Assembly: GCA_025054775.1 (NCBI GenBank)
Contig: JANWZA010000023.1
Span: 1 to 60,670 of the forward strand
Source of the DNA: Microscillaceae bacterium
Lineage (GTDB): Bacteria > Bacteroidota > Bacteroidia > Cytophagales > Microscillaceae
Direction of reading: 5' to 3'
DNA: 60,670 nucleotides
In this document: positions 1-60,670 of the stretch, piece after piece
Layout of the letters: each line of letters begins with the position of its first letter
How positions within the stretch are numbered: the first letter of the stretch is position 1
The notes under the pieces: generated by a model
What the model saw: only the letters and a program-made list of their open reading frames with translations
What the model was told of the DNA's origin: nothing
Database searches by the model: none
Position numbers and translations under genes: made by a program

Positions 1-92
1 CGGGCTTTGCAGGGCTTCGCTAACGCTTCGGTGCTTTGCTTACGCTTCACACCAAGCCTTTTGGGCTTGCCCTCTCGATCCCTAACGCAATT
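1..92. repeat. GC-rich dispersed hairpin repeat, copy 1 (left end cut by window)
   Basis: This GC-rich stretch in an AT-rich setting matches the reverse complement of 17101-17180 almost base for base. Both copies end at the same boundary, ATTGCGTTAGGGAT read in the copy-2 orientation. Copy 1 carries an 11-nt insertion (about 40-50, TTACGCTTCAC) that copy 2 lacks. A small hairpin, AAGCC-TTTT-GGGCTT, is kept and matches AAGCCC-TTC-GGGCTT in copy 2, with one pair changed to a wobble. Copy 1 probably continues left of the window. No coding role is apparent. It resembles REP/BIME-type palindromic repeats. Confidence 0.75.
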
Positions 93-216
93 TATAGTTC
101 AGCACAGGTAAGGAGACAAACAAGCCATATTTTTTTTCAAAAACTACATACATTTTGCTACATTTAGCAGTTATTCTATTGCAAAGATTATTTTTTATCC
201 AAACCTAAACTTGAAC

Positions 217-1443
217 ATGACTACTCAACTAGACATAGCCAAAATTCGGGCTGACTTTCCAATTTTACACCAAACTATTCATGGTAAGCCATTGATTTAT
301 TTAGATAATGCCGCTACCTCGCAGAAACCTAAACCTGTTATTGAAGCACTTACCCAATATTACCAAGAGTTTAATGCTAATATTCACCGTGGCATACATC
401 ACTTAGCAGAAAAAGCCACTACTGCATACGAACAAACACGCGAGGCAGTACGTGCTTTCCTAAATGCTCCCTCTGTAGAGCAAATTATTTTCACGCGAGG
501 TGTTACCGAAGCTATGAACCTAATTGCCCAAACTTATGGCAGACAAAATATTCAAAAAGGTGATGAAATAATTATTTCTACCTTAGAACATCATTCTAAT
601 ATCGTACCTTGGCAAATACTTTGTGAGGAGAAAGGAGCTACATTGAAGGTTATTCCTATCAATGAAAAAGGCGAATTAATTATAGAGGAATACCAAAAAC
701 TACTTTCACCACGTACCAAAATTGTCTCCGTGCTACATGTTTCTAATGCTTTAGGGACTATCAATCCCATTGAGCAAATTATTGACTTAGCCCACCAAGC
801 AGGAGCAGTTACAGTAATTGATGGCGCCCAAGCTGCTTCGCACTTAGAAATAGATGTACAAGCATTAAATTGTGATTTCTATGCCTTTTCAGGGCATAAA
901 GTGTATGCACCTACAGGCATCGGAGCTTTGTATGGCAAAAAACATCTCTTGGAAAGTATGCCTCCTTACCACGGCGGCGGTGAAATGATAAAAGAAGTAA
1001 CTTTTGAGAAAACTACCTATAACGAACTACCCTATAAATTTGAGGCAGGTACACCTAACATTGCCGATACCATCGCCCTCAAATCAGCTCTTGATTATGT
1101 GCGAACCATAGGAAAAAACACTATTGCTCAGCATGAAGATAATTTACTCGCCTACGCTACCCAAACTCTCCAAAGCATTAAAGGACTACGCATTGTAGGG
1201 CAAGCTGAGAAGAAAATTAGTGTAGTTTCATTTATTTTAGATGGTATTCACCACCAAGATGTAGGTATTTTGTTAGATAATGAAGGCATTGCAGTTCGCA
1301 CAGGGCACCACTGCACGCAGCCTCTTATGAAACATTTGGGCTTATTAGGCACTATTCGCGCCTCGTTTGCTATGTATAATACTACTCAAGAGATAGAACG
1401 TTTAGCCGAAGGAATAGAAAAAGCTATACGTATGTTGCGGTAA
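217..1443 (+). CDS. sufS: SufS-type cysteine desulfurase
   Basis: PLP-dependent cysteine desulfurase/selenocysteine lyase (class V aminotransferase fold). It takes sulfur from L-cysteine as an enzyme persulfide for Fe-S cluster assembly by the SUF system. At 408 aa it has the usual SufS length. The PLP lysine is K228 in FSGHK, and the catalytic cysteine is C366 in RTGHHC. The N-terminal YLDNAATSQKP motif is typical. The start is the ATG at 217; a TTG two codons upstream (211) is less likely. No other suf gene lies in the window, so its sufBCD/sufE partners must be left of the edge or elsewhere. It is followed 66 nt later by an unrelated phosphatase gene. Confidence 0.95.
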   Translation: MTTQLDIAKIRADFPILHQTIHGKPLIYLDNAATSQKPKPVIEALTQYYQEFNANIHRGIHHLAEKATTAYEQTREAVRAFLNAPSVEQIIFTRGVTEAMNLIAQTYGRQNIQKGDEIIISTLEHHSNIVPWQILCEEKGATLKVIPINEKGELIIEEYQKLLSPRTKIVSVLHVSNALGTINPIEQIIDLAHQAGAVTVIDGAQAASHLEIDVQALNCDFYAFSGHKVYAPTGIGALYGKKHLLESMPPYHGGGEMIKEVTFEKTTYNELPYKFEAGTPNIADTIALKSALDYVRTIGKNTIAQHEDNLLAYATQTLQSIKGLRIVGQAEKKISVVSFILDGIHHQDVGILLDNEGIAVRTGHHCTQPLMKHLGLLGTIRASFAMYNTTQEIERLAEGIEKAIRMLR

Positions 1444-1455
1444 ATTTGAAAAATA

Positions 1456-1540
1456 TTTTCAAGGAAAAGTGTAAATCATACAAAAAAATAGCATATTTGT
1501 TGCATTATTTTGTGTATTTCAATCAACTTTTCCTTGAAAA
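1456..1540 (+). promoter_or_regulatory. 15-nt perfect inverted repeat around the SpoIIE-type gene start
   Basis: Positions 1456-1470 (TTTTCAAGGAAAAGT) and 1526-1540 (ACTTTTCCTTGAAAA) are exact reverse complements, separated by 55 nt. The interval holds the putative TTG start (1510), and the right arm covers a second in-frame TTG (1534). In RNA this could form a long-looped stem over the translation start; as DNA it could bind a dimeric protein. It lies just after sufS. The function is inference. Confidence 0.4.
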
Positions 1541-3966
1541 CATTGATTAAGAAACGAAATTTTATCAAAATACCCAATCCATTTACTTTATACAGCCTTA
1601 AAAACAAACTACAAGCTGCATTTGCCGCTTTTGCGGCAATTGTATGTTTTATTTTAATTACTTTTTTTTGGTATTATCAAAAAAATAAAGATATACAGCA
1701 AATTGTTAGCTTAATTAATAACATCAGCCTACAAATTAAAAACTTATACATCTATCAATCTGATTTCCGATTTTATGAAAGCATAAATCCACAATTTTTT
1801 CGTACCAAAGAGAGCGTTTATTATCAAGAACATAAAAAAACTACTAATCAATTACGTAAAAATTTACGTATTTTAGGGCTAAAATCCGATATTACATCTC
1901 ATTACAACGTAGAAAATACCATTAGAGAAATTGCCGTCAAGATTAATGCTATAGAAACTCTTTTTGATAATTTAGTATATCTTAGCTTAAAGAGAGGCTT
2001 CAAAGATTTCGGGCTAGAAGGCAAAATGCGGGTGCATATCCACGCAATTGAAAAGAATAAGTATTTAAGTTTAGAAAAGGTGCTTGCGCTTCGCAGAATA
2101 GAAAAAGATTATTTTTTGCGAAAGGAGGAGAAATACATTGAGAATTTGAAAAAAGCCGTGCAAAATCTTATAAATGAAATACCCCGTAACCAGCCCTACT
2201 CCCAAGAAAGCTATAAACTATTAGAAAATTATTTGAATACTTTTTTAGAGATTACACAAATAGAAAAACAAATTGGGTTAGGGGGAAACGAGGGTGTTGC
2301 CCAAAAACTGAGCAAAGAAATTAAACAATTAGAGAAAGAAATAGCCCAAGTCAGGATAGAAGTACTGAAAATAGCTGAAACGCGCAACCAACAAGTAAGT
2401 TATACACTCTTTGCTATACTGTTCATTACAATCCTACTAACAAGTTTCCTAATGGTGTTAGTAGTGCGTAAATTAAGCCAACCTTTAGGAAAACTCTCTA
2501 CTGCTATCCACCAAGTAATTCAAAGCAATTTTGCACCCAATAGTGAAATTCCACTCATTAACAAGCAAGATGAAGTTGGCAGACTTTCGCAAGATGTTCG
2601 CCTCATGCTTGCTAAAATTAAAGAACGCGATGCCGAACTTACCAAACAAAACGCTAAACTTGCACTCTCCCAACAAACCATTAAAAAATTAAGTGAAATA
2701 GGGCGACAAATCATTTCTACCCTTGACGAGAAGCAAATTGTAAAGTTAGTATTTGATAACCTAAGCCGTCTTATGAAAAATACTGCCGTAGCAATAGGTA
2801 TGTATGATGAAAAAAATAATTGTTTGTGGTTTGCAGGTGGAGAAAATGGGAGCATGACTTATGGTATGGATAGTTTAGATAATGACAACTTACTGTCAGT
2901 TTGGTGCTTTAAGCAGCAAAAAATAGTATATATTAACGACATTGAGAAAGAGTATACACAATATGTACAACAAATTGAACTACCTGAGGCAATTACCCAA
3001 AGAAAATCATTTATTTATTTACCACTTACCACCAACGAGCAGAAATTAGGTGTTATCACTATACAACATAAAGAAAAAAATGCTTATACTTCCGTTCACG
3101 CAGATATCCTTGCAAATATTGCTACCTATACAGCTATTGCCTTACACAATGCACGCGCTTACCAAAAAATAGAAAAACAACATCAAGAAATTCAAGAAAA
3201 AAATGAACTTGTGCAAGAAAGTATTTTGTATGCTAAAAACATACAAGATGCCATGCTCACCTCTATTACTAAAATTAAGGCTTACTTACCTCAAAGTTTT
3301 GTTTTCTTCAAACCAAAAGATATAGTTAGTGGCGACTTTTACTATTTTTCTCAATTCCAAAACCTTCTCTTTATTGCTGCAGTAGATTGCACAGGGCATG
3401 GCATACCCGGTGCTTTTATGAGCATGGTAGGGCATAATTTGCTCAATGGTATAATTATACAAGCCCAAGTACATTCCCCTGAAGAAATTTTAGCTAAATT
3501 GCATAGAGCAATTAAAAATACTTTTCAACAAAATGATATCATTAGCCGCGATGGTATGGATATAGCTTTATTAGTTATCAACAAAAATGAAAAAATAGCT
3601 GAGTTTGCAGGAGCAAAAAGTCCACTTATTTATTTCCAACAGAATAAAATGTATGAAATTAAAGGAGATATTTTTCCAATAGGAGGAGATTCTAAGCAAG
3701 TGCAAAGAACCTATACTAAACATACCATAAAAGTAGATTATCCTACCATGTTCTATCTCTTTTCTGACGGCTACCGCGACCAATTCGGAGGCAAAGAAGG
3801 TAAAAAATTAACTTCTGCACGCTTTAAGATAATACTGAAAAACATACACCAAGAAACCGCTGAGGTGCAAGAACAAAAATTAGCTCGCTACCTTGACATG
3901 TGGATAGCTGAAGCAAATGAAATACAACTTGACGATATATTAGTTATTGGATTAAGAGTAGAGTAA
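1510..3966 (+). CDS. Membrane sensor SpoIIE-family serine phosphatase (HAMP-GAF-PP2C)
   Basis: Probable signal-responsive protein serine/threonine phosphatase, the type that commonly acts on anti-sigma antagonists. Order: TM1 (about 36-56), a helical extracytoplasmic sensor region (57-295), TM2 (about 297-319), HAMP linker (about 320-375), GAF domain (about 400-545), a short coiled coil and a SpoIIE/PP2C domain (about 590-816). Metal-binding aspartates are visible: D609 (SGDF), D626 (DCTGHG), D753 (FSDGY) and D808/D809 (LDDIL). The catalytic core therefore looks intact. No ATG occurs near the N-terminus, so the start is a guess: TTG at 1510, 1534 or 1543; 1510 is used. An inverted repeat surrounds this start. 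The target is unknown, and no anti-sigma or STAS gene is adjacent. Confidence 0.88.
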   Translation: MCISINFSLKTLIKKRNFIKIPNPFTLYSLKNKLQAAFAAFAAIVCFILITFFWYYQKNKDIQQIVSLINNISLQIKNLYIYQSDFRFYESINPQFFRTKESVYYQEHKKTTNQLRKNLRILGLKSDITSHYNVENTIREIAVKINAIETLFDNLVYLSLKRGFKDFGLEGKMRVHIHAIEKNKYLSLEKVLALRRIEKDYFLRKEEKYIENLKKAVQNLINEIPRNQPYSQESYKLLENYLNTFLEITQIEKQIGLGGNEGVAQKLSKEIKQLEKEIAQVRIEVLKIAETRNQQVSYTLFAILFITILLTSFLMVLVVRKLSQPLGKLSTAIHQVIQSNFAPNSEIPLINKQDEVGRLSQDVRLMLAKIKERDAELTKQNAKLALSQQTIKKLSEIGRQIISTLDEKQIVKLVFDNLSRLMKNTAVAIGMYDEKNNCLWFAGGENGSMTYGMDSLDNDNLLSVWCFKQQKIVYINDIEKEYTQYVQQIELPEAITQRKSFIYLPLTTNEQKLGVITIQHKEKNAYTSVHADILANIATYTAIALHNARAYQKIEKQHQEIQEKNELVQESILYAKNIQDAMLTSITKIKAYLPQSFVFFKPKDIVSGDFYYFSQFQNLLFIAAVDCTGHGIPGAFMSMVGHNLLNGIIIQAQVHSPEEILAKLHRAIKNTFQQNDIISRDGMDIALLVINKNEKIAEFAGAKSPLIYFQQNKMYEIKGDIFPIGGDSKQVQRTYTKHTIKVDYPTMFYLFSDGYRDQFGGKEGKKLTSARFKIILKNIHQETAEVQEQKLARYLDMWIAEANEIQLDDILVIGLRVE

Positions 3967-3989
3967 TAAAAACGCAAACCCAAAGAAAA

Positions 3990-4025
3990 AAGGCTTGTAG
4001 AGTTTTGCAAAACTTTACAAGCCTT
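3990..4025. terminator. Bidirectional terminator between convergent genes
   Basis: A 36-nt near-perfect palindrome: AAGGCTTGTA (3990-3999) pairs with TACAAGCCTT (4016-4025), and the centre, AGTTTTGCAAAACT, is itself palindromic; the only defect is one G-T pair. It lies between the stop codons of the SpoIIE-type gene (+) and the M48 protease gene (-). An A-run on its left gives a U-tract to minus-strand transcripts. Confidence 0.75.
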
Positions 4026-4029
4026 GAGT

Positions 4030-4890
4030 TTAAGGCAAACTTCGCTTAAAGGCTTGATAACTATCTATAGTACTAGGTTTTGCTTGGCAACCTATTTTAG
4101 CAGCAGTTTTATTAATATCTGCCACGCGACTATCCGAGCTAGGGTGCGTACTCAAAAATACAGGGGTTTTACCTGCTTTTCCGCTGGCTAATATTTTTTC
4201 AAAGAAGCCTGCTGCACCATTGCATTGATAATTAGTTTTAGCTAAATAATAAACTGAATGTTCATCAGCGTCGCGTTCAGCTTCTCTGCTAAAACTCAAA
4301 CTTGCCAAACCTGTACCTACCCCTGCCAAGTCGCGTACCAAACTTCCCATAAGCGAAGTATTGTGCGTTGTCTCACCTAATATAAGACTTGTAAGTACTT
4401 CCAGTCCGTATTTTTTGGTAAGATTAGTAGTAGAATGGCGACGGTCTGCATGGGCAATCTCATGCCCCATTACTCCTGCTAATTGATCTTCTGTATCTAA
4501 ATATTTTATCAAGCCTGTGTAAACATAGATGTAGCCTCCCGGAGTTACAAAAGCATTAAGCGTATTATCATCACGGATAATATACAACTCCCAAGCGAAC
4601 TGGTTACGGTATTGTATCATACCTGTATTCAAAATAGCATCAGTAATACGACGCAAATGCCGATAAGCATCAGGGAATTGTCTTTCACTCAAAATAGGAA
4701 ATTGTTGCGGATTGCGAGCTATTTCATCACGCGTTCGTTGCCCTAAGCGAATATCATCTTGCAATGACATTAGATTAAAGCCCCCCCGTTGTGTACCACT
4801 AGTATTAGCACTCGGTAAACAACCTATCATTGTTAGCACTATTAAAAGTGCAATAGCGATACGTATTTTAGCAAGAGAAGTTTGTATCAT
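4030..4890 (-). CDS. M48 family zinc metalloprotease, lipoprotein
   Basis: Periplasm-facing M48 peptidase of the LoiP/BepA type, likely involved in turnover or quality control of envelope proteins. The zinc motif HEIAH (H143, E144, H147) is present, followed by the downstream glutamate motif REAERDAD. The N-terminus is a lipoprotein signal with lipobox TMIGC. The start is the ATG at 4890 (286 aa), because it puts a proper signal peptide at the N-terminus; an upstream in-frame ATG at 4992 would add 34 non-signal residues. There is no C-terminal TPR domain, so it is closer to LoiP than to BepA. It is convergent with the SpoIIE-type gene across a shared terminator. Confidence 0.9.
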   Translation of the reverse strand: MIQTSLAKIRIAIALLIVLTMIGCLPSANTSGTQRGGFNLMSLQDDIRLGQRTRDEIARNPQQFPILSERQFPDAYRHLRRITDAILNTGMIQYRNQFAWELYIIRDDNTLNAFVTPGGYIYVYTGLIKYLDTEDQLAGVMGHEIAHADRRHSTTNLTKKYGLEVLTSLILGETTHNTSLMGSLVRDLAGVGTGLASLSFSREAERDADEHSVYYLAKTNYQCNGAAGFFEKILASGKAGKTPVFLSTHPSSDSRVADINKTAAKIGCQAKPSTIDSYQAFKRSLP

Positions 4891-5071
4891 AAAAAGTAAA
4901 ATTACATTTGAAAATAAAATCTTACAACACTTTGCTAATAAAAACGTTGCAAAATACGAAATGTTACTCAAATTGCATCTACGTAACGACATAAAACAAT
5001 AAGATACCTATAAAATTTGAGTATGTTATGCAAAATGTAAACTGATAATTTAGCTAAATAGACAAAGGGTT

Positions 5072-8000
5072 TTAATTACTCCAGTTTTCTGTTTTGCCTA
5101 CAATGCGGATAGTACCTGCCCCATTGTAAGAATAGTAATCGCCACTATACATCGTGTCGCCACTGGCGGGTCCCATCTGGAAAGTCCCTTTGCTTACGGC
5201 ACGTACCATATAAAAATAGTGTTGTACCGTACCTTCGGCTTTGGTGTAAAAGTTCATTCTATCGTCGCGTATGTCCAAATGCTGCGGTATGGCAGCCATT
5301 TGTTTGTTTGTCGAAGTTTTGGGTGTGGTAGGAATAAGCGGATTTTCAGGCAATTCCCATTCTTGGTTTGTAGCGGCTTGTAGCCAAGGTAAATCGTAAG
5401 AGCCTGTAAGTCGGGGATTTTCAATTTCAAAACCTGCGGGAAGCATATCAGTTAGCACTACATTCTCTAAAACGGCAGGTGGTGTAGCAACTACACTTAC
5501 ACGCACCACAACAAGGTCATTTTGCTTAAAAGTCAAGTTTTTGATTGGGTTGCCGTCTTTATCAAAAAAGGCTTTTCGCACTTGCATAAAGCGGTCTTTT
5601 GGCTCAAAACTGCCCGAAGTGTTTAGCCCTTCAATTAGCCAACTGTAATAAAGGCTACCTGTTCCATTTGCCGTAATGCTGATATTTTTACCTACAAGGT
5701 TTTGGGTAATTTTGAGGTCTTTGCCTGTAAATTGGGCTATCTCCACGCCATCGGCTTTGATACTCGCTGTAAGATTATTATTAGCATTTTGTTGTGCTAA
5801 TTTACCCAAAGCCATCAAAGCAAAGGTACTTTCTTGAGTATTCAAAAAAGTAGCATTTTTTATCTGTTGCGAAAGCCCACGAGCCAAAGTAGGAATGTAC
5901 GGATTTTGAGCATCGGTTTCTATCAAAGTGTTCAAAATCAAAGCATTATCGCGAATGTACGAATAGAAGTTTCCACCCAAATCGTTCACGGTGCGTTCAC
6001 TTTCAATGCCTTGTGGCAAAATGGCTTGGTATTGTGTAGCATCACCCAAAAGTTTGAAACAAGCTGCTAAAAGGTAACGAGAGTCGGTAGCCAAATCGTT
6101 TATGTTTTCTTTGAAATAATTGAGGCTGGCTAACTCACGCCTTTTGCCCAAAGTGAGAACATACAAAGCATACAAAGTCGTTTTGTTCATTATTTTCTTA
6201 CTTCGTTTTATGCCTTGCTCATCATAAAAGAAAATGGTTTGCATTTCATTTTTTAGCAAATCTTCTTTCAAATAATTCAAAGCCCGCTCAATAGCTTGCG
6301 TTTCTACCTCAAAACCTGCTTTTTGGGCTTCTAACAAGAAATGAGTTGCATACACGCTTACCCAAGGATGTACGTTGTAATCTCCCAACCAATAGCTAAA
6401 CCCACCACTATAATTTTGCCTTGCCAAAATTTGCCTTATGCCTTCCTGCACATTTTCAGCAATAACCAATTCAGTGTTTTTATTTGACTTGTTGAAATGT
6501 TGCATTAAGTTTTTCACGTATAACTGCGGAAAAACGGTAGAAGTAACCTGTTCGGTACACCCATGCGGATAGTTGATAAGGCTCTCTAATTGGTTGGCAA
6601 ATTCTACCAAAGGCGAACTGCTTACTAACAAGCGGGTTTTGGTGTAATTAGGTAGCCACCCTTGTTTGAAACTAAAACTTGTACTATTGCCTGCTTTCAA
6701 TTCTCCCGAATCGGCTTGTTTGAGCAACCCTGTAATAGGGCGAATGTGAATATCAATCTCCTCGCTAAACGTTCTGCCCATAGCGGTAGCTTTTACTACA
6801 ATTTTGGCACTATCTATCACGTTTTGGGCAATAATTTCAAATTCGGCTTGCGTTTCATTATTTCTACGAATATTGAAATTCTTTTGACTGTCGCTTAATA
6901 CCTTGATTTGGGGCGTAGTAACTAATTGCACTTGCGTAGTCAAATCGGTTTCGGTGGTATTGCTAATGGTTACAGGAACGGTAACTTTATCGTTAGGGCT
7001 AAGGAAACGCGGTAGCCCTGTGGAAATTACAAGCGGGTCTGCAATAATCATATTTTTGTGTGCTGCCCCGAAAGCCTCGTTTTTGTAAGCCACTGCTATG
7101 ATGCGTAAGCTACCTGAAAATTGTGGTATGGTAAAGGTATAACTTACCTCTCCCGCTGTATTGGTTTTGAGCAACCCACTCCAAAAACTTACCAATTTCA
7201 CACGTTTGTTCACTGCTTGCCCTGCTCTTGCCTCAAAGTTACCACCATCGCCTCCGACGCTCATTTCAGGGAAAAGGTGCGGGTAGAGGTCATAACTACG
7301 TACATTTAGCCCACGTTTTTGGTAAAAATAATTATGCGGATTAGGACTTTGGTAATTTTTGATTTGCAAAATACCTTCGTCAGCTACGGCAATCGTAACG
7401 TGAATATCACTTTCAGCACGATTGGTTTTTACCTTAATGGTTTGAGTTTGTCGGCTTTCACTTTTTTCGGCAGCTTCAATATTTAGGCTAATTTGTGTGC
7501 TGGGTTTTTGCACCACGACAGGGGCAAAACCGTGTGCTACTGTGAGCGGAATAGCCCCATCGCTCAAAGGTTTTATCAAAGTTGCCGTTACATACACGTT
7601 AGGCAAATAGCTTTCTTTGATGGGCAAAGTATAAGCAGCGGCTTTTTGCTTGGTGTCCAAAAATTTGTATTCCAACACTCCATTTCGCTCAATCGTAACT
7701 AACATTCTACCCTCAAAAGGTGTGGTAAAAAGAATTTGAGCCGTTTCCCCAATATTGTATTTTCCTTTGTCAAACCGAATATCTACTTTGCCATTTTTAT
7801 TCACTTGAAACGCATTATTATCGGTAATGCCTGCATTATAGGCATAGAACTCGGAGGAGATATAGGCTTCGCTTTCAGGGAGTTGTACTCGCACTTCATA
7901 GCTGCCACTTTGCAGAGGTGTAAACTGAATGGTATTGACACCTGCCGTAAGCACGGTCTCTTGCTCTTGCACAATGGTAGAGGTGCGTTTAGAAACATAG

Positions 8001-10591
8001 TTCATTTCGTTGGTATGTTTATTTCGCTCTAATACCGTTTGCCAACGATGCCTCAAAATTTTGATACGAGCTGGTGCAGTGGTGGGCTTTTCTTGGGTAT
8101 CCAGAGCAATGAGTTGTATGCTAATAGGTAAGTTTGTCCCTACATAACTTTCAATAGGTTGCATACCCAAAAATATTTTTTGTGTATAAACTATAAAGTT
8201 CTTGTTTCTGCGAATAGAGCGACCTGTTTCATCAAAAATGGTGGCATCAACCATGCCCTCTAAAAGCCCTGTATTGGCTAATTCTTGTGGAATAAAAAAG
8301 CCTTCGTTTGCCAAGCCTTTTTCGTTGGTATTACCTTCGCGCTCTGTGCGTGAAAGAACTTTGGAATATTGTTCAAAATTGTATTCATCGCTGGGCGTGT
8401 TATTTTTGGTATAAACCGTAAAATTGAAATCTTTATATGTTTTGGGCTTAAAAACAGCTCTTTGCAGTTGGAACGAAACTCTGTAATTACGGTTTTGGGC
8501 AGGTGTACCAAACAAATTAGCTACTTGTATTTTTACACGAACCGAATCGCCCACGTTTACTTCACGCAAAAGTTCATCTTGGTAGTTAGGCTCTACCAAC
8601 GAAATTTTAGCCTTAATTCGGTCAGGCATAAATTCCTCTACTTGCAAAGTCAGGTCTTCTAAAAAAATATCGGTACTGGTGTGAACAGCAATTCGGTACG
8701 TACCTGTGAGGGCATTTTGAGCCGTTTGAAACTCACCCATGTAAGCCCCTTGTGCATCTGTGGTTGCTTTGAAATATTTGATTTCTCTGCCATTAGGAGC
8801 AGATATGCGTATTTTGATAGGTACGTTAGCTTGTGGTTTCCAGGCATTATCTCGTACAATGACGTTGTAATTTATCTTTTCGCCTGGTCTGTAAAGTGTT
8901 CTTTCGGCATAAATGTAGGCTTGCCCTGCGGGTTTATCTATCATACCACCTACCTCAAATTCAGACCTATCGGTTTCTGTTTGGAGAATATGCAAATAGT
9001 TGAAGTCCGTTTCGGTAGAGGCAATAATCATAGGAATTTCCTGAGCATATTTTGCTTTGATATTTTTGAAAATAGCTACACCTTCGGCATTGGTGGTGGC
9101 TTTATCAATGGTTTGATTGCTTTTGCTAATTAAGCGGATTTGCACATTGGGCAAAGGTTTGGCAGTTATGATAGAATTAGCAACCACAAAAATCTCGTCC
9201 TCACCGTATTTCGCCATTAGTCCAATATCGGAAACGGAGATAATTTTTTGCGTTTTGATATATTGGTCATTTGCCGACATGATACGCACCACGTAAATAC
9301 CGCGATTAAACTTGCGGTCAATATCATCAAAATCAATATTGAGCAATTTGGCATATTTTGTACCTGACAAAGTTTTGGTTTCTATGGTTTGCTGATAAAT
9401 TTTGTCTGCATAGTCTTCGTAGCCGTAGCCAAAATAATTGGTTGCATCAAATTCATAGCGTTTGTCTTTGATAAAATGCAGTAGATTGTTTTCATAAATT
9501 TTATACACCTCTATCGTTACTTTTGGAACGTTAGCAATTTGCACGGCTACGTTTTTACTACCTTTGTTGGTAAGATAAATGGCTTTTTTGGCTACAAAAC
9601 TGATAGCAGGCTTTACATCATCAAAGGTTACGTTAGTATAATAATTTTCTGAAAGTTTGCCACCGAGAACACCTTCTGTGCCTTTTTTCAAAGTAAGTTG
9701 GTAAGTATTGCCAAGTATGAAATTCGCTTTTACCAAAAAGCCCACTTCAGTAGTTTCTATTTCAAAAGGCAGAGCGGGGCTAAGGCTAATAGCTTGGCGA
9801 AGTTCAGAAAGAGAAATAGCTTGGTTGGTTTTTACGGCAATTTGGGTACGGGTTTCTAACACTTCGGTAGAAGCCTCAATTATAGCTAAATGATTTTTGT
9901 GTGGTAAGCGAATTTTTTGTACCAATACTTCGGATGTGGTATAATTACTTTCAGCACAAGGCAGTCCTTTGTCAATATAAATAGTCAAGTCTTTGCCTTC
10001 TAAAAGTGCGGTAGGATTCTCCTCTGCAAATACATTCACGTTTTGGGTAATATCTTCGTTGGCAATTCTAAAAGTCTGAAAATCAGTTTGTCCTAATTTC
10101 ATTTTGAGCAGACTTTTGAGGTAGCTTGCATTGACTTTGTAGTTAAAATTAAGCCTTACGAGCAATTGCGAAGAGCCTTTGCCGTCGCTTGTCCAAAGGG
10201 CATCGGTGCTTATGATGTTTAGGTAAGGTGTATGGAATTGAATTGTAGCTTTATCATCAGCATTGCGTACTTTTTGTTTGTTAATAGTTACTTTGTAGTC
10301 CGTACTTGGGGCAAAACCTTCAATAGGTGAAAATATGACTTCGCGTGGACTAATCCACTTGAATTTGCCTGCCACTTTGGGCGAAAATTGGAGGTATTGC
10401 GTGGTGTCCCAAGTTTGTTTGTTCACTACCGAGTCAGGTACAATGGCTTGGTTGAATCGAAACGTGAGATTTTGTTGTTGTGAAACTTGTTTTTCAAAAT
10501 TAGTGTCTGAAATAACTACACGATTGGAGGAGCAGGTGCTAAACAAATACACCCAAAAAATACTCCATACAAGACCAAGTTTTTTTTGCAT
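5072..10591 (-). CDS. Alpha-2-macroglobulin family lipoprotein (protease trap)
   Basis: Very large (1839 aa) bacterial alpha-2-macroglobulin. Family members trap proteases that enter the periplasm and in some cases bond covalently to them through a thioester. The N-terminal signal peptide ends in a lipobox-like FSTC. A long array of MG-type beta domains follows, then the thioester domain with an intact GCTEQ motif (C1345) and a helical TED (about 1330-1640). The usual partner, penicillin-binding protein 1C, is not adjacent on either side; the gene stands alone between the M48 protease and a response regulator. The ATG at 10591 gives the signal peptide directly. The codon use looks like that of its neighbours. 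Confidence 0.92.
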   Translation of the reverse strand: MQKKLGLVWSIFWVYLFSTCSSNRVVISDTNFEKQVSQQQNLTFRFNQAIVPDSVVNKQTWDTTQYLQFSPKVAGKFKWISPREVIFSPIEGFAPSTDYKVTINKQKVRNADDKATIQFHTPYLNIISTDALWTSDGKGSSQLLVRLNFNYKVNASYLKSLLKMKLGQTDFQTFRIANEDITQNVNVFAEENPTALLEGKDLTIYIDKGLPCAESNYTTSEVLVQKIRLPHKNHLAIIEASTEVLETRTQIAVKTNQAISLSELRQAISLSPALPFEIETTEVGFLVKANFILGNTYQLTLKKGTEGVLGGKLSENYYTNVTFDDVKPAISFVAKKAIYLTNKGSKNVAVQIANVPKVTIEVYKIYENNLLHFIKDKRYEFDATNYFGYGYEDYADKIYQQTIETKTLSGTKYAKLLNIDFDDIDRKFNRGIYVVRIMSANDQYIKTQKIISVSDIGLMAKYGEDEIFVVANSIITAKPLPNVQIRLISKSNQTIDKATTNAEGVAIFKNIKAKYAQEIPMIIASTETDFNYLHILQTETDRSEFEVGGMIDKPAGQAYIYAERTLYRPGEKINYNVIVRDNAWKPQANVPIKIRISAPNGREIKYFKATTDAQGAYMGEFQTAQNALTGTYRIAVHTSTDIFLEDLTLQVEEFMPDRIKAKISLVEPNYQDELLREVNVGDSVRVKIQVANLFGTPAQNRNYRVSFQLQRAVFKPKTYKDFNFTVYTKNNTPSDEYNFEQYSKVLSRTEREGNTNEKGLANEGFFIPQELANTGLLEGMVDATIFDETGRSIRRNKNFIVYTQKIFLGMQPIESYVGTNLPISIQLIALDTQEKPTTAPARIKILRHRWQTVLERNKHTNEMNYVSKRTSTIVQEQETVLTAGVNTIQFTPLQSGSYEVRVQLPESEAYISSEFYAYNAGITDNNAFQVNKNGKVDIRFDKGKYNIGETAQILFTTPFEGRMLVTIERNGVLEYKFLDTKQKAAAYTLPIKESYLPNVYVTATLIKPLSDGAIPLTVAHGFAPVVVQKPSTQISLNIEAAEKSESRQTQTIKVKTNRAESDIHVTIAVADEGILQIKNYQSPNPHNYFYQKRGLNVRSYDLYPHLFPEMSVGGDGGNFEARAGQAVNKRVKLVSFWSGLLKTNTAGEVSYTFTIPQFSGSLRIIAVAYKNEAFGAAHKNMIIADPLVISTGLPRFLSPNDKVTVPVTISNTTETDLTTQVQLVTTPQIKVLSDSQKNFNIRRNNETQAEFEIIAQNVIDSAKIVVKATAMGRTFSEEIDIHIRPITGLLKQADSGELKAGNSTSFSFKQGWLPNYTKTRLLVSSSPLVEFANQLESLINYPHGCTEQVTSTVFPQLYVKNLMQHFNKSNKNTELVIAENVQEGIRQILARQNYSGGFSYWLGDYNVHPWVSVYATHFLLEAQKAGFEVETQAIERALNYLKEDLLKNEMQTIFFYDEQGIKRSKKIMNKTTLYALYVLTLGKRRELASLNYFKENINDLATDSRYLLAACFKLLGDATQYQAILPQGIESERTVNDLGGNFYSYIRDNALILNTLIETDAQNPYIPTLARGLSQQIKNATFLNTQESTFALMALGKLAQQNANNNLTASIKADGVEIAQFTGKDLKITQNLVGKNISITANGTGSLYYSWLIEGLNTSGSFEPKDRFMQVRKAFFDKDGNPIKNLTFKQNDLVVVRVSVVATPPAVLENVVLTDMLPAGFEIENPRLTGSYDLPWLQAATNQEWELPENPLIPTTPKTSTNKQMAAIPQHLDIRDDRMNFYTKAEGTVQHYFYMVRAVSKGTFQMGPASGDTMYSGDYYSYNGAGTIRIVGKTENWSN

Positions 10592-10665
10592 ATAAGGTTA
10601 GGAAAGAAAATAATTGTGGCAATTCTTGAATTAATAGTTATGCCAAAATAGCAATTATACTTTTT

Positions 10666-10673
10666 CAAATATA
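10666..10673 (-). promoter_or_regulatory. Candidate -7 box for the alpha-2-macroglobulin gene
   Basis: Reads TATATTTG on the minus strand, matching the Bacteroidota -7 consensus TAnnTTTG. It would start RNA about 70 nt upstream of the gene. No well-spaced -33 TTTG is visible, so support is moderate. Confidence 0.4.
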
Positions 10674-10771
10674 CGGATTATTTGAGAAACATACTAAAAA
10701 AATGTTCAAATTGTGCCAAGTATTTCGTAAAATAGCTAAAACAACTTAAACTAACATGAAAAAAGTATTTT

Positions 10772-10801
10772 TTTGAAAAAATATTTTTTTGTGTATATTT
10801 G
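10772..10801 (+). promoter_or_regulatory. Bacteroidota-type promoter for the response regulator gene
   Basis: TTTG (10772-10775), an 18-nt spacer and TATATTTG (10794-10801) match the Bacteroidota -33/-7 pattern. The predicted RNA start is near 10807, leaving a leader of about 90 nt before the ATG at 10897. Confidence 0.6.
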
Positions 10802-10896
10802 CAAAATATTTTTTTTTGAACTAAATTAACTCAAAACTACTTTTAGCTTTTATCATATTAACAAAATAATTGCCTGTTATATCAACTTTTGAAGTT

Positions 10897-11313
10897 ATGT
10901 CTAAAAAGAAATACTATACAGTCATGCTCATTGATGACAATGAGATAGACAACTTGATTAACCAACGTATCATTGAATCAGCAGGAATATGTGAACATAT
11001 TTATACACACACAGGCGGAAGAAGTGCTATAGAATTTCTAAAAAATGCTGAAAAAATAGCTAAAATTGTAGGAAACAATGATTGCCTTCCAGAGATTATT
11101 TTTTTAGATATTGATATGCCTCTAATGGACGGGTTTCAATTTTTAGATGAGTTTGAAAGCTTGCCGAAGCTAATAAAAGAATACTGCAAAATTGTAATGC
11201 TCACCTCCTCTATCAATGCCAAAGATGTAAAAAAATCAAAGCGGTATGCTAATGTAAAGGAGTATATTAACAAACCACTAACTAAAGAGAGTTTAATCAA
11301 TCTAGAAGTTTGA
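10897..11313 (+). CDS. Single-domain response regulator (CheY/Rcp type)
   Basis: Stand-alone receiver domain of 138 aa with no output domain. The acidic pair is in LIDDN, the phosphoacceptor is D71 in FLDIDMP, and the conserved Thr/Ser (MLTSS) and Lys (NKPLT) are present. An insertion between alpha2 and beta3 and the C-terminal PLTKESL motif are typical of the Bacteroidota class that interacts with hybrid or phytochrome-like kinases. The start is the ATG at 10897; a TTG at 10870 would add nine residues ahead of the fold. No kinase gene is in the window, so the partner is unknown. It has its own promoter and is convergent with the next gene. Confidence 0.9.
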   Translation: MSKKKYYTVMLIDDNEIDNLINQRIIESAGICEHIYTHTGGRSAIEFLKNAEKIAKIVGNNDCLPEIIFLDIDMPLMDGFQFLDEFESLPKLIKEYCKIVMLTSSINAKDVKKSKRYANVKEYINKPLTKESLINLEV

Positions 11314-11335
11314 GTATAACAACCGCAAATTTTTT

Positions 11336-12169
11336 TTAGTTTTTTCTGCCTTGTGGCTCTCTATAAGGCTGGAACGGACTTTTGAGCAGAGTAGTCAAAT
11401 CGCTTTGTTCTTTTTTGTTGTAATGAGTATCTAAACCATATACCAAGGGTTCATTTACAGGCATATACCGAAAGGTGCCAAATAATCTATCCCAAATGGC
11501 AAAAATATTTCCATAGTTACTATCGGTATAAGGTTGCTTATAATGGTGGTGCACTTTATGCATATTTGGGGATACAATTACCCAACTTAATAACTTATCT
11601 ATTCTCTCGGGCAATTTGATGTTAGCATGATTAAACTGCGAAAAAGCTACCGAAAGAGTTTGGTAAAGCATAACTAACCACATGGGTGCTCCTGTTAAAA
11701 GTACAGCTAATAAAGTAAACAAAGCCCTCAATACACTCTCACCTGGGTGATGGCGATTGGCAGTAGTTACATCTACGTAGTTGTCAGTGTGATGCACGAT
11801 GTGAAATTGCCACATAAACCAAACCTTGTGCTCTAACCAATGTATCAAATAAGCACCTATCAAATCTAAAACCATTAGCCCTAAAAGCATAAAGAGCCAT
11901 GTAGGCAAGGCAAAAATATACAAAAGTCCAAACTGATTCATTTTTGCCCAATCACTTACTTGTACTATCCAAAAAGCAAAACCTAAATTGATAATAACAG
12001 TGGTAAATGTAAAAAAAATATTCAAAGCACCGTGTCGCCATTTAGCATACTGAAAAGCAAATAAAGGTATAACGCCCTCAATAATCCAAAAGAACACTAA
12101 TCCGCCTACCAAAATAATACTTCGCATAGGGCTGGAAATTGTATCAAAAAAACCAATAATAGTTTCCAT
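11336..12169 (-). CDS. Sterol desaturase / fatty acid hydroxylase family membrane protein
   Basis: Integral membrane di-iron oxidase of the fatty acid hydroxylase superfamily (277 aa). These enzymes use O2 to hydroxylate or desaturate lipids, sterols or carotenoids. The histidine clusters that bind the iron pair are visible: HWLEH, HIVHH, NRHHP and HKVHHH. Four or more hydrophobic segments surround them, with the His boxes on the cytoplasmic side by family analogy. The substrate cannot be read from sequence; no carotenoid or lipid gene is adjacent. It is convergent with the response regulator, leaving only 22 nt between stops. Confidence 0.88.
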   Translation of the reverse strand: METIIGFFDTISSPMRSIILVGGLVFFWIIEGVIPLFAFQYAKWRHGALNIFFTFTTVIINLGFAFWIVQVSDWAKMNQFGLLYIFALPTWLFMLLGLMVLDLIGAYLIHWLEHKVWFMWQFHIVHHTDNYVDVTTANRHHPGESVLRALFTLLAVLLTGAPMWLVMLYQTLSVAFSQFNHANIKLPERIDKLLSWVIVSPNMHKVHHHYKQPYTDSNYGNIFAIWDRLFGTFRYMPVNEPLVYGLDTHYNKKEQSDLTTLLKSPFQPYREPQGRKN

Positions 12170-12281
12170 ACTTGAAATTGAATGTAATTCGTGTTTAACT
12201 TGCCTTGAATTAAGTATTCGTTATAGAAAATAGTTTTAACTTATGCCAAACTTCCAAAAATAAGAAATATTCTCTTCTGAA

Positions 12282-13802
12282 TTATTTTTTTTCTATCTCC
12301 AAAGGAATAAATAAAGTATCTTTACCAACTTCTAGAGCACGGTCAGAAACTAAATTGTTAGCTTCTAATATTTTTTTTACATCAATATTATATTTTTTAG
12401 CAACTTTCTCTAAATCCTCTCGTCCCTTATAGATATAGGAAACAACTTGGTTCTCTTCTAAGAGACTATCAATTTGTTGTTTACCACGCTTGAATCCTTT
12501 CAATTCTATTATATCATTGATAGCATTACGGAGCTTATCGACTTTCTCCTTCAAGTTTTTGTAACCTTCTTTGGCTTTTTTGTATTGCCGGTCAATTTCT
12601 CTAGCTTCCTTGCTATGTTGGGTAATATATTTCCAAACCCGATTAGTAGAGGTATCGTTTTTTTGTTCTGTTTTGCGTGCAGTGCTATCTGCAGTAGTAG
12701 AGTTTTGCCAAAGATTACTAAATTTCACTTTTTTAAGTGAATTTTCCCAGACATAATAAGCTAACCATATCCCTGCCACAATGCCAATTATCCAAATAGC
12801 TATTTTATAATAATCAATATTGCTTGGTGAAATGTATTCTATTTTTTCACGTTTAGGTTTGGGAATGCTGTCAATTTTTTTTTTAGTTTCTTGCGGTTCA
12901 CTATAAAGTGAGCTCATGCTCAAAGGTTCTTTTGCCTTTTCAAAAGTTGGATTTGTGTCATTTCCTGTAATAGTTGGGTTAGGAACAGGTGTGATGTAAA
13001 TTTCAGGATCGGTTTTAGATAAGCTATTTGCTCTTATGATAACATTTTGAGGTAACTTATCCGAGAGCTCAATAACTTGCACGGTGATGTTGTCATAGCC
13101 TCCATAATAATTAGCTTTATCAACTAAAAGCATAGCTTTGGCTTGGACGTCGGCTTTGGTTTGTAGTATTTGAGCAATCTCTTTTTCACTTACTAAACTT
13201 GTTAAGCCATCACTGCAGAGCAAAAATATATCGTTAGCATAAAGCAAAATGGGTTCTTCGCACACATCTACAATAAAATTATTAGGATTTGTCCCTAAAG
13301 CTCTACGTAATTCATTTCTTCTTGGGTGGTTTTCAGCCTCTTCTTCGGTGATAAGTCCTCGGTCAATCATGTCTTGGACTACGGAGTGGTCTTTGGTAAG
13401 GCGTTTGAGTTGGTTATTTCGCAAAAAATAGATACGGCTATCTCCTACGTGAGCATAATATGCCAATTCTTTTTGTAAAAGTAGTGCCACGATGGTAGTT
13501 CCCATACCACGTACTTCGGCATTAGCCTGGGCGTAATTAAAGATATTCATATTAGCTAATTCAATTGCTTCGCGCAAGGCTTGGTAAGGGTTAATGTAAA
13601 GCTGTTTTTGCAAAAAATCACGAACTGATTTTACTGCCATTTGTGAAGCTACTGAGCCCCCCAAGTGTCCTCCCATGCCATCGCACACCACAAACAGGTG
13701 TCCGTTTGGTGTATCAAAATATCCCATGTAGTCTTCATTTTGCCTACGGACTTGCCCAATATCGGTGTGGTTACCCAAACGAAAGTGAGTTGTATGTTCC
13801 AT
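12282..13802 (-). CDS. PP2C-type protein phosphatase with TM segment and C-terminal LysM
   Basis: A 506-aa fusion: an N-terminal PP2C (PPM) Ser/Thr phosphatase (about 1-240; motifs RQNED, DGMGGH, CSDGL and YDNITV present, so it is probably active), a low-complexity linker, one TM helix (about 328-351), a charged coiled coil and a LysM-like domain (about 451-506). The predicted topology places the phosphatase in the cytoplasm and LysM in the periplasm, where LysM binds peptidoglycan. This suggests cell-wall-linked control of Ser/Thr phosphorylation. The partner kinase is not in the window. The start is the ATG at 13802, at the start of the phosphatase fold; an ATG at 13886 would add 28 poorly ordered residues. 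Confidence 0.9.
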   Translation of the reverse strand: MEHTTHFRLGNHTDIGQVRRQNEDYMGYFDTPNGHLFVVCDGMGGHLGGSVASQMAVKSVRDFLQKQLYINPYQALREAIELANMNIFNYAQANAEVRGMGTTIVALLLQKELAYYAHVGDSRIYFLRNNQLKRLTKDHSVVQDMIDRGLITEEEAENHPRRNELRRALGTNPNNFIVDVCEEPILLYANDIFLLCSDGLTSLVSEKEIAQILQTKADVQAKAMLLVDKANYYGGYDNITVQVIELSDKLPQNVIIRANSLSKTDPEIYITPVPNPTITGNDTNPTFEKAKEPLSMSSLYSEPQETKKKIDSIPKPKREKIEYISPSNIDYYKIAIWIIGIVAGIWLAYYVWENSLKKVKFSNLWQNSTTADSTARKTEQKNDTSTNRVWKYITQHSKEAREIDRQYKKAKEGYKNLKEKVDKLRNAINDIIELKGFKRGKQQIDSLLEENQVVSYIYKGREDLEKVAKKYNIDVKKILEANNLVSDRALEVGKDTLFIPLEIEKK

Positions 13803-14216
13803 GTATCCTTTTTTGTTAGGTAAGAACTTATATTGTCTTTTTGTCGGAAAATGAACTATTTTTTGCTTGCTAATTGTAGATTTCAAATGTGTTGTATCTC
13901 AATTACAAGGCTTATAGTTATCCCGAGTAACTTGCCTAATTCTATTTTTCACAATTTCAAGGCTTTGCTGTTGTTTTATTCTCTTCTTTGCTTTTCTTTT
14001 TAAGGAAACGCCTTACTTCGAGTAGCAGTTTAAATAGAAAAAAATCAATTCAGAAAAAAATCTTTCAAATTTACAAAACTGATTTTGTTGCCAAGCAATT
14101 TTTTTTGCTATTTAACCAAGACGGATTAATTTTCTCCCTTACGATTTCTCTTTGTACTAAGTAAAACTTTGTACTAAATATAAGTAAAAAATTATTCAAA
14201 AAATATGCTAACTATT
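13803..14216. other. Intergenic region
   Basis: About 414 nt between the PP2C-LysM gene and the 3' end of hisC, both on the minus strand. Apart from a candidate minus-strand promoter at 14066-14094 I see no gene, RNA or repeat in it. Confidence 0.6.
14066..14094 (-). promoter_or_regulatory. Candidate promoter for the PP2C-LysM gene
   Basis: On the minus strand TTG (14092-14094), an 18-nt spacer and TAAATTTG (14066-14073) fit the Bacteroidota consensus. It would leave a leader of roughly 260 nt, which is long, so this is only a candidate. Confidence 0.35.
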
Positions 14217-15299
14217 CTACTGAACTCCGTCGTATTGTGCCAAAACTTGCAGAAGCATAGCATTTTCATGAGCTGTACCTATGGTAATTCGCAAGCAATT
14301 TTCGCACAAAACTACATTCGAGCGATTACGTACGATTATCTGTTTTTTAATTAAATACGCAAATAAATCTTGGGCGTTTTTTACTTTTACGAGCAGAAAG
14401 TTGGCATCACTTGGGTAAATGTATTCAATAAACTGAAATTTTACTAAACTATCAACCAGAATTGTTTTTTGCTGTTTAATCTTTTTTACAAACATTTCTT
14501 TTCGAGCAATTTTTTCAGATTGGAGGGCTTGTAAAGCAAAGTGTTGTGTCAGTTCATTTATATTGTAAGGTGGTTTAATTTTGTTCAAAATTTGTATGAT
14601 TTCAGAATTTGCCAAAGCCGCTCCAAGTCGTAGAGCTGCCATGCCCCAAGCCTTGGAAAATGTACGCAATAGCACTAAATTAGGATATTTTACTAAAAGT
14701 GATTGCTGTAAAGTAGGATTTTCACAAAAATCTATGTATGCCTCGTCAATAATTACCAAGCCGTGTGTATAGTTTTGCAAAACGATTTCTATATCGTGCA
14801 AAGCTAATAAATTTCCTGTTGGGTTGTTAGGTGAACATAAAAAAATCAATTTGGTTTGTGGTGTGAAGGTTTGCAAAATAGTTTGCGTATCTAACTGAAA
14901 ATCAGGTGTTAGGTTTACTTTTTGCAAAGCGACATTTTGTATTTCTGCCGAAACTTGGTACATTCCATAAGTAGGTGGGCAAATCAAAATGTGGTCTTGT
15001 TTGGGTTCGCAAAAAGCACGAATAAGCAAGTCAATAGCCTCGTCACTGCCATTGCCCAAAAAAATTTGGTTAGGTGATATTCCCCAAATCTCTGCTAAAC
15101 GCTCTTTGAGTGCCGTTTGGTATGGGTCTGGGTAGCGATTAAGTTTCAAATTTTCTACCTCTACCACTGAGCCAAACGCATTTTCGTTAGCATCTAAAAA
15201 AATGCCTTCTTTGCCTTTGTATTCGTCGCGGGCTGAACTATATGGTTCTAATTGAGCAATATTTTTTCTTGTAAGCGTTTGTATATCAATGGTTTGCAT
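14217..15299 (-). CDS. hisC: Histidinol-phosphate aminotransferase
   Basis: PLP enzyme of fold type I (360 aa) that converts imidazole acetol-phosphate and glutamate to histidinol-phosphate in histidine synthesis. The PLP lysine is K216 in the FSKAWG motif, and SPNNPTG and the terminal arginine region (NCLRIT) are present. It lies only 9 nt downstream of the isomerase gene and is probably co-transcribed with it. No other his gene is nearby, so it sits outside any his operon here. Because HisC-like enzymes can accept aromatic substrates, the specificity is inferred from overall similarity. Confidence 0.9.
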   Translation of the reverse strand: MQTIDIQTLTRKNIAQLEPYSSARDEYKGKEGIFLDANENAFGSVVEVENLKLNRYPDPYQTALKERLAEIWGISPNQIFLGNGSDEAIDLLIRAFCEPKQDHILICPPTYGMYQVSAEIQNVALQKVNLTPDFQLDTQTILQTFTPQTKLIFLCSPNNPTGNLLALHDIEIVLQNYTHGLVIIDEAYIDFCENPTLQQSLLVKYPNLVLLRTFSKAWGMAALRLGAALANSEIIQILNKIKPPYNINELTQHFALQALQSEKIARKEMFVKKIKQQKTILVDSLVKFQFIEYIYPSDANFLLVKVKNAQDLFAYLIKKQIIVRNRSNVVLCENCLRITIGTAHENAMLLQVLAQYDGVQ

Positions 15300-15308
15300 T
15301 ATTCAAAA

Positions 15309-16307
15309 TTAGGCATTTTTAGCGAGTTCGTTCTTCAAAAAGTTAATTACATTGATTTCAAAAGCATCTACTTGGTTCAATTCGGAGAGAAACCATGAAA
15401 CCCAGTCAGTAAGGTAAAGATAATAAAATGTTTGGCAAATAGCCTCACTTCCTTTGGGATAAACAACCAAAACAGGGGCTTTTTGCTCAAAGATAGGTCG
15501 GCAAATTTCAAACCTTCGGCTTACTTGCGGGTGTTCGGCGGGAGTTCGCATATACAAAACGGCAAAATTTTGGTAATAACTTGCGGGCAAGCCCCAACCA
15601 ACTAATTCATTATGGTTCATTTCAGGAAAAATATTAATATGACAAAACTGCTTGGCGTTTTCATTGATTTGTTGTTGGAAACGTGTCAAAATACCTAATA
15701 GGGAATTATCCCCATAAACCAAAGGTATTTTTTGAAAAAAATACTTCGCAATTTCTTGGGCTTGGGCTAAAATTTGGGGATTTTCTTTGTCAATAATACT
15801 TAAAAATTCTTGTAAACTTTGCTCAAAATCAACTTGCCATAAACCATAGCCTTTCAAAACAAAAAATAATTGTACCAAAGAATAAGCTAAATGTTGGCGT
15901 GGGCAAGGGGCCTCCACGGGAAGTAACACGTGGTCTAAGGCTTGTTTTTGGGCAATTTGGGCAATTTCACCGCCAGAAGTTTGGCAAAATATTTTGGCTT
16001 TTTTGGCTAATCCTTCGTGCAAAGCTGATAAAGTTTCTTCAGTATTTCCTGAAAATGAGGAGATTATGAGTAAAGTATTTTCATTGACAAAAGCAGGAAG
16101 TTGGTAAGTTTTGCATACCGTAATGGGTTGGGCAAGGTGCGAATAAGCCAAATTTTCAAGGATATTGCCTGCAATGCCTGAGCCACCCAAACCTGCAATA
16201 ACAATATTTTGAATAGGTTTTTGAGAGCGAGTAAAAGAAATGTTCTTACCAATTTCAACTGCTCGGCGAATTTGGTTAGGAATGTTCTCAATAAGTTGTT
16301 TTATCAT
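15309..16307 (-). CDS. Bifunctional phosphoglucose/phosphomannose isomerase
   Basis: SIS-fold isomerase of the archaeal/Bacteroidota type (332 aa) that interconverts glucose-6-P or mannose-6-P with fructose-6-P. The first SIS domain shows GLGGSGIAG and SSFSGNTEE. The C-terminal half has MNHNELVGW, the family signature that contains the base. The length fits the family, which is much shorter than classical Pgi. The hisC start follows 9 nt downstream, which implies an operon. A -7 box lies about 30 nt upstream. It may supply sugar nucleotides for surface polysaccharide, but no such genes are adjacent. Confidence 0.9.
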   Translation of the reverse strand: MIKQLIENIPNQIRRAVEIGKNISFTRSQKPIQNIVIAGLGGSGIAGNILENLAYSHLAQPITVCKTYQLPAFVNENTLLIISSFSGNTEETLSALHEGLAKKAKIFCQTSGGEIAQIAQKQALDHVLLPVEAPCPRQHLAYSLVQLFFVLKGYGLWQVDFEQSLQEFLSIIDKENPQILAQAQEIAKYFFQKIPLVYGDNSLLGILTRFQQQINENAKQFCHINIFPEMNHNELVGWGLPASYYQNFAVLYMRTPAEHPQVSRRFEICRPIFEQKAPVLVVYPKGSEAICQTFYYLYLTDWVSWFLSELNQVDAFEINVINFLKNELAKNA

Positions 16308-16336
16308 GATGCAAAAGTAAAAATATGAAAGTGGTG

Positions 16337-16344
16337 CAAAGATA
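16337..16344 (-). promoter_or_regulatory. Candidate -7 box for the isomerase-hisC pair
   Basis: Reads TATCTTTG on the minus strand, matching TAnnTTTG, with a predicted leader of about 20-25 nt before the ATG at 16307. No clear -33 box was found. Confidence 0.4.
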
Positions 16345-16382
16345 GCAAAAGTTCGGTAGCCGAATGTTCTTACTTTTTTGCT

Positions 16383-16871
16383 TTAATGCACCAAATATTT
16401 TTTGAGCCACGAATTTTTGAGTGGAATTTGCCAATTTGTTTTCAAATCGGCTTTTTGTTGTACGGTTGGGCTAAACACTATGGTTTCAGGTGAAAGTTGG
16501 TGGTTTTGTAAGGCTTCTTTGACTTGGGCTAAACTGATGGTTTTCAGTTCTTTACCATTCCAAAAAGTTTGTAAAGTGCGGTCAAAGAACGAGATTTGTA
16601 AATCTTGTTCTAATTGTTGCATCATTTTTACCGATTTATCAATAGAGCAACCACTTGCCCCTTGCATTTGCTCATCTACGGCAATAACTACAAACCTATC
16701 ATACAAAATTTCAAACGAGGCTTGCAAATGTTGCTGGTGGCTTGTCCATTGATTAACAAAAATTTCTAACTGCTGTTGCAAATAAGATTTTTCAGTTTCG
16801 TTCAAAGTTCTATCAGTTTGATATACCCAAATGCGGGCGTGGTCAGGCAGTTGCTCAAAAGGCACGTACAT
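16383..16871 (-). CDS. Conserved Bacteroidota protein of unknown function (162 aa)
   Basis: A small soluble protein with no signal peptide or TM segment. It resembles a Bacteroidota family that starts with a MYxPFEQLP motif and carries the conserved core GASGCSIDKS, with possible functional Cys and Asp residues. Databases often label such proteins ABC transporter ATPase, but no Walker A, Walker B or ABC signature is visible, so that label is not supported here. It is upstream of the isomerase on the same strand (75 nt gap, with a candidate promoter between). The function is unknown. Confidence 0.8.
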   Translation of the reverse strand: MYVPFEQLPDHARIWVYQTDRTLNETEKSYLQQQLEIFVNQWTSHQQHLQASFEILYDRFVVIAVDEQMQGASGCSIDKSVKMMQQLEQDLQISFFDRTLQTFWNGKELKTISLAQVKEALQNHQLSPETIVFSPTVQQKADLKTNWQIPLKNSWLKKYLVH

Positions 16872-17304
16872 AGTGTTTGGAGATTATTTTGGATAATTTT
16901 TGAGTTGGTGTAAAAATACGAACTAACAAAAGAACAAAAAATAGCCGTTGAATGTTCAACATCTCAATCTGAAGCCTCTTTGGTGTAAGCGTTCACGGCT
17001 TGTGCCAAGTAAATTGTAATTTGTTGGTGGTTAAAAATCCGCTCTTTTGACAATAATAAAAAACTCTAAAATTTAGGCATTTTCGGAAGATTAGTACCCG
17101 AATTGCGTTAGGGATTGAAAGGGCAAGCCCGAAGGGCTTGGTGCAAAGCACCGAAGCGTTAGCGAAGCCCTGCAAAGCCCGCCCTGAAGCCCTTTGAGCA
17201 AAGCGAAAAGGGCGAAGGGAACGCCCAAAAAATTAGCTATCAATAGGTATTTAGTTGTGAGCCAACCCAATACGAAAAAATAAAAATATGATTGAAGTTC
17301 AAAA
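16872..17304. other. Intergenic region holding the GC-rich repeat
   Basis: About 433 nt upstream of the 162-aa protein gene and downstream of the DUF5686 gene. The only recognisable content is the repeat at 17101-17226. ORFs across it are repeat-driven and are not called as genes. Confidence 0.7.
17101..17226. repeat. GC-rich dispersed hairpin repeat, copy 2
   Basis: Inverted relative to copy 1 at 1-92. It contains a string of short perfect hairpins: AAGCCC-GAA-GGGCTT, GGTGC-AAA-GCACC, and GGGCG-AAGGGAA-CGCCC at its right end. The section 17181-17226 lies beyond the part that can be compared with copy 1. High GC, no codon structure and nested palindromes point to a REP-like structural repeat rather than a gene. 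Confidence 0.75.
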
Positions 17305-19830
17305 TTACAATTTGAAAGTAGCAGAGAACAATACGCCAAAACGCCTTGTGTTAGGTCTGTCTAAATAGTTGAGCCTGTGCGTAAAGTGTACTTTGAAAAA
17401 TTTGAAAATATTATCAATGCCGTAGCTAATTTCAATGTAAGGTATGCGGTCTGCAAAGGTGCGTGGTTGTAAAACCTCGCGCCCAAACTCGTCAGTGAGT
17501 GGAATAAGGTTACGATTTTCTCTAGAAAGTGTACCCTGCACTATATTGAGAGAGGCAAAGTTTCGCCATTTGAGTCGTCTTATCAGCGGGATACGGTTCA
17601 TAATCAGCCCTTCAAAATTATGCTCATAGAATAGAGACCAAAAATTATTACTTGTGAACTCGCTGAAATTCATTAAGTTAAAAGCAAAGCGGTTAAAAAA
17701 TATGCTTTCATTACCCAAGTGAACTTCTAACAATGGATAGGGCAGAGGATTGGGATTATAGACACCTGTAAGCGAATAGAACCCATTTCCAAATGCCCCC
17801 AAAGAAAAATAATGGCTTATATTAAGTGAAAACTTATGATATTCAAATTCGCTTTGTAAAAAATTGCGTATCCCTAACTGGTAGCGAAAGGTAATTACTG
17901 GCTTATTATCTGAGGTAATAAGCACCCGATCATTGCCATTAATAACATACGCCTCTCCGAAGGCCCAACGAGATTCTATAGTAAGCTCAGAATTGATAAA
18001 TGTGCTTCGCAAGCGAGAGTCAGGTCTATGAGGATTTTCCTTGTAGGCAAATCTTGCTGCTTCAAAGGCATTAAAGTTATAATTTCGTAGTATGATTTTC
18101 TGGGTAAAGCCCTTAAATAAATCTCTTTGTGCAAAGATAGAGCGTTCGTTTTTCCAGTAAGGTTGCCTGCTTTCCATGTCTGCAAACCGCATACTTGCCG
18201 TGAAAAGTCCTGTTTCGGTATCTTCGTTGGAGGCAACAGCAGAAATCATTTCAACCTCTTGCTTATTGCGTATGCCCACCAAAGTCCAAGGCTTGCGTGA
18301 AATCAAATACCGAATATTTACATCATATTTGAACTGCTCGTCTTGAGTGCCATAGGCTAAAAAACCGCGTAGAATCCATTTTTTACTAAATTTGGCATTA
18401 GTTTTTAGCCCTACCCTAAATCGATGCCCCTCTACATTATTGAAAGCATAGGAATAAAATACATTTCCAAAGTCAATTTTACCGATGCGTTGGTATCCAG
18501 TGGAAAGAAAATCTACAATATTGACATAAGTTTGTACCAAAGGGATTTGCTTTATGGTATCTATCATAGCAAAAACTTTCTTATCCATTTCAGTTAGGGT
18601 ATCGTGGCGGGCTTTTTGCCAGTAGCTCTCATCGGAGATAGTATAATCTTCTTCTTTGGTAACGCGTTCATCATAGAATTTGAGGAAACGAGCTTTATTA
18701 ACTACAAAATTTTTGTTAGAGACGTAAAACTTGGCTATCATACCCGCCGAATTTTTAGTAATTTCTGAAATATCTAGCACAATACGCGTTTTGTAGGGTA
18801 CCCAACTACCCTCAGGAACAAGAAGGAATTCCTGTTGAATTTTAATTTTTTCTACAAAATTGATGTTCACGTCTTTGTTGATTTGCACGTCAATTTGTTT
18901 TAAGCCGTAGGTTTCTTTATCAATCCAGATTGTTCCTGTGAAAGCCAAATCTTGTTTTCTTTGTGGATAAACTTCTATTTTGTAACAAAATCTATCTCCG
19001 ATGTAGAGGCTATCTACCAAATAGTATTCGTAGTGCAGCCACCAGCCGTCGGTTAAAGGTGAAATAAAATCTTTGAAAAACATACTTATCCAGTTCCTGT
19101 AAAAGTTATAATTTTGAAAGGACGAGCCCACTAATTGCGAAACGATACCATCTTCTTTTAGCCCAACTCCTACCAACTTACTTTTGATAATATGTTCTTT
19201 TACTTTCTCGGGGCGTTGGTTATAATAATAGATAGAAATAATTTCAGACATTGCCAAAGGGATAATGGGCTTGCCGTCTTCGCCTGTGAGTTTGCCAATA
19301 GAGTCAACCGCACTAATAATTTTACCCACTAATTTGCGTTTGCTCATTTTGGCAGAAAGGTTATCCAAATCTAATTCGGTTTTGCTATAACTTTCATATT
19401 CTAAAGCATCAAGATTTCGCCAATCGTTTTTACTTTTGTTCTTAATAACCTTCCGCATAATGGGGTGAGCAGGATTTTCACCTGCATACACTACGGCTTC
19501 AGGCAATTTCTGCACATCAGGTTCTAACTGAAAATCAATGACTTGCAATTTTAATGTTTTATTCACAGCTTTGGTCAAGGTCTTATAGCCCACGTATTGC
19601 ACTGAGAGTGAGTCTCCTAAAATAGGAGTTTTAATTTCATAGTTGCCTTCAAAGTCAGTAGTAGTCCCTATGGTATTTTTATCTTTGAAATATACTGCGG
19701 CAAAAGGTATGCCTTCGGCAGTGGTGTTATCTATGACTTTTCCTTTGATTACAAAATTAGAAATATTTTGTGCGTATATTTGATTTGATAGTGAAATCAA
19801 AAAAAAACATAAAATAAAATTACCTTTCAT
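17305..19830 (-). CDS. DUF5686 outer membrane protein with carboxypeptidase-regulatory-like domain
   Basis: Exported outer membrane protein (841 aa). After a signal peptide ending in YAQ comes a CarboxypepD_reg-like beta-sandwich (about 25-100; GKVIDNTTAEGIPFAAV), then the DUF5686 region, ending in many amphipathic strands typical of a barrel and a terminal aromatic-rich strand ending in TFKL. It is widespread in Bacteroidota; the role is unknown. The start is the ATG at 19830, directly before the signal peptide, rather than 19857. It is a single gene with no close neighbours. Confidence 0.88.
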   Translation of the reverse strand: MKGNFILCFFLISLSNQIYAQNISNFVIKGKVIDNTTAEGIPFAAVYFKDKNTIGTTTDFEGNYEIKTPILGDSLSVQYVGYKTLTKAVNKTLKLQVIDFQLEPDVQKLPEAVVYAGENPAHPIMRKVIKNKSKNDWRNLDALEYESYSKTELDLDNLSAKMSKRKLVGKIISAVDSIGKLTGEDGKPIIPLAMSEIISIYYYNQRPEKVKEHIIKSKLVGVGLKEDGIVSQLVGSSFQNYNFYRNWISMFFKDFISPLTDGWWLHYEYYLVDSLYIGDRFCYKIEVYPQRKQDLAFTGTIWIDKETYGLKQIDVQINKDVNINFVEKIKIQQEFLLVPEGSWVPYKTRIVLDISEITKNSAGMIAKFYVSNKNFVVNKARFLKFYDERVTKEEDYTISDESYWQKARHDTLTEMDKKVFAMIDTIKQIPLVQTYVNIVDFLSTGYQRIGKIDFGNVFYSYAFNNVEGHRFRVGLKTNAKFSKKWILRGFLAYGTQDEQFKYDVNIRYLISRKPWTLVGIRNKQEVEMISAVASNEDTETGLFTASMRFADMESRQPYWKNERSIFAQRDLFKGFTQKIILRNYNFNAFEAARFAYKENPHRPDSRLRSTFINSELTIESRWAFGEAYVINGNDRVLITSDNKPVITFRYQLGIRNFLQSEFEYHKFSLNISHYFSLGAFGNGFYSLTGVYNPNPLPYPLLEVHLGNESIFFNRFAFNLMNFSEFTSNNFWSLFYEHNFEGLIMNRIPLIRRLKWRNFASLNIVQGTLSRENRNLIPLTDEFGREVLQPRTFADRIPYIEISYGIDNIFKFFKVHFTHRLNYLDRPNTRRFGVLFSATFKL

Positions 19831-20014
19831 ACCAAAAGAGTGCAGTTGTACAATCAAGGGTAATATGGCAAAAATAATACAAATTATTGTATTTATGTAT
19901 AGTTTATATGCCTAAAATAGTTAGCCGTGATAGAAGTACCGAATGTAATAAAAAGTACATATTTCAAAACTTTACACCCTGCTTAATGTAAAGCCTGGAA
20001 TGCGTAACATCAAT

Positions 20015-20395
20015 TTAATCGTATTCACCATTTAATATTGCAATTGCTTCCTCATTTACTTTCTCTTCTATTTCATCGCTGGTTGGAAATTTTGCGATTC
20101 GTTCTACTTCTTTTAGGAGTGTTTGGTTTTTGGTTGTCCTCAAAAGAGTTGTCAGCACTGCTAGTTTCCAAACACCATCATTTGTCCTCAAAACATTTAT
20201 CAGCTCAGGAACGATGTTGTCTCTAAAAGGTCGCAATACTTCTGCAATTGGACAAGCAATTGGCCAATTAAGGTCTTGAAGCCACTCCAATAATTCAGGG
20301 ATAATAGGTTTTATTTCAGAAAAAGAGAGTTTCTTCAATTGTTCAATTACTAGTTGGTCATCCTTATGTTTGGGTATAAGTTGTTGTATATTCAT
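20015..20395 (-). CDS. DUF5071 (HEAT-like) domain protein
   Basis: Small soluble protein of 126 aa that begins directly with the DUF5071 pattern (LIPKHKDD, WPIACPIAEVL and a helical repeat around VWKLAVL). The helical layout resembles HEAT repeats, usually a protein interaction scaffold. DUF5071 proteins often appear in toxin-immunity regions, but no toxin gene is adjacent. It lies beside the IS1-like remnant, so it may be part of a small accessory patch. Confidence 0.75.
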   Translation of the reverse strand: MNIQQLIPKHKDDQLVIEQLKKLSFSEIKPIIPELLEWLQDLNWPIACPIAEVLRPFRDNIVPELINVLRTNDGVWKLAVLTTLLRTTKNQTLLKEVERIAKFPTSDEIEEKVNEEAIAILNGEYD

Positions 20396-20556
20396 TTTAT
20401 TGTGGTCTTTCTACTACAGCTAACGTTATTAAAGCATACGGAGCATATGCTTCTTCGTATAGAAGCAAAAATAGGAAAAAAAGTACATAAAATTAAAACT
20501 ACTTCAAACCCATTTTTATTAAGTATTTTATTGCAACTTTGCATTTTGGTAATAGT

Positions 20557-20760
20557 GTGGAGATGAACTATTGGTTTATGTGGCAGGAAAAAGAGACGTT
20601 TTTGTAATCAAAAAACTTTACAAGAAAGTAAAAATACTTGCTTGCGAGCTAGAAACAGGCGATTAGTCCCAAGAACTACTTGTTTCTCCAAAAAAGATTT
20701 CTATCACGATGACTCCTATCAAAATGATGTTTCAGCATAGAAATTACCACTATCATATTA
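20557..20760 (+). mobile_element. Decayed IS1-family transposase fragment
   Basis: Two out-of-frame pieces resemble IS1-type transposase. Frame 1 (20559-20663) reads GDELLVYVAGKRDVF then KKVKILACELETGD before a stop, like the DE(L)W...G-KK...ETxxILA part of the catalytic core. Frame 2 (20651-20719) reads RNRRLVPRTTCFSKKDFYHD, like the conserved C-terminus (RxKRLxRxTICFS). After another shift the first frame resumes with HRNYHYH. About 60 residues between the two pieces are missing. This indicates internal deletion and frameshifts. Terminal inverted repeats were not found. The call rests on recalled family motifs. Confidence 0.5.
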
Positions 20761-20963
20761 AACCATCACCTTATCGTTATTTCGCTCATAACGCAAAAGT
20801 AGAATCTCGTTGTCTATTTCCCCAAATATTCATCATACATTTTAGACCACAACCGTTTCATTATCAAGCCGTTATTGTTATTTAATTAGTCAATTAAGTT
20901 CAACTTGCTATATTTTTTATCAAAAAAAAATTGCAAAAAACCGTTTATTTAGTACAAAAGTTA

Positions 20964-20971
20964 TACCTTTG
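20964..20971 (+). promoter_or_regulatory. Candidate -7 box of dnaN
   Basis: TACCTTTG matches TAnnTTTG. The predicted RNA start near 20978 leaves a leader of about 90 nt. No TTTG at the right distance upstream is clear. Confidence 0.45.
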
Positions 20972-21067
20972 CATAAGCGAATGCTCTGTTTCGTGCAAAA
21001 CTTCAAAGGGTTTAGTGCTAACATAAAAACTCGTAATTTATTGTTCACAATTCTTTATTTCTGATTT

Positions 21068-22249
21068 ATGAAATTCGTTGTATCTTCTTCGGTTTTACAG
21101 AAGCAACTTTCTGTATTGAATGGTGTGGTTCCTAGCAATCCGATTGTGCCTATTTTGGAGAATTTTCTGTTCGTAATAGAAGATAACAAACTAACTGCCA
21201 CCGCTTCTGACTTGCAGGTGTTCATAACCACAGTGGTAAACATAGAAGCTACAGGGAACGTAAGAGTAGCTGTTCCTGCTAAAATTTTATTAGATACTCT
21301 GCGTAGCCTTCCTGACCAACCTATTAGTATAGAAATTGATGAGGAGAATTACACAGTTTGCATTACCTCTTATACAGGACGTTACAAGTTATCAGGGCTA
21401 TCTGCTGAGGACTATCCGCAACCTCCTTCAGTTAAAGGGAGCTATGCCCTTACTACGGAGTGTGGTATTATCAGTAAAGCAATTAGCAATACACTTTTTG
21501 CTGTAAGCACTGATGAATTGCGCCCTTCTATGACAGGTGTGTTCTTCAAGTTAGCTTCTCAGGAGGCTGTTTTTGTATCCACAGATGGGCATAAATTAGT
21601 AAAATACACTCACAAAGGGCTACAATCTAAAACAGAAAGCGGCGTAATCATTCCTAAAAAAGCCCTTGCCTTACTCAAGGCAGCCTTACCTAATGATGAC
21701 ACTGAACTTCGTATTGACTTTAATAGCTCTAATATATTTTTCAAGTTTGGAGAAGTTAGCCTAGTTTGCCGTTTGATTGATGAGAAATATCCTGATTACG
21801 AAAGTGCTATTCCCCACCACAACGATAAAAGAGTACGTATTGATAGAAATGAATTTTTGAGTTCGCTCAAAAGGCTATCTATTTATGCTAACAAAATTAC
21901 TAACCAAATTCGCCTTAAAATAGAGAGCGATGTGCTTACAATTTTTGCTGAAGATTTAGATTATGCTAATGAAGCTCAAGAGAGTCTGAATTGTGAAGGG
22001 GAGAATATGGTTTCTGTGCCAAGAGCGGGGCTAGAAGACGAGGAGCCTAAACCCTACTTTGAAATCGGCTTTAATGCGAAATTTTTAATTGACATGCTTA
22101 GCATCCTGAATTGCCCACAGGTAGAAATGACCTTCTCCACTCCCAACAAAGCGGCAGTACTTGTACCTGCAGGAGAAATAGGGGAAGAAGAGCAGATCCT
22201 GATGCTAATTATGCCTGTTTTGCTTAATGCAAATAGATATGCTTATTAA
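21068..22249 (+). CDS. dnaN: DNA polymerase III subunit beta (sliding clamp)
   Basis: The ring-shaped processivity clamp of replication (393 aa; three clamp domains of about 120 aa). The N-terminus MKFVVSS, the motif SNPIVPILENFLF and the C-terminal MPV-L segment match Bacteroidota DnaN. The C-terminal domain carries an acidic/proline insertion (roughly ENMVSVPRAGLEDEEPKPYF) just before FEIGFNAKFL, which makes the protein about 15-20 residues longer than usual. It is a single gene, not next to dnaA or recF, and is followed at once by a strong terminator. Confidence 0.95.
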   Translation: MKFVVSSSVLQKQLSVLNGVVPSNPIVPILENFLFVIEDNKLTATASDLQVFITTVVNIEATGNVRVAVPAKILLDTLRSLPDQPISIEIDEENYTVCITSYTGRYKLSGLSAEDYPQPPSVKGSYALTTECGIISKAISNTLFAVSTDELRPSMTGVFFKLASQEAVFVSTDGHKLVKYTHKGLQSKTESGVIIPKKALALLKAALPNDDTELRIDFNSSNIFFKFGEVSLVCRLIDEKYPDYESAIPHHNDKRVRIDRNEFLSSLKRLSIYANKITNQIRLKIESDVLTIFAEDLDYANEAQESLNCEGENMVSVPRAGLEDEEPKPYFEIGFNAKFLIDMLSILNCPQVEMTFSTPNKAAVLVPAGEIGEEEQILMLIMPVLLNANRYAY

Positions 22250-22258
22250 GATTGCTCA

Positions 22259-22289
22259 ACTTTCCAAGTTTTAGAACTTGGAAAGTTTT
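22259..22289 (+). terminator. Rho-independent terminator of dnaN
   Basis: A perfect 12-bp stem (22259-22270 with 22275-22286), a 4-nt loop TTAG and a short T-run, 9 nt after the dnaN stop. The stem core CTTTCCAAG/CTTGGAAAG recurs at 40704-40730. Confidence 0.8.
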
Positions 22290-22329
22290 AACAACCTAAT
22301 AATTAACCTTAACCAAAAATCAAAAGTGA

Positions 22330-22920
22330 ATGCTTACGGAAAGATTTATAAGATTTCTCAAATCTAACCTTTTAGAGCTGGCAAACAAGTTAGAGCAATT
22401 AGAACAAAAAGCTAAGCGCGGGGAAATTAGCTTCAGCGACTTGCTAGCACAACTATTTACCAACCCTATTCAACGTGCTATCTACGAACAACTTTTTGCA
22501 GAGCAGGAAAATAAAAAATCTCGTTCTCAAGATAATACCAGCACCTGGAATTATGAAGATTACGACCTCAAATCACCGTTTGAAAAATTTGATTACTATT
22601 ACCAAAAATACGAACAGCAACAAAAACAACAACAAGAGGAATTTGAGCGGTATTATCAAGAATTTAAGCGACAGCAACAAAATAAATATCAAACGAATTT
22701 CAACTTTGCTCCAAGTGCCAAGGAAAAGTATTATTACGATGTATTAGAAGTAAGGCAAGGAGCTACTTTTGATGAGATTAAAGAAGCCTATCGTAAAGCC
22801 ATGAAAAAATATCACCCTGATCGCTTTCATGGAGATGCCGAAAAGCAGAAAGCCGCAGAGCAACTTTCCAAAGAAATTAACGAAGCCTACGCTTATTTTG
22901 AGAAAAAATTTGGAACGTAA
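22330..22920 (+). CDS. J-domain protein (C-terminal DnaJ domain)
   Basis: A 196-aa co-chaperone-like protein that would stimulate an Hsp70. The J domain is at the C-terminus (about 135-195), with the essential HPD at 162-164 in KKYHPDRF and helix III/IV NEAYAYF. The N-terminal 90 residues are helical, and a Gln/Glu/Tyr-rich linker (about 90-130) joins the parts. There is no zinc-finger or substrate-binding domain, so it is not DnaJ itself. It sits 80 nt after dnaN, behind the terminator, and so is likely a separate unit. Confidence 0.88.
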
Positions 22921-23057
22921 GCAAAAAGATTATACTTTGCAAATAAAATACCTTTTCCCATCACAGCTTTGTATTCGTTCTCTATTTTTTCATGAAAGAT
23001 ATCCTTAAAATCTAAAGCCCACTCTGCTATAAAATCTTACAATCAACGAAAAATGAC

Positions 23058-23678
23058 ATGGCTTCCAAAGAAGAGCTTTTAGATTATTTTGATGCCCAAA
23101 TGCAGTACTTAGGTACAGCTACTCGGCAATATGTCCACGAAAAAGGATTGTGGCACAAGGTTATTCACGTATGGATTGCCCAAGAGATAGATGGCCAAAT
23201 TTATGTTCTTTTTCAGCAAAGAAGTAAGCAGAAAAAAACTTTCCCTAATTGTTTAGACATCTCTGCCGCAGGACATTTCTCCGCAGGTGAGTCCGAACAC
23301 GAAGCCCTACGCGAAATTACAGAGGAACTTGGCATTTCTCCGCTTTGGCAAGATATGCTTTTTTTAGGTATCCTGCCTCAAGATTATGGCACACTTGAAA
23401 ACCACACTAACCGCGAATTTTGTTATACTTACCTCTACAAAAATCAGTTTTCTGCACAAGCCTTTCAAATTCCTACTCATGAGGTAGCCACACTTTTTTG
23501 GATAGAACTGCAAAGTGCCCAATCTTTTTTTCAAGAGAAACAACCGCAAATCGAGGCAATTCAATTCTTTACAAGTGAAAAACAATACTTTCAACTTACT
23601 AACTTTGTACCCGCAACTCCTCACTACTACTGCGATATTTTGCATGCTATAGAGCAGTATTTCTGCTCTTATTCTTAA
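23058..23678 (+). CDS. Nudix hydrolase (IPP isomerase-like group)
   Basis: A 206-aa Nudix-fold enzyme hydrolysing, or isomerising, a diphosphate substrate. The box is AGHFSAGE then REITEELGI. The helix part keeps the REUxEExGU residues that bind Mg2+, but the spacing between the first Glu and RE is six residues instead of the canonical seven. The preceding FQQRSxxKKTFPxxLDIS segment resembles the YfcD/isopentenyl-diphosphate isomerase-like Nudix proteins. The substrate is unknown. It is a single gene between the J-domain protein and rsmH. Confidence 0.85.
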   Translation: MASKEELLDYFDAQMQYLGTATRQYVHEKGLWHKVIHVWIAQEIDGQIYVLFQQRSKQKKTFPNCLDISAAGHFSAGESEHEALREITEELGISPLWQDMLFLGILPQDYGTLENHTNREFCYTYLYKNQFSAQAFQIPTHEVATLFWIELQSAQSFFQEKQPQIEAIQFFTSEKQYFQLTNFVPATPHYYCDILHAIEQYFCSYS

Positions 23679-23817
23679 AAGTATTATTAAGGTATTAATT
23701 ATGGCTAAATAAAAGTAAAAACAATTCTTAAATGAAAAACACAAATTACAAATATCACTTTTTTACATTGAACCATTTTGAAAAGTTGAACCCTAAGAAG
23801 AACACCAAGCCACAACT

Positions 23818-24726
23818 ATGGAGTACCACGTACCCGTTCTGCTCAAAGAATGTATAGAAGGCTTAGCTATTAAACCTAACGGTATTTATGTAGATTTAAC
23901 CTTTGGGGGAGGAGGACATAGTAAAGCAATTTTAGAACTTTTAAACGAAAACGGTAAACTATTTGCCTTTGATCAAGATGCAGAAGCTAAACAAAATACA
24001 CTTTCTTTTCCGAAAGAGCAATTCCAATTTATTCAAGCAAATTTTAGATATTTTCGTAAATACCTCAAATTCTATGGTGTAAGCGAAGTTGATGGTATTT
24101 TAGCTGACTTGGGCGTCTCCTCACATCAAATAAACACCCCTGAGCGAGGCTTCTCCATACGTTTTGAAGGGAATTTGGACATGCGCATGGATAGAAACCA
24201 AGCACTAACGGCAAAAGAGATAATTCAAACATATTCCGAACAAAACTTGCATAAAATTTTAGGAATGTATGGAGAAATAAAAAATGCCAAAACTCTGGCG
24301 CAACTTTTAGTGCGCGAGCGGCTTAATAAGCCCATCAACACTACCCAAGATTTGATACAAGTTTTGCAAAAAACTGCTCCCAAAAATGCCCAAAATAAGT
24401 ATTATGCCCAAGTATTTCAAGCCTTACGTATTGAGGTGAATGACGAATTAAAAGCGTTAGAGGAAATGCTTTTAGACGTGCCACAAGTGTTAAAGCCTAA
24501 GGGCAGGTTGGTAGTGTTATCATATCACTCTTTGGAAGACCGTTTAGTGAAAAATTTCATTCATAAAGGCAAATTTTATGGTGAAATAGAGAAAGATATC
24601 TACGGCAATTATACCCTACCACTTAAAGCAATAAACAAAAAACCTATAGAAGCCTCTGCCGAAGAGGTTTTGCAAAACAAGCGCGCTCGTAGTGCTAAAC
24701 TTCGGATTGCAGAAAAAGTAGATTGA
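23818..24726 (+). CDS. rsmH: 16S rRNA (cytosine-1402-N4)-methyltransferase
   Basis: SAM-dependent methyltransferase RsmH/MraW (302 aa) that methylates C1402 of 16S rRNA. The start MEYHVPVLL, the SAM-binding motif DLTFGGGGHS, DLGVSSHQ and the terminal NKRARSAKLRIAEK are all family signatures. In most Bacteroidota rsmH sits at the head of the division/cell-wall cluster after mraZ and before ftsL/ftsI. Here none of those genes is present, and an FAH-family gene follows after 32 nt. Confidence 0.95.
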   Translation: MEYHVPVLLKECIEGLAIKPNGIYVDLTFGGGGHSKAILELLNENGKLFAFDQDAEAKQNTLSFPKEQFQFIQANFRYFRKYLKFYGVSEVDGILADLGVSSHQINTPERGFSIRFEGNLDMRMDRNQALTAKEIIQTYSEQNLHKILGMYGEIKNAKTLAQLLVRERLNKPINTTQDLIQVLQKTAPKNAQNKYYAQVFQALRIEVNDELKALEEMLLDVPQVLKPKGRLVVLSYHSLEDRLVKNFIHKGKFYGEIEKDIYGNYTLPLKAINKKPIEASAEEVLQNKRARSAKLRIAEKVD

Positions 24727-24758
24727 CAAGATTTTTAAGTTATTATTAGTTAATTTTT

Positions 24759-25370
24759 ATGAAAATTATTGCCATAGGACGAAATTACGTAGCTCACATT
24801 CAAGAGTTACAAAATGAAATTCCACAGGAGCCTGTCGTTTTTCTTAAACCCGATACGGCTATTTTGAAAAATAATATGCCTTTTTACTATCCCGACTTTA
24901 GTCAAGACATTCACCACGAGGTAGAAATTGTACTCAAAATTAGCAGAGAAGGCAAAAGTATTGCTAAGGAATTTGCCCACAAATATTACGATGAAATTGG
25001 ATTAGGTATTGATTTTACAGCACGCGACTTGCAAAGCCAGCTCAAAGCCAAAGGCTTACCTTGGGAAATTGCCAAAGCCTTTAACGGCTCAGCTCCTATT
25101 TCTGATTTTTTGCCTAAAACTCAATTCAAGGATTTGAGAAATCTCAATTTCAGTTTACAAGTTAATGGGCAATTACGGCAACAGGGAAATACTTCGCTTA
25201 TGATATATGATTTTGATGCAATTATTGCCTACGTTTCGCAATACTTTACGCTCAAAAAAGGGGATTTAATTTTTACAGGCACACCCCAAGGCGTAGCACC
25301 TATTCAAATAGGGGATAGGTTACAGGGCTATATTGAGAAAACACTTATGTTTGATTTTGAGGTGAAATAA
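24759..25370 (+). CDS. Fumarylacetoacetate hydrolase family protein
   Basis: A 203-aa single-domain FAH-fold protein, similar in size to FAHD1 acylpyruvate hydrolase/oxaloacetate decarboxylase. The N-terminal GRNYVAH, the metal-binding glutamates in HHEVEIVLKI, the DFTARDLQ segment and FTGTPQGV are visible. It probably cleaves or decarboxylates a small 2-oxo acid with Mg2+. It is close behind rsmH (32 nt) and may share its transcript. It is convergent with the next gene; only 11 nt separate the stop codons, with no hairpin. Confidence 0.88.
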   Translation: MKIIAIGRNYVAHIQELQNEIPQEPVVFLKPDTAILKNNMPFYYPDFSQDIHHEVEIVLKISREGKSIAKEFAHKYYDEIGLGIDFTARDLQSQLKAKGLPWEIAKAFNGSAPISDFLPKTQFKDLRNLNFSLQVNGQLRQQGNTSLMIYDFDAIIAYVSQYFTLKKGDLIFTGTPQGVAPIQIGDRLQGYIEKTLMFDFEVK

Positions 25371-25381
25371 AGTAATTTCGC

Positions 25382-26449
25382 TTAATCAAAACTCAATTTA
25401 AGTGAAAAGAAGTGTGAATAAGTCGCTTGCTGTTGTAGATTCATTTGAGCAAGGGCATAGTCAATCACAAAATTATTAAGCCGAATACCAAGGCCAAAAT
25501 TCGCTTGTGCGGTAATAGTCTTTTGGTTAAAATTCGTATCGTTAAGGCGTTGTTGAATATTATTTACACCTGCCCTCAAACAAACGATTTGCTTATAGCT
25601 TGCTTCCAAACCTACTTGCGGAGCTATTGAAAAGATGTGCGTTTTAATGGCCTCATTACGGTAGCCGTCAAAGGTATTCACCAAGTCAAGGCTTGCTAAG
25701 AGGTGAATTTTATCATTCAACTCAAAATTTTTAGCCGTACCTATAATTAAACGTGGCAAGGTGATTTCCGTACTACTAGAAGGCAATTCATTACCTGTTT
25801 GTAAAAAAGTATTTGCCAAGGCACTCACGTTAAAAGCCCACATGTTGAAAGTTGTGGTTACATCGCGTGCCATAGCTGCAAATCGCCAGCCTTTGGCTTG
25901 GTAAATTGCTCCTGCATCTAACCCAAAGCCCCATGCCGTAGCAAAATCACCTGCTTTTCGGTAGATAATTTTTAAGCTTCCTCCCCACCGAAGCCCCTCC
26001 AAAAAGGTAGCTTTACGCGCATAGGAAACCAAAAAACCATAGTCAGAGGCAGAGAAATATCGTACATTTTGGTAATTAAGCCTACCATCGGCATCGTACA
26101 AGAAGCGTGTGTCAGGAATATCATCAACTCCAAACCGAATCCCTGAAATACCCAAAGCACTTAATGTATCTATTTTGAGAGCAAACCCTGCATAGTCATA
26201 GTTAGCTATTCCTGCAAAATACGCTGCGTGCATAAGTGAGGCTTCATATTTAGTTTTAAGATTTACCAAACCCGCAGGATTCCAATAGCTTGCAGTAACA
26301 TCTTGCACTACTGCCACTTGACTATTACCCATACCCAAAGCCCGCGCACCTGCCCCTAAATTCATAAATTCGTTGCTATATTTAGGCGTTTGCGAAAATA
26401 GTAAATAGGGAAAAAGTATAAGAACAAATAGAGCAACTTTTTTATGCAT
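25382..26449 (-). CDS. PorV/PorQ family outer membrane beta-barrel protein
   Basis: A 355-aa FadL-like barrel of the PorV/PorQ (UPF0164) family with a signal peptide ending in LFSQ. The diagnostic N-terminal region (FMNLGAGARALGMGNS, then SYWNPAGL) is present. PorV and PorQ belong to the type IX secretion attachment complex, but the wider family has many paralogues. No porU or porZ is adjacent, so I do not assign which member it is. The barrel runs to the terminal FFSLKLSFD strand. Confidence 0.88.
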   Translation of the reverse strand: MHKKVALFVLILFPYLLFSQTPKYSNEFMNLGAGARALGMGNSQVAVVQDVTASYWNPAGLVNLKTKYEASLMHAAYFAGIANYDYAGFALKIDTLSALGISGIRFGVDDIPDTRFLYDADGRLNYQNVRYFSASDYGFLVSYARKATFLEGLRWGGSLKIIYRKAGDFATAWGFGLDAGAIYQAKGWRFAAMARDVTTTFNMWAFNVSALANTFLQTGNELPSSSTEITLPRLIIGTAKNFELNDKIHLLASLDLVNTFDGYRNEAIKTHIFSIAPQVGLEASYKQIVCLRAGVNNIQQRLNDTNFNQKTITAQANFGLGIRLNNFVIDYALAQMNLQQQATYSHFFSLKLSFD

Positions 26450-26580
26450 ACTAGTAATAATAACTTAACAGCAAGGAAAAAACAAATAGCTATACAAAGA
26501 TATTGAAAAGCATCTATATTTTTGGAAATTAAGCCAAAAAGTTTCACCTTTGTAGATAAACTTGCAAAAATAAAGTTTTT

Positions 26581-26907
26581 TTATTCAAGCTGATTATTGG
26601 TCAGATTCTGCAATGCTTTTTGCAGTTCTTTGAGGGTATGTCCATCATTTTGCTTTTGGGCAAGGGCAATTCCTTTTTGTAAAAGGTGTTTAGCTTTTTC
26701 TATTTCATTCTGTAAAGCAAAGAATTGTGCCGCTTGGTAATAGGTTGGCAAATAATCAGGGAAATCTTGTAACAAGATTTCAAGATAATATTTTGCCTTC
26801 TCCTCATCAAGGCTCAAGTACTCCAAAGCCAAGGCATATAAACTAAATGTATCATTAGGGTTTTCTGCTAATATTTTTTGTAAATATTCTATACGCGTGT
26901 TTTTCAT
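26581..26907 (-). CDS. Small TPR protein
   Basis: A 108-aa soluble protein made of about three TPR-like helix pairs (NPNDTFSLYALALEY, ALQNEIEKAKHLLQKG). It has no signal peptide and is likely a cytoplasmic scaffold. It is divergent from etfB. The etfB -33 box starts just upstream of this start codon, so the two promoters are packed closely. Confidence 0.75.
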   Translation of the reverse strand: MKNTRIEYLQKILAENPNDTFSLYALALEYLSLDEEKAKYYLEILLQDFPDYLPTYYQAAQFFALQNEIEKAKHLLQKGIALAQKQNDGHTLKELQKALQNLTNNQLE

Positions 26908-26911
26908 ATTT

Positions 26912-26943
26912 TTTGAGTTTTCATTTTTATTTCTATAACTTTG
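26912..26943 (+). promoter_or_regulatory. Bacteroidota-type promoter for etfB
   Basis: TTTG (26912-26915), a 20-nt spacer and TAACTTTG (26936-26943). The predicted RNA start near 26950 gives a leader of about 55 nt to the ATG at 27004. Confidence 0.6.
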
Positions 26944-27003
26944 TCCTGCAAAAGATAGTTATTTTTGAAAAATCTTTTTCTATTACAAATTATTACAAAA
27001 AAC

Positions 27004-27741
27004 ATGAAAATACTTGTTTGCATCGCCCACGTACCTGATACAACCTCTAAAATTAGCTTTGTTGAGAACAACCGCAAATTAGATAAAAATGGTTTGCAAT
27101 TTGTCATTGGGCCTTATGATGATTTTGCTTTGGCACGTGCCGTAGAACTTCGCGACCAGACGGGCGGAAAATTGACCGTACTTAATGTAGGTACTGCCGA
27201 AACCGAACCCACTATTCGCAAAGCTTTAGCTATTGGAGCAGATAATGCCATTCGTGTAAACGCTGAGCCAACTGATGCATATTTTGTAGCCTATCAAATT
27301 GCAGAAGTGGCTAAAAAAGAAAACTTTGATCTCATTCTCATGGGCAGAGAGTCAAGCGATTACAATGGTGGGCAGGTACATGGCATGGTGGGTGAGCTTT
27401 TAGGTATCCCCTCTGTTTCACCTGTTATGAAATTAGACCTCAATGGGAATGTAGCTACCTTAGCTCGCGAAATTGAAGGGGGTAAAGAATATTTAGAAAT
27501 TAGCTTACCCTTTGTAGCAGGTTGCCAAGAACCGATTGCAGAATGGAAAATTCCGAATATGAAGGGCATTATGGCTTCACGTACCAAGCCATTAAAAGTG
27601 GTAGAGCCTGTACCCGTAGAAATGCTTACTGAAAGTATTACTCATGAGCTTCCTCCTGCTAAAGGGGCTTGCAAAATGATCCCTGCTGATGAGGTAGAAA
27701 AATTAGTGGAATTACTAAAAACTGAAGCTAAAGTTTTGTAA
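27004..27741 (+). CDS. etfB: Electron transfer flavoprotein subunit beta
   Basis: The beta subunit (245 aa) of the FAD/AMP-containing heterodimer that takes electrons from acyl-CoA dehydrogenases. The start MKILVCIAHVPDT, the ADP-binding part AIGADNAIRV and the signature DYNGGQVHGMVGELLGIP are clear. The start is the ATG at 27004; an upstream frame extension to 26965 adds 13 residues. EtfA normally follows directly in Bacteroidota, but here a terminator and a convergent carboxylase gene follow, so the alpha subunit must be elsewhere. Confidence 0.93.
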   Translation: MKILVCIAHVPDTTSKISFVENNRKLDKNGLQFVIGPYDDFALARAVELRDQTGGKLTVLNVGTAETEPTIRKALAIGADNAIRVNAEPTDAYFVAYQIAEVAKKENFDLILMGRESSDYNGGQVHGMVGELLGIPSVSPVMKLDLNGNVATLAREIEGGKEYLEISLPFVAGCQEPIAEWKIPNMKGIMASRTKPLKVVEPVPVEMLTESITHELPPAKGACKMIPADEVEKLVELLKTEAKVL

Positions 27742-27759
27742 AAGGAGTACTTTTAAGAG

Positions 27760-27796
27760 AGAGGCAAATTTTCTACCCTTAGGAAAATTTGCCTCT
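27760..27796. terminator. Terminator between etfB and the carboxylase gene
   Basis: A perfect 14-bp stem, AGAGGCAAATTTTC (27760-27773) with GAAAATTTGCCTCT (27783-27796), and a 9-nt loop, between convergent genes. It can act in both directions; the T-tract on the plus side is interrupted. Confidence 0.75.
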
Positions 27797-27879
27797 TCTT
27801 ATTTTGGCAAATGGTATGAAAGCAGCCACTATTTTTTTCTATCAGTCTAAACATTCTTTAACCTTCTTACTGAATACTT

Positions 27880-29436
27880 TCAGAGTGGAATGTTTCCATG
27901 CTTTTTTTTAGGTAGCTTAACTGCTTTATTTTCTAACATTTGAAAAGCACGAATTAGCTTAAAACGGGTATCTTCAGGCATAATCACTTCGTCAATATAG
28001 CCTCTATGAGCGGCTTTATAGGGTGTGGCAAACTTGGCAGTATACTCCTCAATTTTCTTTTGGAGTTCGGCCTCGGGGTTTTCAGCTTCGGCAATTTCTT
28101 TTTTGAAAATAATTTCTGCGGCCCCTTTTGCACCCATAACAGCAATTTCAGCCGTAGGGAAAGCGTAGTTCATGTCTGCTCCAATGTGTTTAGAGTTCAT
28201 TACATCGTATGCTCCGCCGTAGGCTTTGCGAGTAATTACTGTAACACGTGGTACAGTAGCTTCACAGAAAGCATACAAGAGTTTAGCTCCATTGGTAATA
28301 ATGCCTCGCCATTCTTGGTCTGTACCTGGTAGAAAACCTGGTACATCTACTAATACTAAAAGTGGAATATTGAAACAATCGCAAAAACGTACAAAACGCG
28401 CCGCTTTGATACTGGAGTTTATATCCAATACACCTGCTAACACGGCAGGTTGATTACCCACTATGCCAATGCTTCTACCTGCTAATCGCGCAAAACCTAC
28501 CACTATATTTTCGGCATAGTTTTTATGGACTTCAAAAAATGAGTCTGTATCTACAATCTGAGTAATAATATCTTTCATGTCATAGGGCTGGTTAGGGTTA
28601 GATGGTACAATTGTATTCAACTCGGGGCGTTTTTCATTGCCTTGCAAGGAATAAGGCAATCTAGGGGCCTCTTCTTCACAATTTTGAGGAATGTAAGAAA
28701 GCAATTTCTTTATATTTTCTATACATTCAATTTCATTACTAAATGTAAAATGCGTTACACCACTTTTGGTGGCGTGTGTTACTGCTCCCCCTAGTTCCTC
28801 AAAACTTACTTCCTCATGGGTCACAGTTTTCACTACATTAGGACCTGTTACGAACATATATGAAGTATTTTCTACCATCATAATAAAGTCAGTAATAGCA
28901 GGAGAGTAAACTGCTCCTCCTGCACATGGTCCCATAATAGCGGAGATTTGTGGCACTACCCCAGAGGCAATCGTATTACGATAAAAAATATCAGCATATC
29001 CAGCTAAGGAGTTTACCCCTTCCTGTATTCTTGCCCCTCCAGAGTCATTTAATCCTATGATAGGTGCACCATTTTTGAGAGCTAAATCCATAATTTTACA
29101 AATCTTTTCGGCATATGTTTCAGAGAGGGAGCCTCCAAAGACGGTAAAATCTTGTGAAAAAGCATATACTAACCGTCCATTTATTGTACCATAGCCTGTG
29201 ACTACGCCGTCGCCTAGATAATGCTCGTTTGCCAAACCAAAATCTTTACAGCGGTGCATTACGAAGCGTCCTATTTCCTCAAAAGTTCCTTCGTCAAAAA
29301 GCAAGTCAATACGTTCTCGTGCTGTTAGTTTTCCCTTTTTGTGCTGTGCATCTATTTTGGCTTGCCCACCTCCTAGGAGGGCTTCTGCATTTTTACGTTG
29401 TAAAGTTTCTATTTTCTGCTTAAGAATTTCGTCCAT
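27880..29436 (-). CDS. Acyl-CoA carboxylase carboxyltransferase (beta) subunit
   Basis: A 518-aa biotin-dependent carboxyltransferase of the PccB/MmdA family. It transfers CO2 between biotin and propionyl- or acetyl-CoA, or acts in methylmalonyl-CoA decarboxylation. Two crotonase-fold halves are clear: [15 protein letters not shown] and [12 protein letters not shown] in the first, [13 protein letters not shown] and [11 protein letters not shown] in the second, with the terminal KHGNIPL. No biotin carboxylase or biotin carrier gene is adjacent, so carboxylase and decarboxylase roles cannot be told apart. Confidence 0.93.
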
Positions 29437-29558
29437 AGTTAAAGTATTTTTATGTAGAATATGTTGCTTATAGCATTTTCAATTTAGAAATTAGAAAAAA
29501 AACGAATGCTATTATAAAGTGTGGCAACAAAATTACACAAAAAAGGAAATTGATAAAG

Positions 29559-31184
29559 CTATTCGCAGGTGTAGTCCAAATATTTTTGGGCTTCGGTCAT
29601 ACCTTGTTGGAGGGCTTTTCCAAAATCAGCACAAGCATTAGCATACTGACTTTTCTTTCTATATGCTAGTCCGCGGTGATAGTAAAGATCTTTGTCAGAT
29701 GGATTAGGAGTAGCTACTTTCAAATTTTCTAGACAGAAGGTAAAGTCTACAATAGCCTCATCAAATCGGTTAAGGTCTAAAAGGGCAATACCTCTAAAAA
29801 ATAGAATTTGCCGAATAATAGCTATTTCAGGTTTTGTTGTATCTTGATTATATTGGGTAATTGCTTGGTTGAGCCAAAAGAGGGCTTGAGCAGGCTGAGC
29901 AGTATTAAGCAAATATTGGGCTTGTTTTACGTACTCCTCATAACCTATATTACCTTTGGCAAGCAAATTACAACTCTCTTGAATTTTATTTGGTACAGTA
30001 GAAGAAACACCTTTGTATTTATTCCATAATTCGCAGGCTTTGTTTAAGTTTCCTTCCTCATAATATATTTGGGCAATTTGTAAGTAAGCTGTAGAGTCTT
30101 CGGGGAATAAGATAGTATGCCTTACGAAATCATTGTAAGCCTCTTTATATTTTTTAAGATAAAAGTACACCTGTCCGCGATGGTAGTAATCAGTTTTACC
30201 TGTAAAGTCTGACACTTGTTTATCATTGGCTTGAATTGCCTGTGTAAAATTTTCTAGGGCTTTTTCCCACTCTTCTATCTGAACTTCTGTGATTCCTAAA
30301 TAGCTAAATAAGTACGGTGGTAGATGTTCTTGTCGTGAGGCTAATTTAAGATGCTCGTAGGCTTGTTCGAAATCATTTTTTTGCATTAAAATTCTCCCTT
30401 TTAACAAATGTGCATTAAGCAGCGAAGGATCTAATAGTAAAGCTTTTTCTAAATCATTCAAAGCATTTTCAAAATCCTTCTTTGCTATCTTTACATTAGC
30501 TCTACCATAATAAGCAGCAGCTTGGGTAGGATTGTATTCCAAGGCCTTATTAAAGGCTTTCTCAGCACTTTCCCAGTCATTTTTTTGTATTTTTTCAAAC
30601 CCAATGGTTAGCTCTTCTGCTGCAATGCGTATTTTCTCTGCTTCAGACATTTCCAGGGGAGGAGGAGAGGTGAATTTCATACCTCTACTTATCCCTTGTG
30701 AGGTATCGGGTGGTACTAAGAGCGTAGTTAGGTTGTTCTCGGCAAATTTTTGGCACAAATCTTTAATTCGGTCTTGCACTTTATTATCTCCTAATTCAGC
30801 GGCTTTTTGCCAATCGGCACAGGCTTCAGCAATTCGCCCTAAACGTTGCTTTACATTTCCCCTATACCTATAAATAGTTACATTTTTATCATCAAGTTTA
30901 AGAATAAGGTTGTAATCAGTAAGTGCCCCTTCGTAGTCTTTGAGATAATATTTGCAATATGCTCTACCTGCAATAGCTCTCATATTTTGAGGCTGAATAG
31001 TGGCTATGCTATCAAACTTTGCCAAAGCTTGACGATACTCTCGGGTATTGAGCAGAATATCTGCTTGGTTTAAGGCTTCTTCTAAGGTTATGTTTTGCCC
31101 TAATACATAGCAAGCACTATTCACATTGAGAAATAAGGCAACTAACGATACAAAAAAATAAAAAAAACTAAACTTTGTTTTCAT
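29559..31184 (-). CDS. Secreted TPR-repeat protein (541 aa)
   Basis: A signal peptide (ending about LGQ) followed by many TPR units along the whole length (for example YRQALAKFDSIATIQPQ, YEGALTDYNLILKLD, FENALNDLEKALLLDP). It is likely a periplasmic or outer-membrane-associated scaffold. The terminal unit SQYANACADFGKALQQG ends in a C-rich cap seen again in the TPR proteins at 35.0 and 35.6 kb, so these look like paralogues. The function is unknown. It is on the same strand as, and 116 nt downstream of, the TPR lipoprotein gene. Confidence 0.82.
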   Translation of the reverse strand: MKTKFSFFYFFVSLVALFLNVNSACYVLGQNITLEEALNQADILLNTREYRQALAKFDSIATIQPQNMRAIAGRAYCKYYLKDYEGALTDYNLILKLDDKNVTIYRYRGNVKQRLGRIAEACADWQKAAELGDNKVQDRIKDLCQKFAENNLTTLLVPPDTSQGISRGMKFTSPPPLEMSEAEKIRIAAEELTIGFEKIQKNDWESAEKAFNKALEYNPTQAAAYYGRANVKIAKKDFENALNDLEKALLLDPSLLNAHLLKGRILMQKNDFEQAYEHLKLASRQEHLPPYLFSYLGITEVQIEEWEKALENFTQAIQANDKQVSDFTGKTDYYHRGQVYFYLKKYKEAYNDFVRHTILFPEDSTAYLQIAQIYYEEGNLNKACELWNKYKGVSSTVPNKIQESCNLLAKGNIGYEEYVKQAQYLLNTAQPAQALFWLNQAITQYNQDTTKPEIAIIRQILFFRGIALLDLNRFDEAIVDFTFCLENLKVATPNPSDKDLYYHRGLAYRKKSQYANACADFGKALQQGMTEAQKYLDYTCE

Positions 31185-31300
31185 GGTTTATGTAAACTTT
31201 TGCAAGCCAAAGCCTTTATCCAAAAACTTTAAGTAGCGAGTCTTTTTTAATATATCATTTTTTAGTACAATAGGTAAACACTTTTTAGATGCTTGTTTTT

Positions 31301-32476
31301 TCAAGGTGTTTGCTTTTTTGTGCTATCCATCTGTTGTTGTAATTGTTTTAATAGTTTTTCTTGTTGTTCATAATAGGCACGTTGCAAAGAGTCCGCTTGC
31401 TTTCGCATTTCCGCCAGAGCGATTTGATTTTTTACACCCCAGTATAAATCCCGCGCTGCATAATTGAGAGGATCTAGTTTAATTGTTTTTTCCAAGTATT
31501 TGAGTGCCTTATCTAATTTTCCTAAATAGCTAAAGCTAATCCCTGCATAATAATTAGCTGCTGCAAAATTAGGATTATACTGCAAAGAGGCTAAAAAATA
31601 TTTATTGGCTTCCTGTATTTGACCTGCCTTGAAGTAATAAAGTCCTACTTGATAACTTGCTCCGTATAGTTCGGGATTAGCTTGGTATGCTTTCATATAA
31701 TATACTTTTGCACTATCTTCGTAGAAACGCATAGCACGAAAGGCCTCTGCCTTTTGGTAGTTTAGTGCATCATTTTTTACAGCAAATTTCAAGCCTTTAT
31801 TCGCAAACTCTAAGGCTAACTTTGGATTTTCATATAAGTTATACAATTTTGCTAATGAAGCATAGACCTCTACATAGTCGTTCTTATAATTCAGAGCTTG
31901 CCGAAAGTTGCTTAATGCCTGTGCCGAGTCTAACTTTTCTAAGGCTAAACTTCCACGTAAGTAGTAAATTCGTTCATCAAATTTTGTAATTTTTTCAGCA
32001 TTGTTTAGGTATTCTAAAGCTTTATCATATCGTTTTTTTGCTAAATAGAGTTCTGCAATAAGTATGTGAATATCAATTAGTTTACTATTCTCTTTTATAG
32101 CTGTTTGCGAAGCAACCAAAGCTTTATCTATTTGCCGTAACTTCTGAAAGGCTTTGGCTAATACATAGTAATATTTGGCAAAAGTATTATCCAAACTAAT
32201 AGCCCGCTGAATACTTTTGAGAGCAAGGCTATCTTCATTTTTTTTCAGGTGAAACAAAGCTTTCTTATAAAATACTTCTGACTCGTTAGGATAGTCCTCA
32301 CTTACATCTTGTAAAAATTGACGTGTTTTTTCATCCTGCAAATTATCTATCAGGGGTATATCATAAATTTTGTCATCTGCTACTTGGTAACTGTTACAGG
32401 CTTGAAAGGCAATAATTCCTAACCCGAGTACAGATTTAAACAAAAATTTGAGAATATTTTGAGTCAGTATTTTCAT
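31301..32476 (-). CDS. TPR-repeat lipoprotein (391 aa)
   Basis: A lipoprotein signal with lipobox AFQAC (about residue 27), then about eight TPRs (KALVASQTAIKENSKL, YDKALEYLNNAEKI, LDKALKYLEKTIKLDP) and a C-terminal Gln/Lys-rich coiled tail. It is probably tethered to a membrane facing the periplasm. Lipoprotein TPRs of this size in Bacteroidota include envelope assembly factors, but no specific match is recognised. It may be co-transcribed with the next TPR gene downstream (same strand, 116 nt gap). Confidence 0.82.
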   Translation of the reverse strand: MKILTQNILKFLFKSVLGLGIIAFQACNSYQVADDKIYDIPLIDNLQDEKTRQFLQDVSEDYPNESEVFYKKALFHLKKNEDSLALKSIQRAISLDNTFAKYYYVLAKAFQKLRQIDKALVASQTAIKENSKLIDIHILIAELYLAKKRYDKALEYLNNAEKITKFDERIYYLRGSLALEKLDSAQALSNFRQALNYKNDYVEVYASLAKLYNLYENPKLALEFANKGLKFAVKNDALNYQKAEAFRAMRFYEDSAKVYYMKAYQANPELYGASYQVGLYYFKAGQIQEANKYFLASLQYNPNFAAANYYAGISFSYLGKLDKALKYLEKTIKLDPLNYAARDLYWGVKNQIALAEMRKQADSLQRAYYEQQEKLLKQLQQQMDSTKKQTP

Positions 32477-32543
32477 GATTATTGTTTGAGAATGAGTTGC
32501 TTAACGAAAGTAAGATTTTTTACTAAAATTTATATTAGAAAAG

Positions 32544-32996
32544 TTAGATTTTTTGGCGCAAGTTCTTAAAAAATGAAGTCATAAGTTCACTACACTCAGT
32601 GGCTAATATTCCTGCAATAACTTGGGTTTTGGGGTGGAGTACCTGCACTCCTACTCTACTAAACCCTCGCGCCAAGTCAGAGGCTCCGTATACTAACTTT
32701 TTTATTTGCGACCAATAAATAGCTCCTGCACACATAAGGCAAGGCTCTAAGGTTACATAGAGCGTGCATTGTGGCAAATACTTGGCTTGCAAGGCATGGC
32801 TCCCTGCTGTGAGGGCTAATATTTCAGCGTGAGCTGTTACATCTATCAATCTTTCGGTTTGATTGTAAGCTTTAGCAATAATCCGATTCTCAGCTACAAG
32901 TACTGCTCCCACAGGAATTTCCTGTTCATAAAAGGCTTTTCTTGCTTCTTCTAATGCCTTCCGCATAAAATATTCGTCTGAATAAGACAAATCCAT
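32544..32996 (-). CDS. tadA: tRNA adenosine(34) deaminase
   Basis: Zinc-dependent deaminase (150 aa) that makes inosine at the wobble position of tRNA-Arg(ACG). Zinc ligands are H56 with the catalytic E58 (HAE) and C86/C89 (PCLMC). The conserved EIPVGAVLV and KLVYGASD regions distinguish TadA from cytidine deaminases. The length is normal. It is a single gene on the minus strand. Confidence 0.93.
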   Translation of the reverse strand: MDLSYSDEYFMRKALEEARKAFYEQEIPVGAVLVAENRIIAKAYNQTERLIDVTAHAEILALTAGSHALQAKYLPQCTLYVTLEPCLMCAGAIYWSQIKKLVYGASDLARGFSRVGVQVLHPKTQVIAGILATECSELMTSFFKNLRQKI

Positions 32997-33217
32997 TAAG
33001 CTAAAGTTTAAAAAAATAGAACCATATTACAAAATTATTCAAAGAAAAAAATCTTTACAACTAGTACCTAAAAGTTTAAGAATTGAACAAAATGCAAAAA
33101 ACTACGAAAAATCACTCTCTTTTAACTAAAAAGAGTAACGATAAGAAATTACATTAATTTACTTCCTTCATTAAAAGGAAATTCCATAAAAAATATCTCA
33201 AATCAAAAAAAAAACAC

Positions 33218-33225
33218 TAAATTTG
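33218..33225 (+). promoter_or_regulatory. Candidate -7 box for rpmE2
   Basis: TAAATTTG matches TAnnTTTG, about 60 nt before the ATG at 33284. A -33 element is not evident. Confidence 0.4.
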
Positions 33226-33283
33226 CAGTCCAAATTAGTAAACTTAATAATAGACTGAATTTCAAACTCATTCAAAAATCTTT

Positions 33284-33532
33284 ATGAAAGACGGTATTCA
33301 TCCTAATTATAGACCTGTGGTTTTTTGGGACCTAGCTTCTGACTTTAAGTTTCTCACACGCTCTACCATCAATGCCAAAGAAACCATAAAGTGGGAAGAT
33401 GGTAATGAATATCCATTAGTAAAAATTGAGGTTAGCTCTGCCTCACATCCTTTCTATACAGGGAAAAAAGTATTTGTAGATACAGCAGGTAGAGTAGAGA
33501 AATTCAACCAGCGATTTGCAAAGAAAAAGTGA
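33284..33532 (+). CDS. rpmE2: 50S ribosomal protein L31 type B
   Basis: An 82-aa ribosomal protein. The start [16 protein letters not shown], the [10 protein letters not shown] motif and the FNQRF C-terminus identify L31. It lacks the CxxC zinc cysteines, so it is the zinc-independent (type B) paralogue. It is a single gene with its own -7 box and terminator. Confidence 0.96.
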
Positions 33533-33917
33533 CAACTTTAGTACGCTTTGCGTTTGTAAGGTAAGCCATTTTCTTTTTAAGAAGAGTAAATGGCTTTTTT
33601 CTTACACGCAAGTCAAAACAGGTAAATCAATCAATAGTCCAAGAGTTTTTTATGCAAATTTAATGCTATCAAATATCTGAAAATCAGTTATTTAAACATA
33701 CTAGATTATCAAAACCTTGCTAAGCTTATAGCAAAAGTACCCCCTACTGAGACAACCCTCTTTTTATTTCCATCAAAAACAACTTTGTAACTTCAAAAGC
33801 GTATAAATTAAAAGAAAAAAACAAAATGAAGCATACCCTAAAATACCACCTTAAGTTTTTTTTCATAAAACTAATGACACAAACCAAATTACACAAATCA
33901 AATTAAAAAGAGAAGTT
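33533..33917. other. Intergenic region
   Basis: About 385 nt between rpmE2 and the FKBP gene. It holds the rpmE2 terminator at 33563-33601. The rest is AT-rich with no recognisable gene, RNA or repeat. Confidence 0.65.
33563..33601 (+). terminator. Rho-independent terminator of rpmE2
   Basis: AAGCCATTT (33563-33571) pairs with AAATGGCTT (33588-33596), followed by a T-run. It lies 30 nt after the stop codon. Confidence 0.8.
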
Positions 33918-34985
33918 ATGAGAATAAAATCATTTTTATTTGATTTATGGAGTATCCTATCCTGTTGCTTATTAGCATTTTCATCACTTTCAGCCCAGGA
34001 TAATATTCCTGCTGACTATCGTCCCTTAGATATTTCGGTAAATGGTAAATTTTATACCATTTATCTTAAAGTGCATAATACAACGCGTCCTCAAAACCAG
34101 CTGCGACAAATCATGAAAAATGATTTCGTTACCTTTCACCTTGTGATTAAAAACTATAAGGACTCTGTCCTACGTACTACCTATCCCGATAAACCTATCA
34201 TTAAAGAAGTAAACACCGATGAGTACACTACATCGGATAAAGGCTTTATGGAAGAGATGCTAACGCGTATCTTCTTAGGTGATAGTGCTACTTATTTAGT
34301 CAAATCTGATGACTTGTTTGAGGCACTACGCAAAAAGCGACCTCCTTTTGTGCCCAAAGGTTCATTGGTGAAGTATATTTTCAAGATATTGAAAATTCAG
34401 ACTTATGAGGAGGTAGAATTAGAAAAAAAAGAGAGACAATTCAAACTAGCTCAAGCCGATGATAAAATCATTGCTGAATATGTAGCCAAGAACAGAATCC
34501 CTGCTAAGCGTACTTACAATGGTGTATGGTATGTAATAGACTCCGTAGGTACAGGTGATTTTGCAAGAAAAAGTGATATTATTGAAGTAAATTACACGGG
34601 AAAATTTTTAGATGGAAGAGTGTTCGTAAAACGAAATAATTATGACTTTCCTGTAGGAGAAAATTTTGTACTCAAAGGTTGGGAAGAGTTTATTGTACTG
34701 CTTAGAGAAGGAGGCAAAGGAATGTGTATCCTACCCTCAACCTTAGCCCATGGAGAGAAAGGCGTAGAAGGACTTATTCCCCCTAACACGCCTCTTATTT
34801 TTGAGATAGAATTCTTGAAAATTAAAAAACGTAAGATTGTAATAGAAAAAAAAGAGGGCGGTGAACTTGAAAAAAATAAAGCTAACATGATACCTCCTCA
34901 TGAAACTAAACGTATGGACTACCAAAAAGATGAGAACTACAGAAAGCTAGAAAAAACTTACCAAATGCCCAAACCTAAAAAATAA
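33918..34985 (+). CDS. Exported FKBP-type peptidyl-prolyl isomerase
   Basis: A 355-aa protein with a signal peptide (ending LSAQ), a central region (about 30-165) that may be a diverged first FKBP-like module, and a canonical FKBP domain at about 216-301 (IIEVNYTGKFLDGRVF, FVLKGWEEFI, LPSTLAHGEKG, PPNTPLIFEIEFL). It probably helps fold exported proteins in the periplasm. A lysine-rich charged tail of about 50 residues follows. Bacteroidota gliding lipoprotein GldI is a related FKBP, but no lipobox is convincing here, so I do not use that name. Confidence 0.88.
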   Translation: MRIKSFLFDLWSILSCCLLAFSSLSAQDNIPADYRPLDISVNGKFYTIYLKVHNTTRPQNQLRQIMKNDFVTFHLVIKNYKDSVLRTTYPDKPIIKEVNTDEYTTSDKGFMEEMLTRIFLGDSATYLVKSDDLFEALRKKRPPFVPKGSLVKYIFKILKIQTYEEVELEKKERQFKLAQADDKIIAEYVAKNRIPAKRTYNGVWYVIDSVGTGDFARKSDIIEVNYTGKFLDGRVFVKRNNYDFPVGENFVLKGWEEFIVLLREGGKGMCILPSTLAHGEKGVEGLIPPNTPLIFEIEFLKIKKRKIVIEKKEGGELEKNKANMIPPHETKRMDYQKDENYRKLEKTYQMPKPKK

Positions 34986-35033
34986 GCCTGACCAGCAGGG
35001 CTCTGGTAGAAAAAATTCTGTTTGTAGATTTAT

Positions 35034-35579
35034 CTATTTTTCAAGGCTATTTTCCGCATTTTGTGTGCAGTAATTAGAGAGATAGTCATTCACTAAGGTA
35101 CTGCCTAATCGCTTAGCTTCACGCCAATCGGCACAAGCGCCTATTTTATCATTAAGTTTTTGCTTGGTCTTGCCTCTCCAGTACCATGCTTCGCTATCAT
35201 TGCGTTTATTTTTTAGGAATGAATTGAAATATTGCAATGCTTGGGTGTAATTTGCTAATCTATAATAGATAATTCCTAAATTAAATTGACAATCCGCCAA
35301 ATTTTTATTCAAACTTAGAGCTTTTTCACAATCTTCTATTGCTCCTTTAAGGTCGTCTAGTTCGTAGCGTAAAGCACCGCGATTTTGATAATAAGTAGCT
35401 TGCTCGGGTTGTTGGCTTATGGCTCTATCATAGCATTTGATAGCTGCTTTGAGGTTGCCTTTTTCTTTTTGCTGTTGAGCAAGCTCTAATAAATTTTCTA
35501 CATCTTGGGCAAATCCTCTTGAATAGCACAGCCCTAAACAAACAAGAGAAAACAAGCACGAAAAGAACTGAAATCGCAT
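35034..35579 (-). CDS. Small secreted TPR protein (181 aa)
   Basis: A signal peptide ending in FAQ, then three TPRs (LKAAIKCYDRAISQQPEQ, LKGAIEDCEKALSLN, YTQALQYFNSFLKN) and a terminal unit with KIGACADWREAKRLG. The start is the ATG at 35579 in front of the signal peptide, rather than 35594. It is divergent from another TPR gene with 68 nt between starts; a minus-strand -7 candidate (TACTTTTG, 35624-35631) lies in that gap. It is probably a paralogue of the 29.6- and 35.6-kb TPR proteins. Confidence 0.8.
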   Translation of the reverse strand: MRFQFFSCLFSLVCLGLCYSRGFAQDVENLLELAQQQKEKGNLKAAIKCYDRAISQQPEQATYYQNRGALRYELDDLKGAIEDCEKALSLNKNLADCQFNLGIIYYRLANYTQALQYFNSFLKNKRNDSEAWYWRGKTKQKLNDKIGACADWREAKRLGSTLVNDYLSNYCTQNAENSLEK

Positions 35580-35647
35580 TTTTGCGTTATACAAGAGTAA
35601 GTTAGAGGTAAGCTATAATATCACAAAAGTACAACTTTTTATCGAAT

Positions 35648-36481
35648 ATGAGTTGCGTAACCTTAGTTTTAAGTACTTTTTTTATATTAACAAGTTGCAT
35701 TGCCTATAGTCAGACTGCAGAGTGGTGGTTAGAAAAAGCTGAAGAGCAGGCCCAAAAAGCGGATAAACCTAATCTCGTGCAAGCAGCTATCAAATTGTAT
35801 GACAATGCTTTAGAACGTAATCCATTACTTTTGAAAGCCTACATAGGCAGAGCTAGAGCCAAACTTAGGCTTAGAGATAAAGAAGGAGCCTTACTAGATT
35901 TTAGCCAAGCTATCAAAATTAATCCTTCTTTTGCAGAAGCCTATTTAGAGCGAGGATTAATCAAACTTTCTTTGTTACAATATAAAGAGGCTGCAGCTGA
36001 TTTTACCCAAGCTCTTCAGCTTCAGCCTACCTTATACGATACCTACCTGCCCTTGGCACAAGTTTACGAAGCTGAAGGGAATTTCGCTTTGGCTAATAGC
36101 TTTTACCAAAAGGCTTATGAGCATTTTCCTAAAAAATTAGATGTATTGGATAAATACGCCAACTTTACTCAAAACAAAATCAAAGACCATGCAAAAACTA
36201 TTGAACTAATGAATCAACTGATTGCTCAAGTCAAAGATGAGCCCTCTTTTTACATTCGTCGTGGAACAGCCTATCATGCCGCACAGATTTTAGATAAAGC
36301 AATTGCAGATTATACTCAAGTTACTAAACTTTTTCCTACTGATGGTACGGCTTTTTACTACCGTGGGCTAGCATTTTCTAACCAAGGTAAGTTTGATTTA
36401 GCTTGTGCTGACATGAAAAAAGCCTTTGAACTAGGATTTGAACCCGCCAAAACTTTATTAGATAAACACTGTACCAAATAA
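35648..36481 (+). CDS. Secreted TPR protein (277 aa)
   Basis: The N-terminal signal could be a lipoprotein signal (lipobox ILTSC) or type I (AYSQ). About six TPRs follow (NPLLLKAYIGRARAKLRL, YKEAAADFTQALQLQP, DKAIADYTQVTKLFP), ending in FDLACADMKKAFELGF, the same Ala-Cys-Ala-Asp cap as in the neighbouring TPR proteins. Function unknown. Its stop is only 4 nt from the convergent cyclo-ligase stop, with no terminator hairpin. Confidence 0.8.
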   Translation: MSCVTLVLSTFFILTSCIAYSQTAEWWLEKAEEQAQKADKPNLVQAAIKLYDNALERNPLLLKAYIGRARAKLRLRDKEGALLDFSQAIKINPSFAEAYLERGLIKLSLLQYKEAAADFTQALQLQPTLYDTYLPLAQVYEAEGNFALANSFYQKAYEHFPKKLDVLDKYANFTQNKIKDHAKTIELMNQLIAQVKDEPSFYIRRGTAYHAAQILDKAIADYTQVTKLFPTDGTAFYYRGLAFSNQGKFDLACADMKKAFELGFEPAKTLLDKHCTK

Positions 36482-36485
36482 ATTC

Positions 36486-37070
36486 TTATAAGAAACTATA
36501 CAATCTTTTAGGTGTAAGGCAATAGTTCATGGGTACATCATGTTCGTCCAACTCGGGAATTTGAGCAACAGGTTCAAAAAAGGATAATCCGATTTTCTGT
36601 ATATCTGGGGAGCATTGTTTCAAAAAACGGTCGTAAAAGCCTTTACCATAGCCCAACCGATAGCCATTTTCATCAAAACAGAGCAGAGGCAAAAGCATCA
36701 TTTCAATTTTATGAGGCTGAATAATTGCCGAATTTGTAGGTTCTAGAGTTCCTAATTTCCCACGTTCTAGTTTCGTATCAGGTTTTAATTGATGGGCTTG
36801 CATACTCAAATCCCGAGGATTGGTTTTGGGTACAGAAATGATTAAATGTGGATAATCGGAAGATAACTTATTGATTATAAACCACGTATTGATTTCTTTT
36901 AGACTTTCTATAGGTAAAAAGATATGTAAATATTTGATTTGAGTAAGGTTGAAATACTGAAAAAACAATTCACAAATTTGCTTGCTTTGCTGTTCCCTAC
37001 AATCCTCTGTCAGTTCTTTGCGTTTTTTGAGAAAAATACCTCTTAAATTTTTTTTTGTTTGCTGTTCCAT
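36486..37070 (-). CDS. 5-formyltetrahydrofolate cyclo-ligase
   Basis: A 194-aa enzyme that converts 5-formyl-THF to 5,10-methenyl-THF with ATP. The N-terminal lysine/arginine helix (KKNLRGIFLKKRKEL) and the family signature LLPLLCFDENGYRLGYGKGFYD are present. The start is the ATG at 37070; an ATG at 37115 would add 15 residues that do not align with the family start. It is convergent with the preceding TPR gene, nearly stop to stop. Confidence 0.92.
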   Translation of the reverse strand: MEQQTKKNLRGIFLKKRKELTEDCREQQSKQICELFFQYFNLTQIKYLHIFLPIESLKEINTWFIINKLSSDYPHLIISVPKTNPRDLSMQAHQLKPDTKLERGKLGTLEPTNSAIIQPHKIEMMLLPLLCFDENGYRLGYGKGFYDRFLKQCSPDIQKIGLSFFEPVAQIPELDEHDVPMNYCLTPKRLYSFL

Positions 37071-37209
37071 ACCTTTTACCCTAAAAAATACACAAATTTT
37101 ACGTATAGTATACAAAAAAACGACTAAAAATTAAAAAAACTACCTTATTTTTCTGGGTAAAATAAGATAGTTTTAGCCTAAAAAGAAATTAAAAAGAAAT
37201 TAAATAAAT

Positions 37210-37838
37210 CTAATAAGGAGCGTTTACCACATTTGTCCTATAAAATATTTGCCTTGTGCTATCAGGATTTATGCATTCCAAATCAATAAAACCCTCTAAA
37301 AAGGTGAGTTTGTAAGCACGAGTATCGTTAGGAAAATACACATCATAACCGTAATTATTATCTCTTTCCTTGCGAATAGTACGTAATTTTAGCCATTGAA
37401 AATTTTTATTAGAACGATACCAAAATTCCTCACCATTGGTTTTGAGTTCCTCTACCACATTTTGTAAAGGATTTTTAGACCGAAGATATTTGAAAGGTGG
37501 ATTAGGCTCTTTGGAACGTACATAACGCTGTTCTTTTTCATCAGGATGTTTACAGATACAATTCACCCCATACTCATCTTGATAGTAGAAAAGATAAACT
37601 TTTTTATCATTCGGAAATTGCAATGTTTGCACCATCATATTTTGTCCTAAAATAAGCAAAATACGATTTTAGGATTAGCCGAATTGTAATAGGTGCATTG
37701 GGGCATTTGTATCGTTTCAAATTCTAAATACTCTGTAATGCCATTAGCATAAAAATTGTAGCTTTCATAACGAGTTTGTGCCAAACTGATGCTTGCATAT
37801 AGGCACAACCAAACAAAAGTTGATAAGTATTTTTTCAT
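37210..37838 (-). pseudogene. Frameshifted secreted protein of unknown function
   Basis: Two minus-strand reading frames appear to be one gene. The first (37838 to 37647) has a signal peptide ending in SLAQ and runs to a stop 63 codons later. The second (37659 to 37210) has no good start of its own but continues a plausible 150-residue exported protein (VYLFYYQDEYG...FWYRSNKNFQW). One extra T in the TTTT run near 37660-37667 would join them as NPKIVFLLILGQ. Either the gene is recently broken or the sequence has a homopolymer error. No family is recognised. Confidence 0.65.
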
Positions 37839-37942
37839 AAAAATTAGATTGGGTTGTTTTTAGAGGTTTTACATTCACTCAAACGGATATTCATTGTTTT
37901 TGTTCAACAAAAATCACAGGTTTATTTAGTAGCAGAAATAGC

Positions 37943-37970
37943 AAGGCACAAGAGAGAACACTTGTGCCTT
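37943..37970 (-). terminator. Terminator-like hairpin after the CHU_C gene
   Basis: AAGGCACAAG (37943-37952) and CTTGTGCCTT (37961-37970) form a perfect 10-bp stem with an 8-nt loop, about 20 nt beyond the stop of the minus-strand CHU_C gene. The T-tract is weak. Confidence 0.6.
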
Positions 37971-37990
37971 TGTAGTCTAATGACATTTTT

Positions 37991-40636
37991 TTACCGTATC
38001 AATCGGAGATTTCCGCGTGTCTGGTTCTTGAAGGTCAGGTCCGCACCGCTTATTGTTTTGCCATTTAGCTGCCACATATACACACCTGCGGGCTGTTCAG
38101 TGCCATCTTTTGTGCCGTTCCAACCTGTTTGGTTCATCTCTGTAAAGCTATTGCTTTCGAAAACCAAGTTTCCAAATCTATCAAAAATTTTAAGGTTAAA
38201 GGTCTGAATATCAGCAGCTCGCCCTTGAATAATAAACCTATCGCTTCTGCCATCACCATTAGGTGTAAAGGCTTCAGGAATAAAGAACTCAGCATCGATA
38301 CACTGGGTAGAAGTTGAAGCTAAAACGGTTACACTTTTTTGTATCTCTGCTGTACAGTTACTCGGTGTAGTAAAGATATAACGCACTTGGTGGACTCCCT
38401 CACGTAAATTAGCAGGAGAAAATACATTTGTTGTGATATTATTTACCCTAAAAATTCCTCCTGCAGGAGTAGCTTGCAAGTTAAAATTAGGTGTGTTTTC
38501 GCAGTAGCTATCTTTTAGTTCTACAAATTCTAGGGTAGGTATGTTATCTATATTAATTGTAATCTCTGCGGTATTAGAGCAGTTATTTTGCGTTACTTCC
38601 ACTCTGTATGTTCCTGCTTGAGTTACGGTCAGGGTTCTATTGGTGCTAATTACATCTGTGGTATTAGGTAAGCGATACCATTTGTAGGTACGTCCTGTTC
38701 CTGCACCCGCATCAAGGGTGGTACTACTGTTAGGGCAGATAGTTTGATTAGGACCGAGGTTGATAGTAGGGAGAGGTTGTACTGTTATCACGATGTCATC
38801 GGTATTAGAGCAGTTATTTTGCGTTACCTCTACGCGGTAAGTACCTGCTTGGCTCACGGTTAAAGTAGCATTTGTACCAATTACGGTAGTGGTGTTAGGT
38901 AGCAAGAACCATCTAAAAGTACGTCCTGCCCCTGCACCTGCATCAAGGGTGGTGCTTTGTCCTTGGCATATTGTGCGGTCTGCTCCTAAATCTACGGTAG
39001 GTAAAGGAGTAACAGAAAGTTTCACTTCATCAGAGGAGGTACAACCTGCTTGCACTACATCTACTCTGTAAGTACCTGCTTGGGTAACGGTGAGTGTTTG
39101 GTTAGTAGCTCCTGGAATAAGCACATTATCCTTATACCATTGGTAGCTTGTTCTGCCTGGTCCTGCATCAAGTACTACGGAGGAGCCATCACAGAAAGAT
39201 CGGTCTGGTCCTAAAATACCTGTAATATCAAGACTTGAAATGTTAGAAAAGAAAGCATAGCTTGCTCCTACAATATTATTCGCATTGTTTTTATAAGCAT
39301 TCAAGATAGCTAAATGAAATAGCCCTTGCGGGTGGGAATTGGCTATGGTATGGTTAGCATTAGGGGCAAGAGTTTGTAAATTTTTAATAGCATATGCCCA
39401 AACGTTGCCTGTGTTGGGTACGATTGTAAAATCAGAGGCTTGTAAAGTAGTAGTGCTACCATTTACTGTGAAACTACCTTTCGCTACATCTCGCACTAAC
39501 ACAATTACATTAAAATCTTCATTAGTGGCGGTAGTCTTAAAAAATTTTACTTCATTCGTACCTGTACAACCCTCTAAGGGAGGCACAATTGCTGAGGCAC
39601 TTTCTATTCCTGAGCCAAAACCTGGATAGCCTGTTAGGTGCATTACATAAATAGGTTGGTTAGCTGTAATGTAAGAAGTGGCAGTACTCGGTTGGATTTG
39701 TTGCATCTGTCCCGCAGTAAAGATACCCAAATTCACACCATTCAAGTTGATTTGTGTATTGTTTACGGTTGGCACTACATAAATTCTATCTTGTCCTGTG
39801 GTAGGTAAGAAACGAGGTACAATATATTCTTTTCCACAGAAATTGACAGGGAAGATTTGGTCGCCAATCAAATCTTGTGAGCCGTTTCTATCCACAGAGT
39901 CATCACTACTAGTTACAGCGATAGGTTTGGTAGCTGTAATTCGCGAGCCACCAAAGGAAAAAGACGCATTACCCGAAACTTCGCGTATGCTAAAAGTTTG
40001 TCCTCGGTTGAGAGTAACACTATAATTTTGATTAGGTTGATAATTAGGACTACCCACCGCCTCAGCACGCATGTTAAAAGTTACTACGGTATTATCCTCA
40101 GTAGCAACAATACTTACATCTTCACCATTCGAAATAAAGCTGTTAGACATAAAATTTTGTGAAGGAATGTAGAAACTTGTTCCCAGCGCATTTCGTCCTT
40201 TCAAGAAAAATATCTCAGGATTAAGTGGGAAGTTCTGATTAGGGGGGTTACCTAAGGCTAACACCTCATAATAAACACTGATAGGTGTAGTAGATCTGAT
40301 TCGGATTCCTGTATTTAGTACTTGTCCAAAAGGACGCGTTTCGATTTGGTCGATAAAGGGAGTAAGGTCAACAGTTCCTACTGAGTTAGCTCCAACGTTT
40401 TGTGTAATTGGTGTAAAACTTGAATTAGCAGGCATATCTACTGTAACTGTAGCAGCGGCTTTGGTAGCAATTCGTAGGTAAATAGGTCTATCAGCGTGTC
40501 CTTGCTGGATACTGGCTACATCAGGAGCGGCAAACCAAAACAAAGTATCTATTTGGGCCCAGGCTCCACTAGGGTACAAGCTAAGGCAAAGACATAGTAA
40601 GGAAATGAAAATAAGTTTTTTGTGTATGTGTTTCAT
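37991..40636 (-). CDS. Surface protein with IgGFc-like N-terminus, Ig-like repeats and CHU_C type-B sorting domain
   Basis: An 881-aa secreted adhesin-like protein. Signal peptide (ending AWAQ), an N-terminal beta-rich region resembling the IgGFc-binding domain, three Ig-like repeats of about 77 aa (each with CxGxSxxLDAG and QAGTYRVxVxQ) and a C-terminal CHU_C/gliding-motility domain of about 95 aa (FTPNGDGRSDRF, IFDRFGNLVFES, WNGTKDG, PAGVYMW). This domain is the type-B signal for secretion by T9SS. The start is the ATG at 40636; 40648 is a TTG. It lies 105 nt downstream of the PorP/SprF-like gene, its likely partner. Confidence 0.9.
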   Translation of the reverse strand: MKHIHKKLIFISLLCLCLSLYPSGAWAQIDTLFWFAAPDVASIQQGHADRPIYLRIATKAAATVTVDMPANSSFTPITQNVGANSVGTVDLTPFIDQIETRPFGQVLNTGIRIRSTTPISVYYEVLALGNPPNQNFPLNPEIFFLKGRNALGTSFYIPSQNFMSNSFISNGEDVSIVATEDNTVVTFNMRAEAVGSPNYQPNQNYSVTLNRGQTFSIREVSGNASFSFGGSRITATKPIAVTSSDDSVDRNGSQDLIGDQIFPVNFCGKEYIVPRFLPTTGQDRIYVVPTVNNTQINLNGVNLGIFTAGQMQQIQPSTATSYITANQPIYVMHLTGYPGFGSGIESASAIVPPLEGCTGTNEVKFFKTTATNEDFNVIVLVRDVAKGSFTVNGSTTTLQASDFTIVPNTGNVWAYAIKNLQTLAPNANHTIANSHPQGLFHLAILNAYKNNANNIVGASYAFFSNISSLDITGILGPDRSFCDGSSVVLDAGPGRTSYQWYKDNVLIPGATNQTLTVTQAGTYRVDVVQAGCTSSDEVKLSVTPLPTVDLGADRTICQGQSTTLDAGAGAGRTFRWFLLPNTTTVIGTNATLTVSQAGTYRVEVTQNNCSNTDDIVITVQPLPTINLGPNQTICPNSSTTLDAGAGTGRTYKWYRLPNTTDVISTNRTLTVTQAGTYRVEVTQNNCSNTAEITINIDNIPTLEFVELKDSYCENTPNFNLQATPAGGIFRVNNITTNVFSPANLREGVHQVRYIFTTPSNCTAEIQKSVTVLASTSTQCIDAEFFIPEAFTPNGDGRSDRFIIQGRAADIQTFNLKIFDRFGNLVFESNSFTEMNQTGWNGTKDGTEQPAGVYMWQLNGKTISGADLTFKNQTRGNLRLIR
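38540..39235 (-). repeat. Tandem Ig-like domain repeats in the CHU_C gene
   Basis: Two copies of an almost identical 27-nt segment start at 38570 and 38801, giving a period of 231 nt (77 codons). A third, more diverged unit lies at about 39010-39235. The high DNA identity of the first two suggests recent duplication or recombination. Confidence 0.7.
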
Positions 40637-40703
40637 AGTTTTTAACAAAATTTATGTTCAACATTAATTTTTTTCGACCAATTTTTACAACAAGAAATTA
40701 AGT

Positions 40704-40730
40704 CTTTCCAAGCCTTAAAGACTTGGAAAG
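40704..40730. terminator. Terminator-like hairpin between the PorP/SprF-like and CHU_C genes
   Basis: CTTTCCAAG (40704-40712) and CTTGGAAAG (40722-40730) with a 9-nt loop. An alternative stem AAGTCTTT/AAAGACTT can form from the same sequence. The core is the same as that of the dnaN terminator. The T-tract is poor, so read-through to the CHU_C gene is possible. Confidence 0.5.
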
Positions 40731-40741
40731 TTTGGGGAGTA

Positions 40742-42418
40742 TTACTTTTTCACTGAACTAAACTTCATTTCTACGCGTCGGTTTTGTCTTTTCCCTTCTT
40801 CTGTCTTGTTATCGGCTATGGGGCGAGTTTCTCCAAATCCATCGGTTTCAATACGCGAGGCATCAATGCCTTTTCGTACGAAATAATTTTTCACGGCATT
40901 TGCTCTATCTTTGGAGAGTTGCATATTCCGGTTTTCGTCGCCGTCGCTGTCAGTATGTCCTTCTAGACGAAGGTAACCTTTGGGGTGATTTTTAAGCAAA
41001 GTAACTACTTCATCCAAAGCGGGATACCATTCAGGCAAGATAATTGCTGAACCTGTACGGAATTGTACGTGGCTAGCTTTTTCCAAAATTTTCTCTTCCT
41101 CTTTGGTAATTTCAGGGCAGCCGCGGAGCTCGGGTTTACCGGGTTCATCAGGGCAAGCATCGTCTTTATCTCTTACGGTGTCGCCATCGCGGTCAGGGCA
41201 ACCTTTGTATTCAAGTTTACCTGGTTGGTCAGGGCATTCGTCATCTTTATCGCGTATGCCGTCGCCATCGCGGTCAGGGCAACCTTTCAACTCTACCTTG
41301 CCCGCTTCATCAGGACAATCATCGTCTTTGTCGCGTATGCTATCGCCATCGCGGTCAGGGCAACCTTTCAACTCCACCTTGCCTGGTTCGGTAGGGCAGT
41401 CATCTTCTTTATCGCATACTTGGTCTTTATCTGTATCTTTACATTTAGGGGTAATAGGCTTTCTAAAGCCGAGGGTAATTTCAGTAGAACCCGCTCTTTG
41501 CCAGGTTTGTACTTTGTCATTAAGTGAAAAGTCATAACTCAATGCAACCACCCAGTTAGGGGACATCCACTCTAAAGAAGTAACCAAGACGCCATTAGTA
41601 TTGTACCAAATTCCTGTGCCAATGGTAGTTTGGGGCTGGTCTAACTTGTAGCGAAACCAGCTTCCTGCATTCATAAAAGTATTAGCGGCGAAATTCGTAA
41701 GCCGAATATTTGGCATAGCAATTAGTTTAGAATTTGTAGGTAGCAGGTTATAACCTGCTGTAACATTCAGGAATATTGGAATTTTACTCACGTCATTAGG
41801 TGAGAATTTGAGAGCGGGTTGGTTCAGATTAGCTCCAGCTATTCCCAAGAATGCTTTTTGATGCTCTTGTTTATCAAACATTGTCCAAAAAGCACCTACT
41901 GAGGTGTTGAAATAGCCTACGCGTTCGTTGTCTATGGTAATACCATTAGGCAAACTACTATTAAACCTACCATTTACATACTGCTCTGAGGTAGACAGAT
42001 TAGTAGCATCTACCCTACGGTTAAAGTACCCTGCTTGTAAGCCAATACTTAAAATGCTCTTACCTAGGTCAATTCGGTAAGCAAAAGCTCCCACCCCTGC
42101 AAATGTGTTAAGGAATTGCGTAGCACGGTCGTTAATAATAGAAAGCCCCACTCCTGCAAATTGTTTTTGTGTTTTTTGACTAAAGAGTGGATAGCTAAAG
42201 CCTAACATAGGAGTTGTAATATTTTCTCCGTTAGGTACGGGTTGCAGGCGATAGTGCAACCTTGCGTGCATAGCATTATCGGAGCCAATCATAGCAGGAT
42301 TCGTCAAAAAAGGCGTCAGGTGATATTGGGAAAACCCAAAATCTTGTGCTTGGCAAACAAGTAAGTAATTGCAAGCAAATGAAAACAGCAAGAAGTAGTG
42401 TAAATTTAATAATTTCAT
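40742..42418 (-). CDS. PorP/SprF-family barrel fused to thrombospondin-type-3 repeats and OmpA domain
   Basis: A 558-aa outer membrane protein. Signal peptide (ending CQAQ), a PorP/SprF barrel (about 25-320; FGFSQYHLTPFLTNPAMIGS), calcium-binding thrombospondin type 3 repeats (about 325-436; repeated CPDRDGDxxRDKDDxCPD) and an OmpA-like peptidoglycan-binding domain (437-558; LEGHTDSDG, NMQLSKDRANAVKNYF, RRVEM). PorP/SprF proteins help deliver and hold CHU_C cargo at the surface in T9SS. The next gene downstream encodes such a cargo, so a cargo-receptor pair is likely. The OmpA part would anchor the barrel to the wall. Confidence 0.9.
   Translation of the reverse strand: MKLLNLHYFLLFSFACNYLLVCQAQDFGFSQYHLTPFLTNPAMIGSDNAMHARLHYRLQPVPNGENITTPMLGFSYPLFSQKTQKQFAGVGLSIINDRATQFLNTFAGVGAFAYRIDLGKSILSIGLQAGYFNRRVDATNLSTSEQYVNGRFNSSLPNGITIDNERVGYFNTSVGAFWTMFDKQEHQKAFLGIAGANLNQPALKFSPNDVSKIPIFLNVTAGYNLLPTNSKLIAMPNIRLTNFAANTFMNAGSWFRYKLDQPQTTIGTGIWYNTNGVLVTSLEWMSPNWVVALSYDFSLNDKVQTWQRAGSTEITLGFRKPITPKCKDTDKDQVCDKEDDCPTEPGKVELKGCPDRDGDSIRDKDDDCPDEAGKVELKGCPDRDGDGIRDKDDECPDQPGKLEYKGCPDRDGDTVRDKDDACPDEPGKPELRGCPEITKEEEKILEKASHVQFRTGSAIILPEWYPALDEVVTLLKNHPKGYLRLEGHTDSDGDENRNMQLSKDRANAVKNYFVRKGIDASRIETDGFGETRPIADNKTEEGKRQNRRVEMKFSSVKK
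41105..41430 (-). repeat. 81-bp tandem repeats (TSP3 region)
   Basis: The segment CGCCATCGCGGTCAGGGCAA recurs at 41182, 41263 and 41344, a strict 81-bp (27-codon) period, with a more diverged unit on each side. It encodes the calcium-binding TSP3 repeats. It is not a CRISPR array: the repeats are coding and have no unique spacers. Confidence 0.85.
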
Positions 42419-42586
42419 AATAAAGTTGGGTAAAGGCTAAGAAATGAATAATTATATGCAAATTAAACTAAAAAAAATTATATTATTCCATCTTTTACCA
42501 AATTTTTACAAAATTTTACAGTAATTTTTGTAGTACTACATCCAGGCAAAATCAGTTTTTTTTGTTTTTATGCTAATGAGCCTTTT

Positions 42587-43759
42587 TCAAAAGGCTTCAC
42601 CAAGTTCAATATAAAATAAGCCTCCTTCGTGGCTAAGGGCATAATCTATGCGAAAATTTAGGTTATCTTTAGGGCTAAATTTAATACGTAGCCCTACGCC
42701 ATAGGTAGTTTTGAAGTTAGGTAAAATAATTTGCCTTTGCCATACATTGCCCACTCCTACAAAAGTAGCAAAACCAACCCAATCAATTCTTTGGCTGTCA
42801 TAGACTAACGGCAATCGCATTTCTACCTGCCCTGCTAGTAAATGCTTATCTCGGTATCTACCTCGATAGTAGCCGCGCATTAGGCTTTCTCCTCCAAGCT
42901 CAGAGAGTTGCTTGTAAGGAGCTTTGCCAAACACCCAATTTGCATATATTTGCCATGCCAATACCCAAGAATAATTTGCTTTTGTAAGTGTAAAATTATG
43001 AAACTTTCTAAAATCTAACCTACAATTTTGATAATTATACTGGCTTCCTAACCAAGGAAAAGTAGGTAAAAAAATACTTTCTACGTACATACCGCGTTTG
43101 GCATTAGCTATATTATCGCGACTATCATGCACTAGCATTAAGCCCAAGCCCGCAATCGTGCTACCATTGTATCCTGCTATTTGAGAACTTTCCATTAAAC
43201 CATTAGGCTTTAAGTGCATTTGGTATTGTTTCACAAAACGATATTGCATGCCTGTAAACCAAAAACGAGTAACTTGGTATAGAAAACGCGCCTCTATTCT
43301 CAAAATATGATAATCTACAAGTTCACGATGAGAGGCGTTAGTAGAGTCCCCTATACCATAATAGTATTCAGGAAAATGTGATAAGTGCGTACTTAAGCGA
43401 AGGTTAAACTTTTCTTTGTGTGTAAAAACTTGGGTAGTTTGCTGGAGAATGAATTGCTGATTTTGAGTATAATTAAAAAATGCTACTATTAACGATTTTC
43501 TGCAACTATCTTGCCTATGTAACTTGAAAGATGAAAGAGCATTCAGTCCTATTGCCCAGCGCGTTTCAGGAGTGTAATAAAGACTCGGATAAGCAAACAA
43601 TGGTATTTTTTCATACCATTTTCTTTTTGTATCCAAAATTATGCTATCGTTTCTTTGTGCTTTTACTTCCAAATTCCAAAAAAAGAAAATAGCGAAAAGA
43701 AAAATCTTGCTTTTGAGGCAATGAATACCCTTTGAAGCAAGATTTTTTTTGAACGACAT
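42587..43759 (-). CDS. BamA/TamA-like (surface antigen D15) outer membrane barrel protein
   Basis: A 390-aa barrel with no visible POTRA domains. The N-terminus is a signal peptide (NLEVKAQ). The barrel has the D15-type pattern: HDSRDN, AKRGMYVES, GGESLMRGYYRGRYRDKH and the terminal strand YIELGEAF. It likely sits in the outer membrane; the substrate is unknown. It starts just 6 nt after the rpsP stop, so it may be translated from the rpsP transcript. A terminator-like hairpin lies inside its first 20 codons. The true start could be slightly downstream, but no other ATG keeps the signal peptide. Confidence 0.82.
   Translation of the reverse strand: MSFKKNLASKGIHCLKSKIFLFAIFFFWNLEVKAQRNDSIILDTKRKWYEKIPLFAYPSLYYTPETRWAIGLNALSSFKLHRQDSCRKSLIVAFFNYTQNQQFILQQTTQVFTHKEKFNLRLSTHLSHFPEYYYGIGDSTNASHRELVDYHILRIEARFLYQVTRFWFTGMQYRFVKQYQMHLKPNGLMESSQIAGYNGSTIAGLGLMLVHDSRDNIANAKRGMYVESIFLPTFPWLGSQYNYQNCRLDFRKFHNFTLTKANYSWVLAWQIYANWVFGKAPYKQLSELGGESLMRGYYRGRYRDKHLLAGQVEMRLPLVYDSQRIDWVGFATFVGVGNVWQRQIILPNFKTTYGVGLRIKFSPKDNLNFRIDYALSHEGGLFYIELGEAF
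43701..43746 (-). terminator. Terminator-like hairpin inside the 5' end of the D15-like gene
   Basis: AAAATCTTGCTT (43701-43712) and AAGCAAGATTTT (43735-43746) form a perfect 12-bp stem with a 22-nt loop. On the minus strand the stem is followed by a T-rich tract (TTTTTCTTTT). It lies 20-65 nt after the rpsP stop and within the coding sequence of the next gene. It may be a partial terminator or attenuator that limits expression of the barrel. Confidence 0.6.
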
Positions 43760-43765
43760 TGAGTA

Positions 43766-44287
43766 CTAGTTTCCTTGTCCTTGTTGTTCAGTGGTAGTTT
43801 CTGTGGTGGCATTAGCGACTTGCTGAGCAGCAGCTTCTTCTTTCTTACGCAAGGCTTCGGCACGTGCTTCTTTTACTTTGGCTTCAGCTTCTATACGTGC
43901 CTTGAACTCGGCTTCTTTTTTAGCTGCCAAAGTATCTATTTTGCTAGCAATCTTAGCTTGTTTTTGGGCCCACCAAGCTTCATACCTTGCATCAGCTTCT
44001 TCCTGAGTAATTGCCCCTTTGCGAACACCTACTTGTAGGTGTTTTCTGTATAATACACCTTTTTGGGATAAAATAGAGCGTGCAGTGTCTGTAGGTTGAG
44101 CTCCTTCAAGTAACCACTTCAAGGCTCTCTCTTCGTTCAAAGTGATACTTGCAGGATTAGTATTAGGGTTGTATTGTCCTAATTTTTCAATAAAACGACC
44201 ATCTCGTGGTGCACGTGCATCTGCAACAACAATATCATAAATTGCTAATTTTTTGCGACCTCTGCGCGCTAATCTTATTCTTACCAT
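43766..44287 (-). CDS. rpsP: 30S ribosomal protein S16 with long C-terminal tail
   Basis: A 173-aa S16. The N-terminal 80 residues are the ribosomal domain ([32 protein letters not shown]). A charged Ala/Glu/Lys-rich helical tail with a Thr/Gln end adds about 90 residues, as in many Bacteroidota. The usual downstream genes rimM and trmD are missing; an outer membrane barrel gene follows at 6 nt. A -7 box lies upstream. Confidence 0.95.
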
Positions 44288-44371
44288 ATTATTATCGAAT
44301 GTTAAATTTGACGGATCCCGTCCATCGTAAAAATATTGATAAAATATAAGTACTTGTTAAAAAATAGGTTG

Positions 44372-44379
44372 CAAAGATA
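44372..44379 (-). promoter_or_regulatory. Candidate -7 box for rpsP
   Basis: Reads TATCTTTG on the minus strand, matching TAnnTTTG, with a leader of about 80 nt to the rpsP start. A -33 box at the right spacing is unclear. Confidence 0.45.
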
Positions 44380-44480
44380 GTTAGCTTATATCAAATTACC
44401 AAAAAAAAAATGAAAAAAATACTTTCTATCTTTTTGGAAATACTGCGAGGGAGTTGCTAATTAAGAGTTTAGTAAACTAA

Positions 44481-45593
44481 CTAATTTTTAGGCTTCAAGA
44501 ACCGATAGCCTACTCCAAACTCCAAAGTTTCGGCAGAGCCTAGATGTGTTTTCATGGAAAACTGCCCTGTAATGCGATGATTAAAGTAATATTTAATGCC
44601 CAAACGCTGGTAAATAGGCATATTGGGAGAGTCTCCCTCGTAAGGTTTGTAAAGATAAATACCAATTTGCTTTACCAGAGCAATTTTTCCTGCTAGGAGT
44701 TCGTGTCCAACTATCCAAGCAACGCGTCTAAAATCAGGTTGCGGTAGAGGGCTTCTATTTTCATCAATCATAGTTCGGTTAAGGTATGCCTTGATGCCAT
44801 TATTTACATTAAATTCTATACCTATTTGCCATTGACTTTTGCGTGTGCATTGCCATGTAAGCAGAGCATTAGCCGTAAAGGTATAGTGTTTGCGATTTTC
44901 GTTCTCTTCTTGTTCTATCCAGCCATTCAGTATGCCTACACACAGGCGCCATTCTTTTTGAAAAGGTCTTAGGCTGTCTTTTAGCACAATTTGTGAGGCA
45001 AAAGGGGTATAAATTAGCCCAAAGTTGGCATTAAACATGTTGTTACCTGCATTAGGAAGGCTAAAAGCGGCATTAGAAAAATGAACTAAATCAACCCCGC
45101 TGCGTATTTGCCATTGTGGATTAATCTTTTGTTGAAAGGATAAGCCAAAAAACATGCTTGCATTAAGCCGACTGCTTACCTGCGTCTGTCTGAAATTAGT
45201 TTGTAAATCAAAAGGATTTGTAATGTATCCCACTCCTGTCCCAATTTTGAAGTGCAAAGTACTATGTTTGTAACGCAAAAGTTCAAATTTCATATTGGGT
45301 AAAAGAGCAAAGCCATGTCCAAAAAGGCGAGTACGATAATCTACCCAAAATGCACTAACCCCTATGCGTGGGAAGCGATAAGCACTTTCCCAGCCACGTT
45401 CTCCTGTAGGTATTCTATACCAAGAGAAACACAGACCTAAGGGGTGGCTTTCAGAAAGATGGGCAGCACGTTCAGTGCGAACTATCATGCCATAGTGGCT
45501 GTAATACTCTAATTCAAAGTTTTTATATATTTGAGAAAAAACCCAATAATAGTTCTTTAAAAATATAACTATGGTAAATAACAAGTATCGCAT
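44481..45593 (-). CDS. PagL-like acyloxyacyl hydrolase (lipid A deacylase) barrel
   Basis: A 370-aa outer membrane protein similar to Bacteroidota acyloxyacyl hydrolase/PagL proteins, which remove an acyl chain from lipid A. The PagL-like catalytic motif HFSNAAF with PNAGNN is visible in the middle, and many barrel strands surround it. A signal peptide ending in VFSQ starts at the ATG at 45593; 45611 would add six residues. This ATG overlaps the start codon of the divergent TPR gene in a CATG. Enzyme activity is inferred from the His-Ser motif; the protein is longer than classical PagL. Confidence 0.72.
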   Translation of the reverse strand: MRYLLFTIVIFLKNYYWVFSQIYKNFELEYYSHYGMIVRTERAAHLSESHPLGLCFSWYRIPTGERGWESAYRFPRIGVSAFWVDYRTRLFGHGFALLPNMKFELLRYKHSTLHFKIGTGVGYITNPFDLQTNFRQTQVSSRLNASMFFGLSFQQKINPQWQIRSGVDLVHFSNAAFSLPNAGNNMFNANFGLIYTPFASQIVLKDSLRPFQKEWRLCVGILNGWIEQEENENRKHYTFTANALLTWQCTRKSQWQIGIEFNVNNGIKAYLNRTMIDENRSPLPQPDFRRVAWIVGHELLAGKIALVKQIGIYLYKPYEGDSPNMPIYQRLGIKYYFNHRITGQFSMKTHLGSAETLEFGVGYRFLKPKN

Positions 45594-46401
45594 GAGCCAA
45601 TATTTATTCATTTCTTATGTTCTTCTTTTTAGTACGATTGCTAATTATGCCCAACGCACACAAGCCGAAAAATACTTTGCTGAAGCAGAAAAGGCGTACA
45701 AATTAAGGCAATTATCAGAAAGCATGCAACTCTTGAGCCAAGCTATTCAAACAGATAGTACTTTTGCCGAAGCCTATTTGCAACGCGGTTTGTTACATTA
45801 TGAACTCTCCGCATTTGACAAAGCCCTACAAGATTATGATAAGACTTTACAATTCAGACCTACTAGTCCACAAGCTCATTACTACAAGGGAGTAGTGTAT
45901 AGCATTTTGAATCAGCCTGAGAAAGCAGAAAAAGCCTTCCTCAAAGCTCTTACATACAATCCTAAGTATGTAGAAGCATACATTGCTTTGGGTACAACAC
46001 AAGAAGCTCTACACAAACGTCAGGAGGCTATCAAACAATTTGATAAAGCTATTCAACTCAATCCACAAGCAAAATTAGCTTATTTTAACAGGGGTATCTA
46101 TTACTTTAATCAAAAGCAATATTTTAAATCCTTACAAGATTTTCAAAAAGTAGTACAAATTGACAGCAATTTTGTAGAAGCTTACGAAATGCAGGCTGAA
46201 ATTTATACTGAACAAAGAAAATACGCCCAAGCTATCCAAGTTCTCACGGTTTACTTGAAACATTACACCCTTAACAGCCAAATATGGCTAAAACGTGGGA
46301 AATTGTATGCTAAACTAAAAGACAAACCACGCGCTATTGCCGATTGGCTTAAAGCCAAAGAACTTGGCAATGAAGAGGCAGAGAAGTTATTAGCAAAGTA
46401 A
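45592..46401 (+). CDS. Secreted TPR protein divergent from the PagL-like gene
   Basis: A protein of 269 aa from the ATG at 45592 (or 276 from the ATG at 45571). Signal peptide ending in NYAQ, then about seven TPRs (LSESMQLLSQAIQTD, FDKALQDYDKTLQFRP, RQEAIKQFDKAIQLNP). It is likely periplasmic. Its start codon overlaps that of the minus-strand PagL-like gene by two bases, so the promoter of each must lie within the coding region of the other. The 45571 start would increase that overlap. Function unknown. Confidence 0.8.
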   Translation: MSQYLFISYVLLFSTIANYAQRTQAEKYFAEAEKAYKLRQLSESMQLLSQAIQTDSTFAEAYLQRGLLHYELSAFDKALQDYDKTLQFRPTSPQAHYYKGVVYSILNQPEKAEKAFLKALTYNPKYVEAYIALGTTQEALHKRQEAIKQFDKAIQLNPQAKLAYFNRGIYYFNQKQYFKSLQDFQKVVQIDSNFVEAYEMQAEIYTEQRKYAQAIQVLTVYLKHYTLNSQIWLKRGKLYAKLKDKPRAIADWLKAKELGNEEAEKLLAK

Positions 46402-46658
46402 TATCTGTAAAGTCTTGAAGAAAATAGTTATCTTTACAGAAAAAAGATTGCAAAATTAAAAATTTACAAGTCTTAAAAATAGGCAGTGATTCAAGATGTA
46501 TGCATGTATTTCAAACTCAAATGGCAGTTTAATTTCTATTTCGTAACTATTTCACACATACATTTACCACTACCGAAATATTTTCTTTTGCAACCCAAAT
46601 TCATTTGAATTCGATATGTCTTTTTTTACAAGATTACCTATTCCGTCTGATTACCTAA

Positions 46659-48155
46659 TTACTCATTAAAATTTACATTTCCTCCACCTCCTAAGGGGAT
46701 GTTAATAGCGAAATATGGGCTAACATACTGTTGTGCTTTGAAACGATTGACACCGTTCTCTTCCACTAGGGCGAATGTCCAGCGATAATCTACTCCAACG
46801 ATTGCCCAAGAGAAAATCCTATAAGCTAAGCGAGAGGTTAGCAGAGAGCGTTGGTCTAAGGTAAAGGCTTCAGAGAAGGTAGTAAATCCACCCTTAAAAT
46901 ATTGAGCCTGAGCAATAACATTTGGTATGATTACATCTGTTCCATCCAAATCTACGCGCACGAAGGCAGGATTTGCAGCAGAAACAAGGTCAGGTAGTTG
47001 AAGTACTCCTGAAAGGCGTATCTTATTGAGAATTAGCCCTGTAAGTGAGCCATAGGTACCTCCTGTACCTTGGGTAGCGGCTACTTGGGCAAGTTTGCGG
47101 TCTTTGTCTATTTCATAAAAAGCGTCAAAAAATTGAGGTACGTAGTTTGCAGTAGCTTCGTAACGTTCTAAACGGGCTTCTAACCAAGCAGTGTTAGCAA
47201 TCAGTTGAAATTTTGCTCTGATACCTGCTGAAAGGGCTGTACCATTGCCATATTGAGCAAGACGACTAACGGTGTTCGCATTGTCCAAATCTAATCCTTT
47301 ACGTTTAAGCAAGTTTTGAGCCGCAGTATCAGGATCTTGGGCAAGAGCTTTTTGGATAGTACTTTCCAAAGCAGTATTTTTATTCATCATGCCATATTGG
47401 GCAAAAAAAGAAACTTCTGCATTATCTCTTTTTACAAGGAAGAGACCCAAATCTACGGATTGCGTTACAACACCATCTTTTACAAAGTTATTTTTTACTC
47501 TATCTCCTCTTGCATTTATTGTATATTGGTCAAAATCAGCAGCATACGTCGCCCCGATTTCAAAATTTTTAAGAACAGGTACATCTTCTAAGAAAGCCAA
47601 AGGGCGAATATAAGGGCGTATGCCTACGATATTTATACCATTCAAATCACTGTATAAGCCTTCTACGCCTACATATTCTATAGGATGGATATCAAATTGA
47701 ACACCTACTTTGCGTCGCTCAAAACTAGGAGCGTTAGAATAATTATTGATAAGGGTGCCGTGTCCCACACTTACTCCATACAACCCTCCTAAACGAAAAG
47801 CCAACTTATCACGCCCCTTTCTGCCATAACGTACATAGCGTATCATACGCAGTACACCTATTCCATCACGGTACTCCTCTTCACGAATTTTATTATTAGT
47901 AAGACTATATACTATTGGCACATCCAGCCCTACCCCTACACGTCCCAAAACAAATTCAGGCTGGAGACGGGTAGAAATAAAAGTTTCATCACCAATTTGT
48001 AATAAACCGACAGGAGCTGCGAATATACTCGCACTATCCGCTGTGGGCAAGGGCAAAGGCATAGGTGGAAGACTTTGTGCTAATGCCGAAAATTGTAAAA
48101 ATAGCCCTATGAAAAAAAAGACAATCCTTTGAAAAATAGTTATAAGTTTTTGCAT
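46659..48155 (-). CDS. Outer membrane beta-barrel protein of unknown function (498 aa)
   Basis: A signal peptide ending in ALAQ, a short proline-rich stretch, then a long run of alternating amphipathic strands (for example RLGGLYGVSVGHG, VGVEGLYSDLNGINIVGI) typical of an outer membrane barrel. The gene is well formed, but I do not recognise the family. A -7 box candidate (TATCTTTG) lies upstream at 48252-48259. Neighbours are the TPR gene (convergent, with a 257-nt gap) and the Trp/Asn-repeat lipoprotein. Confidence 0.75.
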   Translation of the reverse strand: MQKLITIFQRIVFFFIGLFLQFSALAQSLPPMPLPLPTADSASIFAAPVGLLQIGDETFISTRLQPEFVLGRVGVGLDVPIVYSLTNNKIREEEYRDGIGVLRMIRYVRYGRKGRDKLAFRLGGLYGVSVGHGTLINNYSNAPSFERRKVGVQFDIHPIEYVGVEGLYSDLNGINIVGIRPYIRPLAFLEDVPVLKNFEIGATYAADFDQYTINARGDRVKNNFVKDGVVTQSVDLGLFLVKRDNAEVSFFAQYGMMNKNTALESTIQKALAQDPDTAAQNLLKRKGLDLDNANTVSRLAQYGNGTALSAGIRAKFQLIANTAWLEARLERYEATANYVPQFFDAFYEIDKDRKLAQVAATQGTGGTYGSLTGLILNKIRLSGVLQLPDLVSAANPAFVRVDLDGTDVIIPNVIAQAQYFKGGFTTFSEAFTLDQRSLLTSRLAYRIFSWAIVGVDYRWTFALVEENGVNRFKAQQYVSPYFAINIPLGGGGNVNFNE

Positions 48156-48251
48156 ACGTTAAATTGAAAAAAAAAATTTAAGAATAGATAAGATGTTCAA
48201 AATTAAATTGTTCAAAATACAGCTGTAAATCTCACAAAAAAACAAGGTTCT

Positions 48252-48259
48252 CAAAGATA
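48252..48259 (-). promoter_or_regulatory. Candidate -7 box for the 498-aa barrel gene
   Basis: Reads TATCTTTG on the minus strand with a leader of about 90 nt. It lacks an obvious -33 partner. Confidence 0.35.
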
Positions 48260-48341
48260 GGTATTTCCTTTCAATTCATGAAAAAACGCGATACTTTTTA
48301 TTCAAAAAGTACCACGCTGACGTATTAAGGGCTAAATTATC

Positions 48342-49247
48342 TTACCTTCTTGGGCGACTGCTACTCCCCGAAGAACTTCTACTACTGCTTCCAGAAGAAC
48401 TTCTACCAGATGAGGAAGCACCACTGGAGTAGCTACGTCCCGAATTACTAGAGTAAGTACGTCCAGTTGTGTTACTATAAGTAGGCCTTTGTGAAGATGA
48501 GGAGTTGGAATTTATACTGCTTGAACTACTGCGTGGTGCAGTATTTACAGGGTTATTTGTCATATTTGCTCTACGCATTTCTCTACGACTGTAATACCAG
48601 TAAGGACTGTTCCATGAGTTCCAAGTATTCCAAGTATTCCAACTATTCCAAGCATTCCACCTGTTTACTCTACCCCAAGTAAATACCCACCAATTTCCAC
48701 CAATAAAAAGGTCATTTCCAAAGGAGAAGAACAAGGAATTAGGCCTCCAACTGCTAGTATAAAAGGAACTGCAACACGTATTCCATGAACTCCAACCATT
48801 GCAAGGTATATTCCAGCAGTTGCAAGCCGTCGTATTCCAGTTCCAGCAATTACAATTATTCCAACGGCTATTATTCACGTTAGAGTCTCTGTTATTATGT
48901 CGTGGTATAAAAAGGCGTGTATTTCGGTTATAGGTCGTATCATAATACAATCGATTTCTACTTATTTCAGGTTTTTCGTTCTCAAGAGTAGTCTCGTTGG
49001 TTCTACTTGACATGAGATTACTTTCGCTAAGCATTTGCTGCTCGCGTTTTCTCAATTCTTCTAAGTTTGCTTGTACTCTGGCGTACTCATCAACCTCTTT
49101 TCTATCCTTAGAATTGAAATATACGTCGTCATTTTCTATGACTTGACCGCTGTGTTTTAGCCCTGTACATGCAAATAGTCCACTCACTAATACCGCTAGT
49201 AATAAGCTATTAGAAAAGGTTTTATATTTTCGGCTGTTCAAGTACAT
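48342..49247 (-). CDS. Trp/Asn-repeat, Ser-rich-tailed lipoprotein of unknown function
   Basis: A 301-aa lipoprotein with lipobox GLFAC. After the anchor comes a charged helical segment (about 45-85), then a Trp/Asn/Cys-rich part (NNCNCWNWN, CNCWNIPCNGW), a short domain around FFSFGNDLFIGGNWW, a run of WN(S/T) triplets (NAWNSWNTWNTWNSWNS), and an 80-residue Ser/Arg/Gly-rich tail ending in SSRPRR. The start is the ATG at 49247, which gives the lipobox; 49280 is further upstream. The composition is unlike that of any family I recognise. It may be surface exposed. Confidence 0.8.
   Translation of the reverse strand: MYLNSRKYKTFSNSLLLAVLVSGLFACTGLKHSGQVIENDDVYFNSKDRKEVDEYARVQANLEELRKREQQMLSESNLMSSRTNETTLENEKPEISRNRLYYDTTYNRNTRLFIPRHNNRDSNVNNSRWNNCNCWNWNTTACNCWNIPCNGWSSWNTCCSSFYTSSWRPNSLFFSFGNDLFIGGNWWVFTWGRVNRWNAWNSWNTWNTWNSWNSPYWYYSRREMRRANMTNNPVNTAPRSSSSSINSNSSSSQRPTYSNTTGRTYSSNSGRSYSSGASSSGRSSSGSSSRSSSGSSSRPRR
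48608..48660 (-). repeat. 9-bp tandem repeat encoding WN(S/T)
   Basis: Five to six units of a 9-nt motif (TTCCAAGTA and variants on the plus strand), each encoding Trp-Asn-Ser/Thr on the minus strand. A looser 9-nt pattern with WNxCN codons lies at about 48770-48870. Such tracts are prone to expansion and contraction. Confidence 0.75.
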
Positions 49248-49436
49248 AATATAATTGAGGTTTGAGGTGAACAAATACATAATTTTTCAGTTTAACACGC
49301 CGCTTTATTTAATTTGGTATTTGTATGGTATAACGTATATTTTCTAAACTTGGTTTACCTTTTAGGAAAATAATAGTAGAGCAGATTTGCATTTTCTCTC
49401 AAAATATTTTCTTCAAAGAAATATTTTTGCTTCACT

Positions 49437-49468
49437 TTTGCTAACTTTTGTCAAAAGTTATACTTTTG
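49437..49468 (+). promoter_or_regulatory. Distal exbB promoter with a 19-bp dyad in the spacer
   Basis: TTTG (49437-49440), a 20-nt spacer and TACTTTTG (49461-49468). The spacer holds a perfect dyad, TAACTTTTG-T-CAAAAGTTA (49442-49460), well placed for a dimeric repressor that would block RNA polymerase. It lies about 240 nt upstream of exbB. Confidence 0.5.
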
Positions 49469-49564
49469 TAACAAAATTTTGGATAAGATTAGATATAACT
49501 ACTAAATAGTACAATGTTAAGAAAGTAAAGTATGAAAGGTAGGTAAATATTTTTACCCTTAAAA

Positions 49565-49595
49565 TTTGCTTGTATGCTAAAAAGCACTAATTTTG
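49565..49595 (+). promoter_or_regulatory. Proximal exbB promoter
   Basis: TTTG (49565-49568), a 19-nt spacer and TAATTTTG (49588-49595), a very good Bacteroidota match. The predicted leader is about 108 nt. Confidence 0.6.
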
Positions 49596-49709
49596 TGCAT
49601 TGTTTTTATAGTAGCTTGTAGTCTCAAGTCATTTGAACAAAATTAATTTTGAAAGTAAAACTAAACTCTAATACTTTAATTCTGTTTTTCAATCAAAACA
49701 CACAAACAC

Positions 49710-50525
49710 ATGAAAAAGCAAAACAACTCTTTTTTGTCCAAACTGAAATCAGCCTTTGCTATTCTTACTATTGTAGTGCTAATTACAGTGGCGCATTTAA
49801 TTTATTACTTTGTACTGGGTAATCCCGCTAACTTTGAAGGTGGCAATCCCGACAACCACCCCTTACCTGGTAACTATTTGGGTATTGTTTACAAAGGGGG
49901 AGTAATTGTACCTTTCTTGATGTCATTTTTCATGATGGTATTTACATTTTCCTTAGAGCGTTTTTTCACTATTACTCTGGCATCAGGCAGAGGTTCTATT
50001 AGTGAATTTGTACGAAAAATCAAATCACATTTAGACACAAACAACATCACTGCTGCCATAGCTGAGTGTGATAAGCAAAAAGGATCAGTAGGAAATGTCA
50101 TACGTGCTGTTTTAGAAAAATATAAGGAATTAGCCGATGATACGAGCTTTGATAAAGAGCAAAAAGTAGCTGCTTTGCAAAAAGAGCTAGAAGATGCCAC
50201 TTCCTTGGAACTACCTATGTTAGAAAAAAATTTAGTTGTAATTGCGACTTTGGCTTCAGTTTCTACACTTGTTGGACTGCTAGGAACAGTAATTGGAATG
50301 ATTAGAGCATTTGCAGCCTTGGCACAAGCAGGATCACCTGACTCAGTAGCCCTTGCCAACGGGATTTCTGAGGCTCTCATCAATACAGCGCTAGGTATTG
50401 CCTCATCCGCTTTGGCCATTATTACTTACAACTATTTTACAAGTAAAATTGATGCTCTGTCTTACAGTATCGACGAGGCAGGTTTCAGCATTATTCAAAG
50501 TTTTAATGCTAATGTAAAAGCCTAA
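49710..50525 (+). CDS. exbB: MotA/TolQ/ExbB proton channel family protein
   Basis: A 271-aa inner membrane protein that, with ExbD, uses the proton gradient to drive TonB. Three or four TM segments: about 15-33, 65-85 and two near 175-245. The signature VSTLVGLLGTVIGMIRAFAAL and the following SEALINTALGIASSALAI are conserved. It is first in exbB-exbD-exbD-tonB; the spacing to the next gene is 79 nt. Confidence 0.93.
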   Translation: MKKQNNSFLSKLKSAFAILTIVVLITVAHLIYYFVLGNPANFEGGNPDNHPLPGNYLGIVYKGGVIVPFLMSFFMMVFTFSLERFFTITLASGRGSISEFVRKIKSHLDTNNITAAIAECDKQKGSVGNVIRAVLEKYKELADDTSFDKEQKVAALQKELEDATSLELPMLEKNLVVIATLASVSTLVGLLGTVIGMIRAFAALAQAGSPDSVALANGISEALINTALGIASSALAIITYNYFTSKIDALSYSIDEAGFSIIQSFNANVKA

Positions 50526-50604
50526 AAATAAAAATGAGACTCTTTTTTACACAATAAACACCCTATTAGTGCGTTAATTATACGAACTATCAAACCCCAA
50601 AAAT

Positions 50605-51261
50605 ATGCCCAAAGTAAAAGTAAAACGCAAAAGCGTTTCTTTAGATATGACTGCCATGTGTGATGTGGCTTTCCTATTGCTTACTTTTTTCATGCTTACT
50701 ACCAAATTTAAGCCTGATGAAGTAGTAACCGTAGATACGCCTTCATCAGTATCTGACCTCAAAATCCCCGAGTCAAATCTTATCACACTTTATATTGCCA
50801 AGAAAGGAGTAGTATATATGGATTTTGACGGACAAGAACATAGGCTTAGAACCCTGAATGCTATGTTGGATAAGTACAAAGTCTCTATGACTGACGAGCA
50901 GAAGCGTGAATTTATGCTTGGAGGAGCATTCGGTATGCCTATTGCCGAACTACCTGCCTATTTTGGCATGAGAAAAGAAGAGCGAAATAGGAAAGAAGTA
51001 ACTGAAAGATTAACAGGTGTACCTTCGGATACTACCAATCGTGGTGAACTCTATGACTGGATCTTGACTGCCCGAAGCTTTAATCCTAAATATAGAATAG
51101 CTATTAAAGGCGACCAAGAAGCGAATTACGAATATGCTAAAAAAGTAATTGCTGTATTACAAGAGCAGAACGTAAATCGCTTCAATCTTATTACAAGCCT
51201 TGAAATGAAGCCTGCAGAAATGCAAGCTCGCGAAAAGAAAAAAGCAGGAGGAAAGCATTAA
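50605..51261 (+). CDS. exbD: ExbD/TolR family protein (first copy)
   Basis: A 218-aa single-TM biopolymer transport protein. The N-terminal cytoplasmic piece is followed by the TM with the proton-carrying aspartate in MTAMCDVAFLLLTFF. The periplasmic domain is longer than in classical ExbD, as is usual for the first of two Bacteroidota copies, and carries an insertion about 85-135. It ends in a Lys-rich tail. It works with ExbB. Confidence 0.92.
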   Translation: MPKVKVKRKSVSLDMTAMCDVAFLLLTFFMLTTKFKPDEVVTVDTPSSVSDLKIPESNLITLYIAKKGVVYMDFDGQEHRLRTLNAMLDKYKVSMTDEQKREFMLGGAFGMPIAELPAYFGMRKEERNRKEVTERLTGVPSDTTNRGELYDWILTARSFNPKYRIAIKGDQEANYEYAKKVIAVLQEQNVNRFNLITSLEMKPAEMQAREKKKAGGKH

Positions 51262-51344
51262 AACAATAAAAATACAAAATATAATAAAAAATACCTTATT
51301 ACGTTTCTGTATCAAACAACTCTTAAAAATATTTCAAAACTACT

Positions 51345-51923
51345 ATGGGAGAGGTAAATACCGACCAAGGGGGCGGAGGGAAACATAAGAAAAAAGGTGC
51401 TAAAAAAATGTCTACCAAAATAGATATGACACCTATGGTGGATCTAGCCTTTTTGCTTATTACCTTCTTTATGCTAACTACTACGTTTAGCAAGCCCCAA
51501 ACCATGGAGCTAAATATGCCCGATAAGAGCAAAGACGAGAAAAACAAAAGCATGAAAGTAAAAGAATCTCGTACTCTTACACTTATCATGGGCAAAAACC
51601 GAAAAACCGTTTACTATTATGATGGCAAATTTGAGCCAGAAGAAACCAAACTCAAAAAGGTAGATTATGATAAAATTCGCTCCTTTCTCTTAAAAAAGAA
51701 AGAAGAGAAGGGCTACAATGAAAAAGGTGAGCCTCAAATAATTGTTCTGATAAAATTTGAAGACAAGGCAAAATACAAAAATATGGTAGATTTGTTAGAT
51801 GAAATGCACATTTGCGAAATACCTACTTATGCTATCGTGGATATTTCTGAAGCTGAGCGACTATTACTGCCTGGAGCAGGTCCTACAACCGAAAAAGATA
51901 AGAAACAAGAAAATAAGAGCTAA
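51345..51923 (+). CDS. exbD: ExbD/TolR family protein (second copy)
   Basis: A 192-aa paralogue of the preceding gene. A Gly/Lys-rich cytoplasmic head precedes the TM with the key aspartate in MTPMVDLAFLLITFF. The periplasmic domain ends in a Lys/Glu-rich tail. Two ExbDs per operon are typical for Bacteroidota and may form a heterodimer within ExbB. The next start is 36 nt downstream, so it is very likely co-transcribed with tonB. Confidence 0.92.
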   Translation: MGEVNTDQGGGGKHKKKGAKKMSTKIDMTPMVDLAFLLITFFMLTTTFSKPQTMELNMPDKSKDEKNKSMKVKESRTLTLIMGKNRKTVYYYDGKFEPEETKLKKVDYDKIRSFLLKKKEEKGYNEKGEPQIIVLIKFEDKAKYKNMVDLLDEMHICEIPTYAIVDISEAERLLLPGAGPTTEKDKKQENKS

Positions 51924-51959
51924 TCATTATTATTCACCTAAAAAATCAAAATATTGTCT

Positions 51960-52772
51960 ATGGCTTTCTGTCATACCCCAAATCTTGTGTTTGATAACCG
52001 AAATAAACTCTACGGTGCTTACATACTTCGCAAATCCTATAATGACAAAATCATTATAGCTATGATTGCTACCATTATTTTTGCCGTTACGGTTCTAGCC
52101 GGTCCTGTTATCTATAAGTACCTTGTGAAAGAGGACGTTATAGAAAAAAAGAAAGAGATTAAAGTGGCGGTGAAATTAGCACCTCCACCACCGATGGATC
52201 CAAAATTACCTCCTCCGCCGCCTGTCCCTCCACCACCTCCACCACCTAAAATATCCACAGTAAAGTTTGTTCCTCCTGAACCTGAAGAGGATGAAAAAGT
52301 ACAAGAGGAACCTCCTAAAATAGAAGATTTGAAGAATAAACAAATTTCTACTGAAACCGTAAAAGGGGACGATAATGTAAATCCTGACAATGTGATAGTC
52401 GTAGATGAACCAACAAACCAAGCAGGCTCAGTAATTGGAGCACAACCTCAAGAAGAGGAACCTTTTATAGTGGTAGAGCAAATGCCCGAACCTCCAGGGG
52501 GCATGGCAGCTTTCATGAAATATTTGAGCAAAAATATCAACTATCCTGCTCAAGCACGTAGAAATGGGGTAGAAGGTAAAGTGTTCTTAAGCTTTGTAGT
52601 AGCTCCCGATGGTAGTATTAAAGATATTACTCTCCTAAAAGGTATCGGAGCAGGTTGCGACGAGGAGGCAATAAGAGTACTTTCTAATTCTCCTAAATGG
52701 ACCCCAGGCAAGCAATCAGGGCGAGCAGTACCTGTTAAATACACCTTGCCTGTAGTATTCAAAATTCAATAA
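51960..52772 (+). CDS. tonB: Energy transducer TonB
   Basis: A 270-aa TonB that passes energy to outer membrane receptors. The Bacteroidota N-terminus (MAFCHTPNLVFDNRNKLYGAY), one TM (about 28-50), a proline-rich spacer (about 70-100) and a C-terminal TonB domain (about 180-270; YPAQARRNGVEGKVFLSF, GAGCDEEAIRVL, KWTPGKQSGRAV) are present. The start is the ATG at 51960; the TTG at 51954 is upstream by two codons. A strong terminator follows, ending this transcription unit. Confidence 0.94.
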   Translation: MAFCHTPNLVFDNRNKLYGAYILRKSYNDKIIIAMIATIIFAVTVLAGPVIYKYLVKEDVIEKKKEIKVAVKLAPPPPMDPKLPPPPPVPPPPPPPKISTVKFVPPEPEEDEKVQEEPPKIEDLKNKQISTETVKGDDNVNPDNVIVVDEPTNQAGSVIGAQPQEEEPFIVVEQMPEPPGGMAAFMKYLSKNINYPAQARRNGVEGKVFLSFVVAPDGSIKDITLLKGIGAGCDEEAIRVLSNSPKWTPGKQSGRAVPVKYTLPVVFKIQ

Positions 52773-52798
52773 TAGTCAGTAATATGCTATTTTCAGTG

Positions 52799-52832
52799 AA
52801 CCTACGAGTTATACAAGCTCGTAGGTTTTTTT
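52799..52832 (+). terminator. Strong rho-independent terminator of the exbB-tonB operon
   Basis: AACCTACGAG (52799-52808) pairs with CTCGTAGGTT (52818-52827), with a 9-nt loop, then a run of T. It lies 27 nt after the tonB stop. Confidence 0.85.
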
Positions 52833-52874
52833 CATACCTGATTAGATAGATAGTTTTGAAATGTATGAATTAAA

Positions 52875-54314
52875 ATGGCAACAAGAATTTGGCTAGATAA
52901 GTGGTTGCTTAGCGTTGTAATTTTGATTTTACTTACGACTTTTCTAGATAGAGCTATCCCCGAAGGATTATTTTTTGACGGTTTAACTTATAGTTCCATT
53001 GCTCGCAATTTAGCTCAAGGCGAAGGTAGTTTTTGGCATTTAGTTTATATGTATGAATTTTACGAACACCCACCTTTGGCATTAGCTCTTCAAGCGGTAT
53101 TCTTTCAAATATTAGGAGATAGCTTTTATACCGAAAAAATATTTTGTTTGTTCAATTATATCATTACTCTGCTACTTTTGGGCAAGTTGTGGCAAAAAGT
53201 TTATGGTAGTTTTGAATTGTTTTGGATAGTGCTACTGTTTTGGGGTTTCTCCCCTGTGGTGCTTTGGAGTTACGCTAATAACTTGTTAGACAATACAATG
53301 GCTATTTTTGATTTATTAGCCGTGATTTTTCTTTACCATGCCTTTCAAAACTCCTCTGTTTGGGATTATCTCCTAGCATTTTTTGCTTACTTCTGTATTA
53401 TTTTAGCCATTGGCTCAAAAGGACCTGTAGGTATGTTCCCTTTGGCAATACCTTCAATTTATTACCTGACATATAGAAAATCTACATTAAAAGTAGTAAT
53501 CATACAAATCATACTTATATTAGGTGTAGTTAGTACGCTCTATTTTATTTATCAACTGCCTGATAGTCAGCAGTTTATTCAAAAATATTGGCAACAACAA
53601 GTTCAAGCATCTATTCAAGGGCAGCGAGATGTAACAGCCTCGCCTTGGGGACGCTTTGTTTTGATTGAGGAGTTATTAGTACAATTACTACCTGGCTTGG
53701 CTATCACCTTTTTTGTTGTAATAGCTAATTGGTTTTTTAATAAGAAATGGATACAACTTCAAAATAATTCTACTTTTGCTTTCTTTCTTTTAGTAGGTTG
53801 CTCTGCCTCGCTGCCTATGTTGATTAGCCTTAAAATAAGATGGTTTTATCTTATTCCTGCAATTCCTTATTTTACAATTGCATTTGCCTATTTAGTTGCT
53901 CCTGTGGTTAGGTATTGGCTAAATAAAGCTAATCTAAACCTCTGGAAAACAAGACTTTACTTTACTTATGCAATCGCTATAATAGGGTGCAGTGGTTACT
54001 TATTGAGCAAGATAGGTACAACAGGGCGTGACCATATACTTACTGCAGACCTAAAAAAAATACAACCATTTATCCCACAAAAAGCCGATGTTTTTATATG
54101 TCAAGCCATGCACCAAGATTGGACAATGATAGCCTATTTTCAACGCTACCTGCGTACAAAATTTACAGACGAACTTCACAACACGACTTATGCTCTTCTA
54201 AATACTGACTTGTGTTCAGAAGATGAACTCCTGAAAAATAATTTTTTGCGAATTACTACTCATACTGTACAATATCATCTTTATAAGAAACAAAATAATA
54301 CAAAAACTCAATGA
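52875..54314 (+). CDS. GT39/ArnT-like membrane glycosyltransferase
   Basis: A 479-aa GT-C fold enzyme with about ten TM helices. The first periplasmic loop has the family pattern FFDGLTYSSIARNLAQGEGS with a catalytic-type Asp and the YEHPPLAL motif of the GT39 (protein mannosyltransferase/ArnT) clan. It would move a sugar from a polyprenyl phosphate to a lipid or protein on the outer face of the inner membrane. It lies between tonB and the PstS-like module, after a strong terminator, and has no relation to either by function. It is probably an insertion into a normally tight gene order. Confidence 0.85.
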   Translation: MATRIWLDKWLLSVVILILLTTFLDRAIPEGLFFDGLTYSSIARNLAQGEGSFWHLVYMYEFYEHPPLALALQAVFFQILGDSFYTEKIFCLFNYIITLLLLGKLWQKVYGSFELFWIVLLFWGFSPVVLWSYANNLLDNTMAIFDLLAVIFLYHAFQNSSVWDYLLAFFAYFCIILAIGSKGPVGMFPLAIPSIYYLTYRKSTLKVVIIQIILILGVVSTLYFIYQLPDSQQFIQKYWQQQVQASIQGQRDVTASPWGRFVLIEELLVQLLPGLAITFFVVIANWFFNKKWIQLQNNSTFAFFLLVGCSASLPMLISLKIRWFYLIPAIPYFTIAFAYLVAPVVRYWLNKANLNLWKTRLYFTYAIAIIGCSGYLLSKIGTTGRDHILTADLKKIQPFIPQKADVFICQAMHQDWTMIAYFQRYLRTKFTDELHNTTYALLNTDLCSEDELLKNNFLRITTHTVQYHLYKKQNNTKTQ

Positions 54315-54363
54315 AATAAAATAAAACTTAATGAAATTCAGACTTAAAACAAAAGAATATTTG

Positions 54364-54371
54364 TACCTTTG
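54364..54371 (+). promoter_or_regulatory. Candidate -7 box for the PstS-like/TPR group
   Basis: TACCTTTG fits TAnnTTTG. The predicted RNA start near 54378 would give a leader of about 40 nt to the ATG at 54420. The -33 element is unclear. Confidence 0.45.
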
Positions 54372-54419
54372 TGAAAAAATATTCAACCTTCCTGCAGCTG
54401 CTTTACATGGCTCTTTTTT

Positions 54420-54638
54420 ATGATTGACCTTAAAGACAAACCTTTTCACGAAGTCTTGTTTCTTCTCCTTAATTTTTTGATGAGCATGGCTTATATTGTG
54501 GCAGGCCTAGGACTTTGGTATTATAGCAACAAAGTCAAAGTATTAGAACCAGAAATGCAAGTTATCTTGAGTATTACTCTTATTTTATACGGCTTTTTTA
54601 GAATGTATAGAGTATATTTGAGGGCTAAAACTAACTAA
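54420..54638 (+). CDS. Small two-TM membrane protein (72 aa)
   Basis: Two hydrophobic helices (about 10-34 and 46-64) with a short hairpin loop. It has no known motif. Its stop lies 13 nt before the PstS-like lipoprotein gene, so it is probably co-transcribed and may act with it. Small membrane proteins often precede pstS-like genes in Bacteroidota. Confidence 0.7.
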   Translation: MIDLKDKPFHEVLFLLLNFLMSMAYIVAGLGLWYYSNKVKVLEPEMQVILSITLILYGFFRMYRVYLRAKTN

Positions 54639-54651
54639 AAAAATAAAGCAA

Positions 54652-55608
54652 ATGATGCACTCACGTCTTGTTTTTTGCGTATTGTTAGTAGGTTATGTAC
54701 TTACAAGTTGTCAAGAGCGTAGCAAATATACCGATACGCCAACTAGCGGAAGTATTGCCATTTCAGCGGATGAGTCTTTTCAGCCTATTATAGATGCAGA
54801 AGTAGAAGCATTTATGGCTTCGTACAAATATGCCAAAGTGAAGCCTATTTATGCATCAGAAGATGTGGCAATTGCTCTTATGCTTAATGATAGCACAAGA
54901 TTTGCCGTAGTGAGCCGTAACTTAACTGACAAAGAGCGAAAAGTTTTCGAAGATCAAAAAATTAAGCCCAGAATCGTAAAAATAGCCACCGATGCGGTAG
55001 CTTTAATAGTGAATAAGAAAAACCCTGACTCCTTGCTCACAATGCAAGAATTGACACAAATTTTTAGCGGAGAAGCCGATACTTGGAAAAAAATTAACAA
55101 TAATAATTTTGACCAAAAAATAATGATTGTTTTTGACCAAAGTAATTCCAGCAATTTGAACTACATTCAACAAAAATTTAAGTTAGCAGATACTAGAAAA
55201 ATCAATATCTTTGCCCTAAAGTCAAATAAAGAAGTAATAGAATACGTGGAAAAAAATAAAAATGCTTTGGGCGTAATTGGTGTAGCATGGATAAGCGACT
55301 CAGGCGATAATCCTGCTCAACAATCTTTTATAGACAGGGTACAAGTAGTAGGTATCTCAGAGAAAGAAAACCAAGAAGGGAAACACGAATATTATCAGCC
55401 CTATGCAGCATATCTGGCACTAAAAAAATATCCCCTTTTTAGAGAGGTATTTATCATAAGTAAAGAAGCACGAGCAGGACTAGGAAGCGGCTTCATGTCA
55501 TATATCGCCAGCGATAAAGGGCAACGCATTATCCTTAAACTAGGGCTATTACCTGCTACTATGCCTGTGCGTTTAGTACAACTAAATACCAAAGATTTAG
55601 ATATTTGA
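54652..55608 (+). CDS. PstS-like substrate-binding lipoprotein
   Basis: A 318-aa periplasmic binding protein of the PstS/phosphate type II fold with a lipoprotein signal (VLTSC). The start of the mature part has GSIAISADESFQPI, like the phosphate-binding S-x-S/T loop, and SNSSNLNYI and the FMSYIASDKGQ region match the family. No pstCAB transporter genes are adjacent, so it may be a sensor or adaptor rather than the phosphate importer. Bacteroidota often place such a gene next to exbB-exbD-tonB and a TPR gene, as here. Confidence 0.85.
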   Translation: MMHSRLVFCVLLVGYVLTSCQERSKYTDTPTSGSIAISADESFQPIIDAEVEAFMASYKYAKVKPIYASEDVAIALMLNDSTRFAVVSRNLTDKERKVFEDQKIKPRIVKIATDAVALIVNKKNPDSLLTMQELTQIFSGEADTWKKINNNNFDQKIMIVFDQSNSSNLNYIQQKFKLADTRKINIFALKSNKEVIEYVEKNKNALGVIGVAWISDSGDNPAQQSFIDRVQVVGISEKENQEGKHEYYQPYAAYLALKKYPLFREVFIISKEARAGLGSGFMSYIASDKGQRIILKLGLLPATMPVRLVQLNTKDLDI

Positions 55609-55686
55609 CTATTTGATTAAAACAATAAAATTATCCCAAAATTTACATTCAACTAAGCAAACTCTATTTCTATCTTTGAAACCATT

Positions 55687-57327
55687 ATGAAAAAACGAAG
55701 TGTATTTCTTGGATTATGCTTGCTCTTCGCTACCTTCGTAGCCCAAGCACAATCTGTTAAAGATGGATTGAAACTGCTTGAAATGGAGCAGTATAGCAAA
55801 GCTAAGAAAGTATTCAGCGACTTATTTAATCAGAACGCCACTGCAGAAAATGCTTTCTATCGCGGGTTCTACCACCTAGAGGTAAGCCAAATAGATACTA
55901 CCGATTTTGACAACATCAAAGAACAATTAGACTCAGCCAAAATCTTTTTTGAAAAAGGACTTGCCTTAGATGCAAACTTTGCTCTTAATCACGTAGGTTT
56001 AGGAGCATTAGCAATGATAAACAAAGATAAAGCCAAAGCACAAGCCTACTTTGATAAAGCTATTGCTCTCTCTAAATCTAAAAATGCAGAGGTCCTTTAC
56101 AGAATAGCTGAAGCTTTGATTTCTTACAAAGTTACTGACCTGAACCAAGCTATTACACTCCTAGAAAAAGCTCACAAAATAGATAAACAAAATACCGACA
56201 TCTTGTTGGCTTGGGGTGATGCCCTTATTATGCGAAATAACATAGCTCAAAATGATGCAGGCAACGGAGCAAAAAAGTATGACCAAGCCCTCATCATTAA
56301 CCCTAAATTAGCCAAAGCTTATATACGCTTAGGAGACATCTATAAAAGAGCTAGAAACTATAACGGAGCTTTAGAAAAATATAATGAAGGAATTAAAGTA
56401 GATCCACAATTTTCGCCTATTTACCGCCAATTAGGAAACCTATACTTTTTAGCAAAAGACTACAAAAGAGCCATAGAAGCCTATAAAAAATATATCTCAC
56501 TTTCAGACCACAACCCAGAAACTATGTTCCGTTATGCAGGTTTTTTGTACCTCAATAAAGATTATGAAGAGTCTTTAAGTGAGTTGAAAAAGTTGGTAGG
56601 AGTCATAAAAAACCCTGTTATCTACCGCCTAATGGCATACTGCGAGCAAGAACTTAAACAATGCGAGTCAGGAGTGAAAAATATTGAAACCTTTTTTGAT
56701 AAAGTAAATCCCGAGCGTATTATTAGCCAAGATTATGAATATTTAGGAAAACTACTTATCTGCTCAGGAAAAGATACACTTAAAGGGGCAGAGAATCTAC
56801 GTAAAGTAGCTGATATGGAAACCGATGTAAATAAAGCACTAGCTATTCGTAGAGATTTGGCAAGTATGTTTTTCAGAGCTAAAAAGTATAACCTTGCAGC
56901 ACAAGAATATGCTATGCTTATTAGCAAAACTGATAAGCCTGCCTCCGCTGACCTGTTTGAAATGGGACGTTCCTACTATTTTGATAAGAACTTCAAAAAA
57001 GCCGACGAGACCTTTGCCAAATTTAGCGAACTCAACCCCGACAATCCATATGGCTACTACTGGAGAGGCCTAAGCTCCTACCGACTAGATACCGAATATA
57101 AAGAAGGGTTGTGTGTACCTTATTTCGAAAAGTTTATTGCCATAGTAAAACCAGAAGAAAAAGAAAAATATAAAAAAGACATAGTAAGTAGTTATACCTA
57201 CCTACTAGGTTTTCATATGAAAAAAGATAACCGCGAAAAATCATTAGAAATGTGCAAAAAAATTTTAGAGATAGATCCTGAAAACAAACGTGGAAGAGAG
57301 ACTTTGAAACTCCTAGAAGGAAAATAA
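55687..57327 (+). CDS. Large secreted TPR protein (546 aa)
   Basis: A signal peptide ending in VAQAQ, then about ten TPRs (for example YNGALEKYNEGIKVDPQF, YKRAIEAYKKYISLS, NLAAQEYAMLISKTD, KADETFAKFSELNPDNPY). It is likely a periplasmic scaffold. It follows the PstS-like gene by 78 nt, probably in the same operon. The order exbB-exbD-exbD-tonB-pstS-TPR is a recurrent Bacteroidota arrangement (from memory), broken here by the GT39 gene. Confidence 0.85.
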   Translation: MKKRSVFLGLCLLFATFVAQAQSVKDGLKLLEMEQYSKAKKVFSDLFNQNATAENAFYRGFYHLEVSQIDTTDFDNIKEQLDSAKIFFEKGLALDANFALNHVGLGALAMINKDKAKAQAYFDKAIALSKSKNAEVLYRIAEALISYKVTDLNQAITLLEKAHKIDKQNTDILLAWGDALIMRNNIAQNDAGNGAKKYDQALIINPKLAKAYIRLGDIYKRARNYNGALEKYNEGIKVDPQFSPIYRQLGNLYFLAKDYKRAIEAYKKYISLSDHNPETMFRYAGFLYLNKDYEESLSELKKLVGVIKNPVIYRLMAYCEQELKQCESGVKNIETFFDKVNPERIISQDYEYLGKLLICSGKDTLKGAENLRKVADMETDVNKALAIRRDLASMFFRAKKYNLAAQEYAMLISKTDKPASADLFEMGRSYYFDKNFKKADETFAKFSELNPDNPYGYYWRGLSSYRLDTEYKEGLCVPYFEKFIAIVKPEEKEKYKKDIVSSYTYLLGFHMKKDNREKSLEMCKKILEIDPENKRGRETLKLLEGK

Positions 57328-57348
57328 GCCACAAATACTAACCCTCAG

Positions 57349-57386
57349 AGTGTGCAGAAAAAGTAGTTACGCCTGCACACTTTTTT
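57349..57386 (+). terminator. Rho-independent terminator after the TPR gene
   Basis: AGTGTGCAG (57349-57357) pairs with CTGCACACT (57373-57381), with a 15-nt loop, followed by a T-run. Confidence 0.75.
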
Positions 57387-57557
57387 CTTTTGAATGCTAT
57401 AAAATTGAACAAAATCACTTTATTTTAGGTATACCATAAAAAGTAGTTATACTAAACAAAAAGTGATTTCATAAATTTTCCAAATATAAAATTTTGATTT
57501 TCAGTCAGTTTCAATTTCTAAAAAATCAAAACCTCTATTAGTTGAATATAATTTATT

Positions 57558-58304
57558 ATGAAAAAAATTATCGTCTCTATTGGTCTAATAGCTCTAAACT
57601 ATTGGCTTATAAGTTGTAGAAGTAAAGAAGCAAATAATAAAAATACGCTTACTATTACCATAGAAAATGTATTTGCTAATCAGCCTTTAGCTCTGCAAAC
57701 CCCTTATACCACCCTGCTCGGCGAAAAAATACGTTTTACACGATTGCAATATTATCTCAGTAATGTGAAACTAAAAAAAGACGGTATAGTAGTTTGGGCA
57801 GAACCCGAGAGTTATCACATCATTCAAATTCAGCCACAAAAAAGCCATTTATATACTTTTCAATTAGCTAATATTTCACAAACCGATTTTGATGCCATTG
57901 AATTTTCAGTAGGTATAGACTCTGTACGAAATAGCAGTGGTATGCAAACAGGAGCTCTAGATCCACTCTATGGTATGTTTTGGACTTGGAGTACGGGCTA
58001 CATCTTTATGCGTGTGGAAGGCTTTTTTGTCCCCACCTCCCCTCCTGAGAAGGCTTTTGTTTATCACTTGGGAAGCAACCAAGCCTATCGTACTATTCAA
58101 CTGAAACTGCCCCGAACTATGCCCAAAACTAATAACCAAATTACAATTAAAGCAGATTTTCAACGCTTTTTTGGCGGATTTGCAGGCGCATCAACCAACC
58201 TCACTATGCCCACCCAAGATAACTCGGTAAGTATTATGGCAGGCGAGTTGATTCCCAAGATAGCTAATAATTACGCTCAAATGTTTGAACTAAAACACAA
58301 TTAA
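57558..58304 (+). CDS. MbnP family lipoprotein
   Basis: A 248-aa protein of the MbnP family, known for copper-related periplasmic proteins linked to the diheme MbnH. Lipoprotein signal (LISC). The family pattern is clear: RLQYYLSNVKLKKDG, FSVGIDS, LDPLYGMFWTWSTGYIFMRVEG. No mbnH (diheme peroxidase-like) or TonB receptor gene lies next to it, unlike most known loci. Copper binding has not been shown for this copy. Confidence 0.85.
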   Translation: MKKIIVSIGLIALNYWLISCRSKEANNKNTLTITIENVFANQPLALQTPYTTLLGEKIRFTRLQYYLSNVKLKKDGIVVWAEPESYHIIQIQPQKSHLYTFQLANISQTDFDAIEFSVGIDSVRNSSGMQTGALDPLYGMFWTWSTGYIFMRVEGFFVPTSPPEKAFVYHLGSNQAYRTIQLKLPRTMPKTNNQITIKADFQRFFGGFAGASTNLTMPTQDNSVSIMAGELIPKIANNYAQMFELKHN

Positions 58305-58368
58305 AACACAAAAAAGTGTAAAATTAATTAATTTTAAGTATATATAATATTTTCTATTTTTGTTTGTG

Positions 58369-58376
58369 TATTTTTG
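58369..58376 (+). promoter_or_regulatory. Candidate -7 box for the coiled-coil protein gene
   Basis: TATTTTTG fits TAnnTTTG, with a leader of about 35 nt to the ATG at 58418. A second copy of the same 8-mer lies at 58355-58362. The T-rich context makes chance matches likely. Confidence 0.3.
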
Positions 58377-58417
58377 TGCAAAATTTGTTTAGCTACCTTT
58401 AATTCAATTGCTGTTTT

Positions 58418-59080
58418 ATGAAAAGTGCATCTTTTGTAAGTCTTTTCCTGATTTTTGTGGTAAATGTATTATTTGCCCAAGTGAGTATTAGCGAAAAAAT
58501 GATTGAGTTGTCCAAAAAAGAAAGAAGGAATGGATTTCAATTCTTTATCTCTGCTGCCGATGCCGAGCCTAAGGCCGTAGAAAAAGCGATTGAGAAAAAC
58601 TTAAAAGCTATTAAGGCAAAATATAAGGAAAGTGATGGAATATATAGAGCAGAAAAGGTAATTATAGAAAGTATTTCAGATAAAATGATTGATTTAATTA
58701 TTTCAACTCAAAAAGAAAAGAATGGTGATTTTTACATCTCGGCTATTGTAGGTATAGGTTATGATATCAGTGCAAGCAGTACTACCCACCCTTCCGAAAG
58801 TGCCAAAGTAAAAACATTGCTTACACAAATCTACCAAGATATAAAGCAAGAAACTATTAAGCAAAGACTTGAAACAGAAAGCAATACGCTAGCAGAGTTG
58901 GAACGAAATCTTAGAAAATTAAACTCTAATCAACAAGATTTGCAAAGAGATATAGAAAATTATACAAAAAAAATAGAGGAAGCGAAGTCTAATATAAGCA
59001 AAAACGAACAAGAAATTAAAAAATTGGAAAGTAAAATAGCCGAGCAACGCAAAGTAGTAGAAGCTTTGAAAGCAAGATAA
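58418..59080 (+). CDS. Exported coiled-coil protein of unknown function
   Basis: A 220-aa protein with a signal peptide (ending VLFAQ), a small alpha/beta domain (about 25-115, with IIESISDKMIDLIIST and FYISAIVGIGYD) and a long C-terminal coiled coil (about 135-218) with Glu/Lys/Asn heptads. It is likely periplasmic and oligomeric. I do not recognise the family. It has neighbours on the same strand but no tight operon spacing. Confidence 0.75.
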   Translation: MKSASFVSLFLIFVVNVLFAQVSISEKMIELSKKERRNGFQFFISAADAEPKAVEKAIEKNLKAIKAKYKESDGIYRAEKVIIESISDKMIDLIISTQKEKNGDFYISAIVGIGYDISASSTTHPSESAKVKTLLTQIYQDIKQETIKQRLETESNTLAELERNLRKLNSNQQDLQRDIENYTKKIEEAKSNISKNEQEIKKLESKIAEQRKVVEALKAR

Positions 59081-59236
59081 GTCTCAAAATTATAAGTAAA
59101 ACCTTATAAGCAAATAAAACTTGGTAAAAAAGTGTAATTATTGAAAAAAAGTGTGCGATTGTAAATTGTAATAAACTTCTCTTTTATAGTCTTTACTTTT
59201 CTAAAACATTAACTTAAAAACTTATTTATTTAGCAT

Positions 59237-59524
59237 ATGAGCGACATTCACGGTGATACTCGTAAAGCCCTTACATTTCATACTACAGCTTTTGGTATCT
59301 CTTCTTTGATGTTTTTAGGCTTTACAACAATCAAATGGATAGCAGGGACTTCAGGTCTTACTACATTAGCCCTCTTGGTAGGTTATGGTGCTTTGAGTGT
59401 GCCAGCCTTTATTCGTGCTTGGAGAGCTTTCGGAGAAGCAAATTATGAAAAATGTCGTAAAAATGGCTTCATTTCTTGGCTCTATCCCGCAGGAGTTACT
59501 CTGGCACGCATATTTTTGGGCTAA
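59237..59524 (+). CDS. Small membrane protein (95 aa)
   Basis: It has two or three hydrophobic segments (about 17-35 and 40-58, a weaker one near the C-terminus) and a conserved-looking head MSDIHGDTRKALTFH. No domain recognised. It lies 150 nt before the Fe-S protein and might be an accessory membrane subunit, but this is speculation. Confidence 0.65.
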   Translation: MSDIHGDTRKALTFHTTAFGISSLMFLGFTTIKWIAGTSGLTTLALLVGYGALSVPAFIRAWRAFGEANYEKCRKNGFISWLYPAGVTLARIFLG

Positions 59525-59676
59525 TTTCATAGCTTCGCAAATCTTTATCTTTGTATACTGAAGCAAAAAATACAAGATTTCATATTTCATAGTGTATTTC
59601 ATTTATCAAAATAGACGCTCATTTAGGAAAAATAACTGCTTTTACAAATTTTTGAAAATATTTATCTAAGATAAAC

Positions 59677-60474
59677 ATGAGTGCAAATACATTTCAAGTG
59701 CCTACAATGGCAAAGTTAGCCGCTGAGGGCAAAACTCCTGAAGTACTTTTTTGGGTAGGGTGTGCAGGGGCTTTTGATAGTAGGTACAAAAAAGTAACTA
59801 TTGCTTTTGCTAGAATATTACATAAAATAGGTGTAAATTTTGCCGTTTTGGGAACAGAGGAAAGTTGCACAGGTGATCCCGCTAAACGTGCAGGCAACGA
59901 GTTCCTTTTCCAAATGCAAGCCATAGCCAACATAGAACTCTTAAATATGTATGGTGTGAAAAAAATTGTAACTGCCTGCCCTCACTGCTTCAATACACTT
60001 AAAAACGAATACCCCAGCCTAGGGGGGAACTATGAAGTATTGCATCATACTACATTTTTACAACAACTCATCAACGAAGGCAAAATAAAACTAACCGACA
60101 CCCACGAATTTAGAGGTAAACGTATTACTTACCACGACTCGTGCTACTTGGGCAGAGCTAACGATATTTATGAAGCTCCAAGAGCTGTTTTAGAGCAACT
60201 AGATGCCGACTTGGTAGAAATGAAACGCTCAAAAGCTAAAGGCCTTTGCTGTGGAGCAGGAGGAGCACAAATGTTCAAAGAACCCGAAAAAGGGAAAAAA
60301 GATATAAACATAGAACGCATTGAAGATGCCCTAGAAACAGGGGCAAACGTAATAGCTGTGGCCTGTCCCTTCTGCATGACTATGATGATTGACGGTGTGA
60401 AGAATAAGGAAAAAGAAGACAAAATAGCTGTCTACGATATTTCTGAACTCATCGCTAGATCTTTGCAAACATAG
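59677..60474 (+). CDS. CCG-domain (Fe-S)-binding protein, heterodisulfide reductase subunit B-like
   Basis: A 265-aa protein with two cysteine-rich CCG modules: C29, C64 and C101/C104 (CPHC) in the first; C156, C191/C192 (CCGAGG) and C230/C233 (CPFC) in the second. This family (HdrB/GlpC/LutA-like) binds Fe-S clusters and shuttles electrons between a dehydrogenase and a quinone or disulfide acceptor. In Bacteroidota a larger 4Fe-4S dicluster protein usually precedes it; no such gene is present upstream here. The ATG at 59677 fits. Confidence 0.88.
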   Translation: MSANTFQVPTMAKLAAEGKTPEVLFWVGCAGAFDSRYKKVTIAFARILHKIGVNFAVLGTEESCTGDPAKRAGNEFLFQMQAIANIELLNMYGVKKIVTACPHCFNTLKNEYPSLGGNYEVLHHTTFLQQLINEGKIKLTDTHEFRGKRITYHDSCYLGRANDIYEAPRAVLEQLDADLVEMKRSKAKGLCCGAGGAQMFKEPEKGKKDINIERIEDALETGANVIAVACPFCMTMMIDGVKNKEKEDKIAVYDISELIARSLQT

Positions 60475-60608
60475 AAAAAGAAACTTTTGTAGTCAGTAAC
60501 TTATCCTTTTAATCCCTAACATACAAAAAGTTATTGTTTTCAAATGTATGATAGATTATTTAGGTTAGCCCAGACTATCATTTTAATTTAAGATGATACC
60601 AGTGATAA
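60475..60608. other. Short intergenic region
   Basis: About 134 AT-rich nt after the Fe-S protein gene, with no clear terminator or gene. Confidence 0.5.
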
Positions 60609-60670
60609 ATGACTTTTTTAGAAAAAGTTGTGGCACGCCTGAATAATCTACTCACTCTCCTTCTGAGCCA
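60609..60670 (+). CDS. Possible start of a gene cut by the window edge
   Basis: An ATG at 60609 opens a frame that runs to the right edge without a stop (MTFLEKVVARLNNLLTLLLS). It could be the N-terminus of the next gene. It is too short to identify. Confidence 0.35.
   Translation, partial: MTFLEKVVARLNNLLTLLLS

Follow-up and report, generated by a model that had tools for sequence, protein, structure and literature searches.

Intercistronic attenuators and partial terminators exist in ribosomal protein operons. The locus described here, in a 60,670-nucleotide stretch of a Microscillaceae bacterium genome (contig JANWZA010000023.1; hereafter the window), resembles these systems in that a terminator-like stem lies between a ribosomal protein gene, rpsP, and a codirectional neighbor, but differs in that the neighbor encodes an outer membrane protein and in that the pairing was seen in one genome only. 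The stem, the T-rich tail and the short distance past a stop codon are also those of known intrinsic (Rho-independent) terminators, from which the rpsP hairpin differs in falling within the 20 opening codons of the following ORF, in its 22-nt loop and in its few G-C pairs. RNA 3′ ends mapped inside ORFs are among the results of a study in E. coli (PMC7815308). As far as that part of the study goes, the likeness is that a transcript may end within coding sequence; here, the putative end belongs to the upstream gene. None of the titles listed in a literature search concerns an rpsP terminator placed over the start of a barrel gene, although such a paper may still exist.

The rpsP hairpin and its counterparts in relatives

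The features that we discuss are as follows:

44372-44402, minus strand: match to a Bacteroidota-type promoter upstream of rpsP, TTG-N20-TATCTTTG (motif scan)
43766-44287, minus strand: rpsP, 30S ribosomal protein S16, 173 amino acids (Pfam Ribosomal_S16, E 3.6e-24)
42587-43759, minus strand: ORF for an Omp85-superfamily barrel, 390 amino acids (Pfam Omp85, E 3e-12, residues 193-375)
43700-43747, minus strand: terminator-like hairpin, perfect 13-bp stem and 22-nt loop (sequence, folding and stem search)
43695-43704, minus strand: T-rich stretch made up of the last part of the 3′ arm and the tail behind the stem (sequence)
43724-43726, minus strand: ATT, codon 12 of the barrel ORF, a possible former or non-canonical start (suggested by N-termini compared by eye)

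The rpsP product scores 240 bits against NCBIfam NF011094 (cut-off 209), and the barrel ORF scores 106 bits against NCBIfam Omp85_fam, under the cut-off of 200. The junction reads TAG TAC TCA ATG, with a shared frame, and bears out the preliminary description, in which the barrel ORF starts 6 nt past the rpsP stop. The hairpin begins 19 nt past that stop and covers barrel codons 5-20, with arms at 43700-43712 and 43735-43747 in which AAAAATCTTGCTT pairs with AAGCAAGATTTTT. The perfect stem with a T-rich tail inside the first 20 barrel codons is thus as first described, except that it has 13 bp rather than 12. On the minus strand the T tract is TTTTTCTTTTC, of which the first five T belong to the 3′ arm.

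Several properties expected of an intrinsic terminator are present, namely stability relative to shuffled sequences, a T-rich tract, and a place behind a gene end that is kept in relatives. The minimum free energy is −19.1 kcal/mol, with z = −3.5 over 86 nt (200 shuffles); z falls to −5.8 for the 50-nt core, and for the 110-nt flank it is unstable with few shuffles (−5.0 versus −2.2). Only 3 of the 13 pairs are G-C, so the stem is not G-C rich. As several other gene-end hairpins of this genome are likewise A-T rich, low G-C content does not exclude a terminator, but it lowers the expected strength, and together with the long loop it suggests that the terminator may be weak. A terminator scan with loops limited to 3-8 nt did not list the hairpin, whose loop is longer.

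To compare rpsP 3′ flanks we anchored them on match positions and added 77 loci from named genomes. Of 131 loci, 114 were usable; 6 duplicates, 10 loci with a 3′ flank shorter than 110 nt and 1 with a broken frame were dropped. Among the 77 loci, which come from further genome contigs, the best full-length rpsP match is 68% identical; L122 reaches 72% over 149 residues and L188, a 40-residue end fragment, 90%. We scored a flank as carrying a T-tailed stem if a perfect stem of at least 8 bp lay within 110 nt of the rpsP stop, with coding stretches of the same length as controls. Such stems occur in 11 of the 12 other family genomes with a readable rpsP flank (0.08 expected from shuffles), in 12 of 37 further genomes (0.16 expected) and in 5 of 64 more distant named loci (0.16 expected), where they are mostly missing. 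Overall, 28 of 113 other loci carry one; shuffles predict 0.40, and the 113 coding controls have none. Values of z below −2 were found in 64 of 113 flanks versus 5 of 113 controls, and in 31 of the 64 named loci. As for conservation of the stem in related rpsP loci, which had been proposed as a check, position and type are kept in those 11 family genomes and the sequences differ, so that what is conserved is the place and kind of stem rather than this particular one. None of the 15 family genomes, this one included, is a congener in which the exact stem could be sought. In four genomes of the family, the 120 nt surrounding the rpsP stop match exactly those of metagenome-assembled genomes labeled Cytophagales (2), Cytophagia (1) and Bacteroidetes (1), which makes an uncultured member of the Cytophagales the most likely source of the window.

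Where the next ORF (at least 100 amino acids) begins less than 20 nt past rpsP, as it does at 43 loci, the window alone has a T-tailed perfect stem (0 of 42 others), and 4 of those 42 have z below −3 without one. A stem reaches or lies inside the next ORF at three other loci: at L043 the last part of the stem contains the first ATG, and an inner ATG, judged by eye, is the better candidate, at L150 the stem has no T tail, and at L166, from a Flavobacteriales metagenome-assembled genome, a T-tailed 9-bp stem 55-90 nt past the rpsP stop occupies early codons of a rimM-like ORF. Overlap is therefore rare in this set, though not without parallel. A rimM-like ORF, assigned by eye, follows rpsP in many relatives, including 4 of the 12 other family genomes; the remaining 8 have no same-strand ORF of 100 amino acids within 400 nt past rpsP. 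The RimM match of the present genome is on a different contig from rpsP.

Judged by its position and shape, and by the position kept in relatives, the hairpin is probably the intrinsic terminator of rpsP, lying inside the first codons of the barrel gene that now stands directly behind rpsP. The preliminary description is supported in that the stem fits an rpsP terminator and runs through the codons for the signal peptide of the following ORF. The data best fit an ordinary terminator stem, with the overlap as the unusual part. RNA polymerase would start behind the promoter match at 44372-44402 and transcribe rpsP; past the rpsP stop the 13-bp stem and U-rich tail would form and most transcripts would be released, with polymerase mostly stopping at the T-rich tract. 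Both termination and its efficiency are predictions from sequence. Given the size of the ribosome, a stem that begins 19 nt past the stop should not be covered by the ribosome terminating on rpsP.

The start of the barrel gene

Counting this genome, in a set that contains many drafts, rpsP was found in 54 of 57 genomes and a barrel match in 39 (38 of the 56 others); a barrel query against the further genome contigs gave no match. When coordinates were compared by eye across the 57 genomes, rpsP and the barrel gene were adjacent in the present genome only, and the nearest pair on one contig elsewhere is about 69 kb apart (G042). The suggestion that the barrel is tied to ribosomal protein output is not supported, and the gene order recurs in no other genome searched.

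The N-terminus of the barrel protein also differs from those of most homologues. Of 29 homologue loci (L002-L030), we compared the 19 in which a signal peptide could be read from the first ATG, and these have 3-13 residues before the hydrophobic core, versus 18 in the window protein. We left out L003, a near copy of L002; L018, L021, L022, L023, L025, L028 and L030, where the N-terminus was unreadable or did not fit; and L007 and L014, where the first ATG gives an N-terminus longer than that of the window protein and inner ATGs are present. Because of these last two, the extension should not be called unique. The barrel is near rpsP in no other genome searched, and its N-terminus here exceeds those of most homologues in length, so the overlap looks like an accident of one lineage in which a relocated gene ran into a terminator.

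Could the start be misassigned, with translation beginning at ATT (43726-43724), which lies in the hairpin loop, and all sequence upstream belonging to the rpsP 3′ UTR? By eye, this codon aligns with the homologue starts MNHLASKILFLFF (L010) and MNRYASKICFLFF (L015), which come from one genus and have similar signal peptides, and starting there would leave an n-region of 7 residues, inside the homologue range. The stretch coding for the residues ahead of it takes in the 5′ arm and some of the loop. ATT is a very rare start codon, and the barrel ORF has an in-frame ATG at a good spacing. In addition, long N-termini are not confined to this gene: among 96 sampled ORFs whose N-terminus is hydrophobic, 11, the barrel included, have at least 17 residues before the hydrophobic core, and three others with long N-termini look signal-peptide-like by eye (at 48342 in the window, 14352 in L077 and 10066 in L078). 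We consider initiation at the ATT unlikely, if the least so of the alternatives discussed here; it is compatible with the hairpin being a terminator, and the odds of the two overlap. Among canonical starts, the next in-frame ATG, GTG or TTG after the barrel ATG is a TTG at codon 30, past the hydrophobic core, so no alternative start of these kinds preserves the signal peptide.

The simplest history would be that the barrel gene moved behind rpsP, and that either its reading frame grew upstream, across the rpsP 3′ UTR as far as the next ATG, or rare ATT initiation persists. If the hairpin is the rpsP terminator, the barrel gene would in this lineage have landed behind rpsP with a frame that opens at an ATG ahead of the terminator, and rpsP 3′-UTR sequence would then be read as an N-terminal extension of the barrel signal peptide. 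The annotation lesson is that a gene start 6 nt past rpsP crosses what is probably the terminator of rpsP, a warning of a possible error in the barrel start, in the operon call or in both.

Long stems in coding sequence and at gene ends

Background frequencies were taken from 355 kb of the same genome (the window plus 16 stretches longer than 5 kb), in which ORFs of at least 100 amino acids with an ATG start were called. Perfect stems of at least 12 bp occur 3 times in 290 kb of coding DNA, the rpsP-barrel stem included, which gives a chance of about 4e-4 of meeting one at a given 60-nt coding spot. The remaining 66 kb hold 9, of which 4 lie within 80 nt past a called gene end, so long stems are not all terminators; one further stem is mixed. 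The window has 3 stems of at least 12 bp, versus 0 in 6 Markov-generated windows. Elsewhere in this genome, a perfect 14-bp stem at 2244-2287 of L071 lies in coding sequence away from any called gene end.

The next alternative, which we also regard as unlikely and place after initiation at the ATT, is that the stem is a by-product of coding, with A-rich Lys codons of a signal peptide followed by T-rich Ile, Phe and Leu codons that pair by chance and no termination. In favor of this account, 59 of 4000 synonymous versions of the peptide's code reach a fold energy as low; among 257 sampled ORF starts of this genome the energy ranks only about 11th. The T-tailed stem in early codons after rpsP at L166 can be read in the same way. 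Stem length argues against it: only 1 of 4000 recodings has an arm of 13, and among the 257 ORF starts, taken over their first 81 nt, no other has one, the rpsP-barrel stem being the longest and the runner-up having 8 bp. Moreover, the stem stands behind rpsP, where nearly all other family genomes carry a terminator-like stem.

Gene-end hairpins, defined as z below −3 in the first 70 nt behind an end, are found at 14 of 86 convergent ends and, among codirectional pairs, at 10 of 82 with gaps of at least 100 nt, 7 of 48 with gaps of 30-100 nt and 2 of 29 with gaps under 30 nt; mid-gene controls gave 11 of 257. In the last group of pairs the rpsP hairpin is the strongest (z = −6.5; next −3.2). 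By these statistics the stem is terminator-like, yet placed where tightly spaced genes seldom carry one. Five other stems of at least 10 bp near gene ends in the window begin 9-27 nt past the end. Two perfect stems in the window are likely terminators of plus-strand ORFs, one of 13 bp at 22258-22287, 9 nt past the ORF and with a poor T tail, and one of 14 bp at 27760-27796, 19 nt past.

Other origins for the hairpin were rejected: no plus-strand gene was seen to end at the site, where the plus-strand stem has −23.2 kcal/mol and eight T, and a search of the genome with the hairpin gave no further convincing copies of a repeated palindromic element; besides the site and its reverse arm (E 0.005) it hit only 11 stretches of 15-32 nt, each with E of at least 0.06. 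Rfam had no match up to E 1 across 43300-44600.

Transcription of the barrel gene

The promoter match upstream of rpsP follows the two-box consensus of Bacteroidota. It is the only full two-box match, and the only exact −7 box, between 44500 and 43760. In this genome, 20 of 165 upstream regions carry the two-box motif, as do 8 of 165 of their antisense strands and 2 of 235 mid-gene stretches; for the −7 box alone the counts are 89 of 165 (150 nt upstream), 41 of 165 and 34 of 235. No exact TAnnTTTG lies between 44379 and the barrel ATG. A promoter inside rpsP was rejected, as there is no exact −7 box there; one-mismatch sites lie at 44234, 44145, 43955 and 43934, and the one at 43955 is suitably spaced from a TTG. 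Because the exact −7 box is also missing from 76 of 165 upstream regions, its absence before the barrel gene proves little. With no consensus promoter for the barrel and no alternative start that keeps the signal peptide, expression by read-through from rpsP is plausible, and the barrel would be supplied either in this way or from an off-consensus promoter. If supplied by read-through, it would probably be made at a low level.

It is also conceivable, albeit more doubtful than a by-product of coding, that read-through is regulated, with a ribosome restarting at the barrel ATG covering the 5′ arm of the stem and blocking the terminator, so that barrel output tracks rpsP translation. The geometry fits, as the 5′ arm is nt 13-25 of the barrel ORF; no other exact promoter or usable ATG, GTG or TTG start was seen for the barrel; and the rpsP hairpin is the strongest of the closely spaced codirectional pairs. 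Against this, the gene order is in no other genome searched, a single case cannot show selection, and tight coupling of ribosome and polymerase would be required. A ribosome starting at the barrel ATG could favor read-through. Less credible still is the fuller version, in which one stretch serves as both rpsP terminator and barrel signal-peptide code and initiation on the barrel switches the terminator off, deciding its transcription. Were the overlap functional, nature would here offer a simple design by which a gene's transcription depends on whether its own translation is initiated. As no conservation stands behind a regulatory link, a functional connection between the outer membrane protein and ribosomal output is unsupported.

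Upstream of rpsP, a PagL-like gene (minus strand) and a TPR gene (plus strand) are divergent, and their 5′ ends overlap by 41 nt (45571-45611), which leaves no promoter room between them. In-frame inner ATGs of both genes lie within one CATG at 45591-45594.
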